The notes beneath the pieces are model-generated. The model saw nothing but the letters and a program-made list of their open reading frames with translations. It ran no database searches and was not told the origin of the DNA. Below, in pieces: positions 1 through 47,446 of a DNA stretch of 47,446 nt. The position numbers and the translations under genes are program-made. The stretch's first letter is position 1, and the number at the start of each line of letters is the position of its first letter. The DNA lies in NCBI GenBank assembly GCA_003151625.1, contig PLYC01000010.1, positions 68,283 to 115,728 of the forward strand, in the 5' to 3' direction. Source of the DNA: Candidatus Doudnabacteria bacterium. Its GTDB lineage: Bacteria > Patescibacteriota > Doudnabacteria > UBA920.

Positions 1-509
1 ACCGTTAATTTGTCTCCGGGATGTTTTTTGTAAAATATTCCCAGCCCGGTGGAAAAATTTTTGGCGCTTTGGGCAAAAGTCACTGTAATTTTAGCGGCAC
101 AAAGCTCGCAGAGTTTATTGGCCAGACTCAAGGCAGCATCCTGCTGATGCAACACAACCGGAATTTTTAAAAACCATGCCGCCCAGACAACCGGCACCTG
201 CACAAAACTGCCCGTGCCAAATATGCAGTCCGGCTGAAACGATTTCAAAACTTTAAAACTTTCAACAAATCCTATTACGATTAAGAAGGGGACGGCAAAA
301 TTTTTCCAGGAGAAATAACGCCGCCATTTGCCCGAAGTTACGGCAATAAATTTAATTCCGTCGTTTTGCGTCATTTTTTGCTCCGGACCATTTTTCGATC
401 CCACAAATAAAAACTCCGCCTTTGATCGAGTCTTTAAAATGTGTTTTGCGACGGCCAGCAGGGGCGAAACAGACCCTCCGCTGCCGCCGCCGACTAGTAG
501 AATTTTCAT
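1..509 (-). CDS. murG: MurG-like UDP-GlcNAc transferase, N-terminal part (cut by window edge)
   Basis: The reverse strand is open from an ATG at 509 to the left edge, about 169 codons. It starts MKILLVGGGSGGSVSPLLAV, which resembles the glycine-rich nucleotide loop of MurG (usually GGGTGGH with a following P). Further on come FVGSKNGPEQ, PDCIFGTGSFVQVP and IPVVLHQQD, matching in order the MurG blocks that usually read GxGGY and PxxxHEQN. MurG adds GlcNAc to lipid I at the inner face of the membrane to make lipid II. The usual His after GGTGG is Ser here, and HEQN is HQQD, so a divergent MurG or a MurG-like paralogue is possible. The C-terminal donor domain lies outside the window. The 76-nt spacer before the next gene shows only AT-rich word repeats. 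Confidence 0.75.
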   Translation of the reverse strand, partial: MKILLVGGGSGGSVSPLLAVAKHILKTRSKAEFLFVGSKNGPEQKMTQNDGIKFIAVTSGKWRRYFSWKNFAVPFLIVIGFVESFKVLKSFQPDCIFGTGSFVQVPVVWAAWFLKIPVVLHQQDAALSLANKLCELCAAKITVTFAQSAKNFSTGLGIFYKKHPGDKLT

Positions 510-585
510 AAGTTTACAGAATTTCTTTAATTTCCTAGTCTCATAATTTCGTTCGATTCCAATCAGAAATAAAAAAATAATGAAA

Positions 586-1710
586 TTAAGAAATTACCTC
601 TCTATAAATATCCAAAGTCTCCTGAGCCGCTTTACTCCAATCAAATAACTGCGACCTTTGAAAACTTTTTTCCTGAAGCTGTTCATAAAATTGATTGTCT
701 CGTACCAATAAATTCATTTTTTCGCCAATATCTTCGGGGTCAAGCGGGTTAAAATAAATTGCCGAGTTGTCATAAATTTCATTAAATACGGGCGTATTTG
801 AAACCAAAAGCGGCAACCCAAACCCCAACGCCTCAACACCAGGCAAACCAAAACCTTCGTGTAGTGAGGCGGAAACAAAAGCATAAGCGCCCTTGTATAA
901 AGCTCTTAGCTCGGAGTCGCCGATGCTGCCAGTAAAAACTAAATGGTTTGAGTATTTAATATCCAAGGCGTGATGCTTTATTTCCGGATAGTGCGCGTCA
1001 CTTTTACCGACTACAACCATATCCATATCGGCCTTATATTTTTGCAAAAAATAATCAAAACCCCGTGTTAAGTTTACAAGATTTTTTTTACGCTCCAAGA
1101 CCCCGACAAATAAAAAATACGGACGCAAAATTAGATAGCTCTTTTTAACTTTATCAACCAGGCTTTCTGAAACGTCGGGGTTTAAAGAGCTTCCTTCGTA
1201 AATTACGTTAATTTTATCCTGGTTGATTTGTAATAATTTCGCAATGTCGTTCTTTGATGTCTGGGAAACCGTAATAATTTTTTGCGCTTTTACTGCAGCG
1301 TTATGAATTACTTTTTTATACGCCAAAAAGTGAAACAAATGGCTTTTTTTGGCGCCACCGATTTTATGGTGCACCATATCGTGTATAGTTACCACAAATG
1401 GCTTTTTGTACAAAATTGGCACGTTAAAATTCGGAAAGTGGACTAAATCTAAATTATACTTATTTAATAACCGACAAAAACTCAGCTGTTCGCTCAAAGA
1501 GTAATGCCGAATGTTTGTTGTGATAATTTCTGTGTTACTGAATTTTTTAAATACATCCAGCTCTCCGTCCAAAAAATTTTTTTGATTAACAAACAAAAAA
1601 TATTTGTTGTTTTTATCCAATTCCAAAATCCCGGGAAACAGCTCCCTGCAATAGCGGCCAATGCCGCCGTGTTGGTATCCGAATAATCTTAAATCCAGTC
1701 CAATGTTCAT
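586..1710 (-). CDS. GT4-family glycosyltransferase
   Basis: A 374-residue GT-B enzyme of the GT4 (glycosyl transferases group 1) type. The N-terminus MNIGLDLRLFGYQHGGIGRY gives the usual acceptor-side start with its glycine loop. The C-terminal half has the donor-site signature HEGFGLPGVEALGFGLPLLVS (about residues 280-300), including the E-x7-E pair. FLFVGVLERKKNL (about 200-213) marks the start of the second Rossmann domain. It likely adds a sugar, often mannose, to a lipid-linked glycan at the cytoplasmic membrane face. Substrate cannot be read from sequence. It follows another GT4 across an 83-nt inverted-repeat spacer, in a run of envelope-glycan genes on the same strand. ATG at 1710 is chosen because the family-typical start follows directly; no clear Shine-Dalgarno is seen. 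Confidence 0.88.
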   Translation of the reverse strand: MNIGLDLRLFGYQHGGIGRYCRELFPGILELDKNNKYFLFVNQKNFLDGELDVFKKFSNTEIITTNIRHYSLSEQLSFCRLLNKYNLDLVHFPNFNVPILYKKPFVVTIHDMVHHKIGGAKKSHLFHFLAYKKVIHNAAVKAQKIITVSQTSKNDIAKLLQINQDKINVIYEGSSLNPDVSESLVDKVKKSYLILRPYFLFVGVLERKKNLVNLTRGFDYFLQKYKADMDMVVVGKSDAHYPEIKHHALDIKYSNHLVFTGSIGDSELRALYKGAYAFVSASLHEGFGLPGVEALGFGLPLLVSNTPVFNEIYDNSAIYFNPLDPEDIGEKMNLLVRDNQFYEQLQEKSFQRSQLFDWSKAAQETLDIYREVIS

Positions 1711-1723
1711 AAGTTAATTGACC

Positions 1724-1794
1724 AAAATTAAGTAAAATTAAGTAAAATTGACAAAATTGCCTGCAGTAAATTTTACTTAATTTTACTTAATTTT
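1724..1794. repeat. Perfect 26-bp inverted repeat, TTAAGTAAAATT word family
   Basis: Arms 1724-1749 and 1769-1794 are perfect reverse complements, each built of tandem copies of the word TTAAGTAAAATT, around a 19-nt loop holding GCCTGCAGT. The right arm reaches the stop codon of the upstream GT4 gene. A near copy with the same loop core occurs at 30246-30300 and looser relatives lie at 18393-18500 and 39071-39135. On RNA this forms a long AT hairpin that might slow or end transcription, but it is not a classical terminator. Confidence 0.85.
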
Positions 1795-2912
1795 TAAATT
1801 TTATTTAATTCTTGCAGTACTTCTCCCGCTGTTTTTTCCCAGTTGAATTTTTGAGACTGAATGAAGCCTTTTTGTATTAGCAGGCTACGCAATTTTTCAT
1901 TATTCAAAATATCTTCCATGGCGCCCGCTAAACTGTTTGGATTGTAAGGATCAACCAAAAGTCCGGAATCTCCCACAATTTCCGGCAATGATGTTAAATG
2001 GCTGGCCACCACCGGTGTACCGACCGCCATGGCCTCCAGTGGCTGAAAGCCAAAACCTTCGTAAAAGCTTGGGTAAACCAATAGTTTGGCCATTTTAACC
2101 AAAGCCGGCTTATACCGCTCGGCAACGTAGCCGATATACCTTATTTTAGCAGATTTTTTGCTATTTTTGATTAATTTAAAATCATTGCCGTATTTCCAGC
2201 CCAAACGCCCGGCTATGACTAATGACGCCGGAGATTGCAACTTTTCAAAAGCGCTAATCACGCCGGCTAAATTTTTTCTTGGTTCAACGGTATTTAAAAA
2301 CAAAATATAATCGCCGGGTAAACCGTAAATATTCCTGACCGTCCGCTGTTCATTAACCGGAATGTTTTGGTTAAATTGCCTGTGGTCAATCCCCGGGTAA
2401 ATTACTTTAATTTTATTGGAGTCAATATTAAAAATTCTTATTAGATCATTTTTGGTAAATTCCGAAACCGCGAACAAAATATTCGCCCTATTGAAAGCTT
2501 CTTTATAATTTAAAAATTTGTGCCACAATTTTCTCTTTAAATTATAAAATTCGGGCAAAATTACCGGTGATAAATCGTGCACAGTTATGGCCAGCCTAGT
2601 TTGCGGGCTAATGCTAAATTGGTTTAGATTGGGCATAAAAAACCAATCTACAACGCCGGTAAACTTTTCCACTTTTTGCAAATTAAATTTAAATGCCAAA
2701 TTTAAAATCTTACTGGGAATGCGCGACTGTACAGTTTTAGAATTAACATAATGAAAATCGGGCATTTTTTTTGCCCGCATGGAATTAGAGAACAAAACAT
2801 ATTGGTTTTGTCTGTCCAGCTCCAGCATATTTTCCAGCAGATTCATGCAGTAATTCTCCACCCCGCTCACCGTTCCGCTGGAAAGACTTCGTAAATCAAT
2901 GGCTATTTTCAT
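1794..2912 (-). CDS. GT4-family glycosyltransferase
   Basis: A 372-residue GT4 enzyme. The N-terminus MKIAIDLRSLSSGTVSGVEN holds the acceptor-domain loop. YILFLNTVEPRKNL (about 208-221) opens the donor domain and YEGFGFQPLEAMAVGTPVVA (about 288-307) is the E-x7-E donor-binding motif. FAVSEFTKNDLI (about 149-160) is the linker-side block common in bacterial mannosyl- and rhamnosyltransferases. It probably extends a cell-surface glycan on its lipid carrier; donor and acceptor are unknown. The start codon overlaps the stop of the upstream IMPase-like gene by four bases (ATGA, 2909-2912), so the two are translationally coupled and co-transcribed. That overlap also shows that UGA is read as stop in this genome. 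Confidence 0.88.
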   Translation of the reverse strand: MKIAIDLRSLSSGTVSGVENYCMNLLENMLELDRQNQYVLFSNSMRAKKMPDFHYVNSKTVQSRIPSKILNLAFKFNLQKVEKFTGVVDWFFMPNLNQFSISPQTRLAITVHDLSPVILPEFYNLKRKLWHKFLNYKEAFNRANILFAVSEFTKNDLIRIFNIDSNKIKVIYPGIDHRQFNQNIPVNEQRTVRNIYGLPGDYILFLNTVEPRKNLAGVISAFEKLQSPASLVIAGRLGWKYGNDFKLIKNSKKSAKIRYIGYVAERYKPALVKMAKLLVYPSFYEGFGFQPLEAMAVGTPVVASHLTSLPEIVGDSGLLVDPYNPNSLAGAMEDILNNEKLRSLLIQKGFIQSQKFNWEKTAGEVLQELNKI

Positions 2913-3694
2913 GATTGATTTTCTGATTTTTCCATCGCCTTCTTAACTAAAGGTGGCAGCTCATTATAAATCTTTAAATTTCCACCAACGAAGACTCTGT
3001 CAGTTGGCTTTAAATCATCGGAACCTTCAATATTAGTAAACTTGCCTCCCGCTTCTTTGATTATAAAACCCCCCGCATACTCCGGAAAAGCATCTTTAGT
3101 TAACGCCACCACACAATCGGCTTCGCCTTTTGCCACCTTGCAATAATTAACTGCCATTGAGTACTCGTTGTTTTCCAAACTCTTTTTCTGTAATAAATTT
3201 TTTATTCTTTCAACTGCATCAGGATCTTTCCAAAACATTGACGGCCTAATAATTATGTTAGTTGCCGATAAACTAACCCGAATGGGAGCGCTATTTAAAA
3301 AAGCCCCTTTGCCCAAATAAGCGGTGTACAATTCTTTAACAGAAGGATCATAAACTGCAGCAAATACAGTTTTGTGGTTTACAAGATGGGAAATTACTAT
3401 CGCGTAATGCGATTCCCCTTTTATAAACCTATGAGTCCCGCTAATTGGGTCAATAACCCATAAATCCGGTGACTTATTAAAAACATCGTTCTCTTCTTCG
3501 GCATAGACTGTCGGGTTACCGCCAAAACCTACAACAGTTTCTTTTAAGCCTCTTTCTATTACCAAATCTTCCTCGGTTAAATCTGATTTTGTTATTCCTA
3601 TGTCTTTTATCTTACCGGCTCTGGCTAGCAGCCTTTGTCCGGACGAAACGATAAAATCGATAACTTTTTGATAACTTACAACTTCATTGGACAT
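2909..3694 (-). CDS. Inositol monophosphatase/CysQ-fold protein with lost metal ligands
   Basis: A 261-residue member of the inositol monophosphatase superfamily (IMPase, CysQ, FBPase-like), which removes phosphate from small sugar or nucleotide phosphates using two or three Mg ions. The order of blocks is right: YAEEEND (family GEE, about residue 80), WVIDPISGTHRFIKG (about 96-110) and YAGGFIIKEAGG (about 205-216). Two key positions differ. The family motif DPIDGT reads DPISGT, replacing the second metal-binding Asp by Ser, and the WD pair before the last block reads FP. The first Asp, the Thr and the EE pair remain. The protein may be inactive, have altered chemistry or be regulatory. It sits between two GT4 genes, 4 nt after the upstream one, so a role in sugar-phosphate metabolism for glycan building is plausible but unproven. 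Confidence 0.75.
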   Translation of the reverse strand: MSNEVVSYQKVIDFIVSSGQRLLARAGKIKDIGITKSDLTEEDLVIERGLKETVVGFGGNPTVYAEEENDVFNKSPDLWVIDPISGTHRFIKGESHYAIVISHLVNHKTVFAAVYDPSVKELYTAYLGKGAFLNSAPIRVSLSATNIIIRPSMFWKDPDAVERIKNLLQKKSLENNEYSMAVNYCKVAKGEADCVVALTKDAFPEYAGGFIIKEAGGKFTNIEGSDDLKPTDRVFVGGNLKIYNELPPLVKKAMEKSENQS

Positions 3695-3698
3695 AAAC

Positions 3699-4916
3699 TT
3701 ATTTTAAATAAATAATTTCTAAAAGTTGTTTTTTAAATTTTTCTTTGCTGAATTTTTCGGCTTGCGCGCGCAAATTATCGACGGAATATTTTTGAGGGTT
3801 CCAGGAGAGGAGAAGGGCTTTGATTTGTTCCTTGTAGCGGAGGCCACCGGCCTCCATACCATTATTGTGGCGGCCAGTGGCCGCCGCTACACCAAAAAAC
3901 TCTCCCGTCACTCCGGAGACAATAGTTTCCAGCGCTCCGCCTTTTCCGTAAGCCAGGGTGGCTGTACCGCAGGCCGCGGCTTCCAGGGGCATTAGGCCGA
4001 AATCTTCCAACTGAGGGTAAATTAGAGCTTTTGCACCCCTATACTCGTCGCGCAACCGCTCGTCGCTAATGCAACCCAAAAACTTAGTGTTTGGTTTGGC
4101 AATAGACTTTAAATACTCTTCCTGCCGTCCGGTACCCACAACGTGAAGCGGTAAACCAAGCTCATTGAAAACCTCCACTATAAGATCGTTCTGCTTATGG
4201 GCATGGAGGCGGCCGGCAAGGAGAAAGTAATTTCTATTTTCGGCGTCATCCTGAACCCCAAGTGCATCCGAGGGGTGAAGGATCTCATTCTTGGTTTGAG
4301 ATTCTTCACTCGGCTGCACTCGTTCAGAATGACGCCCTAAAAGAGTTGCATTCCAAAAACTAGTATCGACAAATGGGTAAACTATTTCGCTTTCTCGATT
4401 GTAATATTTTTTTATGCGACCTTGGACCTCTTTTGAATTGGCAATAAATTTTGTTACCCGCTGGGCACCGTTGTAATCCCATTTTTTCATGCTCTTTAAA
4501 AAAATTTTAGCCAGCGGCCGAATTAACCACGGAACTTCCTGTTTTACGTAATCAGGTTCGCTCCATAAAAATCTGGTTGGCGTGTGGCAATAACAAATAT
4601 GAACACAATTTTTTGGGACTCGAACATTCTTTGCCCAGCCGGAACTAGATGATATTACTACGTCAAAATCTTTTAAATCCAAATTATCAGTGCCCCAGGG
4701 AATTAGAGGCAAGAGATATTGTAATTTCTCGAGCGATAAATATAAAGTCTGGAGGCTCGACGTTCGAATATCCCAGGTTTTGTGCTTTTCCTTGAACATG
4801 GGATCATAAACCAAAGTAAACACCGGCGCATCCGGAAAAAGCTCGTGGAGGGCGTCCAAAACCCTCTCGGCGCCACCTAATTGTGTAAATGAATCGTGTA
4901 CAAGTGCAATCTTCAT
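3699..4916 (-). CDS. GT4 glycosyltransferase carrying an in-frame palindromic insert
   Basis: A 405-residue GT4 enzyme. MKIALVHDSFTQLGGAERVL is the classic acceptor-side start, so ATG 4916 is preferred over the in-frame ATG at 4979. HICYCHTPTRFLW (about 105-117) and FLLAGRLHAHKQND (about 232-245) are typical of WbaZ-like mannosyltransferases. The donor motif is EDFGLMPLEAAACGTATLAY (about 293-312). Between the two Rossmann domains, residues about 194-225 are unlike the family and are encoded by the palindromic element at 4242-4336. The reading frame stays open across it. Because it falls at the interdomain hinge, the enzyme may still fold and work. The gene is followed after 4 nt by the IMPase-like gene and is likely the head of this small operon. 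Confidence 0.85.
   Translation of the reverse strand: MKIALVHDSFTQLGGAERVLDALHELFPDAPVFTLVYDPMFKEKHKTWDIRTSSLQTLYLSLEKLQYLLPLIPWGTDNLDLKDFDVVISSSSGWAKNVRVPKNCVHICYCHTPTRFLWSEPDYVKQEVPWLIRPLAKIFLKSMKKWDYNGAQRVTKFIANSKEVQGRIKKYYNRESEIVYPFVDTSFWNATLLGRHSERVQPSEESQTKNEILHPSDALGVQDDAENRNYFLLAGRLHAHKQNDLIVEVFNELGLPLHVVGTGRQEEYLKSIAKPNTKFLGCISDERLRDEYRGAKALIYPQLEDFGLMPLEAAACGTATLAYGKGGALETIVSGVTGEFFGVAAATGRHNNGMEAGGLRYKEQIKALLLSWNPQKYSVDNLRAQAEKFSKEKFKKQLLEIIYLK
4242..4336. repeat. Palindromic repeat element inside a coding gene
   Basis: Outer arms 4242-4256 (GGCGTCATCCTGAAC) and 4322-4336 (GTTCAGAATGACGCC) pair at 14 of 15 positions. Inner arms 4275-4287 and 4297-4309 pair at 12 of 13. The core resembles the widespread intergenic palindromes with GTCATTCTGAG and GAAGAATCTC words known from many bacterial genomes. 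Here it lies wholly inside a glycosyltransferase gene and adds about 32 residues in frame. Confidence 0.85.
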
Positions 4917-4979
4917 TGAGTTTACGAAGTACCTTCCCGCCAAAATTAATTTTTTTAATTGCTCACTGATGGTAGCCAT

Positions 4980-5090
4980 ACATCATTGCTACCACAAAAA
5001 GTTCCTTTGGCAGGCAGGCGAATTTTTACGAACGTACGAAGCAATGGCACGACCTTTCGTAAGTTCGTACCCGTTCGTACTTCGTAAACT
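4980..5090. repeat. Spacer with inverted TTCGTACG-type words
   Basis: The spacer holds TACGAACGTACGAAG at about 5028-5042 and TTCGTAAGTTCGTACCCG, TTCGTACTTCGTAAA further on. These are inverted versions of one short word. No gene, promoter or classical terminator is evident. Confidence 0.6.
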
Positions 5091-6524
5091 TTAATAGTCT
5101 TCTTTAGACTTGGCCCCAAAGCATAACAGCCAAAAACTTTTGGTTAAAATTTTTACGTCCAGCCACAACGACCAATTTTCTATGTAATAGGTATTTAACT
5201 TAATTTCCTCCTCAAACGGCAAATCCGGCCAGGACACCTGGGCAATTTGCGCCATACCAAAAGCTCCGGGCTTTATGGAAAACATTCGACGATAGCGGTC
5301 TCGGTAGCGGCCAACCTCGTCCAAGACATGCGCCCTGGGGCCAACCATGCTCATATCACCCACCAAAACGTTCCAGAATTGCGGAATTTCGTCCAGTTTG
5401 GTTTTGCGCAAAAACCGACCTACGCGGGTAACCCTCGGGTCGTGTTTTATTTTTAAAAAAGTGCCGTTCTCACCACCGCGGTCGTTTTTCTTCCACAGCT
5501 CCTGACGAATCTTTTCCGCCTGCTCGCCGCCGTATTCTTCACCCACGGACATATGGCTGAACATTGTTCTGAATTTATAAAATTTGAAATCTTTTCCTTT
5601 TCCCCCGCGCACGGCCGAATAAATTATTTTACCATTACTGTCGAGTTTTATGGCAATGGCAATAATCAAAAATATTGGCGACGTAATAATCAGGCAAAAC
5701 GCGGACAAAATAATATCGGCCACGCGCTTACTTACCTGACCCCAGCCGTCCAGCGGCGTGTTTTTTAAAGCAATAACAGGTATGCCTTTAAGCTCGGACA
5801 TTTCCACGGCATTGCGCTGGACTTCAAACAAATTTGGCACAAAAGAAAAACTTAAACCGTTGTTTCTGGCAAACTGCACGAGTTTTAAATTTGATTCATC
5901 GTCCAGGTTGGAATTAGCCTGCAAAATTTCGTCTATTTTATTTTCGCTATATAACTTTTCCAAATTTTGAAAAATTTCCGGAGTATATTCCAACTCTTCG
6001 CTGACTTCATATCCATACCTTTTGTTTTTATAAACCTGCTCGATTATTGGCAGTACCCGGCCACCGCTGACAATTACCAATTTGTGCAACCCAATGTCTT
6101 TACTAAACAGCATTTTTTGAATTTGCCGCAAGATTGTTCGGCCGACAAAAACAAAAATAATCCCCATACCCCAAGTTGCCAAAATAATAAAGCGGGATGG
6201 AAAAATACTTTGGTTAAAAAAGAATAATAAAATTACCAAGAGCAAACCCAAAGACTCGCCAATTACAATTTTACTGAATTCCTGCAAAAATTTTCTGGTA
6301 CCGCGCAAATTATAAAGTCCTAGCAGGGCAAATATAATTACCAGGGCTGGAATTATTTTTTCGATTACCGACATAAACTGGCTTAGGCTCAACTGATATA
6401 TAATTGGCCCGACAATTCCCGTAAAATGTCCCCGGAAATAAAAAGAAACTATGCCGGCCAAAAGCAGCATAATTGCATCTACAGGTATGGAAATGATATT
6501 AAAAATCAGTTCAGTTTTTTTCAT
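5091..6524 (-). CDS. Polyprenyl-phosphate sugar-1-phosphate transferase (WbaP/WcaJ type)
   Basis: A 477-residue priming enzyme of the exopolysaccharide polyprenyl glycosylphosphotransferase family. It transfers a sugar-1-phosphate from a nucleotide sugar to undecaprenyl phosphate, the first step of lipid-linked glycan synthesis. The N-terminal part (about 1-135) has four to five membrane segments. A CoA-binding-like domain follows (about 145-255). The C-terminal catalytic domain begins [20 protein letters not shown] (about 265-284), a membrane-inserted helix, and continues with [29 protein letters not shown] and VGPRA, all hallmark blocks. The length is normal for the family. It is the first gene of this glycan cluster in transcription order and is separated from RNase P RNA by about 150 bp, on the opposite strand. 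Confidence 0.92.
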
Positions 6525-6647
6525 ATGTCCACAGATGCACAGAGCTCACTTATGGCACAGTTTAATTGAGAAATTATAACGTTTGGGTTCACATTTTAGC
6601 TAATTATACCATTAAAATTGATTAAATTCCATTTATTACACATTATA

Positions 6648-6676
6648 TTGACACTTTAGTCAAATTCTGATAAACT
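6648..6676 (+). promoter_or_regulatory. Consensus promoter of RNase P RNA
   Basis: TTGACA at 6648-6653 and TAAACT at 6671-6676 are separated by exactly 17 nt. The predicted start falls at about 6683, which coincides with the first base of the P1 helix of the RNA, so promoter and RNA end support each other. Confidence 0.85.
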
Positions 6677-6682
6677 ACTTAA

Positions 6683-7026
6683 GCTCTAAGCAAATCGAAT
6701 AATCGCTTGTTATCTTATCGCAAGATGAGGTAATGGGAGGAAAGTCCGAACACTTATTTGATACCCTCTTAAGAGGTATTAAGAATGGTAGCGGGTAATT
6801 CCCGTCCACCGTAAGGTGCGAGATGCGAACAGAAACGCTCAATGCCGAAAGGCTAGAGAATCCGGGGCAACCCGGATTGTTTCCGCGGCAACGTGGAAGT
6901 GAAACGGCTAAATTCTTACTTGGGTGCAAAGCCAAATTTGGTAGGCTGCTAGATCCTCCTGGCAACAGGTAGGACAGATAGATGATTATTTAGAAACAGA
7001 ATTCGGCTTACGAGTTTGCTTAGAGC
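6683..7026 (+). ncRNA. rnpB: RNase P RNA, type A-like, reduced
   Basis: The catalytic RNA that removes 5' leaders from tRNA precursors. Conserved blocks are in order: GAGGAAAGTCCG (P4 5' strand, 6738-6749), GAAACGGCTAAAT, GTGCAAAGCCAAAT, TAGGCTGCTAGA and ACAGAATTCGGCTTAC (P4 3' strand, 6996-7011). The ends pair over 12 bp: GCTCTAAGCAAA at 6683-6694 with TTTGCTTAGAGC at 7015-7026, forming P1. Between GCCAAAT and GGTAGGCTGC there are only a few bases where the E. coli RNA carries the P15-P16-P17 arm, so that arm and the L15 GGU that holds the tRNA CCA appear missing. The open frame antisense to it (6675-6965) is a by-product. Own promoter upstream and strong terminator downstream. Confidence 0.95.
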
Positions 7027-7030
7027 ATAA

Positions 7031-7063
7031 AAAAACCGTCCCGCTATCAGCGGGACGGTTTTT
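7031..7063 (+). terminator. Intrinsic terminator of RNase P RNA
   Basis: AAAAACCGTCCCGC (7031-7044) and GCGGGACGGTTTTT (7050-7063) pair perfectly around a 5-nt loop, followed by more T. The flanking A run lets it also work on the opposite strand for the SIMPL gene ending at 7103. Confidence 0.95.
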
Positions 7064-7102
7064 TTATCTGCGTAATCTGTTCCCAATCCGCGTATCCACG
7101 GT

Positions 7103-7894
7103 TTATTTCACTTCAAACACCACGGTCATACTCTCTGTTACGTCCTGGCTACCGGTTTGAATATTTGGGGCTATTGATTTAGCGGTTCCGCCAAGTCCGG
7201 CTGCCATACTATCTGTAGCATAAGGAACCGGTCCCGGAATGTAATTGTTTGTTTCAGAAACGCTGACGACTTTCCCTAAAGTCAGCCCGGCGGCTTTTGC
7301 CAAGGCTTGACCCTTAATTTTGGCATTGGCAATGGCAATTTCCTGCGCCTGTTGCTGTAAAGCGTCCGGGTTCTCAAATGTCAAATTTACGCCGTCAACT
7401 TCGTTAGCGCCGTTGTTGACCGCGCCATCAAGAATTTTTCCCAAAACGGTTTGGTCTTTATCCACGCCGTGGACTTTAACTGTAATGCTTTGATTACCCT
7501 GATATCCCACAATGGTCGGCGTCTTACTGCCGCCCGGCGCCATAACCCCACCGTAATCCTGCTGTGGATAAAAATTGAACTGCGAGGTTGTAATGTCCTT
7601 ATCGCTAATCCCCTGCTGTTTTATAAACGCCACCACTTTATTTACTTTGTCGTTATTCTGATTTTTTACATCAACTGCCGTAGTGCCCTGCGACAGCACC
7701 CCAATAGTCACAGTTGCCAAATCCGGCGTAGCCGTGACTTTGCCGTCAGCCGAAACCGAAATAGTGTTGGCCGGCTTTTGATTTTTTACTACCTGATTAA
7801 AATTGTAAATTTGCTGAACCACCAAAAGAGCCACAAAAACTATCAGCACTCCGCCCAGGCCGTTAACCAGCCATTTGGGTAAAATATTTTGCAT
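7103..7894 (-). CDS. SIMPL-domain (DUF541) membrane-anchored protein
   Basis: A 263-residue protein. One N-terminal membrane segment (about 8-27, LVNGLGGVLIVFVALLVVQQ) is followed by an extracytoplasmic SIMPL domain. The domain start ISVSADGKVTATPDLATVTI (about 45-64) is the usual family opening, and the pattern of alternating strand and helix with VQxQ-like text up to the C-terminal TESMTVVFEVK is kept. SIMPL/YggE-like proteins are linked to stress tolerance in other bacteria, but their biochemical role is not settled. It has its own extended -10 promoter (7923-7931) and is bounded by terminators on both sides, so it is probably a single-gene transcription unit. Length is normal for the family. 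Confidence 0.85.
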   Translation of the reverse strand: MQNILPKWLVNGLGGVLIVFVALLVVQQIYNFNQVVKNQKPANTISVSADGKVTATPDLATVTIGVLSQGTTAVDVKNQNNDKVNKVVAFIKQQGISDKDITTSQFNFYPQQDYGGVMAPGGSKTPTIVGYQGNQSITVKVHGVDKDQTVLGKILDGAVNNGANEVDGVNLTFENPDALQQQAQEIAIANAKIKGQALAKAAGLTLGKVVSVSETNNYIPGPVPYATDSMAAGLGGTAKSIAPNIQTGSQDVTESMTVVFEVK

Positions 7895-7922
7895 AAATTT
7901 TACTTAATAATTAATTAAATTA

Positions 7923-7931
7923 ATTATACCA
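7923..7931 (-). promoter_or_regulatory. Extended -10 promoter of the SIMPL gene
   Basis: On the minus strand TGGTATAAT ends 28 nt before the ATG at 7894. The predicted transcript has a leader of about 20 nt. The same TGGTATAAT string occurs before three other gene starts in the window. Confidence 0.65.
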
Positions 7932-7947
7932 CCTTCTTAAACAAAAG

Positions 7948-7983
7948 AAAAACCGCCTCGCGATTACGTTTGAAGCGGTTTTT
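7948..7983 (-). terminator. Intrinsic terminator after copA
   Basis: AAAAACCGC (7948-7956) pairs with GCGGTTTTT (7975-7983) around an 18-nt loop, with T-rich ends in both directions. It lies 64 nt past the copA stop. Confidence 0.65.
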
Positions 7984-8046
7984 AAAATTAACTTTTCTCC
8001 CACCTAGCGACACAGTGGCATCGGCTTACCAATTTCCGCGTTAAAT

Positions 8047-10245
8047 TTATATTTTATTGCTCTTTATTCTAAGACTATTCCCTACTACGCTAAAGCTGGA
8101 AAAAGCCATAGCCGCACCCGCAAGCATTGGGTTTAAATAACCTAAGGCTGCTAACGGTATAGCCGCGATGTTGTAGAAGAAAGCCCAAAATAAATTTTGC
8201 TTGATAGTTTTAAAAGTTTTTTGGGACAGTTGTATGGCCTGAACAACCTTAAGAGGGCTGCCTTTTACCAAAACCAGCTCGCCGGATTCAATGGCAATAT
8301 CCGTGCCCGTTCCGACAGCAATACCAAGATCCGCCTGTACTAAGGCAGGCGCATCGTTTATACCGTCACCGACAAAGGCAACTTTTTTACCCTGAGCCTG
8401 AAGCTTCTTTACTTCCACGGCTTTATCCTGAGGCAAAACCTCGGCCAAGACTGTATCTATGCCGGCCTGCTTAGCTATAGCCACCGCAGTTCGCTGATTA
8501 TCGCCACTAATCATAATACTAGATATTCTCATAGCTTTTAACTTTTCTACAGCTTCTTTGGCGTCTGATTTCAAAGTGTCAGCTATTGCTATTAAGGCAA
8601 TCAGATTCTTATTCTTGACCAAACATACAACGGTTTTTGCCTCAAGCTCTAGCGTTTCAATTTTTGAAGCCAGCTCATTCTTGGGAATATTAAGCCCCAA
8701 AAGCATTCGCGGACTGCCAACAATAATCTCATCGCTTCCAATTTTCGCGAATACTCCTTTACCGGCCTCATTTTTGAAATCGGATGCTGGTAATAAAGCA
8801 AGCTTTTGTTCCTCTGCATACAGCACGACAGCCTGAGCCAATGGATGTTCTGAAAATTTTTCCACTGAAGCCGCCAAAGCTAACACATTATTTTTTTCTT
8901 GCCCGACAGCTGGGACAACATCAGTAACAGCCGGTTTTCCCTCTGTTAGCGTGCCGGTTTTATCAAACAGCACAACATCAATGTGCTTGGCTTTTTCTAG
9001 TGCCTCACCATTTTTAATTATAATGCCTTTTTTTGCTCCCTCGCCAGTGCCGACTAAGATAGCCACCGGCGTAGCCAATCCCAAAGCACACGGGCAAGCT
9101 ATAACAAGTACCGCGACAGCGGCTATCAAGCTTCTGCCTACATCGTGGGTTAAAAGAAACCAGGCAATAAAAGTCACTAAAGCCAAACCAATAATAATCG
9201 GCACAAAGATTCCGGCAATTTTGTCGGCTAATTTTTGTATCGGGGCTTTTTTAACCTGGGCATCTTCCACCATTTTAATTATTTGGGAAAGAATGGTGTC
9301 TTTGCCTACTTTGAGAGTTTGAATTTCAACCGAACCTTCTAAGTTAATAGTGGCGCCAAACACTTCGTCACCGCTTTTCTTATTAACCGGCATACTCTCC
9401 CCAGTCAGCATTGATTCATCTACCGTGGTTTCGCCTCTGGCAATTTTACCGTCTACCGGATATTTCTCCCCGGGCTTAACGGCCAAGACATCGCCAACAC
9501 GCACTTGCTCAATCGGAATATCAACAACGGTAGAGCCCTTAACTAAATGGGCAGACTTAGCGCCTAATTGCATTAATTTACTAATAGCCTGACTCGCGTG
9601 GCCACGGCTCTTGGCTTCCAAAAAACGCCCAAGCAAAATAAATGCTGTAATTATTGCCGCGGTTTCAAAATAAAATTCCTGCTTACCAACTGCCATAGCC
9701 CAAAAGCTGTACGCAACCGCCGTGAATGTACCAAGAGATATTAAAGTATCCATATTGGCTGCAAATTGCTTTAGCAATTTCAGGGTAGTAATATGGAATT
9801 CTTTTCCAATAACAAATACTGTAATAGTGGCCAAGATTGCCTCTACCCAAACGCTGGCATTTAAACTGCCAATCTGCCACGGTAAATTTATTTTTAGCAT
9901 TGCTAAAAGCAGTGTTGGAACTGCTAGTACTAATGCGGCGATAGCTTTATTGCGGGCAGAAACAACTTCTTTCTGGCTCGCCATTCCGCCGTGGCTGTGC
10001 CCTGCACCGGAGGACATTTGTCCAACTGGTACAGGGTCGTGGTCCACGTGATAGCCATTTTTTTCCACAGCTTTATGTAGGTCATGTTCGGAAATTTTTG
10101 ATTCATAAAACTCGACTGTGGCCGAACGCATGGCATAATTCACGGAAGCGCTTTTAACGCCCGCTAATTTATTTAATGTGTTTTCGTTACGCACCGAGCA
10201 AGAAGCGCAGTGCATATCGGTAATGTTAAACTTAGTAATTTCCAT
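8047..10245 (-). CDS. copA: Cu(+)-exporting P1B-type ATPase
   Basis: A 732-residue heavy-metal P-type ATPase that pumps Cu(I) out of the cytoplasm. Domain order: HMA metal-binding domain with MHCASC (about residues 11-16); a His-containing linker (GHSHGG, about 83-88); eight membrane helices; actuator loop with TGES; CPC in helix 6 ([12 protein letters not shown], about 390-401); phosphorylation site DKTGTLTEG (about 432-440); ATP-binding HP (SEHPLAQA); hinge [10 protein letters not shown] (about 633-642). Helix 7 has YN and helix 8 has MAFSS, the combination assigned to Cu(I) P1B-1 pumps. Length is normal. It is transcribed after the HMA-TauE/SafE-cupredoxin gene and with it forms a copper-handling unit. 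No copper repressor or operator was recognised. Confidence 0.95.
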
Positions 10246-10278
10246 AATTTTATTGTAGCATTATTGATGTAAATCTAT

Positions 10279-10323
10279 TAATAAATCCCCCGGCTTCGCT
10301 CGGGACGACGGCCTAAAGCCGTC
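10279..10323 (-). repeat. Palindromic repeat between the two copper genes
   Basis: ACGACGGC (10305-10312) pairs with GCCGTCGT (10317-10324) around TAAA-type bases, next to CCCCGGCTTCGCTCGGG (10279-10295), itself a short hairpin. The block resembles the CTTCGCTCG repeats elsewhere in the window. It might weaken read-through into copA, but a proper T run is missing. Confidence 0.55.
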
Positions 10324-10325
10324 GT

Positions 10326-11663
10326 TTATTCAACGGTTAGTGTTCCGCGCTTTACGCCCATGGCGCAGGTTATAGGATAAGTGCCGGTTTTACCAGGGGT
10401 AAACTCCATAGACAGTTGCGTTCCTTGCTGCAAAAACTGTGGCTTATTATATAGCCCGGGAATCATAATTGTGCTCATGCAACCGCTGCCTTCATCTTTA
10501 ACGTCAATCACAAATTTTACCGGCTGGCCGACTTTAACAGTAAACTGTTTAGGATTAATGTCTATGCCTGACCTGTATTCGGTATTAATGACCTGTACAG
10601 CACCGGATAGAGCCGCGCTATTTGGACTCGTAGCAACCGCGTCATTTGCAGGAAAAACAATGCGGCTGGCGTTGGAAATGTTATATGCTCCCAGCATAAT
10701 AACCGCAAGCCCGGCCGTAGCAAAAAACAATTTTGCTTTGGAACCTTTAAACGCGGCGGAAAGTCCGCCTATACCCAAAAGTCCAGGCGCTGTTCCCAAA
10801 GCAAACAACGACATAATTAACGCTCCTTGGATTGCACTACCTGTACTTATTGCGTAGAGTTGCATGGCCTGAGTAAAACCACAGGGCAAAAAAAACGTTA
10901 ATGCTCCGCCTACCATTGCGCTTTTGTGGCTATACTCTTTTGCTTCGTGCTTTATTCCGAGCATTCTGGAAACAAATTTTGGCATAGTGATGTTCACCCG
11001 TTGAAGGATCGGAAAAACTTCTATAAGTTTAAGACCAAGCAGTATCATAACCGCGCCGACAATAAGGGTCAAAATACTCATTACCCTTATAGAGGGCTGT
11101 AACGCGCCGCCGATTAACCCAATTATGGCTCCGAAAAAACCAAAGCCAACAATTCTGCCCAAGTTAAAGAATAGATGTGGGCGGAATTTTTCCATGCGCG
11201 AGGCTTCGGGGTGAAGTTCCGCGTGCCCTGCGGATAGAGCCAAAACCAATCCGCCTATTAAGGCCATGCAGGAAGAAACGCCGGCAACCAAACCAACCAG
11301 ACCGGCCATGGCAATACTTCTTTGGCTAAAGCCGGTAGATATTTCCGAAAAACCAAAAATCTGCGCGGCCATAAAAAGCAATAATAAAATTGCTCCGGCA
11401 TTAATCAAATAGAAATAATCTCTGGGATTTCTGGAAAACCAGGATTTGTTGTCTTCCTGCCCAACTGTATATCCGGCTTTTTCCACGGCTTTACTGATTT
11501 GGTTCAAAGACGGTTTGCTGTTTTCATACCAGATTTTAGCTCGCTGAGACACATGGCTGACTTCGCTTTTTTTTATTTCTTTTATTTGTTTTAAATTTTC
11601 TTCAATTAAAATTTCGCACGATTTACAGTGCATTCCTTTTATGGGAACAGTGAATTTTTGCAT
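10326..11663 (-). CDS. HMA-TauE/SafE-cupredoxin fusion, copper export membrane protein
   Basis: A 445-residue three-part protein. An HMA domain with GMHCKSCE (about residues 9-16) occupies the first 75 residues. A six-helix TauE/SafE (sulfite-exporter-like, DsbD-like core) region spans about 85-330, with the helix-breaking pairs SSCMALIGG and LPCGFTQAMQLY, where Cys, Pro and Met sit as in copper-related members. The last about 95 residues form a cupredoxin-like domain with the ligand-rich ends GSGCMSTIMIPG and PITCAMGVKRGTLTV. The arrangement suggests hand-over of Cu from a cytoplasmic HMA through the membrane to an outside cupredoxin; this is inference. Such fusions are known in bacterial copper resistance loci. 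It precedes copA by 80 nt and probably shares its transcript. Confidence 0.88.
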   Translation of the reverse strand: MQKFTVPIKGMHCKSCEILIEENLKQIKEIKKSEVSHVSQRAKIWYENSKPSLNQISKAVEKAGYTVGQEDNKSWFSRNPRDYFYLINAGAILLLLFMAAQIFGFSEISTGFSQRSIAMAGLVGLVAGVSSCMALIGGLVLALSAGHAELHPEASRMEKFRPHLFFNLGRIVGFGFFGAIIGLIGGALQPSIRVMSILTLIVGAVMILLGLKLIEVFPILQRVNITMPKFVSRMLGIKHEAKEYSHKSAMVGGALTFFLPCGFTQAMQLYAISTGSAIQGALIMSLFALGTAPGLLGIGGLSAAFKGSKAKLFFATAGLAVIMLGAYNISNASRIVFPANDAVATSPNSAALSGAVQVINTEYRSGIDINPKQFTVKVGQPVKFVIDVKDEGSGCMSTIMIPGLYNKPQFLQQGTQLSMEFTPGKTGTYPITCAMGVKRGTLTVE

Positions 11664-11777
11664 AGTTAACTTTTAATAGTTTAATAGGGCAAACAAAAAA
11701 ACCTCTGCTTTAGCGCAAAGGGTCTTTTATTAAACTGCCAAAACTATTTAAAGTTTCATGCAACCACAAAGACCTCT

Positions 11778-12224
11778 TTACGCTAAAACAAAAGCGTAGG
11801 AAGGGTCTCTTTTTTCAAACAGGGTTAGCCAATATCCGAGCTGCCGGGCAAAGGCTGTGATAGTTTTTTCGTAAAGCTGTCTAAATCTGATTCGTTGGCG
11901 GACATAGCCGTATTCTAAAAGTTTAAATAAAGCCAAGGCAAGTAGGCCGATGAAGGAAAATAAAAGAAGTGGAATCAACTGTAGGCCTAAGCTGCCGTGA
12001 GTGGCGGTTGACAAATTATGCATTATGCCAAGGTGGTAATCAAGACAGGACTGGGCATCGTGCGAGTCGGAACAGTTACTGCTTTGGGAGACACTTGGGC
12101 TAGTTGAAACCATAACCATTTCGTGGCTCATTGTAATAATACTTAATACCCCAAAAGACATTCCCCCTATTGCCAAAAAGGATAATATGATTTTAGCTAA
12201 GTTATGGTTGCCCAAGTATTTCAT
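11778..12224 (-). CDS. Small His/Met-containing membrane protein next to copper genes
   Basis: No family was recognised. The 148-residue product has two hydrophobic segments (about 13-32 and 84-105) around an outside loop with several His, Met and Cys residues (SHEMVMVS, NCSDSHDAQSCLDYHLGIMH), then a basic tail (YGYVRQRIRFRQLY). Position just upstream of the two copper genes and the metal-friendly loop suggest a copper-related role, but this is inference. ATG 12224 is chosen: the longer frame starting at a TTG (12245) would translate through a perfect TGGTATAAT box. Only 9 nt separate that box from the ATG, so the mRNA is nearly leaderless. The C-terminal codons form one arm of a hairpin at about 11768-11808 (AGACC..TACGCT / AGCGTA..GGGTCT). 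Confidence 0.7.
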   Translation of the reverse strand: MKYLGNHNLAKIILSFLAIGGMSFGVLSIITMSHEMVMVSTSPSVSQSSNCSDSHDAQSCLDYHLGIMHNLSTATHGSLGLQLIPLLLFSFIGLLALALFKLLEYGYVRQRIRFRQLYEKTITAFARQLGYWLTLFEKRDPSYAFVLA

Positions 12225-12233
12225 AACAAGTGT

Positions 12234-12242
12234 ATTATACCA
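12234..12242 (-). promoter_or_regulatory. Extended -10 promoter, near-leaderless
   Basis: TGGTATAAT on the minus strand ends 9 nt before the ATG at 12224. The start of transcription would fall 2-3 nt upstream of the start codon. The -35 region is weak (TTCCAA at 18 nt), as expected for an extended -10 promoter. Confidence 0.7.
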
Positions 12243-12386
12243 CAAAAAATACTGCTCTTGGAATAGAGTAGCGTTTTAGAAAAAAATGCTTTAAATGGCC
12301 ACTTTTAGCCCACCCTTGGACTTCTCGACAGAGGAGGATCGCTCGGGGTGGTCGAAGCTAACGCTTGACCCACTGTGGTGGGACAT

Positions 12387-12416
12387 AGGCCTGTTTAAGT
12401 CCAAAATAAAACTATA
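12387..12416. repeat. Direct repeat, left copy, flanking MNT/HEPN genes
   Basis: This 30-nt stretch (AGGCCTGTTTAAGTCCA and following) matches 13173-13202 at 29 of 30 positions. Both copies are preceded by a small hairpin with CCCAC. Upstream at 12305-12385 lie further palindromic words (GGACTTCTCGACAG, GGTCGAAGC). The spacer 12243-12450 contains no gene. Confidence 0.85.
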
Positions 12417-12450
12417 GAAAACTATCAGGTTCGTATAATAAAATAAGATT

Positions 12451-12789
12451 TTATGGCAGCAACCTCTTAATTTGCTTTTTAAGCTCGGGCAAGTCCTTAT
12501 TCAAAGTGTCCCAGGCAATGTCTAAATCCACATCAAAATACTCATGAATTAAAATATTTCTCATTCCGGCCGCCTCTTCCCATGCCATATCCTTATGTTG
12601 CATTTTATAATCATCCGGCAAATTTTTTACAGCTTCTCCAATAATACCCAAACGTCTTATTACGGAATCCTGTTTTTCTTGAGAATCAAAAAATTCTTCT
12701 TCGGTAACTTCCGAAAGATACTGCTGAATCAAATCTATTTACTCTAGAATGTCATTGAGCCAAACAGAATTGTCTTTATTATCTCTCAT
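12451..12789 (-). pseudogene. hepT: HEPN-domain toxin (HepT-like, DUF86) with premature stop
   Basis: HepT-like RNase toxin of the MNT/HEPN system. The intact frame would begin at ATG 12789, overlapping the antitoxin stop by 11 nt, and read MRDNKDNSVWLNDILE, then TAA (12739-12741), then IDLIQQYLSEVTEEEF and on to the end. DILExID is a normal family text, so the TAA replaces a single residue codon at position 17. The catalytic HEPN motif R-x4-H is intact in MRNILIHEYF (about residues 89-98 of the full frame), followed by the expected Tyr. A TTG at 12732 could restart translation and give a 93-residue form lacking the first helix turn. The natural start overlap with the antitoxin argues that the stop is a mutation, or a sequencing error. 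Confidence 0.75.
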
Positions 12790-13072
12790 AAATTTCCACT
12801 TGCTCCTTTAATATTCTGTCTTTGAGCATGGGTTTAATTGAGCGGTAAGTACCAATATCTACTTTTTTTCCTAAAGCTATCTGTAAATGATCTTGCAAAT
12901 CAAACAAATCAAATAAGCTTTTTCCACGGGGTAACTCGACCAAAATATCAACATCGTTTTTTTCATCGGATTCACCGCGGGCTACTGACCCAAAAATGGA
13001 CGATCTTAAAACACCCGCTTCTTTAAGAATAGGGATTATCTGATTTTGAATTTTTTGGATTTCTTCAGACAT
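12779..13072 (-). CDS. mntA: MNT-domain nucleotidyltransferase antitoxin
   Basis: A 97-residue minimal nucleotidyltransferase of the MntA type, which neutralises HepT-like toxins, in studied cases by adding AMP to the toxin. The polymerase-beta core reads FGSVARGESDEKNDVDILVE (about 29-48), holding the GSxxRG loop and the catalytic D-x-D pair. LKDRILKEQVEIYER at the end is also typical. ATG 13072 is chosen; a longer frame from 13105 would run through the TGGTATAAT promoter. Only 6 nt lie between that box and the ATG, so transcription likely starts at the A of the start codon. The gene overlaps its partner hepT by 11 nt. The pair lies between 30-bp direct repeats. Confidence 0.9.
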   Translation of the reverse strand: MSEEIQKIQNQIIPILKEAGVLRSSIFGSVARGESDEKNDVDILVELPRGKSLFDLFDLQDHLQIALGKKVDIGTYRSIKPMLKDRILKEQVEIYER

Positions 13073-13078
13073 GTACGT

Positions 13079-13087
13079 ATTATACCA
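13079..13087 (-). promoter_or_regulatory. Extended -10 promoter giving a leaderless mntA mRNA
   Basis: TGGTATAAT on the minus strand ends 6 nt before ATG 13072, placing transcription start at or within one base of the start codon. Confidence 0.72.
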
Positions 13088-13103
13088 TAAATAATGCCAT
13101 AAC

Positions 13104-13129
13104 AAAACCGCCCAGGAGTGGGCGGTTTT
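13104..13129. terminator. Bidirectional intrinsic terminator
   Basis: AAAACCGCCCA (13104-13114) and TGGGCGGTTTT (13119-13129) pair perfectly around GGAG. It separates the toxin-antitoxin unit from the upstream 146-residue gene. Confidence 0.85.
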
Positions 13130-13172
13130 GAAGTAAAAAACAATTATCGTTTAGCCCACTGCGACGGGCTTC

Positions 13173-13202
13173 AGGCCTTTTTAAGTCCAAAATAAAACTA
13201 TA
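13173..13202. repeat. Direct repeat, right copy, flanking MNT/HEPN genes
   Basis: Second copy of the 30-nt repeat at 12387-12416, preceded by GCCCACTGCGACGGGC, a 4-bp-stem hairpin. Copy-to-copy distance is 786 bp. Confidence 0.85.
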
Positions 13203-13280
13203 AATAAACCATCCAGAAATTGTCTGTTAAAAAAATTAGAGTTTGTATTTTCAAAAAGCTATCTATATATATTTTATCAC

Positions 13281-13329
13281 AAATAAAAAATCTTTCCAAG
13301 GCCGCCAGTTCTGGTGAACTTAGAAAGAT
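13281..13329 (-). terminator. Structured intrinsic terminator of the 146-residue gene
   Basis: On the minus strand ATCTTTC (13323-13329) pairs with GAAAGAT (13290-13296), with an inner AGTTC/GAACT stem, then a T run at 13281-13290. Between the gene stop and this terminator lie two more hairpins, GTCCGA/TCGGAC and CCAGCA/TGCTGG, so the 3' untranslated end is unusually structured. Confidence 0.75.
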
Positions 13330-13396
13330 GTCCGATTTAGCCCTCGGACGTAGACCTTAGAGCTTGAGCCCCGTTCCAGCACTGCCTGCTGGTTGG

Positions 13397-13837
13397 CTAT
13401 TGTTGTGGCAACGCTGCTTTCAGAATCTGTCCGGATTCCTCATATTTCGGCGTTTCGGCTTGAACCATCTCCGCAATTTTTTCGAGCAAACCGTGGCATA
13501 TGGCAAAACCTAAACGCCGCGCCGCTGCACAGTCAATAGAATCAATATCTGTAAAGTGTGTACAGCCGCCAATGGGTCTGAGTTCGACCAAATATCTCGG
13601 CAAGTTTAAATCCAAGTCGCTCGTCACATAGCCACTCCAGTATTTCACACCGAAGGGGCTGTCGATGCTTTTAGGGATAATACTGACTATGAATTTGCTG
13701 ACAGCGAGGGCAGCTTGCCTAATTTCAACCTCAGCGGCTTTTTGCCTCTGGTCAACTTCGACTAAAATGCGAACCTGCTCACAGACCCGGCTAATTACTT
13801 GCTCAACCGATTCTTTCACAGGTACGGTTTGTTCCAT
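13397..13837 (-). CDS. Unknown 146-residue cytoplasmic protein, strong expression signals
   Basis: No family was recognised. The product is soluble, with a predicted long helix in the first 45 residues (KESVEQVISRVCEQVRILVE and after, charged and repetitive) and a more strand-like middle (FGVKYWSGYVTSDLDLNLPR, about 73-92). Three Cys occur (CEQV, GGCTH, IDCAA, ICHG gives a fourth), not in a zinc-finger spacing. Its signals stand out: a consensus promoter (TTGACA, 17 nt, TAAGAT), about 110 nt of leader with a GTTCAAA/TTTGAAC hairpin, and AGGAGG 8 nt before ATG 13837, the best Shine-Dalgarno in the window. A structured terminator follows. It is a separate transcription unit just downstream of the ribosomal operon. 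Function cannot be inferred. Confidence 0.75.
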   Translation of the reverse strand: MEQTVPVKESVEQVISRVCEQVRILVEVDQRQKAAEVEIRQAALAVSKFIVSIIPKSIDSPFGVKYWSGYVTSDLDLNLPRYLVELRPIGGCTHFTDIDSIDCAAARRLGFAICHGLLEKIAEMVQAETPKYEESGQILKAALPQQ

Positions 13838-13957
13838 ATTCCATTCCTCCTATTTCTTTTTCTTTCTCATTTCTCATCTCAATAAACCACAAATTGATTT
13901 ACTCAAACGAGTGTTCAAACCTAACCCTTTGAACATAGGGCGATTGTTTGATTAACT

Positions 13958-13986
13958 ATCTTACTACCTTTTATTCGTTTTGTCAA
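13958..13986 (-). promoter_or_regulatory. Consensus promoter of the 146-residue gene
   Basis: On the minus strand TTGACA (13981-13986), 17-nt spacer, TAAGAT (13958-13963). The leader runs from about 13951 to 13838 and holds GTTCAAA and TTTGAAC (about 13912-13935), which form a 7-bp stem that could be an operator or RNA switch element. Confidence 0.8.
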
Positions 13987-14067
13987 AGCCTCTATTCCTT
14001 AAATAGCTCCAAACTTTTGTATCTTAAAAGAGCCTAAGTATCGCTTTGTAAAATTTTTCTAAACATA

Positions 14068-14095
14068 AAAACACCCTGTATTTACAGGGTGTTTT
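14068..14095 (-). terminator. Terminator of the ribosomal operon
   Basis: Two 13-nt arms (14068-14080 and 14083-14095, AAAACACCCTGTA type) pair perfectly, with T runs at both ends. It lies 11 nt past the rpsI stop. Confidence 0.9.
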
Positions 14096-14105
14096 ATCAT
14101 TTTTA

Positions 14106-14654
14106 CTATCTTTTTGCCCACTGTGGGGAGCGGCGGGCGCGTTTGAGACCGGGTTTCTTGCGTTCTTTTTTACGGTCGTCGCGGGTGAGGAAACCGTTTT
14201 TTTTAAGGACTTTGCGCACGTCTTCGGAAATTTTGCTTAGAGCCATAGCTACTCCGTGCCTGACTGCGGTAGCCTGGGCATGCGGACCACCACCGTTAAC
14301 ATGAGCGGTAAAGTGGTATTTGCCAACCAAACCGGTAACGGCAAATGGCCGCCCAATTTCTTCCATAAAAAAACTATAAGAAAAATATTTTTCCACTGGG
14401 ATTTTGTTAACGATTGTTTCACCTTTGCCCTCAAACAACCGGACATTGGAAACCGCTGTTTTTCTGCGGCCAGTGGCAAAAATGTAGCGCCCTTTGGCAA
14501 GCGAATGCTTTTCGTGAGCGACAACCGCTTCAGCGGCAGGAGCTTCAACTTCGGCATGATGAACAACTTCCGCTTTTTTAACAGCTGGGGCTTTTGGTTT
14601 ACGCGGAGCTTTTGGAGCCGCCGCGTGTGGTTTTGTGGTAGTCTTTGTAGGCAT
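14106..14654 (-). CDS. rpsI: 30S ribosomal protein S9 with Ala/Lys-rich N-terminal extension
   Basis: A 182-residue S9, longer than the usual 130. Residues 1-52 are a low-complexity Ala-, Pro-, Lys- and later Glu/His-rich extension. The S9 body starts at YIFATGRRKTAVSNVRLFEG (about 57-76) and contains VNGGGPHAQATAVRHGVAMA (about 119-138), the conserved block that contacts 16S rRNA. The C-terminal tail KKERKKPGLKRARRSPQWAK keeps the basic stretch that reaches toward the P-site tRNA; the usual end QFSKR is QWAKR. It follows rplM, as in most bacteria, and is the last gene of the operon. Confidence 0.96.
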   Translation of the reverse strand: MPTKTTTKPHAAAPKAPRKPKAPAVKKAEVVHHAEVEAPAAEAVVAHEKHSLAKGRYIFATGRRKTAVSNVRLFEGKGETIVNKIPVEKYFSYSFFMEEIGRPFAVTGLVGKYHFTAHVNGGGPHAQATAVRHGVAMALSKISEDVRKVLKKNGFLTRDDRKKERKKPGLKRARRSPQWAKR

Positions 14655-14701
14655 ATTGGGAACAAATTAACACTAATTTATAAACGAATTATCACGAATC
14701 A

Positions 14702-15112
14702 TTAATCAATTTTGTATGTATGTTTATCGCCTTTGACAATTTTCAGGCGGGACATAATTTTTTTGCGGAATTTTATATCGTCTATCATGCTAAATACCGC
14801 TTTTTTTAAAACTTCTTCCGGATTTTTAATAAGTAAATCTTTTAAAGACGTCTGTTTTATACCCCCCAAATAGCCGGAATGCCTGTAATAAACTTTTTGC
14901 GCTATTTTTCGGCCAGTAAATTTTAACTTGTCCACGTTAACCGCTACCACAAAATCGCCCATATCCATATGCGGGGTAAAATCCCTTTTGTGCTTGCCTC
15001 GTAAAAAATTGGCAATTTCCGAAGCTGCTCTGCCGAGAGTTTGTTTGGAAACGTCAACCTGATGCCACTTGCGGGTTACGGTTTTTGGTAATGTAAGTCT
15101 TTGTGATTGCAT
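14702..15112 (-). CDS. rplM: 50S ribosomal protein L13
   Basis: A 136-residue L13, an early assembly protein of the large subunit. VTRKWHQVDVSKQTLGRAAS (about residues 11-30) and HMDMGDFVVAVNVDKLKFTG (about 46-65) are the diagnostic blocks, followed by KVYYRHSGYLGGIK (about 71-84). ATG 15112 is chosen because the family start begins there; the frame is open upstream to 15151 but that stretch is made of the CACTAATT spacer word. The C-terminus is slightly short, ending KGDKHTYKID. It lies between rplQ and rpsI in the conserved order. Confidence 0.96.
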   Translation of the reverse strand: MQSQRLTLPKTVTRKWHQVDVSKQTLGRAASEIANFLRGKHKRDFTPHMDMGDFVVAVNVDKLKFTGRKIAQKVYYRHSGYLGGIKQTSLKDLLIKNPEEVLKKAVFSMIDDIKFRKKIMSRLKIVKGDKHTYKID

Positions 15113-15197
15113 ATAAATACTAATTAACACTAATTCAGAACTAATTTCCACGAATCAGTTGTGTTTATTTGTTACAAATTCGTGTTAATTTGTTTGT
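15113..15197. repeat. Spacer words AATTCGTGTTAATT in the ribosomal operon
   Basis: TTAACACTAATTCAG, TTTCCACGAATCAG, GTGTTTATTTGT and AATTCGTGTTAATTTG are inverted versions of one word. The same family fills the spacers at 14655-14701, 17342-17426 and 18617-18705. No promoter or terminator is seen. Confidence 0.75.
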
Positions 15198-15542
15198 TTA
15201 ATCTACGAGTTCCAACACCGCTTTAGATGCGCCCGCCTTGGGATCGTTAAGCTTAATCATTCTGGTGTAACCGCCCTTGCGCTCTTTATATTTAGGCCCC
15301 AAAACTTCCATAGCTTTTTTTGCGGCCATTGGGGTGAGTTTAGAAAGCAGTTGCCTTCTGGCCTGCAGGGTGTTATTTTTGGAAATCGTAATGGCCTTTT
15401 CCACGTAAGACTTGGCCGCTCTGGCGTTACTGTAGCTGGTTTCTATGCGCTCATATAAAATAGCGGAAGAAGCCAAAGTTCTTAAAAGCTTCCTGGCATG
15501 ATCCATACCCTTTGCAAATTTTTTCTTCTTGTGATGTCTCAT
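15198..15542 (-). CDS. rplQ: 50S ribosomal protein L17
   Basis: A 114-residue L17, located near the exit tunnel of the large subunit. The start MRHHKKKKFAKGMDHARKLL corresponds to MRHxxxxxKLxRxxxHRxAL of the family, and ERIETSYSNARAAKSYVEKA (about 31-50) and GGYTRMIKLNDPKAGASKAV (about 90-109) match the conserved middle and C-terminus. The usual RLGR text is replaced by FAKG. It follows rpoA as in the alpha operon of most bacteria. Confidence 0.96.
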   Translation of the reverse strand: MRHHKKKKFAKGMDHARKLLRTLASSAILYERIETSYSNARAAKSYVEKAITISKNNTLQARRQLLSKLTPMAAKKAMEVLGPKYKERKGGYTRMIKLNDPKAGASKAVLELVD

Positions 15543-15640
15543 ATTTGTAGACGCAAAAGTAAACGCGAATTAATCTAGCGCAAAGGTAAACGCGAATTCG
15601 CATCTTTTTCGCGATGCGATTTTCGCGTCTGGCTTCGCTT
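15543..15640. repeat. Spacer with GCGAATTCGC / TTCGCGTCT words
   Basis: AGACGCAAAAGTAAACGCGA and AGCGCAAAGGTAAACGCGAA are tandem copies, opposed by TTTTCGCGTCTGGC. AATTCGCATC and GATGCGATTTTCGCG form a hairpin near 15597-15627. No gene. Confidence 0.6.
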
Positions 15641-16576
15641 CTATCTTCCCAAAAACTCCAAAATCTCTTTAATAGTCTTGTCTCCCAAACCTCTTAAATT
15701 GGAAATTTGGTCTGTGGTTTGGGCTTTTAGCGCCGCCATTGTGGTAACACCGTTTTTTACCAGCGCGTTCTTGGCGCGGGTGGAAAGCGCGGAGCTCTGA
15801 ATTTCATTTTCGCCAACCGGCTCCATGGCCGCCGTTTCCGTACTAACTTCCGGTAAGCTTTCAGCCGCAACAGGGCTTTCTATTTTGGTGAAATCTTCGG
15901 AAAACATCATGGTAAAGTGATCCACCAGAATATGAGAGGCAATATCCATAGCTTCTTTGCCGGTTAATCCGCCGTCGGTTTCCATAACAATTTCCAGTTT
16001 ATCAAAGTTGGTAAGCTGTCCGACACGAACATTGGAAACGTCGAAGTGAACGGACTTTACCGGAGTATAAATGGCGTCTATAGCCATAACTCCTACTTCC
16101 TGTTTTTGATTCTCTCTGGCTTCCACCGGGACGTATCCTCTGCCCTGCTCAACCGTAAGTTCCATATCTAATTCAGAATTTTTGTTGTCCAAAGTGGCAA
16201 TATGCAAATCTTTATTTATAACCTGTACCTGGTCTGTTTCTTTAATGTCGGCGGCGGTAACAACTTTTTCGCCTTTTACTTTTAAATTGACCTTAACCGG
16301 TTCATTACTAAAGGATTTCAGGCGCAGGAGTTTTAAATTCAAAATTATTTGGATGACATCTTCCTTAACATTCGGGATGGTGGAAAATTCATGGTCGGCA
16401 AACTTAATTTTAACCGCGGTAACCGCGGCACCAGGCATGGAAGAAAGCAGAACCCTGCGCATGGCGTTCCCAATAGTAACACCATAACCGGGATAAAGCG
16501 GCTCTAAAACCAAACTATATTTATTGTCGCCCAAATCCGTAACCTGGGCATGATTTGGCAAAGATAATGCTTCCAT
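15641..16576 (-). CDS. rpoA: DNA-directed RNA polymerase subunit alpha
   Basis: A 311-residue alpha subunit, the assembly scaffold of RNA polymerase. The N-terminal dimerisation domain has FSLVLEPLYPGYGVTIGNAM-like text (here YSLVLEPLYPGYGVTIGNAM, about 18-37) and RRVLLSSMPGAAVTAVKI. EQGRGYVPVEARE (about 148-160) is also standard. A flexible acidic linker (about 232-262) leads to the C-terminal domain, AKNALVKNGVTTMAALKAQT and NLRGLGDKTIKEILEFLG, which binds UP elements and activators. ATG 16576 is preceded by GGAGG at a 9-nt spacing; the frame five codons longer uses a TTG inside that Shine-Dalgarno and is rejected. Length is close to that of E. coli (329). Confidence 0.97.
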   Translation of the reverse strand: MEALSLPNHAQVTDLGDNKYSLVLEPLYPGYGVTIGNAMRRVLLSSMPGAAVTAVKIKFADHEFSTIPNVKEDVIQIILNLKLLRLKSFSNEPVKVNLKVKGEKVVTAADIKETDQVQVINKDLHIATLDNKNSELDMELTVEQGRGYVPVEARENQKQEVGVMAIDAIYTPVKSVHFDVSNVRVGQLTNFDKLEIVMETDGGLTGKEAMDIASHILVDHFTMMFSEDFTKIESPVAAESLPEVSTETAAMEPVGENEIQSSALSTRAKNALVKNGVTTMAALKAQTTDQISNLRGLGDKTIKEILEFLGR

Positions 16577-16732
16577 AATGTAAACCTCCAAAAGTTAAAT
16601 TCGAAATCCGAATCCCGAAATTCGAAACAAATAATAATATTTAATTTTTAATATTCAAACCAGTGGTTTTGAATTTAATATTTATTATTTAATTATCTTA
16701 GTATTTCGAGTTTAGTGCTTCGTATTTATCTG
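16577..16732. repeat. Spacer with inverted TTCGAAATCCG-type words
   Basis: AAATTCGAAATCCGAATCCC and CGAAATTCGAAAC face GTATTTCGAGTTTAGTGCTT and CGTATTT at the other end, with AATATTTAATTTTTAATATT between. These are palindromic words of a family found only here in the window. It also contains the rpoA ribosome site. Confidence 0.6.
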
Positions 16733-17341
16733 CTAAGTTCGGCTATAATGCTCAACTATTAACTGGGTGTTAATCTCATTACCCAAACCCTCTATTACCG
16801 GGCTGCTTAAAACTTTGCCCGACATTTCGGCGGGGTTTAAAGAAACCCAATCCAGAGTCTGGAAATTCTTTAACTTGTCCTTGATTTTTTCCATATAGGC
16901 CTTTTTCTGTTTGCCTTTTTTTACGGTAACCGTATCGCCTACTTTGGTTTGGTACGAAGCAATATCCACTTTCTTTCCGTTGACTTCAAAAAACCCGTGG
17001 TTAACCAATTGTCTGGCCTGGGCTCTTGTTTCGGCAAAACCTAAACGGTAAACAATGTTGTCCAAGCGCATTTCCAAAAGTTTAAGCAGGTTATCGCCGG
17101 TTACTCCGGTTTGCCTTAAGGCGCGATTAAAATAAATTTCAAACTGGCGTTCCATAATGCCGTAGGAAATTTTGGCTTTTTGCTTTTCGCGCAATTGCGT
17201 GCCGTATTCGCTAAGTCTGGAGCGGCTTTGGCCGTGCTGTCCCGGCGCAAAATTGCGCTTTTGCAAAATTTTAGCATCTTTGGCTGTAAAAGCCATGCCT
17301 AAACGTCTTGCTTTTTTAACTTTTGGTCCTGTATATCTCAT
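16733..17341 (-). CDS. rpsD: 30S ribosomal protein S4
   Basis: A 202-residue S4, an early 16S rRNA binder. MRYTGPKVKKARRLG, NFAPGQHGQSRSRLSEYGTQ (about 30-49) and the S4 RNA-binding domain MRLDNIVYRLGFAETRAQAR (about 91-110) with QLVNHGFFEVNGKKVDI (about 111-127) are all present. The N-terminus has no zinc-binding cysteines, so it is the zinc-free type. Order rpsK-rpsD-rpoA follows the alpha operon. Length is near the usual 200-208. Confidence 0.97.
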   Translation of the reverse strand: MRYTGPKVKKARRLGMAFTAKDAKILQKRNFAPGQHGQSRSRLSEYGTQLREKQKAKISYGIMERQFEIYFNRALRQTGVTGDNLLKLLEMRLDNIVYRLGFAETRAQARQLVNHGFFEVNGKKVDIASYQTKVGDTVTVKKGKQKKAYMEKIKDKLKNFQTLDWVSLNPAEMSGKVLSSPVIEGLGNEINTQLIVEHYSRT

Positions 17342-17426
17342 ATAAAACTAGTTTTCACGAATTATAAACTAATTTTCACGAATATTTGTGTTCATTAGTC
17401 TAATATTCGTGTTAATTTGTGCCGCG

Positions 17427-17894
17427 TTAGACACGGCGCGGTTTCTTTGGCCTGACGCCGCCGTGCGGAATTGGAGTCTGATCTTTAATGGAAAGGATGT
17501 TTAATCCGCTTCCTTGAAGCGCTCTGACAGCCGATTCGCGTCCGGAACCAATACCTTTGATAAATACGTCTATTTCAACCAAGCCACGCTCTTTTAGCCT
17601 AAACAGCACATCTTCCATAGTTCTTTGCCCGGCGTAAGGTGTGGACTTTTTGGAGCCCTTAAAACCAATTTTTCCGGCGCTGCACCAAATTATAACGTTC
17701 CCGGTTAAATCCGTGACCGAAACAATGGTGTTGTTGTAGCTGGAATTGATAAAAATTTTCCCTTTGGTAACCTTTACCTTGCTGCGCTTTTTCTTGCTGG
17801 TCTTGATCTTTGCGGACATATCAGCAACCGGCTCAGCGGTCTGGGCAGTGGGCTCAATAGCGGGCGATTCAGTTTTGGTGATTTCTTCTGGCAT
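17427..17894 (-). CDS. rpsK: 30S ribosomal protein S11 with acidic N-terminal extension
   Basis: A 155-residue S11, about 25 residues longer than usual. Residues 1-25 are Glu-, Thr- and Pro-rich; a second in-frame ATG (17819, MSAKIKTSKKKRS) would give the standard length, so the true start is uncertain. The body reads GKIFINSSYNNTIVSVTDLT (about 44-63), GNVIIWCSAGKIGFKGSKKS (about 64-83) and the end IKDQTPIPHGGVRPKKPRRV, all diagnostic of S11, which lines the platform of the small subunit. No Shine-Dalgarno is clear before either start. It is co-transcribed between rpsM and rpsD. Confidence 0.96.
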   Translation of the reverse strand: MPEEITKTESPAIEPTAQTAEPVADMSAKIKTSKKKRSKVKVTKGKIFINSSYNNTIVSVTDLTGNVIIWCSAGKIGFKGSKKSTPYAGQRTMEDVLFRLKERGLVEIDVFIKGIGSGRESAVRALQGSGLNILSIKDQTPIPHGGVRPKKPRRV

Positions 17895-18001
17895 ATATCG
17901 CTGAATGATGCGGAACTTAACGCGGAATGTCGCGGAAAGCGATGCATCGATTGTGTTAATTTTCTGCGTAGTTCCGCGTTAGATTCCACGTTTTTCCGCG
18001 T
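17895..18001. repeat. Spacer with GCGGAA/TTCCGC words
   Basis: GATGCGGAACTTAACGCGGA, ATGTCGCGGAAAGCG and the opposed TGCGTAGTTCCGCGTTAGAT and TTTTTCCGCG form an inverted set around TCGATGCATCGA-like bases (CGATGCATCG at 17940-17949, a perfect palindrome). No gene. Confidence 0.65.
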
Positions 18002-18391
18002 TTATGTTTTCTCCGATGCGTTCTTGCGCCCGCTGCCGGCTGTCTTTCTGACGTTGCCTCTGCGGGTACGGGAATTGGTTTTAGTCCTTTGGCCGCGAAC
18101 CGGAAGGCCTCGAATGTGCCTAATGCCGCGGTAAGAGCCAATTTCTTTTAACCGTTTCACGTTCAGTAAAACTTGCTGGCGCAATTCACCTTCAACTTTA
18201 AAACTTTTTTCAACATATTCGCGTATTCGGTTGAGCTCCGGTTCGGTTAAATCTTTTGTTCTTTTGTTCGGGTCAACGCTGGTAGCGGCTAAAATCTTTT
18301 TGGATAAAGTTAAACCCACGCCGTAAATATACGGCAATGCGGCTTCGATTCTTTTTTCGTTTGGAATATTAATTCCGGCAATTCTGGCCAT
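18002..18391 (-). CDS. rpsM: 30S ribosomal protein S13
   Basis: A 129-residue S13 in the head of the small subunit, contacting P-site tRNA and L5. [20 protein letters not shown] (about 2-21), [16 protein letters not shown], and the helix-two-turn-helix text [20 protein letters not shown] (about 87-106) are conserved, as is the basic tail [15 protein letters not shown]. The ATG start gives the family N-terminus directly. It follows rpmJ, the usual order infA-rpmJ-rpsM-rpsK. Confidence 0.97.
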
Positions 18392-18502
18392 AAAATAATT
18401 AAGTAAAATTAAGTAAAATTTTTAATTAAATAAAATTGGACTGCAACCGCATTTCAATTTTATTTAATTTTACTTAATTCTGGTCAATTTTATTTAATAA
18501 TT

Positions 18503-18616
18503 CTATCCTTGTCTCTGCTTGTGTTTGGGAATTGAGCAAATAATATAGACCCGTCCAAATCTTTTGACGACTTTGCATTTCTTGCACATGGGTTTTACGC
18601 TTGCTCTTACTTTCAT
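18503..18616 (-). CDS. rpmJ: 50S ribosomal protein L36
   Basis: A 37-residue L36, short enough to be missed by simple gene finders. It reads [20 protein letters not shown] and [17 protein letters not shown]. The zinc ligands C, C, C and H (C11, C14, C27, H32) are all present, so this is the zinc-binding form. L36 stabilises 23S rRNA near the base of the L7/L12 stalk. It lies between infA and rpsM, exactly as in the standard operon. The last gene spacer before rpsM carries the TTAAGTAAAATT word family. Confidence 0.96.
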
Positions 18617-18705
18617 ATAATATCAACTAATTAACACGGATTAATAACAAATGGACACGAATCTGTGTTAATTCGTCTGCAGTCGATCCGTGTTTATTTG
18701 TGTAC
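18617..18705. repeat. Spacer words TTCGTGTTAATT between infA and rpmJ
   Basis: TTAACACGGATTAATAAC and GGACACGAATC oppose CTGTGTTAATTCGTC and GATCCGTGTTTATTTGTG, giving an imperfect long hairpin around 18636-18700. Same family as at 15113-15197. Confidence 0.7.
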
Positions 18706-18960
18706 TTAACGCATTCTCCTGGTTATCCTGCCTTTTGTTAAATCGTACGGAGTCATTTCTATTACTACTCTGTCGCCCGGCATAACTTTTATCATATTAA
18801 CCCGCATTTTTCCGGCTAAATGACCAATAACAGTCTGCCCGCTGTCCAACTGGACGCGAAAAATAGCATTGGGCAAATTTTCAACGACTTTGCCCTCAAG
18901 CTCGATGACTTCCTTTTTATTTGTACCAGACTTCCCTAAGTCCTGCGATCTGTTTGCCAA
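18706..18960 (-). CDS. infA: Translation initiation factor IF-1
   Basis: IF-1 binds the A site of the 30S subunit during initiation. The S1-like OB fold reads [40 protein letters not shown] and [20 protein letters not shown], full-length and normal. The start is uncertain. The frame is open to a TTG at 19017, but the DNA for residues 1-10 of that version is a consensus promoter (TTGACA, 17 nt, TAAAAT), so translation must begin later. TTG 18960 is the next usable codon and gives 84 residues with about 12 extra before the family start. There is no ATG in frame before the body. First gene of the ribosomal operon portion seen here. Confidence 0.9.
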
Positions 18961-18988
18961 ACTCTTTATATTTAAATTATCTTTGTCA

Positions 18989-19017
18989 ATTTTAACAAAG
19001 ACCGGGGCTTTTGTCAA
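18989..19017 (-). promoter_or_regulatory. Consensus promoter of the infA-rpmJ-rpsM operon
   Basis: On the minus strand TTGACA (19012-19017), 17-nt spacer, TAAAAT (18989-18994). It would drive infA and all genes down to the terminator at 14068. Confidence 0.8.
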
Positions 19018-19046
19018 TTAAATATCTGATAAAAATTAAAAATCAC

Positions 19047-19073
19047 TAAAAGTCCCTTAAATAAGAGGTTTTT
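19047..19073 (-). terminator. Imperfect terminator upstream of infA
   Basis: On the minus strand AAAAACCTCTTA pairs with TAAGGGACTTTT around a short loop, with two mismatches. It would end transcription of the 567-residue gene before the infA promoter. A second hairpin, GCCAGT/ACTGGC, lies at about 19089-19105. The remaining spacer has no gene I can support. Confidence 0.45.
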
Positions 19074-19179
19074 AATGATGTTGCGCCAGTTTGGTACTGG
19101 CATCCCATAATTTTAATTCTAACGATTCCAAATCTGCCAGTTACCCATTTTTTTGATTTTTAGGAATAGTTTGACAGAC

Positions 19180-20883
19180 TTACGGGGTACTAGTGCTAAT
19201 TTGGATTTTGCTGGCAAAAAATGGGAAATACTTTTGCCAAGAGGGCGCCAAAGTAATGTCCACCCTGTCTATCTCGGCTTTAGATCTTAAAATTTCGTTG
19301 ACTTGCGACTGGCTCTTGCCCACCAGCTCGGGAGCAATATTATGCAAATCCACATTATAGACCGCCTGCCCCTCAAAATGGACTTCCAAAACCGCTAAGC
19401 CATTATTTATATCCAAAGTTTTAACCTTATAAACGGTTTGGTCGGGATTGCTCTGCTCTAAAGTTTTATTGGAATCAAGGGATTGACTTATTCTTTGGAA
19501 AATAATGTTAGTTAAATCCTTCTTGTTAAAAGATACCCCGGTGATAACTGTTTTTAGAGTTGCCGTAAAACTTGGGGTTTGCGCCAAAACCGGATTATCG
19601 GAGGTAAACTGCGGCGGACTTTCTACATATGCCCCATCCGCCAAAACAGCTCCGCTTGCGCCCAGCTTGTCCGAAACCTGTTTTAAAGCTTCGTCTTCCA
19701 GCTTGGTTTTTGCGGTATCTAAGTCATCTTGGGAAATTATGGAAAGATATCTGGTGGTGCCGCCGGTAATTTCCGTATCGCTTTTCGCGTACAAAAGCAG
19801 CGGACGGCTGCCAAAAACCTGGTTGCTTATTTCTAGGCGCGTACCTTGCGGGAGATTGGAATCTTCACCGCCGGTAGTGGCAATAATATCTACTGAATCG
19901 CCCAGTGAGTTTACATCAACTTCCTTAGTCCTGGCATTGGAATAGAGCGTTGGCTTTAAATCCATCACATCGTTTACCAAATTATATGTTTTACCGCCTA
20001 CACTTAGCACGGTTGTTAAAGCTTTTAAGTTTATTGGCAACTTGGTAAAATTATAAATTTTTACCGTTCCCGTGGCCTTATTGCCGACCTGATTTTTTCC
20101 CTGACTTTGAAATTTGTCAGTAGCCATTACGGTTTCGTTAACTGCGGTTCCTGGCATTACAAGCTTAACCGGATCTAAATCTTTCGCGTTGACGCTTACA
20201 CTGATTTCCATATCCCGAGCAACGGGTTGAATTTTTGGATAAACAACTATCGTGGCCTTTGGCAAAACCACAAAAGCCAATAATAATACTAAAATTAGCG
20301 AAACAGCCACAATTCCCGTGATAATTTTTCTGTTGTGGGATTTTTCGGGCTCTTGTTGATTATTTTGTTTAATGTCGGCCGTTTTGGGAAAAAGAGTTTC
20401 TATGACTTCCATTTTTGGCTCCCAAACCTTTACTGCCGGGGGGTGATGCGGGGCAGGCTGACTGCCTAAACCTAAAATTTTTGCCGGGACGATTTTTTGC
20501 ACTATATTTTTTAGTCCCGAGGCGGCATCGGCCAACGGACCGCTTGCGGGCTCCGGAGCCGGCTTCTGGGCAATGGCCGGGGCACGGGTTGGAAAAGTGA
20601 CATCGGAAAAAGCTTTGGGGGATCCGGCTTTAGGCAAATACTTTAACTCAAATCCGGCTTCTTGCGCAAAAGCCTGGCCGCGTTCATCCATAGTCAAAAT
20701 AAAAACTTCCTTGCCCAAAAGGTCAACTTGTTTTTTTAACAATCTTAAATTTATGCTATCGCTGAATAAAAAACAGCGTTTTGGACAAACCAAAACTACC
20801 TGGCTGGAACTTTGGTGTTTAAGCCGAATTACAACTTTGGAAACATCGTCGTCTAAATTTATATAAACGCTCGGGATGGACAT
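19180..20883 (-). CDS. Single-pass membrane protein with large outside region
   Basis: A 567-residue protein of a type common in Patescibacteria; I recall such proteins being labelled baseplate J-like, but no phage genes are near. Residues 1-85 form a soluble cytoplasmic alpha/beta domain (VYINLDDDVSKVVIRLKHQS, LVCPKRCFLFSDSINLRLLK, EVFILTMDERGQAFAQEAGF). A Pro/Ala-rich linker follows (about 86-185). One membrane helix, IITGIVAVSLILVLLLAFVV (about 186-205), leads to an outside region of about 360 residues rich in strands. This includes TGTVKIYNFTKLPINLKALT and the end LTVxI-like IDRVDITLAPSWQKYFPFF. Domain order suggests an inside sensor or binding domain coupled to an outside one. It is transcribed alone after the pgi spacer. 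Function unknown. Confidence 0.8.
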   Translation of the reverse strand: MSIPSVYINLDDDVSKVVIRLKHQSSSQVVLVCPKRCFLFSDSINLRLLKKQVDLLGKEVFILTMDERGQAFAQEAGFELKYLPKAGSPKAFSDVTFPTRAPAIAQKPAPEPASGPLADAASGLKNIVQKIVPAKILGLGSQPAPHHPPAVKVWEPKMEVIETLFPKTADIKQNNQQEPEKSHNRKIITGIVAVSLILVLLLAFVVLPKATIVVYPKIQPVARDMEISVSVNAKDLDPVKLVMPGTAVNETVMATDKFQSQGKNQVGNKATGTVKIYNFTKLPINLKALTTVLSVGGKTYNLVNDVMDLKPTLYSNARTKEVDVNSLGDSVDIIATTGGEDSNLPQGTRLEISNQVFGSRPLLLYAKSDTEITGGTTRYLSIISQDDLDTAKTKLEDEALKQVSDKLGASGAVLADGAYVESPPQFTSDNPVLAQTPSFTATLKTVITGVSFNKKDLTNIIFQRISQSLDSNKTLEQSNPDQTVYKVKTLDINNGLAVLEVHFEGQAVYNVDLHNIAPELVGKSQSQVNEILRSKAEIDRVDITLAPSWQKYFPFFASKIQISTSTP

Positions 20884-20987
20884 TAAGAGGAATTAGGAAT
20901 TAGGAATTAGGAATTAGGCAAATCCTAATTCATACTTCGTACTTCCTGATTCAAATCCATTGTAATACTAAGGGTTTTTGCCGTCAA
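20884..20987. repeat. Tandem GGAATTA words and inverse
   Basis: Five head-to-tail copies of a 7-nt unit GGAATTA at 20888-20917 face AATCCTAATTC and TACTTCGTACTTCCTGATTC. Such word arrays are spacer-specific. No gene or CRISPR structure. Confidence 0.75.
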
Positions 20988-22154
20988 TTACAAAAGCCCC
21001 TTGTATCCCAACCTTTTATCAAAACTGATTTTTTTGCTGTTTTCCACCTGGGGCTGGTTAAACGGGTCAACATTGCGTAAAACCGATGAGTACACGGCAT
21101 AAAGCTGCCAAAAGGCTAAGAGCTGACCAATCTCATCCGCGTTAAAGCCGGCAATTGATAAATGAGCAACTGGGATACCGGAAATGCGGGCATCTTCCAG
21201 TGTCCCCATAAGTTCAAAACCCAAAGACTTCTCCAAAGGAATTTTGTTGATATCAAACAAAGCATGGCCTTTCATCTGTACACTGTGTACCGATGCGGGA
21301 TAGGAATTCATTGTAGGGTGTAAAAAAGTCTCACTTCCGGTAAAAATTCCACAGATATTTTTTGGCCCACCAAAAAATCTTTGATTGGTGTGATGTTGGG
21401 ATTCCGGCGCCTCGTGAGCAAAATAAGTCTGCCCCTGGCCGTTCTTGCCGAAAGATTCGTGGCACAACTGAACCACCAAACTGCTTAAGGGAAAAAGGTT
21501 GCGGGAATAAAAAGGCATAAAGACATCCACGTATCCTTTTTGTTCAAGCTGATAAAAAACTGACGCCAACTTCCAAGCTAAATTGTCTTTTTGGTACAAA
21601 TCGTAAAATACTTGCGCACCCTGATAAAGCGCTTTAACATCTATGCCAAATAATGCTATGGGCAATAATCCCGGTTCGCTAAAACTATTAAACCTCCCGC
21701 CAATTGGGGGATGTAAAACAATTTCTGCTTTTAATTTTTCCCCAATGGCCCGCAGGGTGCTTGACTTCCCCGTAATGAGCAAAAGCGGATAGTCAATAAA
21801 CTGCATTAACGATTCAATCTGTGTAGTGGTCTCGCCTGACTTGCTAATTCCAATAACTAAAGTGTCTTCGGGCTTTAAAGTCTGTTTAAGTTTATAAATA
21901 TAGTCCGGATCAACGGTGCTTAAAAAGTAAGCTTTTTTTTTGGATTGATACTCAAGCGGATAATACGTAGACAACACGCAATTTAAAGCCCCGCCATTGG
22001 CAATAACCAAAATATTTTTATATTTTTCATATTTTTTGCCTAATTTTGACATTAATTCAAAATCCGGTACATACTTAACAAACTCCGGCGTCTCCGGAAG
22101 TTTTACACTTTCCATTTCGTTTGGCTTTGGGCAGTTGTAAAATTCTAGTTTCAT
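20988..22154 (-). CDS. pgi: Glucose-6-phosphate isomerase
   Basis: A 388-residue enzyme of the SIS-fold phosphoglucose isomerase family, converting glucose-6-phosphate and fructose-6-phosphate. The first SIS domain has VIGISKSGETTTQIESLMQF (about 99-118), the sugar-phosphate loop, and GGRFNSFSEPGLLPIALFGI (about 152-171) is the PGI signature 1 region (GGRFS). SQHHTNQRFFGGPKN (about 258-272) supplies the His that opens the sugar ring, and YSSVLRNVDPFNQPQVENSK (about 353-372) is PGI signature 2. It is shorter than the E. coli enzyme (549) and near the compact bacterial form. It feeds both glycolysis and the nucleotide-sugar supply for the neighbouring glycan genes. Its spacer to the next gene carries CGCAGATC/GATCTGC words. 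Confidence 0.9.
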   Translation of the reverse strand: MKLEFYNCPKPNEMESVKLPETPEFVKYVPDFELMSKLGKKYEKYKNILVIANGGALNCVLSTYYPLEYQSKKKAYFLSTVDPDYIYKLKQTLKPEDTLVIGISKSGETTTQIESLMQFIDYPLLLITGKSSTLRAIGEKLKAEIVLHPPIGGRFNSFSEPGLLPIALFGIDVKALYQGAQVFYDLYQKDNLAWKLASVFYQLEQKGYVDVFMPFYSRNLFPLSSLVVQLCHESFGKNGQGQTYFAHEAPESQHHTNQRFFGGPKNICGIFTGSETFLHPTMNSYPASVHSVQMKGHALFDINKIPLEKSLGFELMGTLEDARISGIPVAHLSIAGFNADEIGQLLAFWQLYAVYSSVLRNVDPFNQPQVENSKKISFDKRLGYKGLL

Positions 22155-22215
22155 ATATACCGCAGATCCAAACAGGATCTGCTACGCGGATGTTAACGCT
22201 GAGCTATAACCAATA

Positions 22216-22584
22216 TTATTCATGATAAAATCCTTTTTGTCCAAAAGTATCATTAAAAAACTTAAAAAGGTCGTCTATTTCTTGTTTTGTTGACATTTTA
22301 TTTTCAGGGTTTATTGCATCTAATTTTGAAATCAGCTCATCTAGGTTTTCCAGAGTTATTGGCGGAACTTCTTTATATCTACCCCACATTATATTCTGTT
22401 TTAACTGTTTTATGGGAGGAACAAAAGAATCTACCAGTTTTCTCCATTGACTGGGTTGGGTAAAATAGTCAAGATTACCTCTAGCGGCTCCGATAAAACT
22501 GTTAAAATTATGACGCAATGGACCATTAGCATCGGCGCCAATATCTTCGGAGTAAACATCAATTCGCTCTTCGTGATTTTGCAT
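22216..22584 (-). CDS. Unknown 122-residue protein between pgi and alaS
   Basis: Not recognised. The product is soluble, acidic-to-neutral and mostly helical, with WxxxxDxFxPPI-like text QWRKLVDSFVPPIKQLKQNI (about 46-65) and a charged tail (MSTKQEIDDLFKFFNDTFGQ, about 96-115). No signal peptide, membrane segment or cysteine motif. It starts 6 nt after the alaS stop, on the same strand, so it is in the alaS transcript. Codon use matches its neighbours. Confidence 0.7.
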   Translation of the reverse strand: MQNHEERIDVYSEDIGADANGPLRHNFNSFIGAARGNLDYFTQPSQWRKLVDSFVPPIKQLKQNIMWGRYKEVPPITLENLDELISKLDAINPENKMSTKQEIDDLFKFFNDTFGQKGFYHE

Positions 22585-22590
22585 ATTAAA

Positions 22591-24378
22591 TTAAATGATA
22601 ATTGCCTTAATTCTTCTCACCCCTGCTGAAGACGCTTCTTCTTTGGCTATTTTGAATTTGCCGATTACGCCGGTGTGCTCCACGTGCGGGCCGCCGCAGA
22701 ATTCGCGGGAGATGGTTTCGCCGGTTTTTTCATCGTAGACGGTGTATACGGAAACCGTATCCCCATATTTTTCGCCGAACACGCCAATAGCTTCCAGTTT
22801 GCGCGCTTCTTCCAGCGACAAAATTTCTTTTTTCACCGTAAGGTCGCGTTGTATCCAGCCGTTGACCAACGATTCTACATCAGTGATTTGTTCGGGGGTC
22901 ATTTTGCTGTTATGCGTAAAATCAAACCTCGTGCGCTCTTCCGTAATATTACTCCCCTTTTGCCAGACATCGTTACCCAAAACTTTTCTTAAGGCCGCGT
23001 TCATAAGGTGGGTCGCCGTGTGGAGGCGCACAATTTTGTCGCTGTGGCTGGCCAGCCCGCCCTTAAACTGTCCGGCCGATGCGGTACGCGACAACTCCTG
23101 ATGTTTTTTAAATTCTTCCTCAAACTGCGCTTTATCGATATTTTGTCCGCTTGCCAGCGCCAGCTCTTGAGTGAGCTCCCAGGGAAAACCGTAGGATTGA
23201 TAAAGGTCAAACGCATCTTTTCCTGTAAATGAACCTAATACTTGATTCTTAATTCTTGATTCAAATTGTTTTAACCCCTTCTCCAAAGTCCCTTCAAACT
23301 TTTTTTGTTCGGCTAAAATTACAAAATAAATATTTTCAGATTTTTCCACTAACTCCGGATAAGCCTCCGCGTAAGTTGCCGCCACTTTGCCAATAAGCGC
23401 TTCCAGCCAATGAAACTTAAGGTTCAAAAGCCTGGCCATAACCATCGCCCGCCTAAGCAGTCTGCGCAAGACATACCCGCGATCCTTATTGGAAGGTTCA
23501 ATGCTATCTGAAACCATAAATACCGAAGCGCGAATATGGTCGACAATTATTCTTGCCTTCCTGGTTTCGTCATTGGTCATAATTTCCTGGTCCAACTCCA
23601 AAACTTCAAACATCGGATTAAACAATTCCGTATCGTAAACCGATTTCTGACCGTTAAGTACGGCAAGTACCCGGTCCAGCCCCATTCCGGTATCCACATT
23701 TTGTTTTTGCAGGGGTACCATTGAGCCGTCCGGCTTCTTTTCGTACTGCATAAAGACGTCGTTCCAAATTTCCACCCAGCGCGGATCGTTATGATGTTCC
23801 TGGAATGGCAACAGCGGTTTGGTGCCGTCATCTATCCAATAAAACATTTCCGTATCCGGGCCGCACGGACCTGTAGCTCCGGCTATCCACCAGTTGTCTT
23901 CTTTGGGTAAAAACGCGATGCGTTCCTGGAATACTCCCAGAGTCTTCCAAATTGCCGCCGATTCAGTGTCGCGCGGGCCGTCTTCGTCGCCTTCAAAAAC
24001 GGAAAATGCCAGCCTTTTTAAAGGGAGATTTAAACATTCCGGCGAAGTTAAAAATTCAAAGCTCCATTTTATGGCTTCTTCTTTAAAATAATCCCCCAAA
24101 CTCCAGTTCCCCAACATTTCAATAAAAGTGCAGTGGGTGTCATCACCCACGTTTTCTATGTCAACTGTTCGGATGCACTTTTGGACATCGGCGAGTCTTT
24201 TGCCGGCAGGATGTTCCTGTCCAAGCAGAAAAGGCACCAAAGGAAACATCCCGGAGTTTACAAACAACGCCGAAGGGTCATTTTCCGGCACCAAAGACGC
24301 CGAAGGGATTATGGCGTGGCCTTTGGATTTGAAAAATTCTAGATATTTGGTTCGGAGTTGTTGAGCAGTGATTTTCAT
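22591..24378 (-). CDS. alaS: Alanyl-tRNA synthetase, C-terminally reduced
   Basis: AlaRS charges tRNA-Ala. The 595 residues contain the class II catalytic core (YLEFFKSKGHAIIPSASLVP, about 11-30; FIEMLGNWSLGDYFKEEAIK, about 85-104; ATGPCGPDTEMFYW, about 167-180; GMGLDRVLAVLNG) and the editing domain with its zinc motifs HTATH (about 450) and CGGPHVEHTG (about 565). The protein stops after VRRIKAIII, so the DHHA1 and C-Ala domains found in the usual 875-residue enzyme are absent. This shortened form is known in several Patescibacteria. The C-Ala domain normally bridges tRNA between catalytic and editing sites, so editing may be weaker or use another factor. A 133-residue gene lies 4 nt upstream. 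Confidence 0.96.
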   Translation of the reverse strand: MKITAQQLRTKYLEFFKSKGHAIIPSASLVPENDPSALFVNSGMFPLVPFLLGQEHPAGKRLADVQKCIRTVDIENVGDDTHCTFIEMLGNWSLGDYFKEEAIKWSFEFLTSPECLNLPLKRLAFSVFEGDEDGPRDTESAAIWKTLGVFQERIAFLPKEDNWWIAGATGPCGPDTEMFYWIDDGTKPLLPFQEHHNDPRWVEIWNDVFMQYEKKPDGSMVPLQKQNVDTGMGLDRVLAVLNGQKSVYDTELFNPMFEVLELDQEIMTNDETRKARIIVDHIRASVFMVSDSIEPSNKDRGYVLRRLLRRAMVMARLLNLKFHWLEALIGKVAATYAEAYPELVEKSENIYFVILAEQKKFEGTLEKGLKQFESRIKNQVLGSFTGKDAFDLYQSYGFPWELTQELALASGQNIDKAQFEEEFKKHQELSRTASAGQFKGGLASHSDKIVRLHTATHLMNAALRKVLGNDVWQKGSNITEERTRFDFTHNSKMTPEQITDVESLVNGWIQRDLTVKKEILSLEEARKLEAIGVFGEKYGDTVSVYTVYDEKTGETISREFCGGPHVEHTGVIGKFKIAKEEASSAGVRRIKAIII

Positions 24379-24382
24379 ACTT

Positions 24383-24784
24383 CTAATTTTTTAGTGTTGA
24401 CAGTTGTAACTCATTTAATCCCTGGGCATAAGCCACCACAAGATTAAGATCAACTAGCTCGCTCAATAAGGCATCCTTTTCCACTTTTTCCCCTCCATGA
24501 CCCCGTACTAAGACAGCATTAATTCCATCCGATGATTTAATAATATAAGAATTAGGGTCGGAATCATTCGCAAAACCAACAATGGTCCTCCCAATAATAA
24601 ACCCTTTTTGAGGTGCTTCCCTGCTCGCCAGCGATTTAGCAACTTTAATAATTTCTCTTTCAGATAGAGAATTTTTTTCTAGGTAAGCTTTCAATTTCGG
24701 CTCTCTTCTAAGAATTTTTGCGGCAATGGAAATTGGTAATTTTGATTCCTCAAAGTTGGAAGATTCTGGCTTCATAAATAACAT
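24383..24784 (-). CDS. Unknown 133-residue protein upstream of alaS
   Basis: Not recognised. The first 60 residues are helical and basic (ISIAAKILRREPKLKAYLEK, SEREIIKVAKSLASR), the rest strand-like (GFIIGRTIVGFANDSDPNSY, about 61-80; IIKSSDGINAVLVRGHGGEK, about 81-100). A KH- or S4-like small nucleic-acid-binding fold is conceivable but not supported by any motif. Two ATGs (24784 and 24775) are possible. It ends 4 nt before alaS, so both are in one transcript, with ctpA 16 nt upstream. Confidence 0.7.
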   Translation of the reverse strand: MLFMKPESSNFEESKLPISIAAKILRREPKLKAYLEKNSLSEREIIKVAKSLASREAPQKGFIIGRTIVGFANDSDPNSYIIKSSDGINAVLVRGHGGEKVEKDALLSELVDLNLVVAYAQGLNELQLSTLKN

Positions 24785-24800
24785 TTAAATTCAAGTGTAG

Positions 24801-26084
24801 CTATTTTGAGAACTGCGAAAGCGCCGCGTCCATTTGCGGGTCTTTGCCGGCGGTTACATCATCGGCTGTTAGTTTTACCGGGATGTCGGGGTCGAGACCG
24901 TTATGGTTCAAATTCACGCCGTTGGGGGTAATCCATTTGGCAATCGTAACTTTTACCGCGCTGCCTCCGGGCAGATCCACCAATTCCTGCACACTGCCCT
25001 TGCCAAAACTCTTTTCCCCAAGCAACTTGGCAAAGCCGTGATCGTGCAAAGCTCCGGACAAAATTTCCGCGGCGCTTGCCGAACCGCCGTTTATCATCAC
25101 AAGCGTTTTTATACCGGCTAGCCTTGGATTGCCTTCGCCTTTATACGTAATTGTTGTGCCGTCGCTGTGGGCTTCGGAAACAACCAAATCTCCCTGTTTA
25201 ACCCAATTGGAAGCCACGTCAACCGCGCTTTGCAAGTAACCGCCCGGATTATTTCTTAAATCTACAATAATACCGCTGACATTGTGGGTAAGAATATCGG
25301 TAACTGCCTGATTCACCAGTCCGGTCGTGTCGTCACCAAACTCACTTATGGTAATGACGGCAATAGTTTTTGTTTGACCGTTAACCAAAACTGTTTTATA
25401 ACTCCACTTCACGCTTTTTACCACTATAGTATCGCGGATGATTTTAAAAGTTAAAGGCTTGTCCTGACCTTGTCTCGCGATTTGAAGAGTAACCGGAGTG
25501 CCTTTTAGACCCCGGATTTTATTTACAGCCTGGTCAACAGACCAGCCGGCGGTTGATTGCCCATCCACCTGAACTATAATGTCTCCTGCCATAATGCCCG
25601 CGGCTTTGGCAGGCGTACCGTCGAGCGGCGCGATAACTACGACATTACCGTCTTTCTCCCCGACTTCAGCACCAATGCCTCCAAAACTTCCGGCCAACTG
25701 GGTTTGAAAATCGGTTAACTGCTGCGGTGGAAAAAATGTTGTATAAGGGTCGCCCATGGCGCTAACCGCGCCGGAAACCGCGCCGTACAAAATTTTCTGC
25801 TGGTCTATGGGCTTGTCTATATATTTTTGATTCAGCACGTCTATGGCTTTCCAAAGAAGGCTGTAATCCACAGTCGTCGGCGCATCGCTCTGGCTTATAA
25901 CCTGAAAAGTTTTAGGGACAAAAATATAACCTTTGTGTCCGGCCTGGTAACCTACGTAATAGCTAATAACAATAATTAACAAGCTTGCAATACCTTTAAT
26001 AAAGTAAGACGGCTTGTGCTCTGCTGGCGATTTAATTGGCGTTTGTGTCTGTGGCGTGAGAACGGGTTTATCTTGTAAATCCAT
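24801..26084 (-). CDS. ctpA: C-terminal processing peptidase (S41, CtpA-like)
   Basis: A 427-residue membrane-anchored serine protease. One N-terminal membrane segment (about 29-48, IKGIASLLIIVISYYVGYQA). Then the S41 N-terminal helices (WKAIDVLNQKYIDKPID), a PDZ domain (GGIGAEVGEKDGNVVVIAPL and GIMAGDIIVQVDGQST, about 140-185) and the protease core, with LRNNPGGYLQSAVDVASNWV, the catalytic Ser in NGGSASAAEILSGALHDHG (about 332-350) and the Lys in GEKSFGKGSVQ (about 356-366). It trims C-termini of outside proteins. Length is normal. It heads the run ctpA, 133-residue gene, alaS, 122-residue gene. Confidence 0.95.
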   Translation of the reverse strand: MDLQDKPVLTPQTQTPIKSPAEHKPSYFIKGIASLLIIVISYYVGYQAGHKGYIFVPKTFQVISQSDAPTTVDYSLLWKAIDVLNQKYIDKPIDQQKILYGAVSGAVSAMGDPYTTFFPPQQLTDFQTQLAGSFGGIGAEVGEKDGNVVVIAPLDGTPAKAAGIMAGDIIVQVDGQSTAGWSVDQAVNKIRGLKGTPVTLQIARQGQDKPLTFKIIRDTIVVKSVKWSYKTVLVNGQTKTIAVITISEFGDDTTGLVNQAVTDILTHNVSGIIVDLRNNPGGYLQSAVDVASNWVKQGDLVVSEAHSDGTTITYKGEGNPRLAGIKTLVMINGGSASAAEILSGALHDHGFAKLLGEKSFGKGSVQELVDLPGGSAVKVTIAKWITPNGVNLNHNGLDPDIPVKLTADDVTAGKDPQMDAALSQFSK

Positions 26085-26156
26085 ATATTAGCGAGTTTCT
26101 TTTAAGTATGATTTAAACATTATAACATCATTATTGACGAATTCAAAGCGGGTTTC

Positions 26157-26228
26157 ATCTACGGATTACGGATTGGCTACGGATATACGGATCCGTATAT
26201 CCGTATGATTTATCCGTAATCCGTAGAT
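26157..26228. repeat. Nested perfect palindromes between ctpA and a GT2 gene
   Basis: Outer arms 26157-26173 and 26212-26228 are perfect 17-nt reverse complements. Inside, 26178-26205 is a perfect 28-nt palindrome centred on GGATCC. All are built from TACGGAT words. No gene lies in the spacer 26085-26230. Confidence 0.9.
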
Positions 26229-26230
26229 AA

Positions 26231-27091
26231 TTATTTACTGATCCTTGGCTCGCTTTTAAACAAATTGATAATAACCAAAACACCCAACCTTAAATATATT
26301 CCGCAAAAAACCAGCCAGTTTAACGCCACGGAATATTTCCCAAAATAATGTTTTTTGTAAAAAATCCACATTGAATTATGAAAGGCCAACAGCATTATAA
26401 ACGGCGCTTTACGGCTGGACTCGCCCTTGTAATGAAATATAAAAGTTTTAGGATAATACCAAACTTTAAAGCCCGCTTCTTTGCACCGCCAGCACCAGTC
26501 CAGGTCTTCCCCGTACATAAAAAACTTTTCGTCGAGAGTGCCGATAATTTCTATAACCGATTTTCTAATAAGCAAAAAAGCTCCGACCACGCTGTCGACC
26601 TCCATATTTAAATTTTTGTCCACGTCCGTATAATTATAATTTTTATTGTCGCGCAAAAATAATCGTTTAAAGCTGTTCAGCGGGTTTGGAAATCTGCGGC
26701 GGCAGGCAACGTCCAGCTTTCCATCTGCTTTTATCAGTTTACAGCCGCTAACCCCAACGTCCGGACGACTTTCCATAAAATCCAACATCACTTCAAAGGT
26801 GCTTGATTCAACTTTGGTATCGGGGTTTAGCAATAAAATATATTTTCCCTGCGCCTGTGCAATGCCTAAATTATTACCCGCGGAAAAGCCGTTGTTTTGG
26901 TTTTTAATTAATTTTAAATTCGGAATGGCGGGCAACAAACTGCTCACCGCCTCTGCCGTCCCGTCCCGCGAATCGTTGTCAACAATGATAACTTCATAAC
27001 TGTACTTTTTTGTAGACGCAAAAATACTCGGCAACAGCACTTTTAAGTGCTCTTTGGATTTATAGGAGACGATTATTATTGATAAATCCAT
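26231..27091 (-). CDS. GT2-family glycosyltransferase (rhamnosyltransferase-like)
   Basis: A 286-residue GT-A enzyme of family GT2. It starts MDLSIIIVSYKSKEHLKVLL. VIIVDNDSRDGTAEAV (about 35-50) and the metal-binding DxD-type LLLNPDTKVE (about 92-101) are followed by the acceptor-side FFMYGEDLDWCWRCKEAGFK (about 189-208) with the ED base motif. A single hydrophobic segment near the C-terminus (about 250-275) may hold it to the membrane. Length and order match WbbL-like rhamnosyltransferases, but donor cannot be assigned. It is next to another GT2 and an O-antigen ligase-like gene. Confidence 0.9.
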   Translation of the reverse strand: MDLSIIIVSYKSKEHLKVLLPSIFASTKKYSYEVIIVDNDSRDGTAEAVSSLLPAIPNLKLIKNQNNGFSAGNNLGIAQAQGKYILLLNPDTKVESSTFEVMLDFMESRPDVGVSGCKLIKADGKLDVACRRRFPNPLNSFKRLFLRDNKNYNYTDVDKNLNMEVDSVVGAFLLIRKSVIEIIGTLDEKFFMYGEDLDWCWRCKEAGFKVWYYPKTFIFHYKGESSRKAPFIMLLAFHNSMWIFYKKHYFGKYSVALNWLVFCGIYLRLGVLVIINLFKSEPRISK

Positions 27092-27508
27092 AAGGGTATA
27101 TTAACTTTTAATTATGCAACGTCCTCAGGATTGGGAAATGGCAGAAAGATTGATGTTTAGTTTGATGTGGGAAGAAACTGGACAAGAAGGTTTACGCCCA
27201 TTGTCTTTCGTGAGGGAGGTGCTTGTGACCCTTCCACGCAGAACAATTAAAATGAGGCCAACCAATGTGGGGAGACAATCTACAGCGTTAACCCTCGAAC
27301 GGCCGACGTGCTGCGTGACAAAGCCCCTTGGGATGTTAGAATAACCGGAAGCTACTTCCTTCTCGGTTTTCTCGACTGACCTTAAACGCGCGACCACGGC
27401 GTCATTCTGAGCGCGATGAGCGGCCTCGGCAAACGCACGAGACCCTTCATTGTACATCAGGTGACGCCTCTATTTTTTATAATAATTCTTAAAATACCTT
27501 GTGTAACA
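27092..27508. other. 417-nt spacer with two overlapping unsupported frames
   Basis: A plus-strand frame (27114-27344, 76 codons, start MQRPQDWEMAERLMFSLMWE) and a minus-strand frame (27125-27457, 110 codons, with AEAAHRAQNDAVVARLRSVE and a hydrophobic LPTLVGLILIVL) cover the same DNA. The base composition is higher in G+C than the neighbours. The plus frame is preceded by TATATT 11 nt before its ATG and followed by a GGAAG/CTTCC hairpin. Neither resembles a family I know. At most one is real; this may also be acquired DNA. Confidence 0.35.
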
Positions 27509-28543
27509 TTATTCATGGCCATAAATTATATTACAGTAATTAATTTTACGTTTCTTCCACATATTTGGCAACAATTTTATCAAATTCGGCAGGACTTTTA
27601 AAGTGCCTATCTCAAAAAATAAAACATAAAAAAACATAAAAAACTCGCGGATAAAAAACTGCGGATAAAAATACGGAGAATTTTTTATATACATAAAAAT
27701 GTGGTTTTGGTAGTTGAGCTGGCGGACGCGGGGGGAAAGTTTTTTGTGGTGGTTAATGAACTCAACAACATCGGCATAACCGTTTTCCGAAGACCCGGCT
27801 CCCCTGCCGTGGTAGCCAACCGCGGCCGGAACAAAAATGTTTTTCCAACCGGCATTAGTCATCCTCCAGCTTAAATCGACATCTTCCCAGTAGCTGTGGA
27901 AGTCTTCGTCAAAAAACTCGCTAGTAGTTAGTAGTTTGTAGCTAGCGTGGCCGCCATTGGCTTCGCCGGCAGGCGATGGCAGGCGGGTAGCTAGTAAGGC
28001 GGAGCGGCGGTACATGGCGCCGGCGGCGGAAACCGCTTGTAAGCTTATATCCCTATCATACTGCCCCTTGTCCACCTCATGCTGACCCCTGTCCCTCGCC
28101 CGACCGGATTTACTGATAGTCACGCCTGTAGTATCAAGCACACAATGGGCACCATTGTGCAGCACAATGGTGCCCATTGTGATATCCCATTGATACAGCT
28201 TCCCCGTCGCCGCGCCGACCTTGGGATCGTCAAAAGCTTTTAAAATATTTTCAATGTATTCCGGCTCCATCATCATATCCGGATTCACCAACTGAAAAAA
28301 ATCGCTTGTATATTTTTCAAACACCAAATTGTGGCCTTTGGCAAAACCAATGTTATACCCGGGATCAATAATCTCAACTCGCGGAAATTTTTCCATCAGT
28401 ATCTCCTTACCCCCATCTTCATTCCCCGCAATTACCGCAACTACATTAAAATTTTTGTACGTCTGGCTAAAAATCGCGGAAAACACCGGTTCAATGAACC
28501 GTCGATTATTATAGACTACTTGGACTATGGTGACCTTTGCCAT
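27509..28543 (-). CDS. GT2-family glycosyltransferase with in-frame palindromic inserts
   Basis: A 344-residue GT2 enzyme. VTIVQVVYNNRRFIEPVFSA opens the nucleotide-binding half, FFQLVNPDMMMEPEYIE (about 71-87) holds the DxD-type site, and FHSYWEDVDLSWRMTNAGWK (about 210-229) is the ED motif region. GRARDRGQHEVDKGQYDRDI (about 146-165) fits a subgroup common in this phylum. Two stretches depart from that pattern: residues about 121-134 are encoded by a 41-nt perfect palindrome (28141-28181), and about 180-206 by CTAGCTAC word DNA (27925-28005). The frame is open through both. A C-terminal hydrophobic segment (FFMFFYVLFFEI, about 307-318) suggests membrane contact. Confidence 0.87.
   Translation of the reverse strand: MAKVTIVQVVYNNRRFIEPVFSAIFSQTYKNFNVVAVIAGNEDGGKEILMEKFPRVEIIDPGYNIGFAKGHNLVFEKYTSDFFQLVNPDMMMEPEYIENILKAFDDPKVGAATGKLYQWDITMGTIVLHNGAHCVLDTTGVTISKSGRARDRGQHEVDKGQYDRDISLQAVSAAGAMYRRSALLATRLPSPAGEANGGHASYKLLTTSEFFDEDFHSYWEDVDLSWRMTNAGWKNIFVPAAVGYHGRGAGSSENGYADVVEFINHHKKLSPRVRQLNYQNHIFMYIKNSPYFYPQFFIREFFMFFYVLFFEIGTLKVLPNLIKLLPNMWKKRKINYCNIIYGHE
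28141..28181. repeat. 41-nt perfect hairpin inside a GT2 gene
   Basis: Arms 28141-28159 (CACAATGGGCACCATTGTG) and 28163-28181 are perfect reverse complements around CAG. Each arm is itself a hairpin, ACAATGG/CCATTGT around 3 nt. The same ACAATGGGCACCATTGT core occurs in the spacer at 41799-41815. Confidence 0.95.
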
Positions 28544-28627
28544 ACTTGGAATGATATTTATGGATATTGTTTGATATTAAGATATTAAGCAATAATAATT
28601 GCCAATATCTACCAATTTCTATTAATA
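28544..28627. repeat. Spacer with GATATT/AATATC words
   Basis: GGATATTGTTTGATATTAAG and GATATTAAGCAATAAT face TTGCCAATATCTACC, TTAATATCAACCAATATCC. One inverted word family, spacer-specific. No gene. Confidence 0.65.
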
Positions 28628-30217
28628 TCAACCAATATCCTTTTGTCCTATCTCATGATATCTTTTGACAATCAACCCTGCCAAGCCGATGTTAATAAAA
28701 AAGTACATTAAAACTTTGTCGTTTAAAAGCGTAATATCGAAAATCGCGGCAAGAAGAATCCATAAAATCATCAGCAGAGCCTGGGCCACAAAGTAGATTA
28801 AGAAATCTTCTGTCTTTTCGTAATTGCGCACAAACTCCCAAAAATACCTGATTAGGCAAATCCAAAAGGCAACAAACAGGCCAAAACCCACAACCCCGGT
28901 TTCCACAAGTACTTGCAAATACAAACTGTGAGCGGAAATGTATTTAGCAGGCAAATTATAGCGGGCATTAATTTCTCCGGAAACTTCATCGTAACTTTTC
29001 CCGCCAACGCCTCCGCTAAAGGAAACCAAAAAATTGTTAAAGCCCACACCCCAGGGGTGCGCAAAAAAATACTTAAAACTCGATTGCCACATGGCAATCC
29101 GTCCCTGGTTGGAAGTTTCATTAATATTGTATATACTTTCCACCCTGGTTAAAAAATTCTCTTTAAACTTTTCCACGCGCAAATAAGAAAGACCCTGGTT
29201 AATAAACGGGGAAACCGCGAATAAAATAAAAATTATAATAAATGGCCAAAGGAATTTTTTTGCCAGATGTTTTTGAAAATTGTTGGCATAAGCAAAAACT
29301 ACAGCGCAAAACGGAGCAATCATTCCGACCCAAACCGCGCGCGTGCCAGAAAGAATCATAGCCAGACCCGCAAACCTAATGCCCGACCAAAGCCACTTTT
29401 TTATATGCTTAAAAACATTGCGGGTTAAAGCCGTGCTCATACACAGGGCAAAAAAACAAATATAGGCAAAGGACTGCGAATCCGGCATTATGGAAAACAT
29501 CCGCAGTTCGGCTGACCCCGAACCAGAGTAAGCAAACCAGGAATTGGAGTACAGGGACACGGCTGCAAAAGACGAGCCGTAATATAGTTTGGTAACGTTA
29601 ACCGCCCAAAAAACCCAAAATGTGCCAATGTCCGTTAGCAGACTGCCAAACAACTGGGCAAAACCCAAAGTAATAATTATGGCAAACGACCAAATTACAT
29701 AACGGATGAGTTCAAAAATTTGCTGTTTGCTTTTTATGGCGTTAATTAAAACAATATACAAAAAATAAATATTCAGAAAATACAAAACTTGTTTTACGGC
29801 TTCCGGTTTAAAATCACCAAAGGCCAAACCCAGCAATAGCCCGACCAAAACAAACCAGCCTAAATATTTATCCCAGGGTAAAAAAAGAATATCCTTAATC
29901 CTGAATTTTTTATCCCTAACCAACCAGACTAAAAAGAGAACCGCGTATAAAACTCTCCACATGGAAAGTGAGTCAAAACGAGAATTCGGAATCGCCACGT
30001 AAAAAGGAATAGATAAAATAAGGAGCAAAAGCGATTCATAAACCGGACAAAGAGCGATAAAGGCGATAAGTAAGCCTAAATTGAGCCAAACTAACGAATT
30101 AGGCCAATTTAGCAAAGCCATTCCGGCCACGCTAAAATATTGCCATACAATAAATAGGATAATTAGGAGCTTAAGTCTCGGCAACTCTTTAAGTTTTATA
30201 AAAAAATCTTTTGTCAT
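28628..30217 (-). CDS. O-antigen ligase/polymerase-like membrane protein
   Basis: A 529-residue protein with about twelve hydrophobic segments, of the Wzy/WaaL O-antigen ligase family. These enzymes polymerise or transfer undecaprenyl-linked glycans outside the membrane. The diagnostic large outside loop lies at about residues 365-445 (SNQGRIAMWQSSFKYFFAHP, WGVGFNNFLV, KYISAHSLYLQVLVETGVVG); NNF followed by H-S-x-Y/L is the Wzy_C pattern. GTRAVWVGMIAPF (about 285-297) precedes it. It lies between a GT4 and a GT2, matching a glycan assembly cluster with the flippase at 32579. Confidence 0.87.
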   Translation of the reverse strand: MTKDFFIKLKELPRLKLLIILFIVWQYFSVAGMALLNWPNSLVWLNLGLLIAFIALCPVYESLLLLILSIPFYVAIPNSRFDSLSMWRVLYAVLFLVWLVRDKKFRIKDILFLPWDKYLGWFVLVGLLLGLAFGDFKPEAVKQVLYFLNIYFLYIVLINAIKSKQQIFELIRYVIWSFAIIITLGFAQLFGSLLTDIGTFWVFWAVNVTKLYYGSSFAAVSLYSNSWFAYSGSGSAELRMFSIMPDSQSFAYICFFALCMSTALTRNVFKHIKKWLWSGIRFAGLAMILSGTRAVWVGMIAPFCAVVFAYANNFQKHLAKKFLWPFIIIFILFAVSPFINQGLSYLRVEKFKENFLTRVESIYNINETSNQGRIAMWQSSFKYFFAHPWGVGFNNFLVSFSGGVGGKSYDEVSGEINARYNLPAKYISAHSLYLQVLVETGVVGFGLFVAFWICLIRYFWEFVRNYEKTEDFLIYFVAQALLMILWILLAAIFDITLLNDKVLMYFFINIGLAGLIVKRYHEIGQKDIG

Positions 30218-30300
30218 AAATAAATTAAATAAAATTGACCATAATTAAGTAAAATTAAATAAAATTGCCTACAGTAAATTTTACTTAATTTTATTTATTT
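30218..30300. repeat. TTAAGTAAAATT inverted repeat, second copy
   Basis: Left arm about 30244-30267 and right arm about 30278-30300 oppose each other around GCCTACAGT. Loop and arm order match 1724-1794 with a few changes, so both derive from one element. Confidence 0.75.
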
Positions 30301-31476
30301 TTAATTAATTTTAATTAATACGCCAAGCGTTTCCCTGGCACATTTTTCCCAACTAAAATCCTTGAGCCGTTCTTTACCCATAGCGCGCAAGTTATCGGCC
30401 AGCGATTTATCCGTTAATATTAATTTCATTGCATTTTTAATTTCCGTGATGTTCTTGGGGTCAAAATACAACGCCGCGTGGCCCGCTACTTCAGGCATAC
30501 TTGAAACATTGGACGTGGCCACCGGAACCCCGGCCTGAAAACTTTCCAAAATTTGCATTCCGAAGCCTTCATAAAAACTTGGCAAAACCAGCATATTGGC
30601 TTTTGTCAGAATAGCAAATCGGTCTTTATCCGACACATAGTTTAAATAAATAACGTCCTTATTTTCCGCAATCGTCTTTAAAATTGATTCAAATTTCCAT
30701 CCTGTTTTTCCTACAACCACCAGCTTATGCGGCAACTCCGGATTTTCTATTTTTAACTGTTTAAAAGCATTTATCAACCCTTCCAAATTTTTGCGCGGCT
30801 GTAATGTAGATAAGAATAATATATACTTATTAGGCAAATCTGTTCCGGAACTCTGACTTTCTGACCCGCCTTGACTCGCGTCCGCCTCGTCTTGGCCGCC
30901 TAGACTCGAATTAGTCGAGGCTGGCGCCGAGCGAGACGGGTCGGGCGACGTGGGCTTAGCCGGTTTTCCTATCTCATACCCATGATGCACAACTGAAACT
31001 CTATTGGCTTCGATCCTATAAAATTTTATTAAATCTTTTTTTGTACTCTCGGAAACCGCAATTATCCCTGCGGCATTCCTAACCGCGAATTTTGTTGACC
31101 ACTCCAAAAAATTGCGCATAAACCAGGTAAAGCTCCGGGGAAAATATCGCCAACCAATATCATGAATCGTGACTACGGATTTTTTTGGATGGATTAACGG
31201 CAAAGCCGAGGCTGGAATAAATAACACGTCCACCGGACTGAACAGCATTTCCAGACTTATTCTGATTTGCGTCCAAAAAATTGGAAAAGGAATTGCCTTA
31301 ACTTGAAAATTCGCCGGCAAACTTTTGAACCAATCTTCGGGCTTAGACCGAAGATATAAAATATATGAATTGATTTTATCCAACTCCGCCAAATGTAAAA
31401 TCAGCTCCTTGGCATAATGTTCCACTCCGGTCTTTTGAGGATTATTGGCTCGTTCGGCTTCTATACCTATTAACAT
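30301..31476 (-). CDS. GT4 glycosyltransferase with inserted hinge segment
   Basis: A 391-residue GT4 enzyme. MLIGIEAERANNPQKTGVEH starts the acceptor domain, VVTIHDIGWRYFPRSFTWFM (about 101-120) is typical, and YILFLSTLQPRKNLEGL (about 218-234) opens the donor domain. YEGFGMQILESFQAGVPVAT (about 303-322) is the E-x7-E donor motif. Residues about 172-208 (Pro-, Ser-, Asp-, Gly-rich) interrupt the hinge between domains and are encoded by a palindrome-rich, G+C-rich segment (30852-30960). The position matches that of the insert in the GT4 at 3699. Substrate unknown. It precedes the ligase gene across an inverted-repeat spacer. Confidence 0.87.
   Translation of the reverse strand: MLIGIEAERANNPQKTGVEHYAKELILHLAELDKINSYILYLRSKPEDWFKSLPANFQVKAIPFPIFWTQIRISLEMLFSPVDVLFIPASALPLIHPKKSVVTIHDIGWRYFPRSFTWFMRNFLEWSTKFAVRNAAGIIAVSESTKKDLIKFYRIEANRVSVVHHGYEIGKPAKPTSPDPSRSAPASTNSSLGGQDEADASQGGSESQSSGTDLPNKYILFLSTLQPRKNLEGLINAFKQLKIENPELPHKLVVVGKTGWKFESILKTIAENKDVIYLNYVSDKDRFAILTKANMLVLPSFYEGFGMQILESFQAGVPVATSNVSSMPEVAGHAALYFDPKNITEIKNAMKLILTDKSLADNLRAMGKERLKDFSWEKCARETLGVLIKIN
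30852..30960. repeat. Palindromic G+C-rich insert inside a GT4 gene
   Basis: GACCCG and CGGGTC near the ends pair, and CTCGA/TCGAG around ATTAG lies in the middle, with GCC/GGC outside it. Pairing is imperfect. Composition is far richer in G+C than the flanking gene. It resembles the TTGACTCGCGTCCGCC-type mosaic repeats of other genomes. Confidence 0.6.
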
Positions 31477-31515
31477 ACCTTAAATTATAGCTCAATTATG
31501 GCGCTTTACCAAATT

Positions 31516-31545
31516 AAATCAGCCCCAAAGAAACGGGACTGATTT
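31516..31545 (-). terminator. Terminator of the 80-residue gene
   Basis: AAATCAG (31516-31522) pairs with CTGATTT (31539-31545), with an inner CCC/GGG pairing. It lies 19 nt past the stop at 31564. Confidence 0.7.
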
Positions 31546-31563
31546 ACATAAACAATACTTGAG

Positions 31564-31806
31564 CTATTTTGTATTGGTTGTTCCTATATTTGTATTTGTA
31601 ACAGGCCTAAGTGGAATTTTTCCCGCAGCTTTTAGGGCATTGTGGTGCGGTACGAAAGAAATGGAATCCATCTCGTCCTGAAATATGTTCCCGCTGGCAA
31701 AAGAGTACACCACTCCGCCTGCTATCATTGAGACAATTACAATTATAAAAATTGGCCAAAAGCCGCCTAAATGCTTTAAGTCCTTTTTAACTTGATTGTT
31801 TGACAT
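31564..31806 (-). CDS. Small single-pass membrane protein
   Basis: An 80-residue protein of no known family. Residues 1-14 are charged (MSNNQVKKDLKHLG), then one membrane helix FWPIFIIVIVSMIAGGVVYS (about 16-35) and an outside tail with MDSISFVPHH and a Thr/Asn-rich end. Positive residues before the helix predict the N-terminus inside. It stands alone, between a hairpin (31834-31878) and a terminator. A TATAAT lies in the loop of that hairpin and could be its promoter. Confidence 0.65.
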   Translation of the reverse strand: MSNNQVKKDLKHLGGFWPIFIIVIVSMIAGGVVYSFASGNIFQDEMDSISFVPHHNALKAAGKIPLRPVTNTNIGTTNTK

Positions 31807-31833
31807 TTTTTTGTTTCTTTATAGGGCTTACAC

Positions 31834-31878
31834 GTTTGAGGCAAAAATGAACAAAAATTATATCTTGTTGCCTCAAAC
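31834..31878. repeat. 11-bp hairpin upstream of the 80-residue gene
   Basis: GTTTGAGGCAA (31834-31844) and TTGCCTCAAAC (31868-31878) pair perfectly around a 23-nt loop; read on the minus strand the loop contains TATAAT. It could act as an operator or as a terminator for the small frame at 31896. Confidence 0.7.
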
Positions 31879-31895
31879 CACAAGGGCTTGGTCGA

Positions 31896-31982
31896 TTACT
31901 TCGTTATTTTGTTGCGGTTTTTGTCGACGTAGTCAAACTTAGGTCTCCAAAAATCCTCGCAAAATGCCTCGTACTCGGCCAA
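31896..31982 (-). CDS. Possible 28-residue protein
   Basis: Downstream of an extended -10 promoter (32024-32051), the minus strand carries a short frame from TTG 31982: MAEYEAFCEDFWRPKFDYVD then KNRNKITK and TAA. The text is protein-like, with aromatic and charged residues and no low complexity, and the frame is open 15 codons further upstream without a start. GGA lies 14 nt before the TTG. Not recognised. It may equally be the tail of a decayed gene. Otherwise the region 31807-32133 holds only hairpins and the promoter. Confidence 0.35.
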   Translation of the reverse strand: MAEYEAFCEDFWRPKFDYVDKNRNKITK

Positions 31983-32023
31983 GCGCGTAAGTCCTATCTT
32001 TTTGATTAAATTATATTTTAATT

Positions 32024-32051
32024 ATTATACCATATAAATTAAAAAGTGCAA
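32024..32051 (-). promoter_or_regulatory. Promoter with extended -10
   Basis: On the minus strand TTGCAC (32046-32051), 16-nt spacer ending in TGG, TATAAT (32024-32029). It points toward the possible 28-residue frame and the 80-residue gene. Confidence 0.65.
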
Positions 32052-32133
32052 TCTATGATATACACACCTTCATGACGGGCACCATCTGGGTGAGGTTAAA
32101 CAATGAAGACCGGGATTGCCTCTGGCCTGATTA

Positions 32134-32568
32134 TCAACGAACATTGTTGATTTTTACCAAGCTGCTTTTATAAAGTTTTGGATAAAAAGCTTTGAGCCTG
32201 GAAATTTTAACCTTAAGTCCATTTTCCGCAAGTAAAACTTTTAAATTTTTAACGTAAGCCCGCTGATCGTATCCCAAAGCGATAATTTGCGGTTCCTCTT
32301 TTATAATATGCGGGAGGTAATTTTTACTGCCCCCTAAAACAACCTTATCTGCAAGGGGGCATTTTTTAATTACTGCCAGCCTTTGCCTGTCGGTAAATAA
32401 CGGTTTGCGGCCTTTAATTTTTTTAACGTTCAAATCACGCGCCACGGAAACAATTAAAAAAGGATTAGCCGAAAGTTTTCGCGCCTGTTTAAACAAATTC
32501 AAATGACCTTTGTGTAAAATATCAAAGGTGCCGAAAATCATTATTTTAGTTTTTGAATGAAGAGCCAT
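32134..32568 (-). CDS. Cytidylyltransferase-fold nucleotidyltransferase (RibL/TagD-like)
   Basis: A 144-residue enzyme of the HxGH nucleotidyltransferase family, which moves AMP or CMP onto phosphate groups. IMIFGTFDILHKGHLNLFKQ (about 9-28) carries the HxGH motif. LFTDRQRLAVIKKCPLADKV (about 57-76) and IIALGYDQRAYVKNL (about 94-108) match archaeal FAD synthetase RibL best, though glycerol-3-phosphate cytidylyltransferase (TagD) is close. In this context of envelope genes a CDP-glycerol role is possible; in a salvage-dependent cell FAD synthesis is equally so. It starts 10 nt after the flippase gene and is surely co-transcribed with it. Confidence 0.82.
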   Translation of the reverse strand: MALHSKTKIMIFGTFDILHKGHLNLFKQARKLSANPFLIVSVARDLNVKKIKGRKPLFTDRQRLAVIKKCPLADKVVLGGSKNYLPHIIKEEPQIIALGYDQRAYVKNLKVLLAENGLKVKISRLKAFYPKLYKSSLVKINNVR

Positions 32569-32578
32569 AAATTAAGAA

Positions 32579-34015
32579 TTAAGCCGCCTTGAACAAAGAT
32601 CGAGCCATTTTAATTTCTTCTTTCCCGGCAAAGCCGGTAACAAAAAGCATTATGCCGTACACAACCGCGCCAATTGGCAAAGTAATCAACAGACTCTGCT
32701 GCCTGATCGGCCAAAGAGCAAACCCCATGAGGCAAGCTGCAAATAAAGGCTTAAAAGCAAAAGAGAAAAAATTAAAATCGGTAATATTTTTCCTGACAAA
32801 ATAAAAATAAAAAATTCCCTGCAGGCTCTCCGAGACAACGGTCATGGCGGCCGACGCCAAAATCCCGAAGCGCGGAATTAAAATCAAGTTACCAACCGTG
32901 TTTACCACCACGTTAATCCCCGTTATCATTACGGCTTTTTTTGTCAGCTGGGAAATAACCAGGGAATTTAAAGGAATGTAAGTAAACAGGATTGCCGGAG
33001 CCCAAATTAAAATGGCCAAAACCGGCGCGGCGTGGCTGTAGCCCGGACCCGCGACCAATGATATCAACTTGGTGGAAAGCAACATTCCGCCCACTGCCAT
33101 TGGCAGAGCCGCGGCTAACATAAGCTTTAAATATTTTTCCAAATTCTCCCTGACTTCGCCTATTGCCTTTTTTGCCATAAGCCCGGCAAAAAAAGGAAAC
33201 AGGGTGTAAGAAACCACAGAAGGAAAAAATCCCAGCAGGTCAAAAATTTTATATGCTGCGGTATATAATCCTGTTTGCACGTAACCCAAAAGCGCGGTAA
33301 TAAGCACTACGTCTATACGGTTATAAATCGCGGAAAAGCCAACGAGCAAAGCAAACGGCCAGCCCTGTCTTAGAATATTTTTGACTAAATTAAAATCAAA
33401 CCTGAATATTGCTTTAAATACCTCCGGGTTTGGCAAGTGTTTTTTAATAAATTGGCGATACAAAAACAGATCCAAAATTCCAAAAATTAGCTGAACCGAG
33501 GCCAAAAATACAATATAGCGATGGAAAAATATGGCGGCAAAAATTATTGTGATATTGACGAGTGAGTTAATAAAATTTATTAGCGCTACTTTTTTCATAT
33601 CCTGAAACGCAGCCATAACGGACAAAAACGGGTACGTAAGCGCGTTCATAAACATGCCGAGGCCAGTAACAATAATTGCCTCGAACACAACTCTGTCGTA
33701 ATGCCTAAAAAAAGCAACTGCTAAAAGCACCGCGTAGAGTAAAAGCGCGGCTAAAGTTTCAAAAGAAAAGAATTCCTGAAAATATGTTTTGGCATTCGCG
33801 GGATCCTCGCTGATTTTTTTGGTTATAAACTGCTGAATGCCAAAATCCACGACCGTGGAAAAAAGCAGAACATACGACAGCACAAACTGATACTGCCCGC
33901 TGCCAAAAGGCTTTAAATAACGGAATAAAGCAAAATAAGCAATGGCCAAAAGCACCAAAGCCACAACTCTGCTGGCGGTAAGCCAAAAAATATTTTTTGT
34001 GATATGGGAACTCAT
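32579..34015 (-). CDS. Wzx-like oligosaccharide flippase
   Basis: A 478-residue membrane protein with about fourteen hydrophobic segments, of the polysaccharide transporter (PST/Wzx) branch of the MOP superfamily. It moves undecaprenyl-linked oligosaccharides to the outer face of the membrane. Typical text: NIFWLTASRVVALVLLAIAY at the start, LFRYLKPFGSGQYQFVLSYV (about 29-48), GLYTAAYKIFDLLGFFPSVV (about 247-266) and IWAPAILFTYIPLNSLVISQ. Length is normal. Together with the sugar transferase at 5091 and the ligase at 28628 it completes a Wzx/Wzy-type export path. An extended -10 box (TGCTAAAAT) lies only 7 nt before the ATG, and the promoter region is shared back to back with the gene at 34081. 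Confidence 0.9.
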   Translation of the reverse strand: MSSHITKNIFWLTASRVVALVLLAIAYFALFRYLKPFGSGQYQFVLSYVLLFSTVVDFGIQQFITKKISEDPANAKTYFQEFFSFETLAALLLYAVLLAVAFFRHYDRVVFEAIIVTGLGMFMNALTYPFLSVMAAFQDMKKVALINFINSLVNITIIFAAIFFHRYIVFLASVQLIFGILDLFLYRQFIKKHLPNPEVFKAIFRFDFNLVKNILRQGWPFALLVGFSAIYNRIDVVLITALLGYVQTGLYTAAYKIFDLLGFFPSVVSYTLFPFFAGLMAKKAIGEVRENLEKYLKLMLAAALPMAVGGMLLSTKLISLVAGPGYSHAAPVLAILIWAPAILFTYIPLNSLVISQLTKKAVMITGINVVVNTVGNLILIPRFGILASAAMTVVSESLQGIFYFYFVRKNITDFNFFSFAFKPLFAACLMGFALWPIRQQSLLITLPIGAVVYGIMLFVTGFAGKEEIKMARSLFKAA

Positions 34016-34022
34016 TGCATCA

Positions 34023-34072
34023 ATTTTAGCATATCTAAAGCAAAACTTAAAACATAAATTCTATGATATAAT
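34023..34072. promoter_or_regulatory. Divergent pair of near-leaderless promoters
   Basis: Minus strand: TGCTAAAAT (34023-34031), 7 nt before flippase ATG 34015. Plus strand: TGATATAAT (34064-34072), 8 nt before ATG 34081. Both are extended -10 boxes with no good -35, in only 65 bp between two start codons. Confidence 0.7.
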
Positions 34073-34080
34073 CAATACAT

Positions 34081-35559
34081 ATGACTAAACTAAATAAATT
34101 ATCATTTTTAGCGACAATGGCAATATTGTTTCTTCCTTCCATAGCGTTAGCCGATGCCACAACATCAACTTCCACAATTCCAAACTTTGTGGTTACTTTA
34201 TCTGCCAGCCAAACCGCCACATCTAACCTTTCCACAGATTCTGGATCTTCAACGCAAGGTAGTGTGTTAGGGCTCCAGGCGCCGGCTTTGCCGCCGATAA
34301 TTCAACAAATTAATAACGCCAAAGTATTGCTCGGCAACATTAATTTAAACCATGCCCTGACAGCTGTTTACAAAAATGTCAAAAATAAAAAAACCGGCAA
34401 AACCACGGCGACTATTTCCAAATATAATTTGGGTGACAAAGACATAGCTTTGGCGATTTTAGATCCGGCCAGCGGTAACGTTATTACCACAGTCGGCCGA
34501 CTAAACGGAACTTCGATGGTTTTTCCGGATCCGGCAGTGAGTATCAAACTCACATATTTTAACGGCGTTAACAGCCGCTTTGAGGTAGACCAACCGGCAA
34601 ACGGCACAGTGCTTGCGTTAAAATATTTAATTAGCCCGGTAGAAAGCGGTTCCAAAGCGGCTATAGAAAAATCCCTGTCCCCCGCTATTTACGTTCCTTA
34701 TTCCCAAAATCTTAATATTCCCGAAGTTATAACTTACGGACAAAATTATTTAAATGACGTAATCAATACCGTGGCCAAACAGCTTTATGGGCTTCCTTCT
34801 TCGGCCATTCCCGGGCAAACCATTACTCAAGCCGTGCCTCCAGCTATGATAAAGGCTCTGGTCTACGCCGAACACAGCGACACGACCGCGCTACTCAACG
34901 GCAACGCGCAAAACGCGCTTGACCAGATGAATATTCTTTTGGCGCTTAACGGTCCGGACACTTATAAATACAGCGTCAGCAACGACGGCTACGCTTCCCG
35001 CGGCATCGCGCAATTCGTTAAATCCACGTATGAATCTTTAGTCCAACGCCACCCCGAAGCATTTTTAAATCCCGATTACGTAGCCGCCATGCAAGACCAC
35101 GTGACTTCCGTTAAGGCTATGTATCTGCTTTTGGACGACTACGCCGGCGATGTGCGCGTAAACGCCCCGAACGGATTTTTGGCCAGCCGGGTGTTTGATT
35201 ACGGCGCGGCTTCCTACAACGCCGGAACCACGCGCGTGGCAAAAGCGGTGGAAAATTTTGGCGATTCGTGGAATCAGGACAGGAGCGGGCAGATTAACGC
35301 GCTTTCGGCACAAATGGCGAGTTACAAATCACAGGTGGCGAGTTTAAAAACAAAAATAAAAAAGACTGCGGATAAAAGAACAAAAACTTCTTTGCAATCA
35401 CAACTGGCCGACGCGCAAAGCAATCTTACTTCAACCACAAATCAATTATCCATAATGCAATCTGCCAGCCTAAAAAACGGCACAGTAAATTACCTAGCCA
35501 AAATTTATAAAGTTATCCAATACTTTAACGGCCAACAACTGGCGCTAAATACTCAGTAA
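34081..35559 (+). CDS. Secreted lytic-transglycosylase-like protein with C-terminal coiled coil
   Basis: A 492-residue exported protein. Signal peptide: basic MTKLNKLS then FLATMAILFLPSIALA, cleavage likely near residue 24. The middle (about 255-400) looks like an SLT/lysozyme-like fold: MIKALVYAEHSD with a candidate catalytic Glu, GYASRGIAQFVKSTYESLVQ (about 300-319) and FDYGAASYNAGTTRVAKAVE (about 372-391), the AxYNAG text of transglycosylases. This fold cuts peptidoglycan. The N-terminal about 225 residues are strand-rich and unassigned. The C-terminal about 80 residues (LSAQMASYKSQVASLKTKIK, LQSQLADAQSNLTS) form a coiled coil. Promoter is leaderless. It is one of the few plus-strand genes. 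Confidence 0.82.
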   Translation: MTKLNKLSFLATMAILFLPSIALADATTSTSTIPNFVVTLSASQTATSNLSTDSGSSTQGSVLGLQAPALPPIIQQINNAKVLLGNINLNHALTAVYKNVKNKKTGKTTATISKYNLGDKDIALAILDPASGNVITTVGRLNGTSMVFPDPAVSIKLTYFNGVNSRFEVDQPANGTVLALKYLISPVESGSKAAIEKSLSPAIYVPYSQNLNIPEVITYGQNYLNDVINTVAKQLYGLPSSAIPGQTITQAVPPAMIKALVYAEHSDTTALLNGNAQNALDQMNILLALNGPDTYKYSVSNDGYASRGIAQFVKSTYESLVQRHPEAFLNPDYVAAMQDHVTSVKAMYLLLDDYAGDVRVNAPNGFLASRVFDYGAASYNAGTTRVAKAVENFGDSWNQDRSGQINALSAQMASYKSQVASLKTKIKKTADKRTKTSLQSQLADAQSNLTSTTNQLSIMQSASLKNGTVNYLAKIYKVIQYFNGQQLALNTQ

Positions 35560-35588
35560 AAAATTATCCCTTTTAGTGGAAAATATTT

Positions 35589-35723
35589 ATGAATAATAAC
35601 AAGGTTTTTATTTACTATCTTCTTATGTTGAGTGCTCATGTGGCTCACGTTTTTGAAGAAATTTGGGGACAATTTTGGATATTAAATAAAGGTTCCTCGG
35701 AGCTTAAGCTCTCGAGGTATTAG
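35589..35723 (+). pseudogene. HXXEE-family membrane protein, N-terminal fragment
   Basis: The frame MNNNKVFIYYLLMLSAHVAH continues VFEEIWGQFWILNK, giving HVFEE, the defining H-x-x-E-E motif of the HXXEE family of small membrane proteins of unknown function. After residue 35 the text becomes repeat-coded (GSSELKLSRY) and stops at 35723. The matching C-terminal part is found at 36901-37083 in a separate frame, past about 1.2 kb of inserted DNA. About 60 middle residues (one or two membrane helices) are missing. The gene is therefore broken. Confidence 0.7.
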
Positions 35724-35935
35724 TGCAATAAGCTGCCTGCATTTCGCAGTCCGCCTAAGGCGGACGAAGTATTGAACCTGTATTTCCGCCGGAGGCGGAT
35801 CCGCCAGCCTAGGCTGGCGGAAGCTCCCCCTCGAGCTGCACTCGGGGTCTTGAGCGGAGTCGAATAGGTCGGCTCGGAAATGATATGCTGCATATCATTT
35901 CTCTCGCTCTACGTCGCTAATAAAGTCGGACTTGG
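35697..35935. repeat. Mosaic hairpin repeat at the left side of the insertion
   Basis: A chain of hairpins: CCTCG/CGAGG around GAGCTTAAGCTC then AGGTATTA; GTCCGCC/GGCGGAC; CCGCCAGCC/GGCTGGCGG; AAATGATATGC/GCATATCATTT; then TCTCGCTCTACGTCGCTAAT and AAAGTCGGAC. The first and last units recur with changed stems at 36795-36904. The rest of 35724-36053 has no gene. Confidence 0.8.
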
Positions 35936-36053
35936 GTGGTATTTAACTATAAATTGAATACTCTTCAGCTACACCGTTTCATTTCAGGTGCTTTTTAGCG
36001 CTTTTTTATTTCCTCCAAAAAGGTGTATAATGAATTAAGTAATTAAAATCCAT

Positions 36054-36359
36054 ATGAAAATCTTCAGCTTACAATCAAAAACAAGTTTAGTGGTATGGAG
36101 CGTGATTTTGGGAATTTTAGCAAATTTAATTGTTATCGTCTATACGTTATATGCAAGTCGGCCTCCTAAATTATGTGTGTTTTGCCCAGTATTTTCTTAC
36201 TTTGATTGGCCAGTAAGAACTATGATTGATGGGTTTAATACAAATCCTTGGCAATTGACTGTTCCTGTAAACCTGGTTTTTTGGATTTTAGTAGCTCTAA
36301 TAGTTTTAAGTTTAGCCAGGTATTTTAGAAACAAAAACCCTTCGGCAAAAATCAGCTAG
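36054..36359 (+). CDS. Small two-helix membrane protein
   Basis: A 101-residue protein of no recognised family. Two membrane helices: LVVWSVILGILANLIVIVYT (about 11-30) and VPVNLVFWILVALIVLSLAR (about 70-89). Between them lies an outside loop with a C-x-x-C (KLCVFCPVFS, about 39-48) and several Trp and aromatic residues. A basic tail follows. CxxC could be a redox or metal site, but this is inference. It is preceded by TATAAT at 36027-36032 with a leader of about 20 nt, and followed by a terminator at 36400. It lies inside the insertion that splits the HXXEE gene. Confidence 0.7.
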   Translation: MKIFSLQSKTSLVVWSVILGILANLIVIVYTLYASRPPKLCVFCPVFSYFDWPVRTMIDGFNTNPWQLTVPVNLVFWILVALIVLSLARYFRNKNPSAKIS

Positions 36360-36769
36360 CTTTTCACTTCCTTCTTCGGCAGCTTAACCCCTAAAATTTG
36401 AGGCCACTGGGCCTCTTTTTTCATACTCATTTGTAAAGAACAATAGCCGTTTAAATGTTTGAACGGTTCGCCGCAATCGATAAATAGTTTGGTTCGTCTG
36501 CGTATCATCCAAGCGTTTAAGAATCGTTCGGCTCCCTTGAAGCTATTAAAGCCTTTAATGGATTTTAACCTTGCTTCTAAATGGGAGTTGTAGCTCTCAA
36601 TGATGTTGGTGGTGTTGGGGCATTTGGCCATACGGTTACTGTAGGCAAACAGCTGGTCGTAGCGGCTCATAATATCGGCGATGACGGTTTGCACAGTCTG
36701 GTCGTGCTTTCCGTGGTTTTGTTTTATTTTGTCATAAATAAAGGTTTCCCCGCCGCAAGCAACGTGGTA
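36356..36769 (-). pseudogene. Transposase C-terminal remnant
   Basis: The frame reads FIYDKIKQNHGKHDQTVQTV, then IADIMSRYDQLFAYSNRMAK, CPNTTNIIESYNSHLEARLK and SIKGFNSFKGAERFLNAWMI RRR. TNxxE-xxNxxLKxRxxxxxGFxS near the end is the pattern of DDE transposases of the MULE/IS256- or IS1249-like superfamily, with the final catalytic Glu in NIIES. The protein has no start: the frame is closed by TAA just before 36769 and a zinc-ribbon-like text (CPCGNTT) appears in another frame upstream. So the N-terminal two thirds are lost or shifted. This remnant identifies the surrounding DNA as a decayed insertion sequence. Confidence 0.7.
36400..36420 (+). terminator. Terminator of the two-helix protein gene
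   Basis: GAGGCC (36400-36405) pairs with GGCCTC (36410-36415) around ACTG, then TTTTTT. It lies 41 nt past the stop at 36359, inside the transposase remnant. Confidence 0.8.
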
Positions 36770-36789
36770 TTACCGCAAGGACATTTCTG

Positions 36790-36905
36790 TAAATTCGCGG
36801 CAAGCCGCGAGGTATTAAACCTTTCTTAAGACTCCTTGGGCTCGCAAAGTAATGCCTTAAGGCATTACTTTGTCTCGCCTACGTCGCGAATAAAAGACGG
36901 ACGTA
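36790..36905. repeat. Mosaic hairpin repeat at the right side of the insertion
   Basis: CGCGGC/GCCGCG then AGGTATTA; AAAGTAATGCC/GGCATTACTTT; TCTCGCCTACGTCGCGAAT and AAAGACGGAC. Flanking words equal those at 35697-35935 while stem sequences differ. Confidence 0.8.
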
Positions 36906-37083
36906 CAAGCTAAGCATTGTGTACACAGTTTCTATGGCACTGCAAGGCATTGGCCACATTGTTGCGACATTTATAACCGGCAAATATTTTGGCGGCTTTG
37001 CTGGCGGCTATACCGGCATCGGATTAATAATTATCGGATCTATCCTGGCGTATTATCTTTTTCAAGATCTCCAAACCAAATAA
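36901..37083 (+). pseudogene. HXXEE-family membrane protein, C-terminal fragment
   Basis: The frame reads TYKLSIVYTVSMALQGIGHI, VATFITGKYFGGFAGGYTGI and GLIIIGSILAYYLFQDLQTK, then TAA. NGxxHIxxTxxxxxYxPG followed by a hydrophobic end is how HXXEE proteins finish. It pairs with the N-terminal fragment at 35589-35723. ATG 36934 could in principle start a 49-residue product, but there is no promoter or ribosome site. A strong terminator at 37098 is well placed as the original gene terminator. Confidence 0.65.
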
Positions 37084-37097
37084 GTGTTAGTTTGTAA

Positions 37098-37129
37098 AAA
37101 AGCGTCCAATCTTCCGCGAGGACGCTTTT
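37098..37129. terminator. Bidirectional terminator
   Basis: AAAAGCGTCC (37098-37107) and GGACGCTTTT (37120-37129) pair perfectly around 12 nt. It serves the plus-strand HXXEE gene and the minus-strand gene ending at 37205. Confidence 0.88.
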
Positions 37130-37142
37130 GTTAACTGTTTTA

Positions 37143-37182
37143 TCCTTATGCACTAATGTACTAGTACACCAGTGCATAAGGA
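37143..37182. repeat. Perfect nested hairpin
   Basis: TCCTTATGCACT (37143-37154) and AGTGCATAAGGA (37171-37182) are reverse complements; the interior TGTACTAGTACA (37157-37168) is a perfect palindrome. Followed by ATTTTTCTT on the plus strand. Confidence 0.85.
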
Positions 37183-37204
37183 ATTTTTCTTAGATGTCTG
37201 CGGG

Positions 37205-39070
37205 CTACTGGCTAACCGCGTTGGCTTTCGCGTAACTGGAGACTTCTGCTTGAGGCAGCGTGACAATTTTCTTTACGCTGTAGTGCCCGGCTTTAAACTG
37301 GTCCGCCGATAAGCCAAGAAGTTGCCCATTTTTTACTATATAAACTGTTCCATCGGCATCGCCTTTCACAAGCGTGCCGTCACGCGGCGGAACAGGCACG
37401 CCGCCAAACCACTCCACAAAAACCGCGGTGGTAAACACGTAGTCCGGCGTAATGCCGCGCTGTTTGGCCACAAACGCTGAGATTGGATGTGTTACCCCGT
37501 CTTTAAATTCATACAGCGAGCCGGCTTTGGAATCTACCGCAAAGAAAGTTTTATCTTTGGGCTGGGCATAAGCCGCGGTGGGCAAGGCGCTCATTTCATC
37601 ACTGGTAATTGTCCCCACTTGGCTTTGCTTATAGCCCTGGTTTTTAAATATATCGGCAATTACCGCGTGCTTTAAACCATCTTGCACTAAATAAATCGCA
37701 TTGCTCCCCTGTGTCTTTACCAAACTCCCGTCTTTGGGCGGCACTAAACCATTTTGCGTGTAAGTGGAAATTTCCGCATCCGACACCAAAACAATTTGTT
37801 TGGGTTTAATTTTATTTTGATTGAAGGTGAAAGAGCTGAATAATTTAATTTCGCCGTTCTGTACCAAATACACAGCCGGCTGGGTCTGGCCGCGAATAAT
37901 GGTTCCGTCTTTGGGCGGTAAAATTGTGCCGCTGGTAAACAATCCCGCGTCACTTGAATTAACCGCCAGAGCCGAGGCGGCAGACAAACCTCTTTGCGAA
38001 ATTACAAAAGTCGAGGCCGGATGTTTAACCCCATTTAAAAATACATATGTTTGCCCGTCCGGCGTTTTTATTACCGTGTTATCTACCGGCGCGTAAACCG
38101 CGCCCGTGGGATAATCCGCGTATTCATTTGGGGAGATAGTAACTTTGCCGGTAATATTAAGCCCCCTGGCCTGAGCCACAAAATCCGGAATTAACTGCTT
38201 GCTTCCGTCCTCTATAACGTAAGTGTCAGCGCCGCCGGCCAAAGCCACCAGAGTGCCGTTTGGATATTTAAACCAGGCCTGAAAAAACTTCCAAAAATTA
38301 TAATTCCCGTTAAACACATGCGGGGTGTAGCGATAAAGCGCGGCCGTGGCATTGTCTGACAAAGTTACATTTTCCTGCGCCGGAATATTATCGTATCCGC
38401 CTAAAGTGTTGTCTAAAACAATAACCTGGCCTACTTTGCTGACACTTCCGTTGTAAGCGGGCCCCCTTCCGCCGGCAGTGGAAAAAGATTTCATAAGGGA
38501 TTTAGCCGCGCCCAAATAGCGGTTGCCGCTGCTGTCCAAATTGCCAAATAATTGATAGTAAAAACCGGGAAATAAATTCCAACAACTTACATTGTCCCCG
38601 CAATTAAAACCCATTGCGTGATCTATGGCCGTTTGCGCGGCGGCAGGCGTTGCGTATTGTTGATCAACCAATCCCTCCTCTTTTTCCATAGTCACCAAAA
38701 TAACCTGGGGGTTTAAACCCGTGGACTGCGAGGCGTCCCAAATTAATTGCGCCGCGGTGCGCAAATAAGACAAGTTCGGTTCGGGGTCGTCCAGCGATTG
38801 CTTTAACATAGTAATGCTGGGTTCTTTTAGCTCAACCAAAAAACTCGGATCGGTGTTAGCCAAAACCGAGCCTTTAATTTGCAAAAATTTTTGAATGCCG
38901 GCCGCCCCGCCAAAAGTTTGGGTATCGGAAAAAGCCGAGTCGGAAATAAGGTTGTTAGCGTTAAAACCCGGGTCCACAGTTTGAGCCGCAACCAAAAGCG
39001 GAATAGAAATTAACATTACCGCGCTGATAAATTTTAAGGTTTTTGTTTTTAGCATAAGAAGTATTGACAT
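37205..39070 (-). CDS. Secreted lysozyme-like protein with six C-terminal repeats
   Basis: A 621-residue exported protein. Signal peptide about 1-29 (basic start, SAVMLISIPLLVAAQ). The N-terminal half (about 95-270) has the look of a lysozyme/glucosaminidase fold: AQLIWDASQSTGLNPQVILV and TMEKEEGLV with candidate acidic residues, AMGFNCGDNVSCWNLFPGFY and YLGAAKSLMKSF. The rest (about 271-621) consists of six repeats of about 58 residues. Each begins P-x-D-G-T-x-(V/I)-K, then VYxVxNGxKHP/L, then F-x-x-x-G. The same repeats end the subtilisin at 39141. They probably bind a cell-surface partner, by inference. TATAAT ends 11 nt before ATG 39070, so it likely has its own near-leaderless mRNA. ATG 39055 is an alternative start. 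Confidence 0.8.
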   Translation of the reverse strand: MSILLMLKTKTLKFISAVMLISIPLLVAAQTVDPGFNANNLISDSAFSDTQTFGGAAGIQKFLQIKGSVLANTDPSFLVELKEPSITMLKQSLDDPEPNLSYLRTAAQLIWDASQSTGLNPQVILVTMEKEEGLVDQQYATPAAAQTAIDHAMGFNCGDNVSCWNLFPGFYYQLFGNLDSSGNRYLGAAKSLMKSFSTAGGRGPAYNGSVSKVGQVIVLDNTLGGYDNIPAQENVTLSDNATAALYRYTPHVFNGNYNFWKFFQAWFKYPNGTLVALAGGADTYVIEDGSKQLIPDFVAQARGLNITGKVTISPNEYADYPTGAVYAPVDNTVIKTPDGQTYVFLNGVKHPASTFVISQRGLSAASALAVNSSDAGLFTSGTILPPKDGTIIRGQTQPAVYLVQNGEIKLFSSFTFNQNKIKPKQIVLVSDAEISTYTQNGLVPPKDGSLVKTQGSNAIYLVQDGLKHAVIADIFKNQGYKQSQVGTITSDEMSALPTAAYAQPKDKTFFAVDSKAGSLYEFKDGVTHPISAFVAKQRGITPDYVFTTAVFVEWFGGVPVPPRDGTLVKGDADGTVYIVKNGQLLGLSADQFKAGHYSVKKIVTLPQAEVSSYAKANAVSQ

Positions 39071-39081
39071 AATTGAACAAA

Positions 39082-39087
39082 ATTATA
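39082..39087 (-). promoter_or_regulatory. -10 box of the lysozyme-like gene
   Basis: TATAAT on the minus strand, 11 nt before ATG 39070. A TTGACA lies at 14 nt, too close for a standard -35. The spacer also holds AATTTTGTCAATTTT words. Confidence 0.55.
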
Positions 39088-39140
39088 CCTGTGCTTAATT
39101 TTGTCAATTTTATTTAATTTTGGTCAATTTTGTCAATTCC

Positions 39141-41012
39141 CTATCTTATATAAGCGTCACCCTTCGGGTAGCCCGCAATGTCGTTGTCGGGAACGGTCAT
39201 AATTGGAAAAACATTCAAGCCGCGATCCACAAAAAAAGCGTAATTTACCGGGTGCAACACCTGGCCAATTACCCAATAAACTGTTTGGTTGCCGGCCGCT
39301 TTAATGACAGACCCATCAAGTGGGGGCAAAAAACTACCGGTGGCCCAGGAGTCAAGCTCCTCATAACTTAAAGTGTTGACGTTGGCAAAATTAAAGCCCC
39401 GTTGTACAAAAACCTGATAGGTTAAGGGCAACTTTTGTCCATTTTCTATAATATAAACGGTTGGGCTTTTATCAAACTTTACCAAGGTGCCGTCTGTTGG
39501 TGTCACATAAGCCCCTTCGGAAAACCCGGAGAGTGCGTCGGAGAGAGCTGTGGTGACAGTGGTGGTGGAAAAACGCTGATTAAAAACAAATGGGGAAACC
39601 AAACGCTTTTGACCGCCAAGGATTTCGTATACCGCGCCGTTTAAGTCCGTAACCTTAACTAAATTGCCTTCGCTAAACGGTTGAGAAATTGCCGATTGCA
39701 GGCTTTTTAAAACATCAATCCTGCCGGCACCCAAAAGCCCTCGGCACGAAGCGCCGCCGCACTGGCTAAGGTTTAAATCGTCAATTGGGTCGGCCGAGGA
39801 AATAATACGGTCGCGAATTTGAATATTGCTGGCGGAAGGGTAAAGTGATTTAATTAAAGCCGCCTGCCCTACCACAAACGGCACGGCCAAAGAGGTGCCT
39901 GAGCCGTAAGCGTAAGAATTAGGCGCGGATTTTTGCGTTAATGGGTCAAAATTTATGGTTGAAAGGATTCTTTTGCCGGGAGCGGAAACATCTATGCAAT
40001 TTTTTCCGTAATTGGAAAAGTCCGGCTTAATATCATTTTGGTCGGTGGCCACAACCCCAATCACCATATTGTAATTGTTGTCGTCGCAAATCGGAAAAAC
40101 CGGATTTTCATCCAAATTACCGCCGGTTGTCGCCACGTCGTTTCCCGCGGCCGCGACAATTAAAACATTTTTATTGAAGGCATAAGTTATGGCATTCGAT
40201 AGTGTGGTATCATGTCCAAAACCAATGCCGCCCACGCTAAGGTTAATAAACTGGGCGCCGTTATCCGCGGCCCAAACTATGGCCTGGGCTAAAGTGTCGG
40301 CGTCGCCCTGGCCTTTGCTGTCCAGGGACTTTATGGGCATGATGGTAATTTGCCAGTTGTTGCCAACCACCCCAATGCCGTTATTGGCTGAAGCGCCTAA
40401 AATTCCGGCTACCAGCGTGCCGTGACCGTTATCGTCGGAGTTAGAACCAACTGGGATGGCCTGCTTATTTACAAAATCAAATCCCGGGACGTAATTAATG
40501 GATTTCAAATCCTGATGCGTAGCGTCTATGCCGGTATCTATAACTGCCACAATATTACTTTTGCTCCCAGTTGTTTTTTGCCAGGCATCCACAAAACCCG
40601 CTTTCACCAGGCCCCATTCTTTGTCTATATTTTGAGGGTCGGTCGTAAAACCAGGGTCGTTTAAAACTACGCCGGCTGCCGCGATTTGTTGTTCATTTTC
40701 CAAATAAACAAAATCACCGCTTAAATAAGTTTTTAAAAAGCTTAAAGAATTGGGGGATTTAAAGCTGTAAATATTTTGGAACTGTTGGGTTTTGTTTCCG
40801 GCAAAAAGATGATTAATATTTGTACCCACGGTTAAAAGTTCCGGATAATGGTTTGGGTTTGTAAGCTGAATGACATAGCCATTCTCAGTAGTCTGAGCCG
40901 CAGAGGCTAAAACCCGAATGGGGCAATTTGCCAAAATTAAAAACAAAAGCAATAAGCCGACGGCTGCGTTGAATATATATTTAGATTTAGATTTTTGGCT
41001 GATAAATTTCAT
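39141..41012 (-). CDS. Subtilisin-like S8 protease with three C-terminal repeats
   Basis: A 623-residue secreted protease. Signal peptide about 1-37 (KYIFNAAVGLLLLFLILANC). A short propeptide region follows to about 130. The catalytic triad is complete: Asp in VAVIDTGIDATHQDL (about 155-169), His in NGHGTLVAGIL (about 194-204) and Ser in GSGTSLAVPFVVGQAALIKS (about 372-391), with the oxyanion Asn in VAAAGNDVAT (about 285). It is closest to thermitase-type S8A enzymes. A Cys pair (CGGASC, about 423) may form a disulphide. The last about 180 residues are three repeats of about 59 residues of the P-x-D-G-x-x-x-K / VYxIxNGQ type shared with the gene at 37205. It starts 14 nt after the GT2 gene and is co-transcribed with it. 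Confidence 0.92.
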   Translation of the reverse strand: MKFISQKSKSKYIFNAAVGLLLLFLILANCPIRVLASAAQTTENGYVIQLTNPNHYPELLTVGTNINHLFAGNKTQQFQNIYSFKSPNSLSFLKTYLSGDFVYLENEQQIAAAGVVLNDPGFTTDPQNIDKEWGLVKAGFVDAWQKTTGSKSNIVAVIDTGIDATHQDLKSINYVPGFDFVNKQAIPVGSNSDDNGHGTLVAGILGASANNGIGVVGNNWQITIMPIKSLDSKGQGDADTLAQAIVWAADNGAQFINLSVGGIGFGHDTTLSNAITYAFNKNVLIVAAAGNDVATTGGNLDENPVFPICDDNNYNMVIGVVATDQNDIKPDFSNYGKNCIDVSAPGKRILSTINFDPLTQKSAPNSYAYGSGTSLAVPFVVGQAALIKSLYPSASNIQIRDRIISSADPIDDLNLSQCGGASCRGLLGAGRIDVLKSLQSAISQPFSEGNLVKVTDLNGAVYEILGGQKRLVSPFVFNQRFSTTTVTTALSDALSGFSEGAYVTPTDGTLVKFDKSPTVYIIENGQKLPLTYQVFVQRGFNFANVNTLSYEELDSWATGSFLPPLDGSVIKAAGNQTVYWVIGQVLHPVNYAFFVDRGLNVFPIMTVPDNDIAGYPKGDAYIR

Positions 41013-41026
41013 TAGACAGTTATATC

Positions 41027-41746
41027 CTATTTATATTTTCCGCTCCACAAATTCAGGCGGACTTCAACAACCTCTAAAAGCATGCTAATCATTCCGCCCA
41101 ATTTAACATGGCTTTCGGAGTCATTTACCCAGGTTATCGGTAGCTCTTTAATTTTAAAGCCTTGTTTTCTAGCGAGAGCTAAAATTTCTACATCAAATGC
41201 CCAACGGTAAATCGTTTGTTTTGAAAAAATCGCCTGGCTGGATTTGGCCGAAAAAGCCTTAAACCCACATTGTGAATCTGTCACGCCAACCGGGACTAAA
41301 GTGTGAACAATAAAACGAAAGACGCCGCCCAAAAAATCTCTAAACGGAGACTGTTTAACCGCGATGTTCGAGCCCTGTATTCTGCGGGAGCCAATTACAA
41401 TGTCATATCCCTGATCAAAAAACGGCAAAAATTTTATTATTTCATAAACTTTCGTGGAATTGTCGGCATCCATAAAAACTCTGACATCTCCGGTTGCTTC
41501 CAGCATCCCCTGCTTTGTTACCCAGCCCTTGCCGTGATTTAGCTTATTGTCAATTAATTTTAAATTTGGAACCTTTGCCGTCAATTTTTGGACAACCGAA
41601 GATGTTGCGTCTTTTGAGCCGTCGTTTACCACCAAAATTTCGTAGGGAAAGGTTTGTTTTTGTAAAAAATCGCTTACTGCCAATAAAGTTTTTTCTATGC
41701 GTAATTCTTCATTATACGCTGGAATAATAACCGATAATTTTTGCAT
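41027..41746 (-). CDS. Dolichyl/polyprenyl-phosphate sugar synthase-like GT2
   Basis: A 239-residue GT2 enzyme resembling dolichyl-phosphate glucosyl/mannosyltransferases (ALG5/DPM1-like). These load a polyprenyl phosphate with one sugar for use outside the membrane. LSVIIPAYNEELRIEKTLLA (about 4-23), EILVVNDGSKDAT (about 36-48), LNHGKGWVTKQGMLEATGDV (about 69-88) and the catalytic DxD in RVFMDADNST (about 89-98) match. DSQCGFKAFS (about 157-166) and RWAFDVEILALARKQGFKIK (about 181-200) are equally diagnostic. No membrane domain is attached. It precedes the subtilisin gene by 14 nt; that coupling hints at glycosylation of exported proteins, by inference. Confidence 0.92.
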   Translation of the reverse strand: MQKLSVIIPAYNEELRIEKTLLAVSDFLQKQTFPYEILVVNDGSKDATSSVVQKLTAKVPNLKLIDNKLNHGKGWVTKQGMLEATGDVRVFMDADNSTKVYEIIKFLPFFDQGYDIVIGSRRIQGSNIAVKQSPFRDFLGGVFRFIVHTLVPVGVTDSQCGFKAFSAKSSQAIFSKQTIYRWAFDVEILALARKQGFKIKELPITWVNDSESHVKLGGMISMLLEVVEVRLNLWSGKYK

Positions 41747-41796
41747 ATGTTGATTAAAATTTCATTACAGTTAAGTTATTTAATTATAACATAAGC

Positions 41797-41817
41797 ATAC
41801 AATGGGCACCATTGTAT
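41797..41817. repeat. Intergenic ATACAATGG/CCATTGTAT hairpin
   Basis: Nine-bp arms around GCA. Its 17-nt core equals each arm of the palindrome in the GT2 gene at 28141-28181. Confidence 0.9.
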
Positions 41818-41882
41818 CAGAATATACCATAACAGCTATATAAATAGACGTAATCCCCAAGGTTTTGTTTCTATATATTATA

Positions 41883-41925
41883 TTTAAAAAGACTTTTTGC
41901 TGCTTGGGCAAAAAGTCTTTTTAAA
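41883..41925 (-). terminator. Terminator of galE
   Basis: Perfect 18-nt arms (41883-41900 and 41908-41925) with TTTTT on either strand, 12 nt past the galE stop. Confidence 0.92.
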
Positions 41926-41936
41926 TAACTATCATT

Positions 41937-43112
41937 TCATACATCCTTCATAACCTGCCAGCTGGTGGAAATCATATTTTCCAGACTGCTGTATTTTAAT
42001 TCGTAGCCGAGTTGGTTTAAAAGTTTGGAATTGTCGGCGATTAGTTCGGCCGGGTCACCGGCGCGGCGCGGCGCGACCTCCATAGGGATTATTCTGTTAA
42101 TAACTTCCGATGCGCAGTTTACAACTTCGGCCACGCTGGAACCGCGGCCGGTGCCAATGTTAAAAATTTCAAACTTTTCCATTTCGTCCATTTTTTGCAA
42201 AGCCAAAATGTGCGGCAAAACTATATCCAAGACGTGCACGTAGTCGCGAATACAGGTTCCGTCGTTAGTTGGATAATCGTTGCCAAAAACTTCTAATACC
42301 GGCTGGGCACCTTTGGCCACCTGCATAACTTTGTAAATTAAGTGCGACTGATGCGTGGGCACAATTCTGGCCTCGGTGTCAAAGCCGCAGGCGTTAAAGT
42401 ATCGAAAGGCCACGGCTTTAAAACCCATATATTCGCAAAAATATTTAATTAGCCTTTCACTTAAAAGTTTGTTGGAGCCGTATGGATTTTTTGGACGCAA
42501 AGGCGAATTTTCGGAAATTAGCACTTTTTCAGGTTCTCCGTAAACCGCGGCTGAAGAAGAAAAAATAATTTTTCTAACGCCGCTTTCATTCATAATACCG
42601 AGCAGCTTTATAATATTGGCAACATTATTTTCCAAATAGGCCAGCGGCTGTTTTACCGATTCCTCCACTTCCAGGCTCGCGGCCATATGGAACACCGCTT
42701 CAAAATTGTTGGAGGCAAAAATATCTTTAAGCAAACTTACATCGGCTAAATCTCCTTCTATGAATACCGCTTTTGGATCTATGTTGTCTTTCCTGCCGGT
42801 AGACAAATTATCCAGCACGACGACTTCATAACCGGCTTTAATAAGTTCCCTTACCAAATGACCGCCAATATATCCGGCGCCGCCGGTGACTAAAACTTTT
42901 TGTCTTACCATATTTTTTACCGGCCGGGTCCGGGTTAATGTTGCTGTTTCCCCAAACGACAAAGTTGATGTGTTTTGCATTTGATTAAGTAAAATATTAT
43001 ATCGGTCTATGCTTAATACTACCACAGCCGGCTTGTCTTGGAAATTTAAAAGCATTCCCCCGCCCCTTGCGTTAGTTTCCTCTATAAGTTCCTGCAGGTA
43101 AAAATTGTCCAT
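41937..43112 (-). CDS. galE: UDP-glucose 4-epimerase with N-terminal Phd/YefM-like segment
   Basis: A 391-residue protein. Residues from 68 on are a complete short-chain epimerase: KVLVTGGAGYIGGHLVRELI (NAD-binding GxxGxxG), VVLDNLSTGRKDNI, FSSSAAVYGEPE, the catalytic Tyr-x3-Lys in NPYGSNKLLSERL, FRYFNACGFD and the C-terminal RRAGDPAELIADNSK. It interconverts UDP-glucose and UDP-galactose, feeding surface glycans. Residues 1-67 are extra: LIEETNARGGGMLLNFQDKP followed by AVVVLSIDRYNILLNQM looks like the second half of Phd/YefM antitoxins (x-x-x-V-V-V-L-S-x-x-x-Y-x-x-L). ATG 42911 would start a normal GalE without it. Neither start has a Shine-Dalgarno. So this is either a real fusion or an adjacent frame without a stop. 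Confidence 0.9.
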   Translation of the reverse strand: MDNFYLQELIEETNARGGGMLLNFQDKPAVVVLSIDRYNILLNQMQNTSTLSFGETATLTRTRPVKNMVRQKVLVTGGAGYIGGHLVRELIKAGYEVVVLDNLSTGRKDNIDPKAVFIEGDLADVSLLKDIFASNNFEAVFHMAASLEVEESVKQPLAYLENNVANIIKLLGIMNESGVRKIIFSSSAAVYGEPEKVLISENSPLRPKNPYGSNKLLSERLIKYFCEYMGFKAVAFRYFNACGFDTEARIVPTHQSHLIYKVMQVAKGAQPVLEVFGNDYPTNDGTCIRDYVHVLDIVLPHILALQKMDEMEKFEIFNIGTGRGSSVAEVVNCASEVINRIIPMEVAPRRAGDPAELIADNSKLLNQLGYELKYSSLENMISTSWQVMKDV

Positions 43113-43269
43113 AGTTCGGATATTATCGGATTAATCGGAAGTCGGCATGTCAGACGCGGCAGACCGGATATGCGTCCGATTTATCCGACTTTCTTATTTT
43201 TCCGATTTTCCGTCTAAAAAAACAGCCGTAAAAAAACATTTTGCGCTGTTGTTTGTTTTGGTATTTACT

Positions 43270-43361
43270 CCTCACATTCTCTGATAAAAAAAATCAAACT
43301 GTAGATTTTTTTCGACCCCCGACTTCCTAAATAAATTTAGTTTGTCAGATAGAATGTGTGG
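43270..43361. ncRNA. Unassigned structured element (possible small RNA or mobile hairpin)
   Basis: CCTCACATTCTCTGA (43270-43284) pairs with TCAGATAGAATGTGTGG (43345-43361), and CAAACT (43295-43300) pairs with AGTTTG (43339-43344) right next to it. The stem continues across one bulged A-rich side. A G+C-rich internal part (CGACCCCCGACTTCC) sits in the loop. Both strands could form it. It is not a terminator (no T run directly after) and fits no RNA family I know. Confidence 0.4.
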
Positions 43362-43498
43362 GGTTTATTTGTGCGTCTTACTTTAAACTAATAATAGCAT
43401 AATAGCACTTAAAACTAAAATTGCAAACTGCCCTTATATAAGGCTAAAATACTAAATCTGCCAGACATATCCACATGGACGGTATCTATGATTTCAAT

Positions 43499-43531
43499 AA
43501 AACACCTCCGCCATTACGGCGGAGGTGTTTT
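43499..43531 (-). terminator. Terminator of the DUF11 surface protein gene
   Basis: AAAACACCTCCGCC (43499-43512) and GGCGGAGGTGTTTT (43518-43531) pair perfectly around ATTAC, 96 nt past the stop at 43627. Confidence 0.93.
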
Positions 43532-43626
43532 GTCTCAGCGCTTATATCAGCGTCCCTATCACCCCTTCGACTTCGCTCAAGGTGACCCTGGGTTTTGCCG
43601 AATTGGTCAGCGAATAATCAGCGTCT

Positions 43627-46600
43627 TTAGGTGAAGATAAGCTGCATTAATGTCTTTCTTTTTTGGAAGACCGCGGCTAAGGCGGTTAACATTGTAGAGA
43701 AGACAAAGGCATTAGTGTCGGCTCCGGTTTTCGGGGCGACAAAAGCTCCTAAGACTTGCGGGATGTTGATTCTGATAGTTACGGTGTTGCCATAAGTGTT
43801 GGTCATAACGTAGCTCAAACTCGGCGACAAAGAATACTTAACTCTAACCTGGAAGCTCCTGGTTACACTGCCGTTAGCCGGAACGGTTATCCCCGGAAAA
43901 GTAATTATATTGCCGTTTAAGCTACCGCCGCCATTGTCCGACATATCGGCGTAAGGCAGAACTTGGGACAAATCATCGGTAATTATAAAGTTGTTAGCCG
44001 GAGAATTACCGCTGTTGGAAACCGTTAATGTGTAGGTGATGTAATCTTCTTTAGAAGCCGCAATGGAAGAAGCGTCCTGATTCTTAGTGTTATTAAAGGC
44101 GCTCTTGCTGTAGCTTAGGTTTACGTTGCTCCCCAAAACATTGCCGGTGCCGTTAATAAACACCCAGGCGCTGGCCTGTACCGTGCCGGCGTTATCGGAA
44201 CTGGCGTTGGCAATATTTTGGATGCTGGCCGAAGTGTTACCGTTGACACTAACCTGGAAATCTATTCTGGCCGGCTGGCCGGAGGTTAAATTACCCAGAT
44301 ACATACCATTATAAAGATTATTGTCGGAAGCATTTGTACCGTTAACCGTTATGCTGCCGGGAATTAAAGATAATCCGCCTGGTAATGTATCGGTAACGCG
44401 AACATTGTTGGCAGTGGCCGAACCGGTGTTGGTTACAACAATTTCAAACTGCGCGGTGTCGCCATTATTTACATTTACGCTATTGCCGTAAGTCCCGCCA
44501 AAGGAATTTCTGACCCCTTTGGTAATGGACAGCTGGCTGAACTGATTGGCCGGCACGACATTGCCGTTGCTGCTAATATATACCGTGTTGTTATAGGTAT
44601 AACTATTGGTAACAGTTGAGTTGTTACTGTTGTTAACGGAATTATTAGTGTTTGTTGTATTATTGCTGTTGTTAACCGAGTTATCTGTGTTGGTTGTTGT
44701 TGTTGTAGTTGTATTGCAGGAAAGGTTAACACAATTGTTATTAGTAGTACTACCGCCGTTGTTGCTCGAGGCTGTTCCTGGCACTGTGACCAGCGCCTGT
44801 GCTGTTTGGCTGGCGGCGTTGTCCGAGGAAACGGTAGCGGTGTTGTTTATATTTACATCGTTCGTGGAAGCCGTAACGTTTACAGTTCCCTGATAAGTAA
44901 CGGTTACACTGCTTCCTGCCTGCAAATCACCAATCGAAATTCCCTGGGGAATCCCGCCGGTAAAACTTGTAGAAACAGTAATGTTGGAAAGCGGCTGAAC
45001 TCCGGTTGGGTTGTTGTCGTTAACATAGACGTTCTTAGCGGTAGCCTGTCCGATATTTTTTACTATAACCTGGTATTTAACTACATCGCCTTTACTGGCT
45101 GTCACCGATGAACTGTATCCCCCGCCCTTAGTCAAGTTGGACACCTGTTTGGTAATAGATAGTGTCGGCTGGCCTTGCTGGACAAAATTTACTGTCACCA
45201 AAGCTTGATCTTGTACACTGTTGGCGTTGTCAGCACGAGCCGAGGCGGTGTTGTTAATAGTTCCGCTGGTAATATTGATTTTTGCCTGATATGTAATAGT
45301 AACCGGAGTTTGGCTAATGGTCTGGAATGTTAAGCCGGTGCCAAGACCACTGCCAGAAGGCTGGCCGCTAACTTGCGTAGAGCCATTAATTACGGTTATG
45401 CCAGGATCAAAACTGTCGGTTACAGTGACATTATTTAAGTTTACGGAAGTGCCGGCTGAAACCTGAATCTGATATTGTAAAATATCATCTTTCTTGCCAA
45501 CAGTGCTATGTGAATAACCTGAATCATTTCCCGTAATATTTTTTACAGTTTTGGTTAAGACGATTACGCCGTTTTGCGCAACCGGAGTCCCGTTAACAAT
45601 AACGCTACAGTTGGCGGTCTGACCATCGCTGCTGGAAACCGTAACAGTATGGTTGGCCGAAGAGTTGGAAGTATTGGTATATGTCGGATTGTAAGATGTG
45701 CCGCTGCCGTTAGACGGGCTGCCGTCGCCGCTCCAGTTGTAAGGAGAATTGCCTCCCTGGGCGGTAAAGTTAGCCTGCTGGCCGGAATTGATGGTGGAGT
45801 TGCCAACAGAACAGGTTAACTGTCCGGCGTTGGCCGGAGTAGTAACCTGGGCGGAAGTTAAGAACGTGTTGCAGGTATTGTCATACATCTTAAAGGTATA
45901 GCTGCTGCCGGCCAATAGACCGGTCACAGTCTGGCTGCCGCTGGAATTACCAATAGTTACGGTATTTTCATAGCTGGAACCCGGATTGATTTGAGTAATT
46001 TTAATCTGGTTGCTGCCGGTGGAAGACCAGGTTAAGGTCACGGAATAGTTAGAGCCGTTTTTAACCGGAGTAGAAACGTTTAAGGCAAAGTTGGAGTCAG
46101 CCTGACAAATGGGAGTTGAGCTCACGGTTACTGTGGCCGAATCGCTGACACTATTGGCGTTGGAAGCGCTGGCTGTAGCGGTATTGGTATAGGTGCCGCT
46201 GGTAGCGTTAACCGCCATAGTATAGGTTACGGTCACTGAACCTCCGGCAGCTACAGAGCCGAAGTTTAAGCCGCTTTGCAAACTACCGCTGGTTGAGACA
46301 CTGCTGCCGTTGACACCCGAAGTGGTAATGTTAGTGGCATTGGAACCTTGAGTATCGGAGATAGTAACATTGTTGGCAGTTACAGAGCTGGTGTTGGTTA
46401 CGGTTATTAAATAGCGGACGGTATCGCCGGGCTTGGCAGAGGCGGTTTTGGCATAATTACCGGTTTGGCTGGGGCCTAAGTTTCTAACCTGTTTGGTTAT
46501 GGATAACTGGGCATTTTGGGTAGTACCGCACGCATCAGCCGCCGGGCTTAAAGTCTGAGTCTGATCGGAAATACCGTCTCCGTGCAGTCTAAATACGTAG

Positions 46601-47446
46601 GTGGAACCGGGTTGAATCCAATTGACTGATTGGCTGCCGCTGGGAAGATTGGCAAAATCCTGTTCAGCATCATTATCTTTCTTAACATAGACGCGGACAT
46701 TATTGACATTGGAGGTAGACCAGGAAACTGTGGCGCTGCTCGGACACTGGAAATTACCGACATTAAAAGAATTTACCGTGGGGGTGGGGGTATTTTGGTT
46801 AACTAAAACGCTACAGGAATCGGTTGACCCCGCACTGCTAACAATGACTGTTTTGTATCCGGAAGTTGTAAAGGTTCCGCTATAAATATTTGTGCCGCTA
46901 CCTCCAAAACTAAAGGCTGTCCCGTCTGTAGAGTTAACGGAATAATTACCGTCACCGCCGGAAGCTTGAATATTAAAGATATCTCCCAAATTAATGGATC
47001 CGCTGTCATGTGGATAACAAACTGTGGCAGGATATGAAGTTGTACAAGCGTTAGACGCGGGATTTAAAGTTTGAATTTGGTCGGAAATACCGTCTCCGTG
47101 CAGTCTAAATACATAGGTGGAGCCGGGCTGAATCCAATTGACTGATTGGCTGCCGCTGGGAAGATTGGCAAAATCCTGTTCAGCATCGTTGTTGGTCTTA
47201 ACGTATAAACGAACATTGTTGACGTTGGAAGTTGACCAGGAAATATTTCCGGTGCTGGGACATTGAAAACTGGCATTAAAAGAATTGACGGTTGGGGTAG
47301 GAGGAGGAGTGCCGCCACCACAAGCATCAGCCGCCGGGCTTAAAGTCTGAGTCTGATCGGAAATCCCGTCTCCGTGCAGTCTAAATACGTAGGTGGAACC
47401 GGGTTGAATCCAATTTACTGTTTGGCTGCCGCTGGGAAGATTGGCA
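43627..47446 (-). CDS. Giant DUF11-repeat surface protein (continues past right edge)
   Basis: At least 1,273 residues; the frame is open to the window edge, so the true start lies outside. The edge part has three copies of a module (VYVKKDNDAEQDFANLPSGS, QSVNWIQPGSTYVFRLHGDG, ISDQTQTLSPAADACG). Next come Ig-like segments, then five DUF11 repeats. Each of these starts LSITKQVxN, runs through VxYxITVTNTGxxTANNVxVxDTLP and ends NTAxAxSDNAxSVxxxAxVTV. A Thr/Asn-rich low-complexity linker separates the third and fourth. The C-terminus is VAPKTGADTNAFVFSTMLTA then LAAVFQKRKTLMQ: a PxTG-like box, hydrophobic stretch and basic tail, as in sortase substrates. It is probably an adhesive or coat protein. 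A terminator lies 96 nt downstream. Confidence 0.88.
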   Translation of the reverse strand, partial: ANLPSGSQTVNWIQPGSTYVFRLHGDGISDQTQTLSPAADACGGGTPPPTPTVNSFNASFQCPSTGNISWSTSNVNNVRLYVKTNNDAEQDFANLPSGSQSVNWIQPGSTYVFRLHGDGISDQIQTLNPASNACTTSYPATVCYPHDSGSINLGDIFNIQASGGDGNYSVNSTDGTAFSFGGSGTNIYSGTFTTSGYKTVIVSSAGSTDSCSVLVNQNTPTPTVNSFNVGNFQCPSSATVSWSTSNVNNVRVYVKKDNDAEQDFANLPSGSQSVNWIQPGSTYVFRLHGDGISDQTQTLSPAADACGTTQNAQLSITKQVRNLGPSQTGNYAKTASAKPGDTVRYLITVTNTSSVTANNVTISDTQGSNATNITTSGVNGSSVSTSGSLQSGLNFGSVAAGGSVTVTYTMAVNATSGTYTNTATASASNANSVSDSATVTVSSTPICQADSNFALNVSTPVKNGSNYSVTLTWSSTGSNQIKITQINPGSSYENTVTIGNSSGSQTVTGLLAGSSYTFKMYDNTCNTFLTSAQVTTPANAGQLTCSVGNSTINSGQQANFTAQGGNSPYNWSGDGSPSNGSGTSYNPTYTNTSNSSANHTVTVSSSDGQTANCSVIVNGTPVAQNGVIVLTKTVKNITGNDSGYSHSTVGKKDDILQYQIQVSAGTSVNLNNVTVTDSFDPGITVINGSTQVSGQPSGSGLGTGLTFQTISQTPVTITYQAKINITSGTINNTASARADNANSVQDQALVTVNFVQQGQPTLSITKQVSNLTKGGGYSSSVTASKGDVVKYQVIVKNIGQATAKNVYVNDNNPTGVQPLSNITVSTSFTGGIPQGISIGDLQAGSSVTVTYQGTVNVTASTNDVNINNTATVSSDNAASQTAQALVTVPGTASSNNGGSTTNNNCVNLSCNTTTTTTTNTDNSVNNSNNTTNTNNSVNNSNNSTVTNSYTYNNTVYISSNGNVVPANQFSQLSITKGVRNSFGGTYGNSVNVNNGDTAQFEIVVTNTGSATANNVRVTDTLPGGLSLIPGSITVNGTNASDNNLYNGMYLGNLTSGQPARIDFQVSVNGNTSASIQNIANASSDNAGTVQASAWVFINGTGNVLGSNVNLSYSKSAFNNTKNQDASSIAASKEDYITYTLTVSNSGNSPANNFIITDDLSQVLPYADMSDNGGGSLNGNIITFPGITVPANGSVTRSFQVRVKYSLSPSLSYVMTNTYGNTVTIRINIPQVLGAFVAPKTGADTNAFVFSTMLTALAAVFQKRKTLMQLIFT
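46524..47446. repeat. Three near-identical coding modules in the DUF11 gene
   Basis: Copies near 46530-46760, 47046-47275 and 47323 to the edge share long identical DNA runs (for example CCGTCTCCGTGCAGTCTAAA and GGCTGCCGCTGGGAAGATTG). Third-position differences are few, which points to recent duplication or gene conversion. Confidence 0.85.

Follow-up and report, generated by a model that had tools for sequence, protein, structure and literature searches.

How a long palindrome came to lie within the reading frame of a glycosyltransferase gene, and what it has become there, is the question raised by the window analysed here, a stretch of 47,446 nucleotides from Candidatus Doudnabacteria. The gene and the repeats within it are listed below.

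3699-4979, minus strand: GT4 glycosyltransferase gene carrying the element; 426-codon open reading frame (ORF), assigned from Pfam, homologue starts and an AlphaFold2 model
4242-4336, unstranded: main palindromic repeat, 95 bp, in frame, two facing units with CGTC at the outer ends
4242-4286, plus strand: unit 1, GG-CGTC-ATCCT-GA-ACCCC...GGGGT-GA-AGGAT-CTC (from the single-unit fold and the unit pattern census)
4298-4336, minus strand: unit 2, in the opposite orientation, GG-CGTC-ATTCT...AGAAT-CTC
3834-3890, unstranded: second palindromic repeat in the same GT4 gene, in frame, encoding approximately VAAATGRHNNGMEAGGLRY near the C-terminus

Structure of the palindrome

The two units of the element at 4242-4336 are separated by a spacer of 11 nt (4287-4297), both outer ends read GGCGTC and terminal inverted repeats are present. 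The outer arms, GGCGTCATCCTGAAC (4242-4256) and GTTCAGAATGACGCC (4322-4336), pair at 14 of 15 positions and the inner arms, GTGAAGGATCTCA and TGAGATTCTTCAC, at 12 of 13 positions by inspection. RNA folding of 4222-4356 gave -61.1 kcal/mol against a shuffled mean of -31.8 (z = -7.9), with none of 200 shuffles folding as well. Pairing and fold confirmed the two tiers that a sequence-only reading had described with these same pair counts, at coordinates that proved exact. Folded alone, unit 1 formed a 5-bp stem, a GA/GA internal loop, a further 5-bp stem and a 12-nt loop; the hairpin with an 8-9-bp stem and a 4-5-nt loop, obtained for a canonical-type unit modelled on the relative G017, was not formed by unit 1, and unit 2 folded alone gave no such hairpin. 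Both units end in CTC, a CCA tail being absent from either.

Dispersal of the element in the genome

The genome to which the window belongs (1.50 Mb, 34 contigs) contains about 20 further loci of the element, about 21 in all, and the best full-length matches to the 95-bp sequence were 88, 87, 81 and 79% identical. With a covariance model derived from 11 copies, about 20 separate loci were identified at E < 0.1; inside the window, at 27398-27468, this model gave a weak match apart from the element itself (E = 0.0025). A degenerate unit pattern gave 19 matches in this genome, compared with 0 for the reversed pattern. Most loci here are inverted pairs, and the layout common to the copies is that of two facing units with the conserved CGTC outside and a variable core. 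Units of the same kind were found in 31 of the 98 genomes searched, including this one, with G013 and G009 being the richest. Roughly two thirds of the loci in the own genome are intergenic; the copy search, with its hits in spacers as well as genes, agrees with the earlier description of a dispersed repeat of intergenic type. The number of copies, together with the fold z-score, ruled out a palindrome arisen by chance.

Copies in frame were identified in ORFs encoding a MurF-like ligase (L003; within Mur_ligase_C), PurL (L102), RsmI (L106; within TP_methylase), a Wzy-type Wzy_C protein (L004) and, as a single unit, LeuRS (L012). A special compatibility of the element with coding was unsupported, since the fraction of open frames (0.26; 31 of 120 frames) did not exceed that of random stretches of the own genome (0.30). 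In RecJ (L025, G000:C7 at ~3.4 kb) the frame stops 33 residues past an element copy, suggesting possible disruption of the gene by this copy. The LeuRS ORF (G000:C7 at ~72.4 kb) also contains a Ser_hydrolase-like domain (PF06821, residues 261-416), which directly follows the half repeat and precedes the editing domain.

Inspection by eye of the flanks of genomic copies revealed no target-site duplication, nor was a common flanking motif visible around the other genomic copies. The right flanks of L001 and L002, otherwise different, both have GAGTTGCA at an identical distance past the element, which may be due to chance. Matches to Y1_Tnp were found in the own genome (two) and in other genomes. 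None was present in G013, the genome with the most unit matches, leaving a RAYT as mobiliser of the CGTC-like element unsupported, and a search covering Y1_Tnp identified no mobilising enzyme.

The host enzyme and its translated insert

The GT4 gene likely starts at an internal ATG at 4916 (MKIALVHDSFTQ...), which matches the starts of its homologues. The two GT4 domains identified by Pfam, PF13439 (N-domain, residues 35-207) and PF00534 (C-domain, residues 246-362), flank the element, which is located in the linker joining the two Rossmann domains; read on the minus strand, it encodes GRHSERVQPSEESQTKNEILHPSDALGVQDDA. Counted from the Met at 4916, the insert occupies about residues 194-226. 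The stretch from 'FW' to 'YFLLAGR' comprises 44 amino acids compared with 11 in insert-free homologues, corresponding to a net gain of 33 residues, with the edges of the insert approximate at the level of single bases. ORF, Pfam and alignment are in good agreement with the about 32 residues at the Rossmann hinge that had been attributed to the repeat beforehand.

An AlphaFold2 model, based on an input alignment of 24 homologues, had a mean pLDDT of 88 and a pTM of 0.86, and its GT-B fold matched solved GT4 enzymes, for example, HepE, PglA and PimA. Values of pLDDT below 50 were confined to residues 195-202 and 206-226, representing the insert, and to residues 348-353 near the second insert, the rest being confident. 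Low pLDDT at the insert in an otherwise confident fold suggests that it is a disordered extension of the interdomain linker. As the model is a prediction, it is no proof that the enzyme works; we infer that the GT4 carrying the insert is produced and active, and that the insert is near neutral.

Recurrence of inserts at the hinge

In whole-genome searches most relatives aligned with the GT4 in two blocks, the first ending near query residue 210 and the second resuming near residue 248, and when 30 homologues were aligned, most had a joint of 11-12 residues, as compared with 44 in the GT4 of the window. Most homologues from the same order and phylum, distant ones included, are without the insert, and the sister species G002 has an empty site with a linker of 11 residues. 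The possibility raised by the sequence-only reading, that distant homologues share the same residues at this position, was not borne out, and an ancestral GT4 loop is ruled out by the homologues that are without the segment.

Within the family, 8 of the 19 homologues (seven besides that of the window's genome) carry an insert of 23-46 amino acids at the same junction. Inserts of type CATTCTGA were found in G000 and G007, of type CATTCCGG in G003 and G004 (21 matches in each of these genomes), of type CATTGCGAG in G009 (15 matches in that genome) and of type CATTCCCGC in G017, with unit matches numbering 21 in G017, 2 in G020 and 0 in G010 or G000. Two other types, in G018 and G010, were counted as inserts, apart from their status as repeats. 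Several of the inserts in relatives are palindromes distinct from the one here and recur as repeats in the respective genome. Those of G003 and G009 appear to hold another repeat family nested inside, as part of each recurs alone elsewhere.

Inserts of at least 10 residues numbered 12 in the 19 family homologues, which offer about 358 internal junctions; eight were at the hinge and two at one other junction. With random placement, no junction reached four or more in 100 000 simulations, a result that shows concentration and not targeting, since the simulation ignores protein structure. On a GT tree built without the insert columns, presence and absence of the hinge insert required nine changes, at least six of them forced by well-supported branches, counts which cannot separate gain from loss. 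The hinge has empty, single, dimeric and nested repeat states among the relatives, and its history is likely a mix of gains, losses and replacement.

Comparison with known repeats

Repetitive extragenic palindromes (REPs) tagged by CGTC or GTAG, with intragenic copies, have been described in several phyla (Di Nocera et al., 2013; PMC3733652). CGTC-tagged REPs form head-to-head dimers with no dedicated transposase evident and include RPE-4 and RPE-6 of Rickettsia conorii as well as dRS3 of Neisseria; they are mostly intergenic, although some intragenic copies are in frame and encode 20-30 amino acids (PMC3733652). The element at 4242-4336 resembles them in its CGTC outer ends, AT as first stem bases, head-to-head pairs and mainly intergenic habit, with a minority of copies in frame in genes and no dedicated transposase evident. 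It differs in its 5-bp outer stem, long variable core and CTC tail, as CGTC-tagged REPs themselves have an 8-9-bp stem, a 4-5-nt loop and a CCA tail (PMC3733652). Given that tag, dimer form and habit match but stem, loop and tail differ, it is designated here as CGTC-REP-like and not as a member of families 1-4. Doudnabacteria are not among the host lineages named in the sections of that study consulted here. The GTAG-tagged REPs comprise 24 published families with a GTAG end, a stem of 5-13 bp and a loop of 2-20 nt (PMC3733652). The second repeat of the GT4 gene, at 3834-3890, agrees with that description, having GTAG ends, a 7-bp stem, a 3-nt loop, a head-to-head dimer and intragenic copies.

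In recB of Xanthomonas, different REPs occupy about the same site in two species (PMC3733652), whereas here eight genomes have inserts and the site is the hinge of a glycosyltransferase. Rickettsia palindromic elements such as RPE-1 extend known proteins by tens of residues, being inserted in frame in their genes (Ogata et al., 2000, 2002; cited in PMC3733652 and PMC2759123). Going by these accounts, they are a functional parallel to the GT4 insert. Their host lineage is unrelated, and the GT4 case is unlike them in that the same protein joint was hit by several repeat types across related species. Enterobacterial RU/ERIC and QMITE of Coxiella are MITE-like intragenic repeats that contribute coding sequence; the GT4 insert, likewise a small mobile repeat adding coding sequence, is unrelated to both in sequence, and the overlaps of QMITE with functional genes fall at 3' ends (PMC2759123, PMC5896051). 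The Rickettsia elements that had been put forward as the precedent are a fair one but not the sole one, with CGTC- and GTAG-tagged REPs and the enterobacterial and Coxiella repeats providing others. Full-text searches of the open-licence literature found no papers on such repeats in Patescibacteria and gave no contradiction to the earlier statement that no case is described in the phylum. Insertions of this sort are a known kind of event; their occurrence in this phylum is new, and so is the uncommon feature that a single hinge has received them repeatedly.

Origin and retention of the insert

We consider it very probable that a dispersed, non-coding palindrome of REP/MITE type inserted in frame at the surface interdomain linker of a functional GT4 and is translated as about 33 probably disordered residues, repeat insertions surviving where they are tolerated. 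Survival of mobile repeats where the protein tolerates them is the likeliest mechanism. Copies, spread by transposition-like copying through a putative enzyme, would land widely in the genome; most insertions within genes would be purged, survival being limited to in-frame ones located in linkers or loops. Structural tolerance is the simplest account of the repeated acceptance at the GT4 joint, which would be so tolerant that different repeats were accepted again and again in related species. A further-reaching proposal, which we regard as rather doubtful, is that, throughout a bacterial family, selfish palindromes of different kinds have repeatedly been taken up at the hinge of this GT4 family, with retention going beyond neutrality, through a DNA target preference or a benefit of hinge lengthening, and that the hinge records ongoing repeat mobility in Patescibacteria.

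The same pattern could have been left by one old insertion in the ancestor of the family, followed by precise losses and by overwriting with other repeats through recombination or nested insertion. Palindromes are readily deleted, one repeat type is common to G003 and G004 and another to G000 and G007, and the composite look of the G003 and G009 inserts, with a nested second repeat family, indicates that turnover at the hinge does occur. A single gain, however, demands many precise losses plus swaps to different repeats; sister pairs differ in presence and type of insert, and G010, a close relative of G017, has a different sequence at the site and none of the type abundant in G017. We therefore think a single ancestral insertion unlikely. 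The proposal that GT4 linkers are ordinary variable loops, in which a palindrome arose by chance, draws on the varying length of these linkers, 28 amino acids in some distant homologues (L046, L053); the fold z-score of -7.9 and the approximately 20 homologous copies found elsewhere in the genome, chiefly in spacers, make it virtually impossible, the copy number refuting it.

Two further proposals concern the hinge itself, and to both we assign a low probability. Were a longer hinge useful, for example, in domain closure or partner binding, inserts might have been kept by exaptation, and 8 of 19 family homologues with 23-46 amino acids at one junction, as well as a repeat at the hinge of the second GT4 of the window, are consistent with this. 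The inserted residues are nevertheless unconserved and predicted to be disordered, an insert is missing from over half of the homologues, that of the sister species among them, and many unrelated proteins of the same genome also hold repeats, which fits tolerance. Alternatively, the hinge DNA might be a preferred target of the mobilising machinery, as the repeated insertions within a few codons, beside the conserved FWKP codons, could suggest; yet it is different families that use the site, at junctions differing by several nucleotides, and other genomic copies have no visible common flanking motif. Insertion and survival of repeats at a structurally tolerant linker is the reading we prefer.

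These data extend in-frame palindromic repeats to Candidatus Doudnabacteria (Patescibacteria), in whose small genomes one would not expect selfish repeats to spread into essential genes. With its empty, single, dimeric and nested states, one protein joint provides a comparative series among relatives, allowing a direct test of whether such repeats are useful, directed by sequence or carried as neutral passengers. An odd linker in a protein of such a genome may be a translated repeat and not a domain, and enzymes can repeatedly absorb stray DNA where structure tolerates it.

Other repeats in the window and genome

Two further genes of the window contain repeats of other families.

30829-30981, minus strand: a different dispersed repeat, located in the hinge segment of the second GT4 gene (30301-31476, minus strand); 7 genome matches including itself
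28141-28181, unstranded: palindrome of a third family, in frame in a GT2 gene (27509-28543, minus strand), encoding MGTIVLHNGAHC; perfect 20-bp arms

The repeat at 3834-3890 consists of two GTAG-tagged hairpins arranged head-to-head, both units having GTAG-C, a 7-bp stem and a 3-nt loop, and is represented by about 8 loci in the genome. At this site, G004 alone of the compared family homologues carries an insert, which differs from the one here. Relatives of the repeat are in frame in ORFs that, from reading of their translations, appear to be TypA-like and RibF-like. Another copy of the repeat at 30829-30981 was read in frame near the N-terminus of an RNase J-like ORF (L123). The MGTIVLHNGAHC peptide recurs near the start of the Wzy_C ORF in L004, and in L115 a near-identical copy of the palindrome at 28141-28181 is located at a distance of about 850 bp from one of the two Y1_Tnp matches of the own genome, this palindrome family being different from the GTAG-tagged one. 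An additional VGAELARPLTDDGRLKPAPTT segment in the GTPase domain of LepA/EF4 (L103, G000:C16 at ~30 kb) looks like a translated repeat. At 1716-1795, 18392-18500 and 30222-30319 the window has AT-rich inverted repeats (AAAATTAAGTAAAATTGACC type), which are intergenic at least in part.
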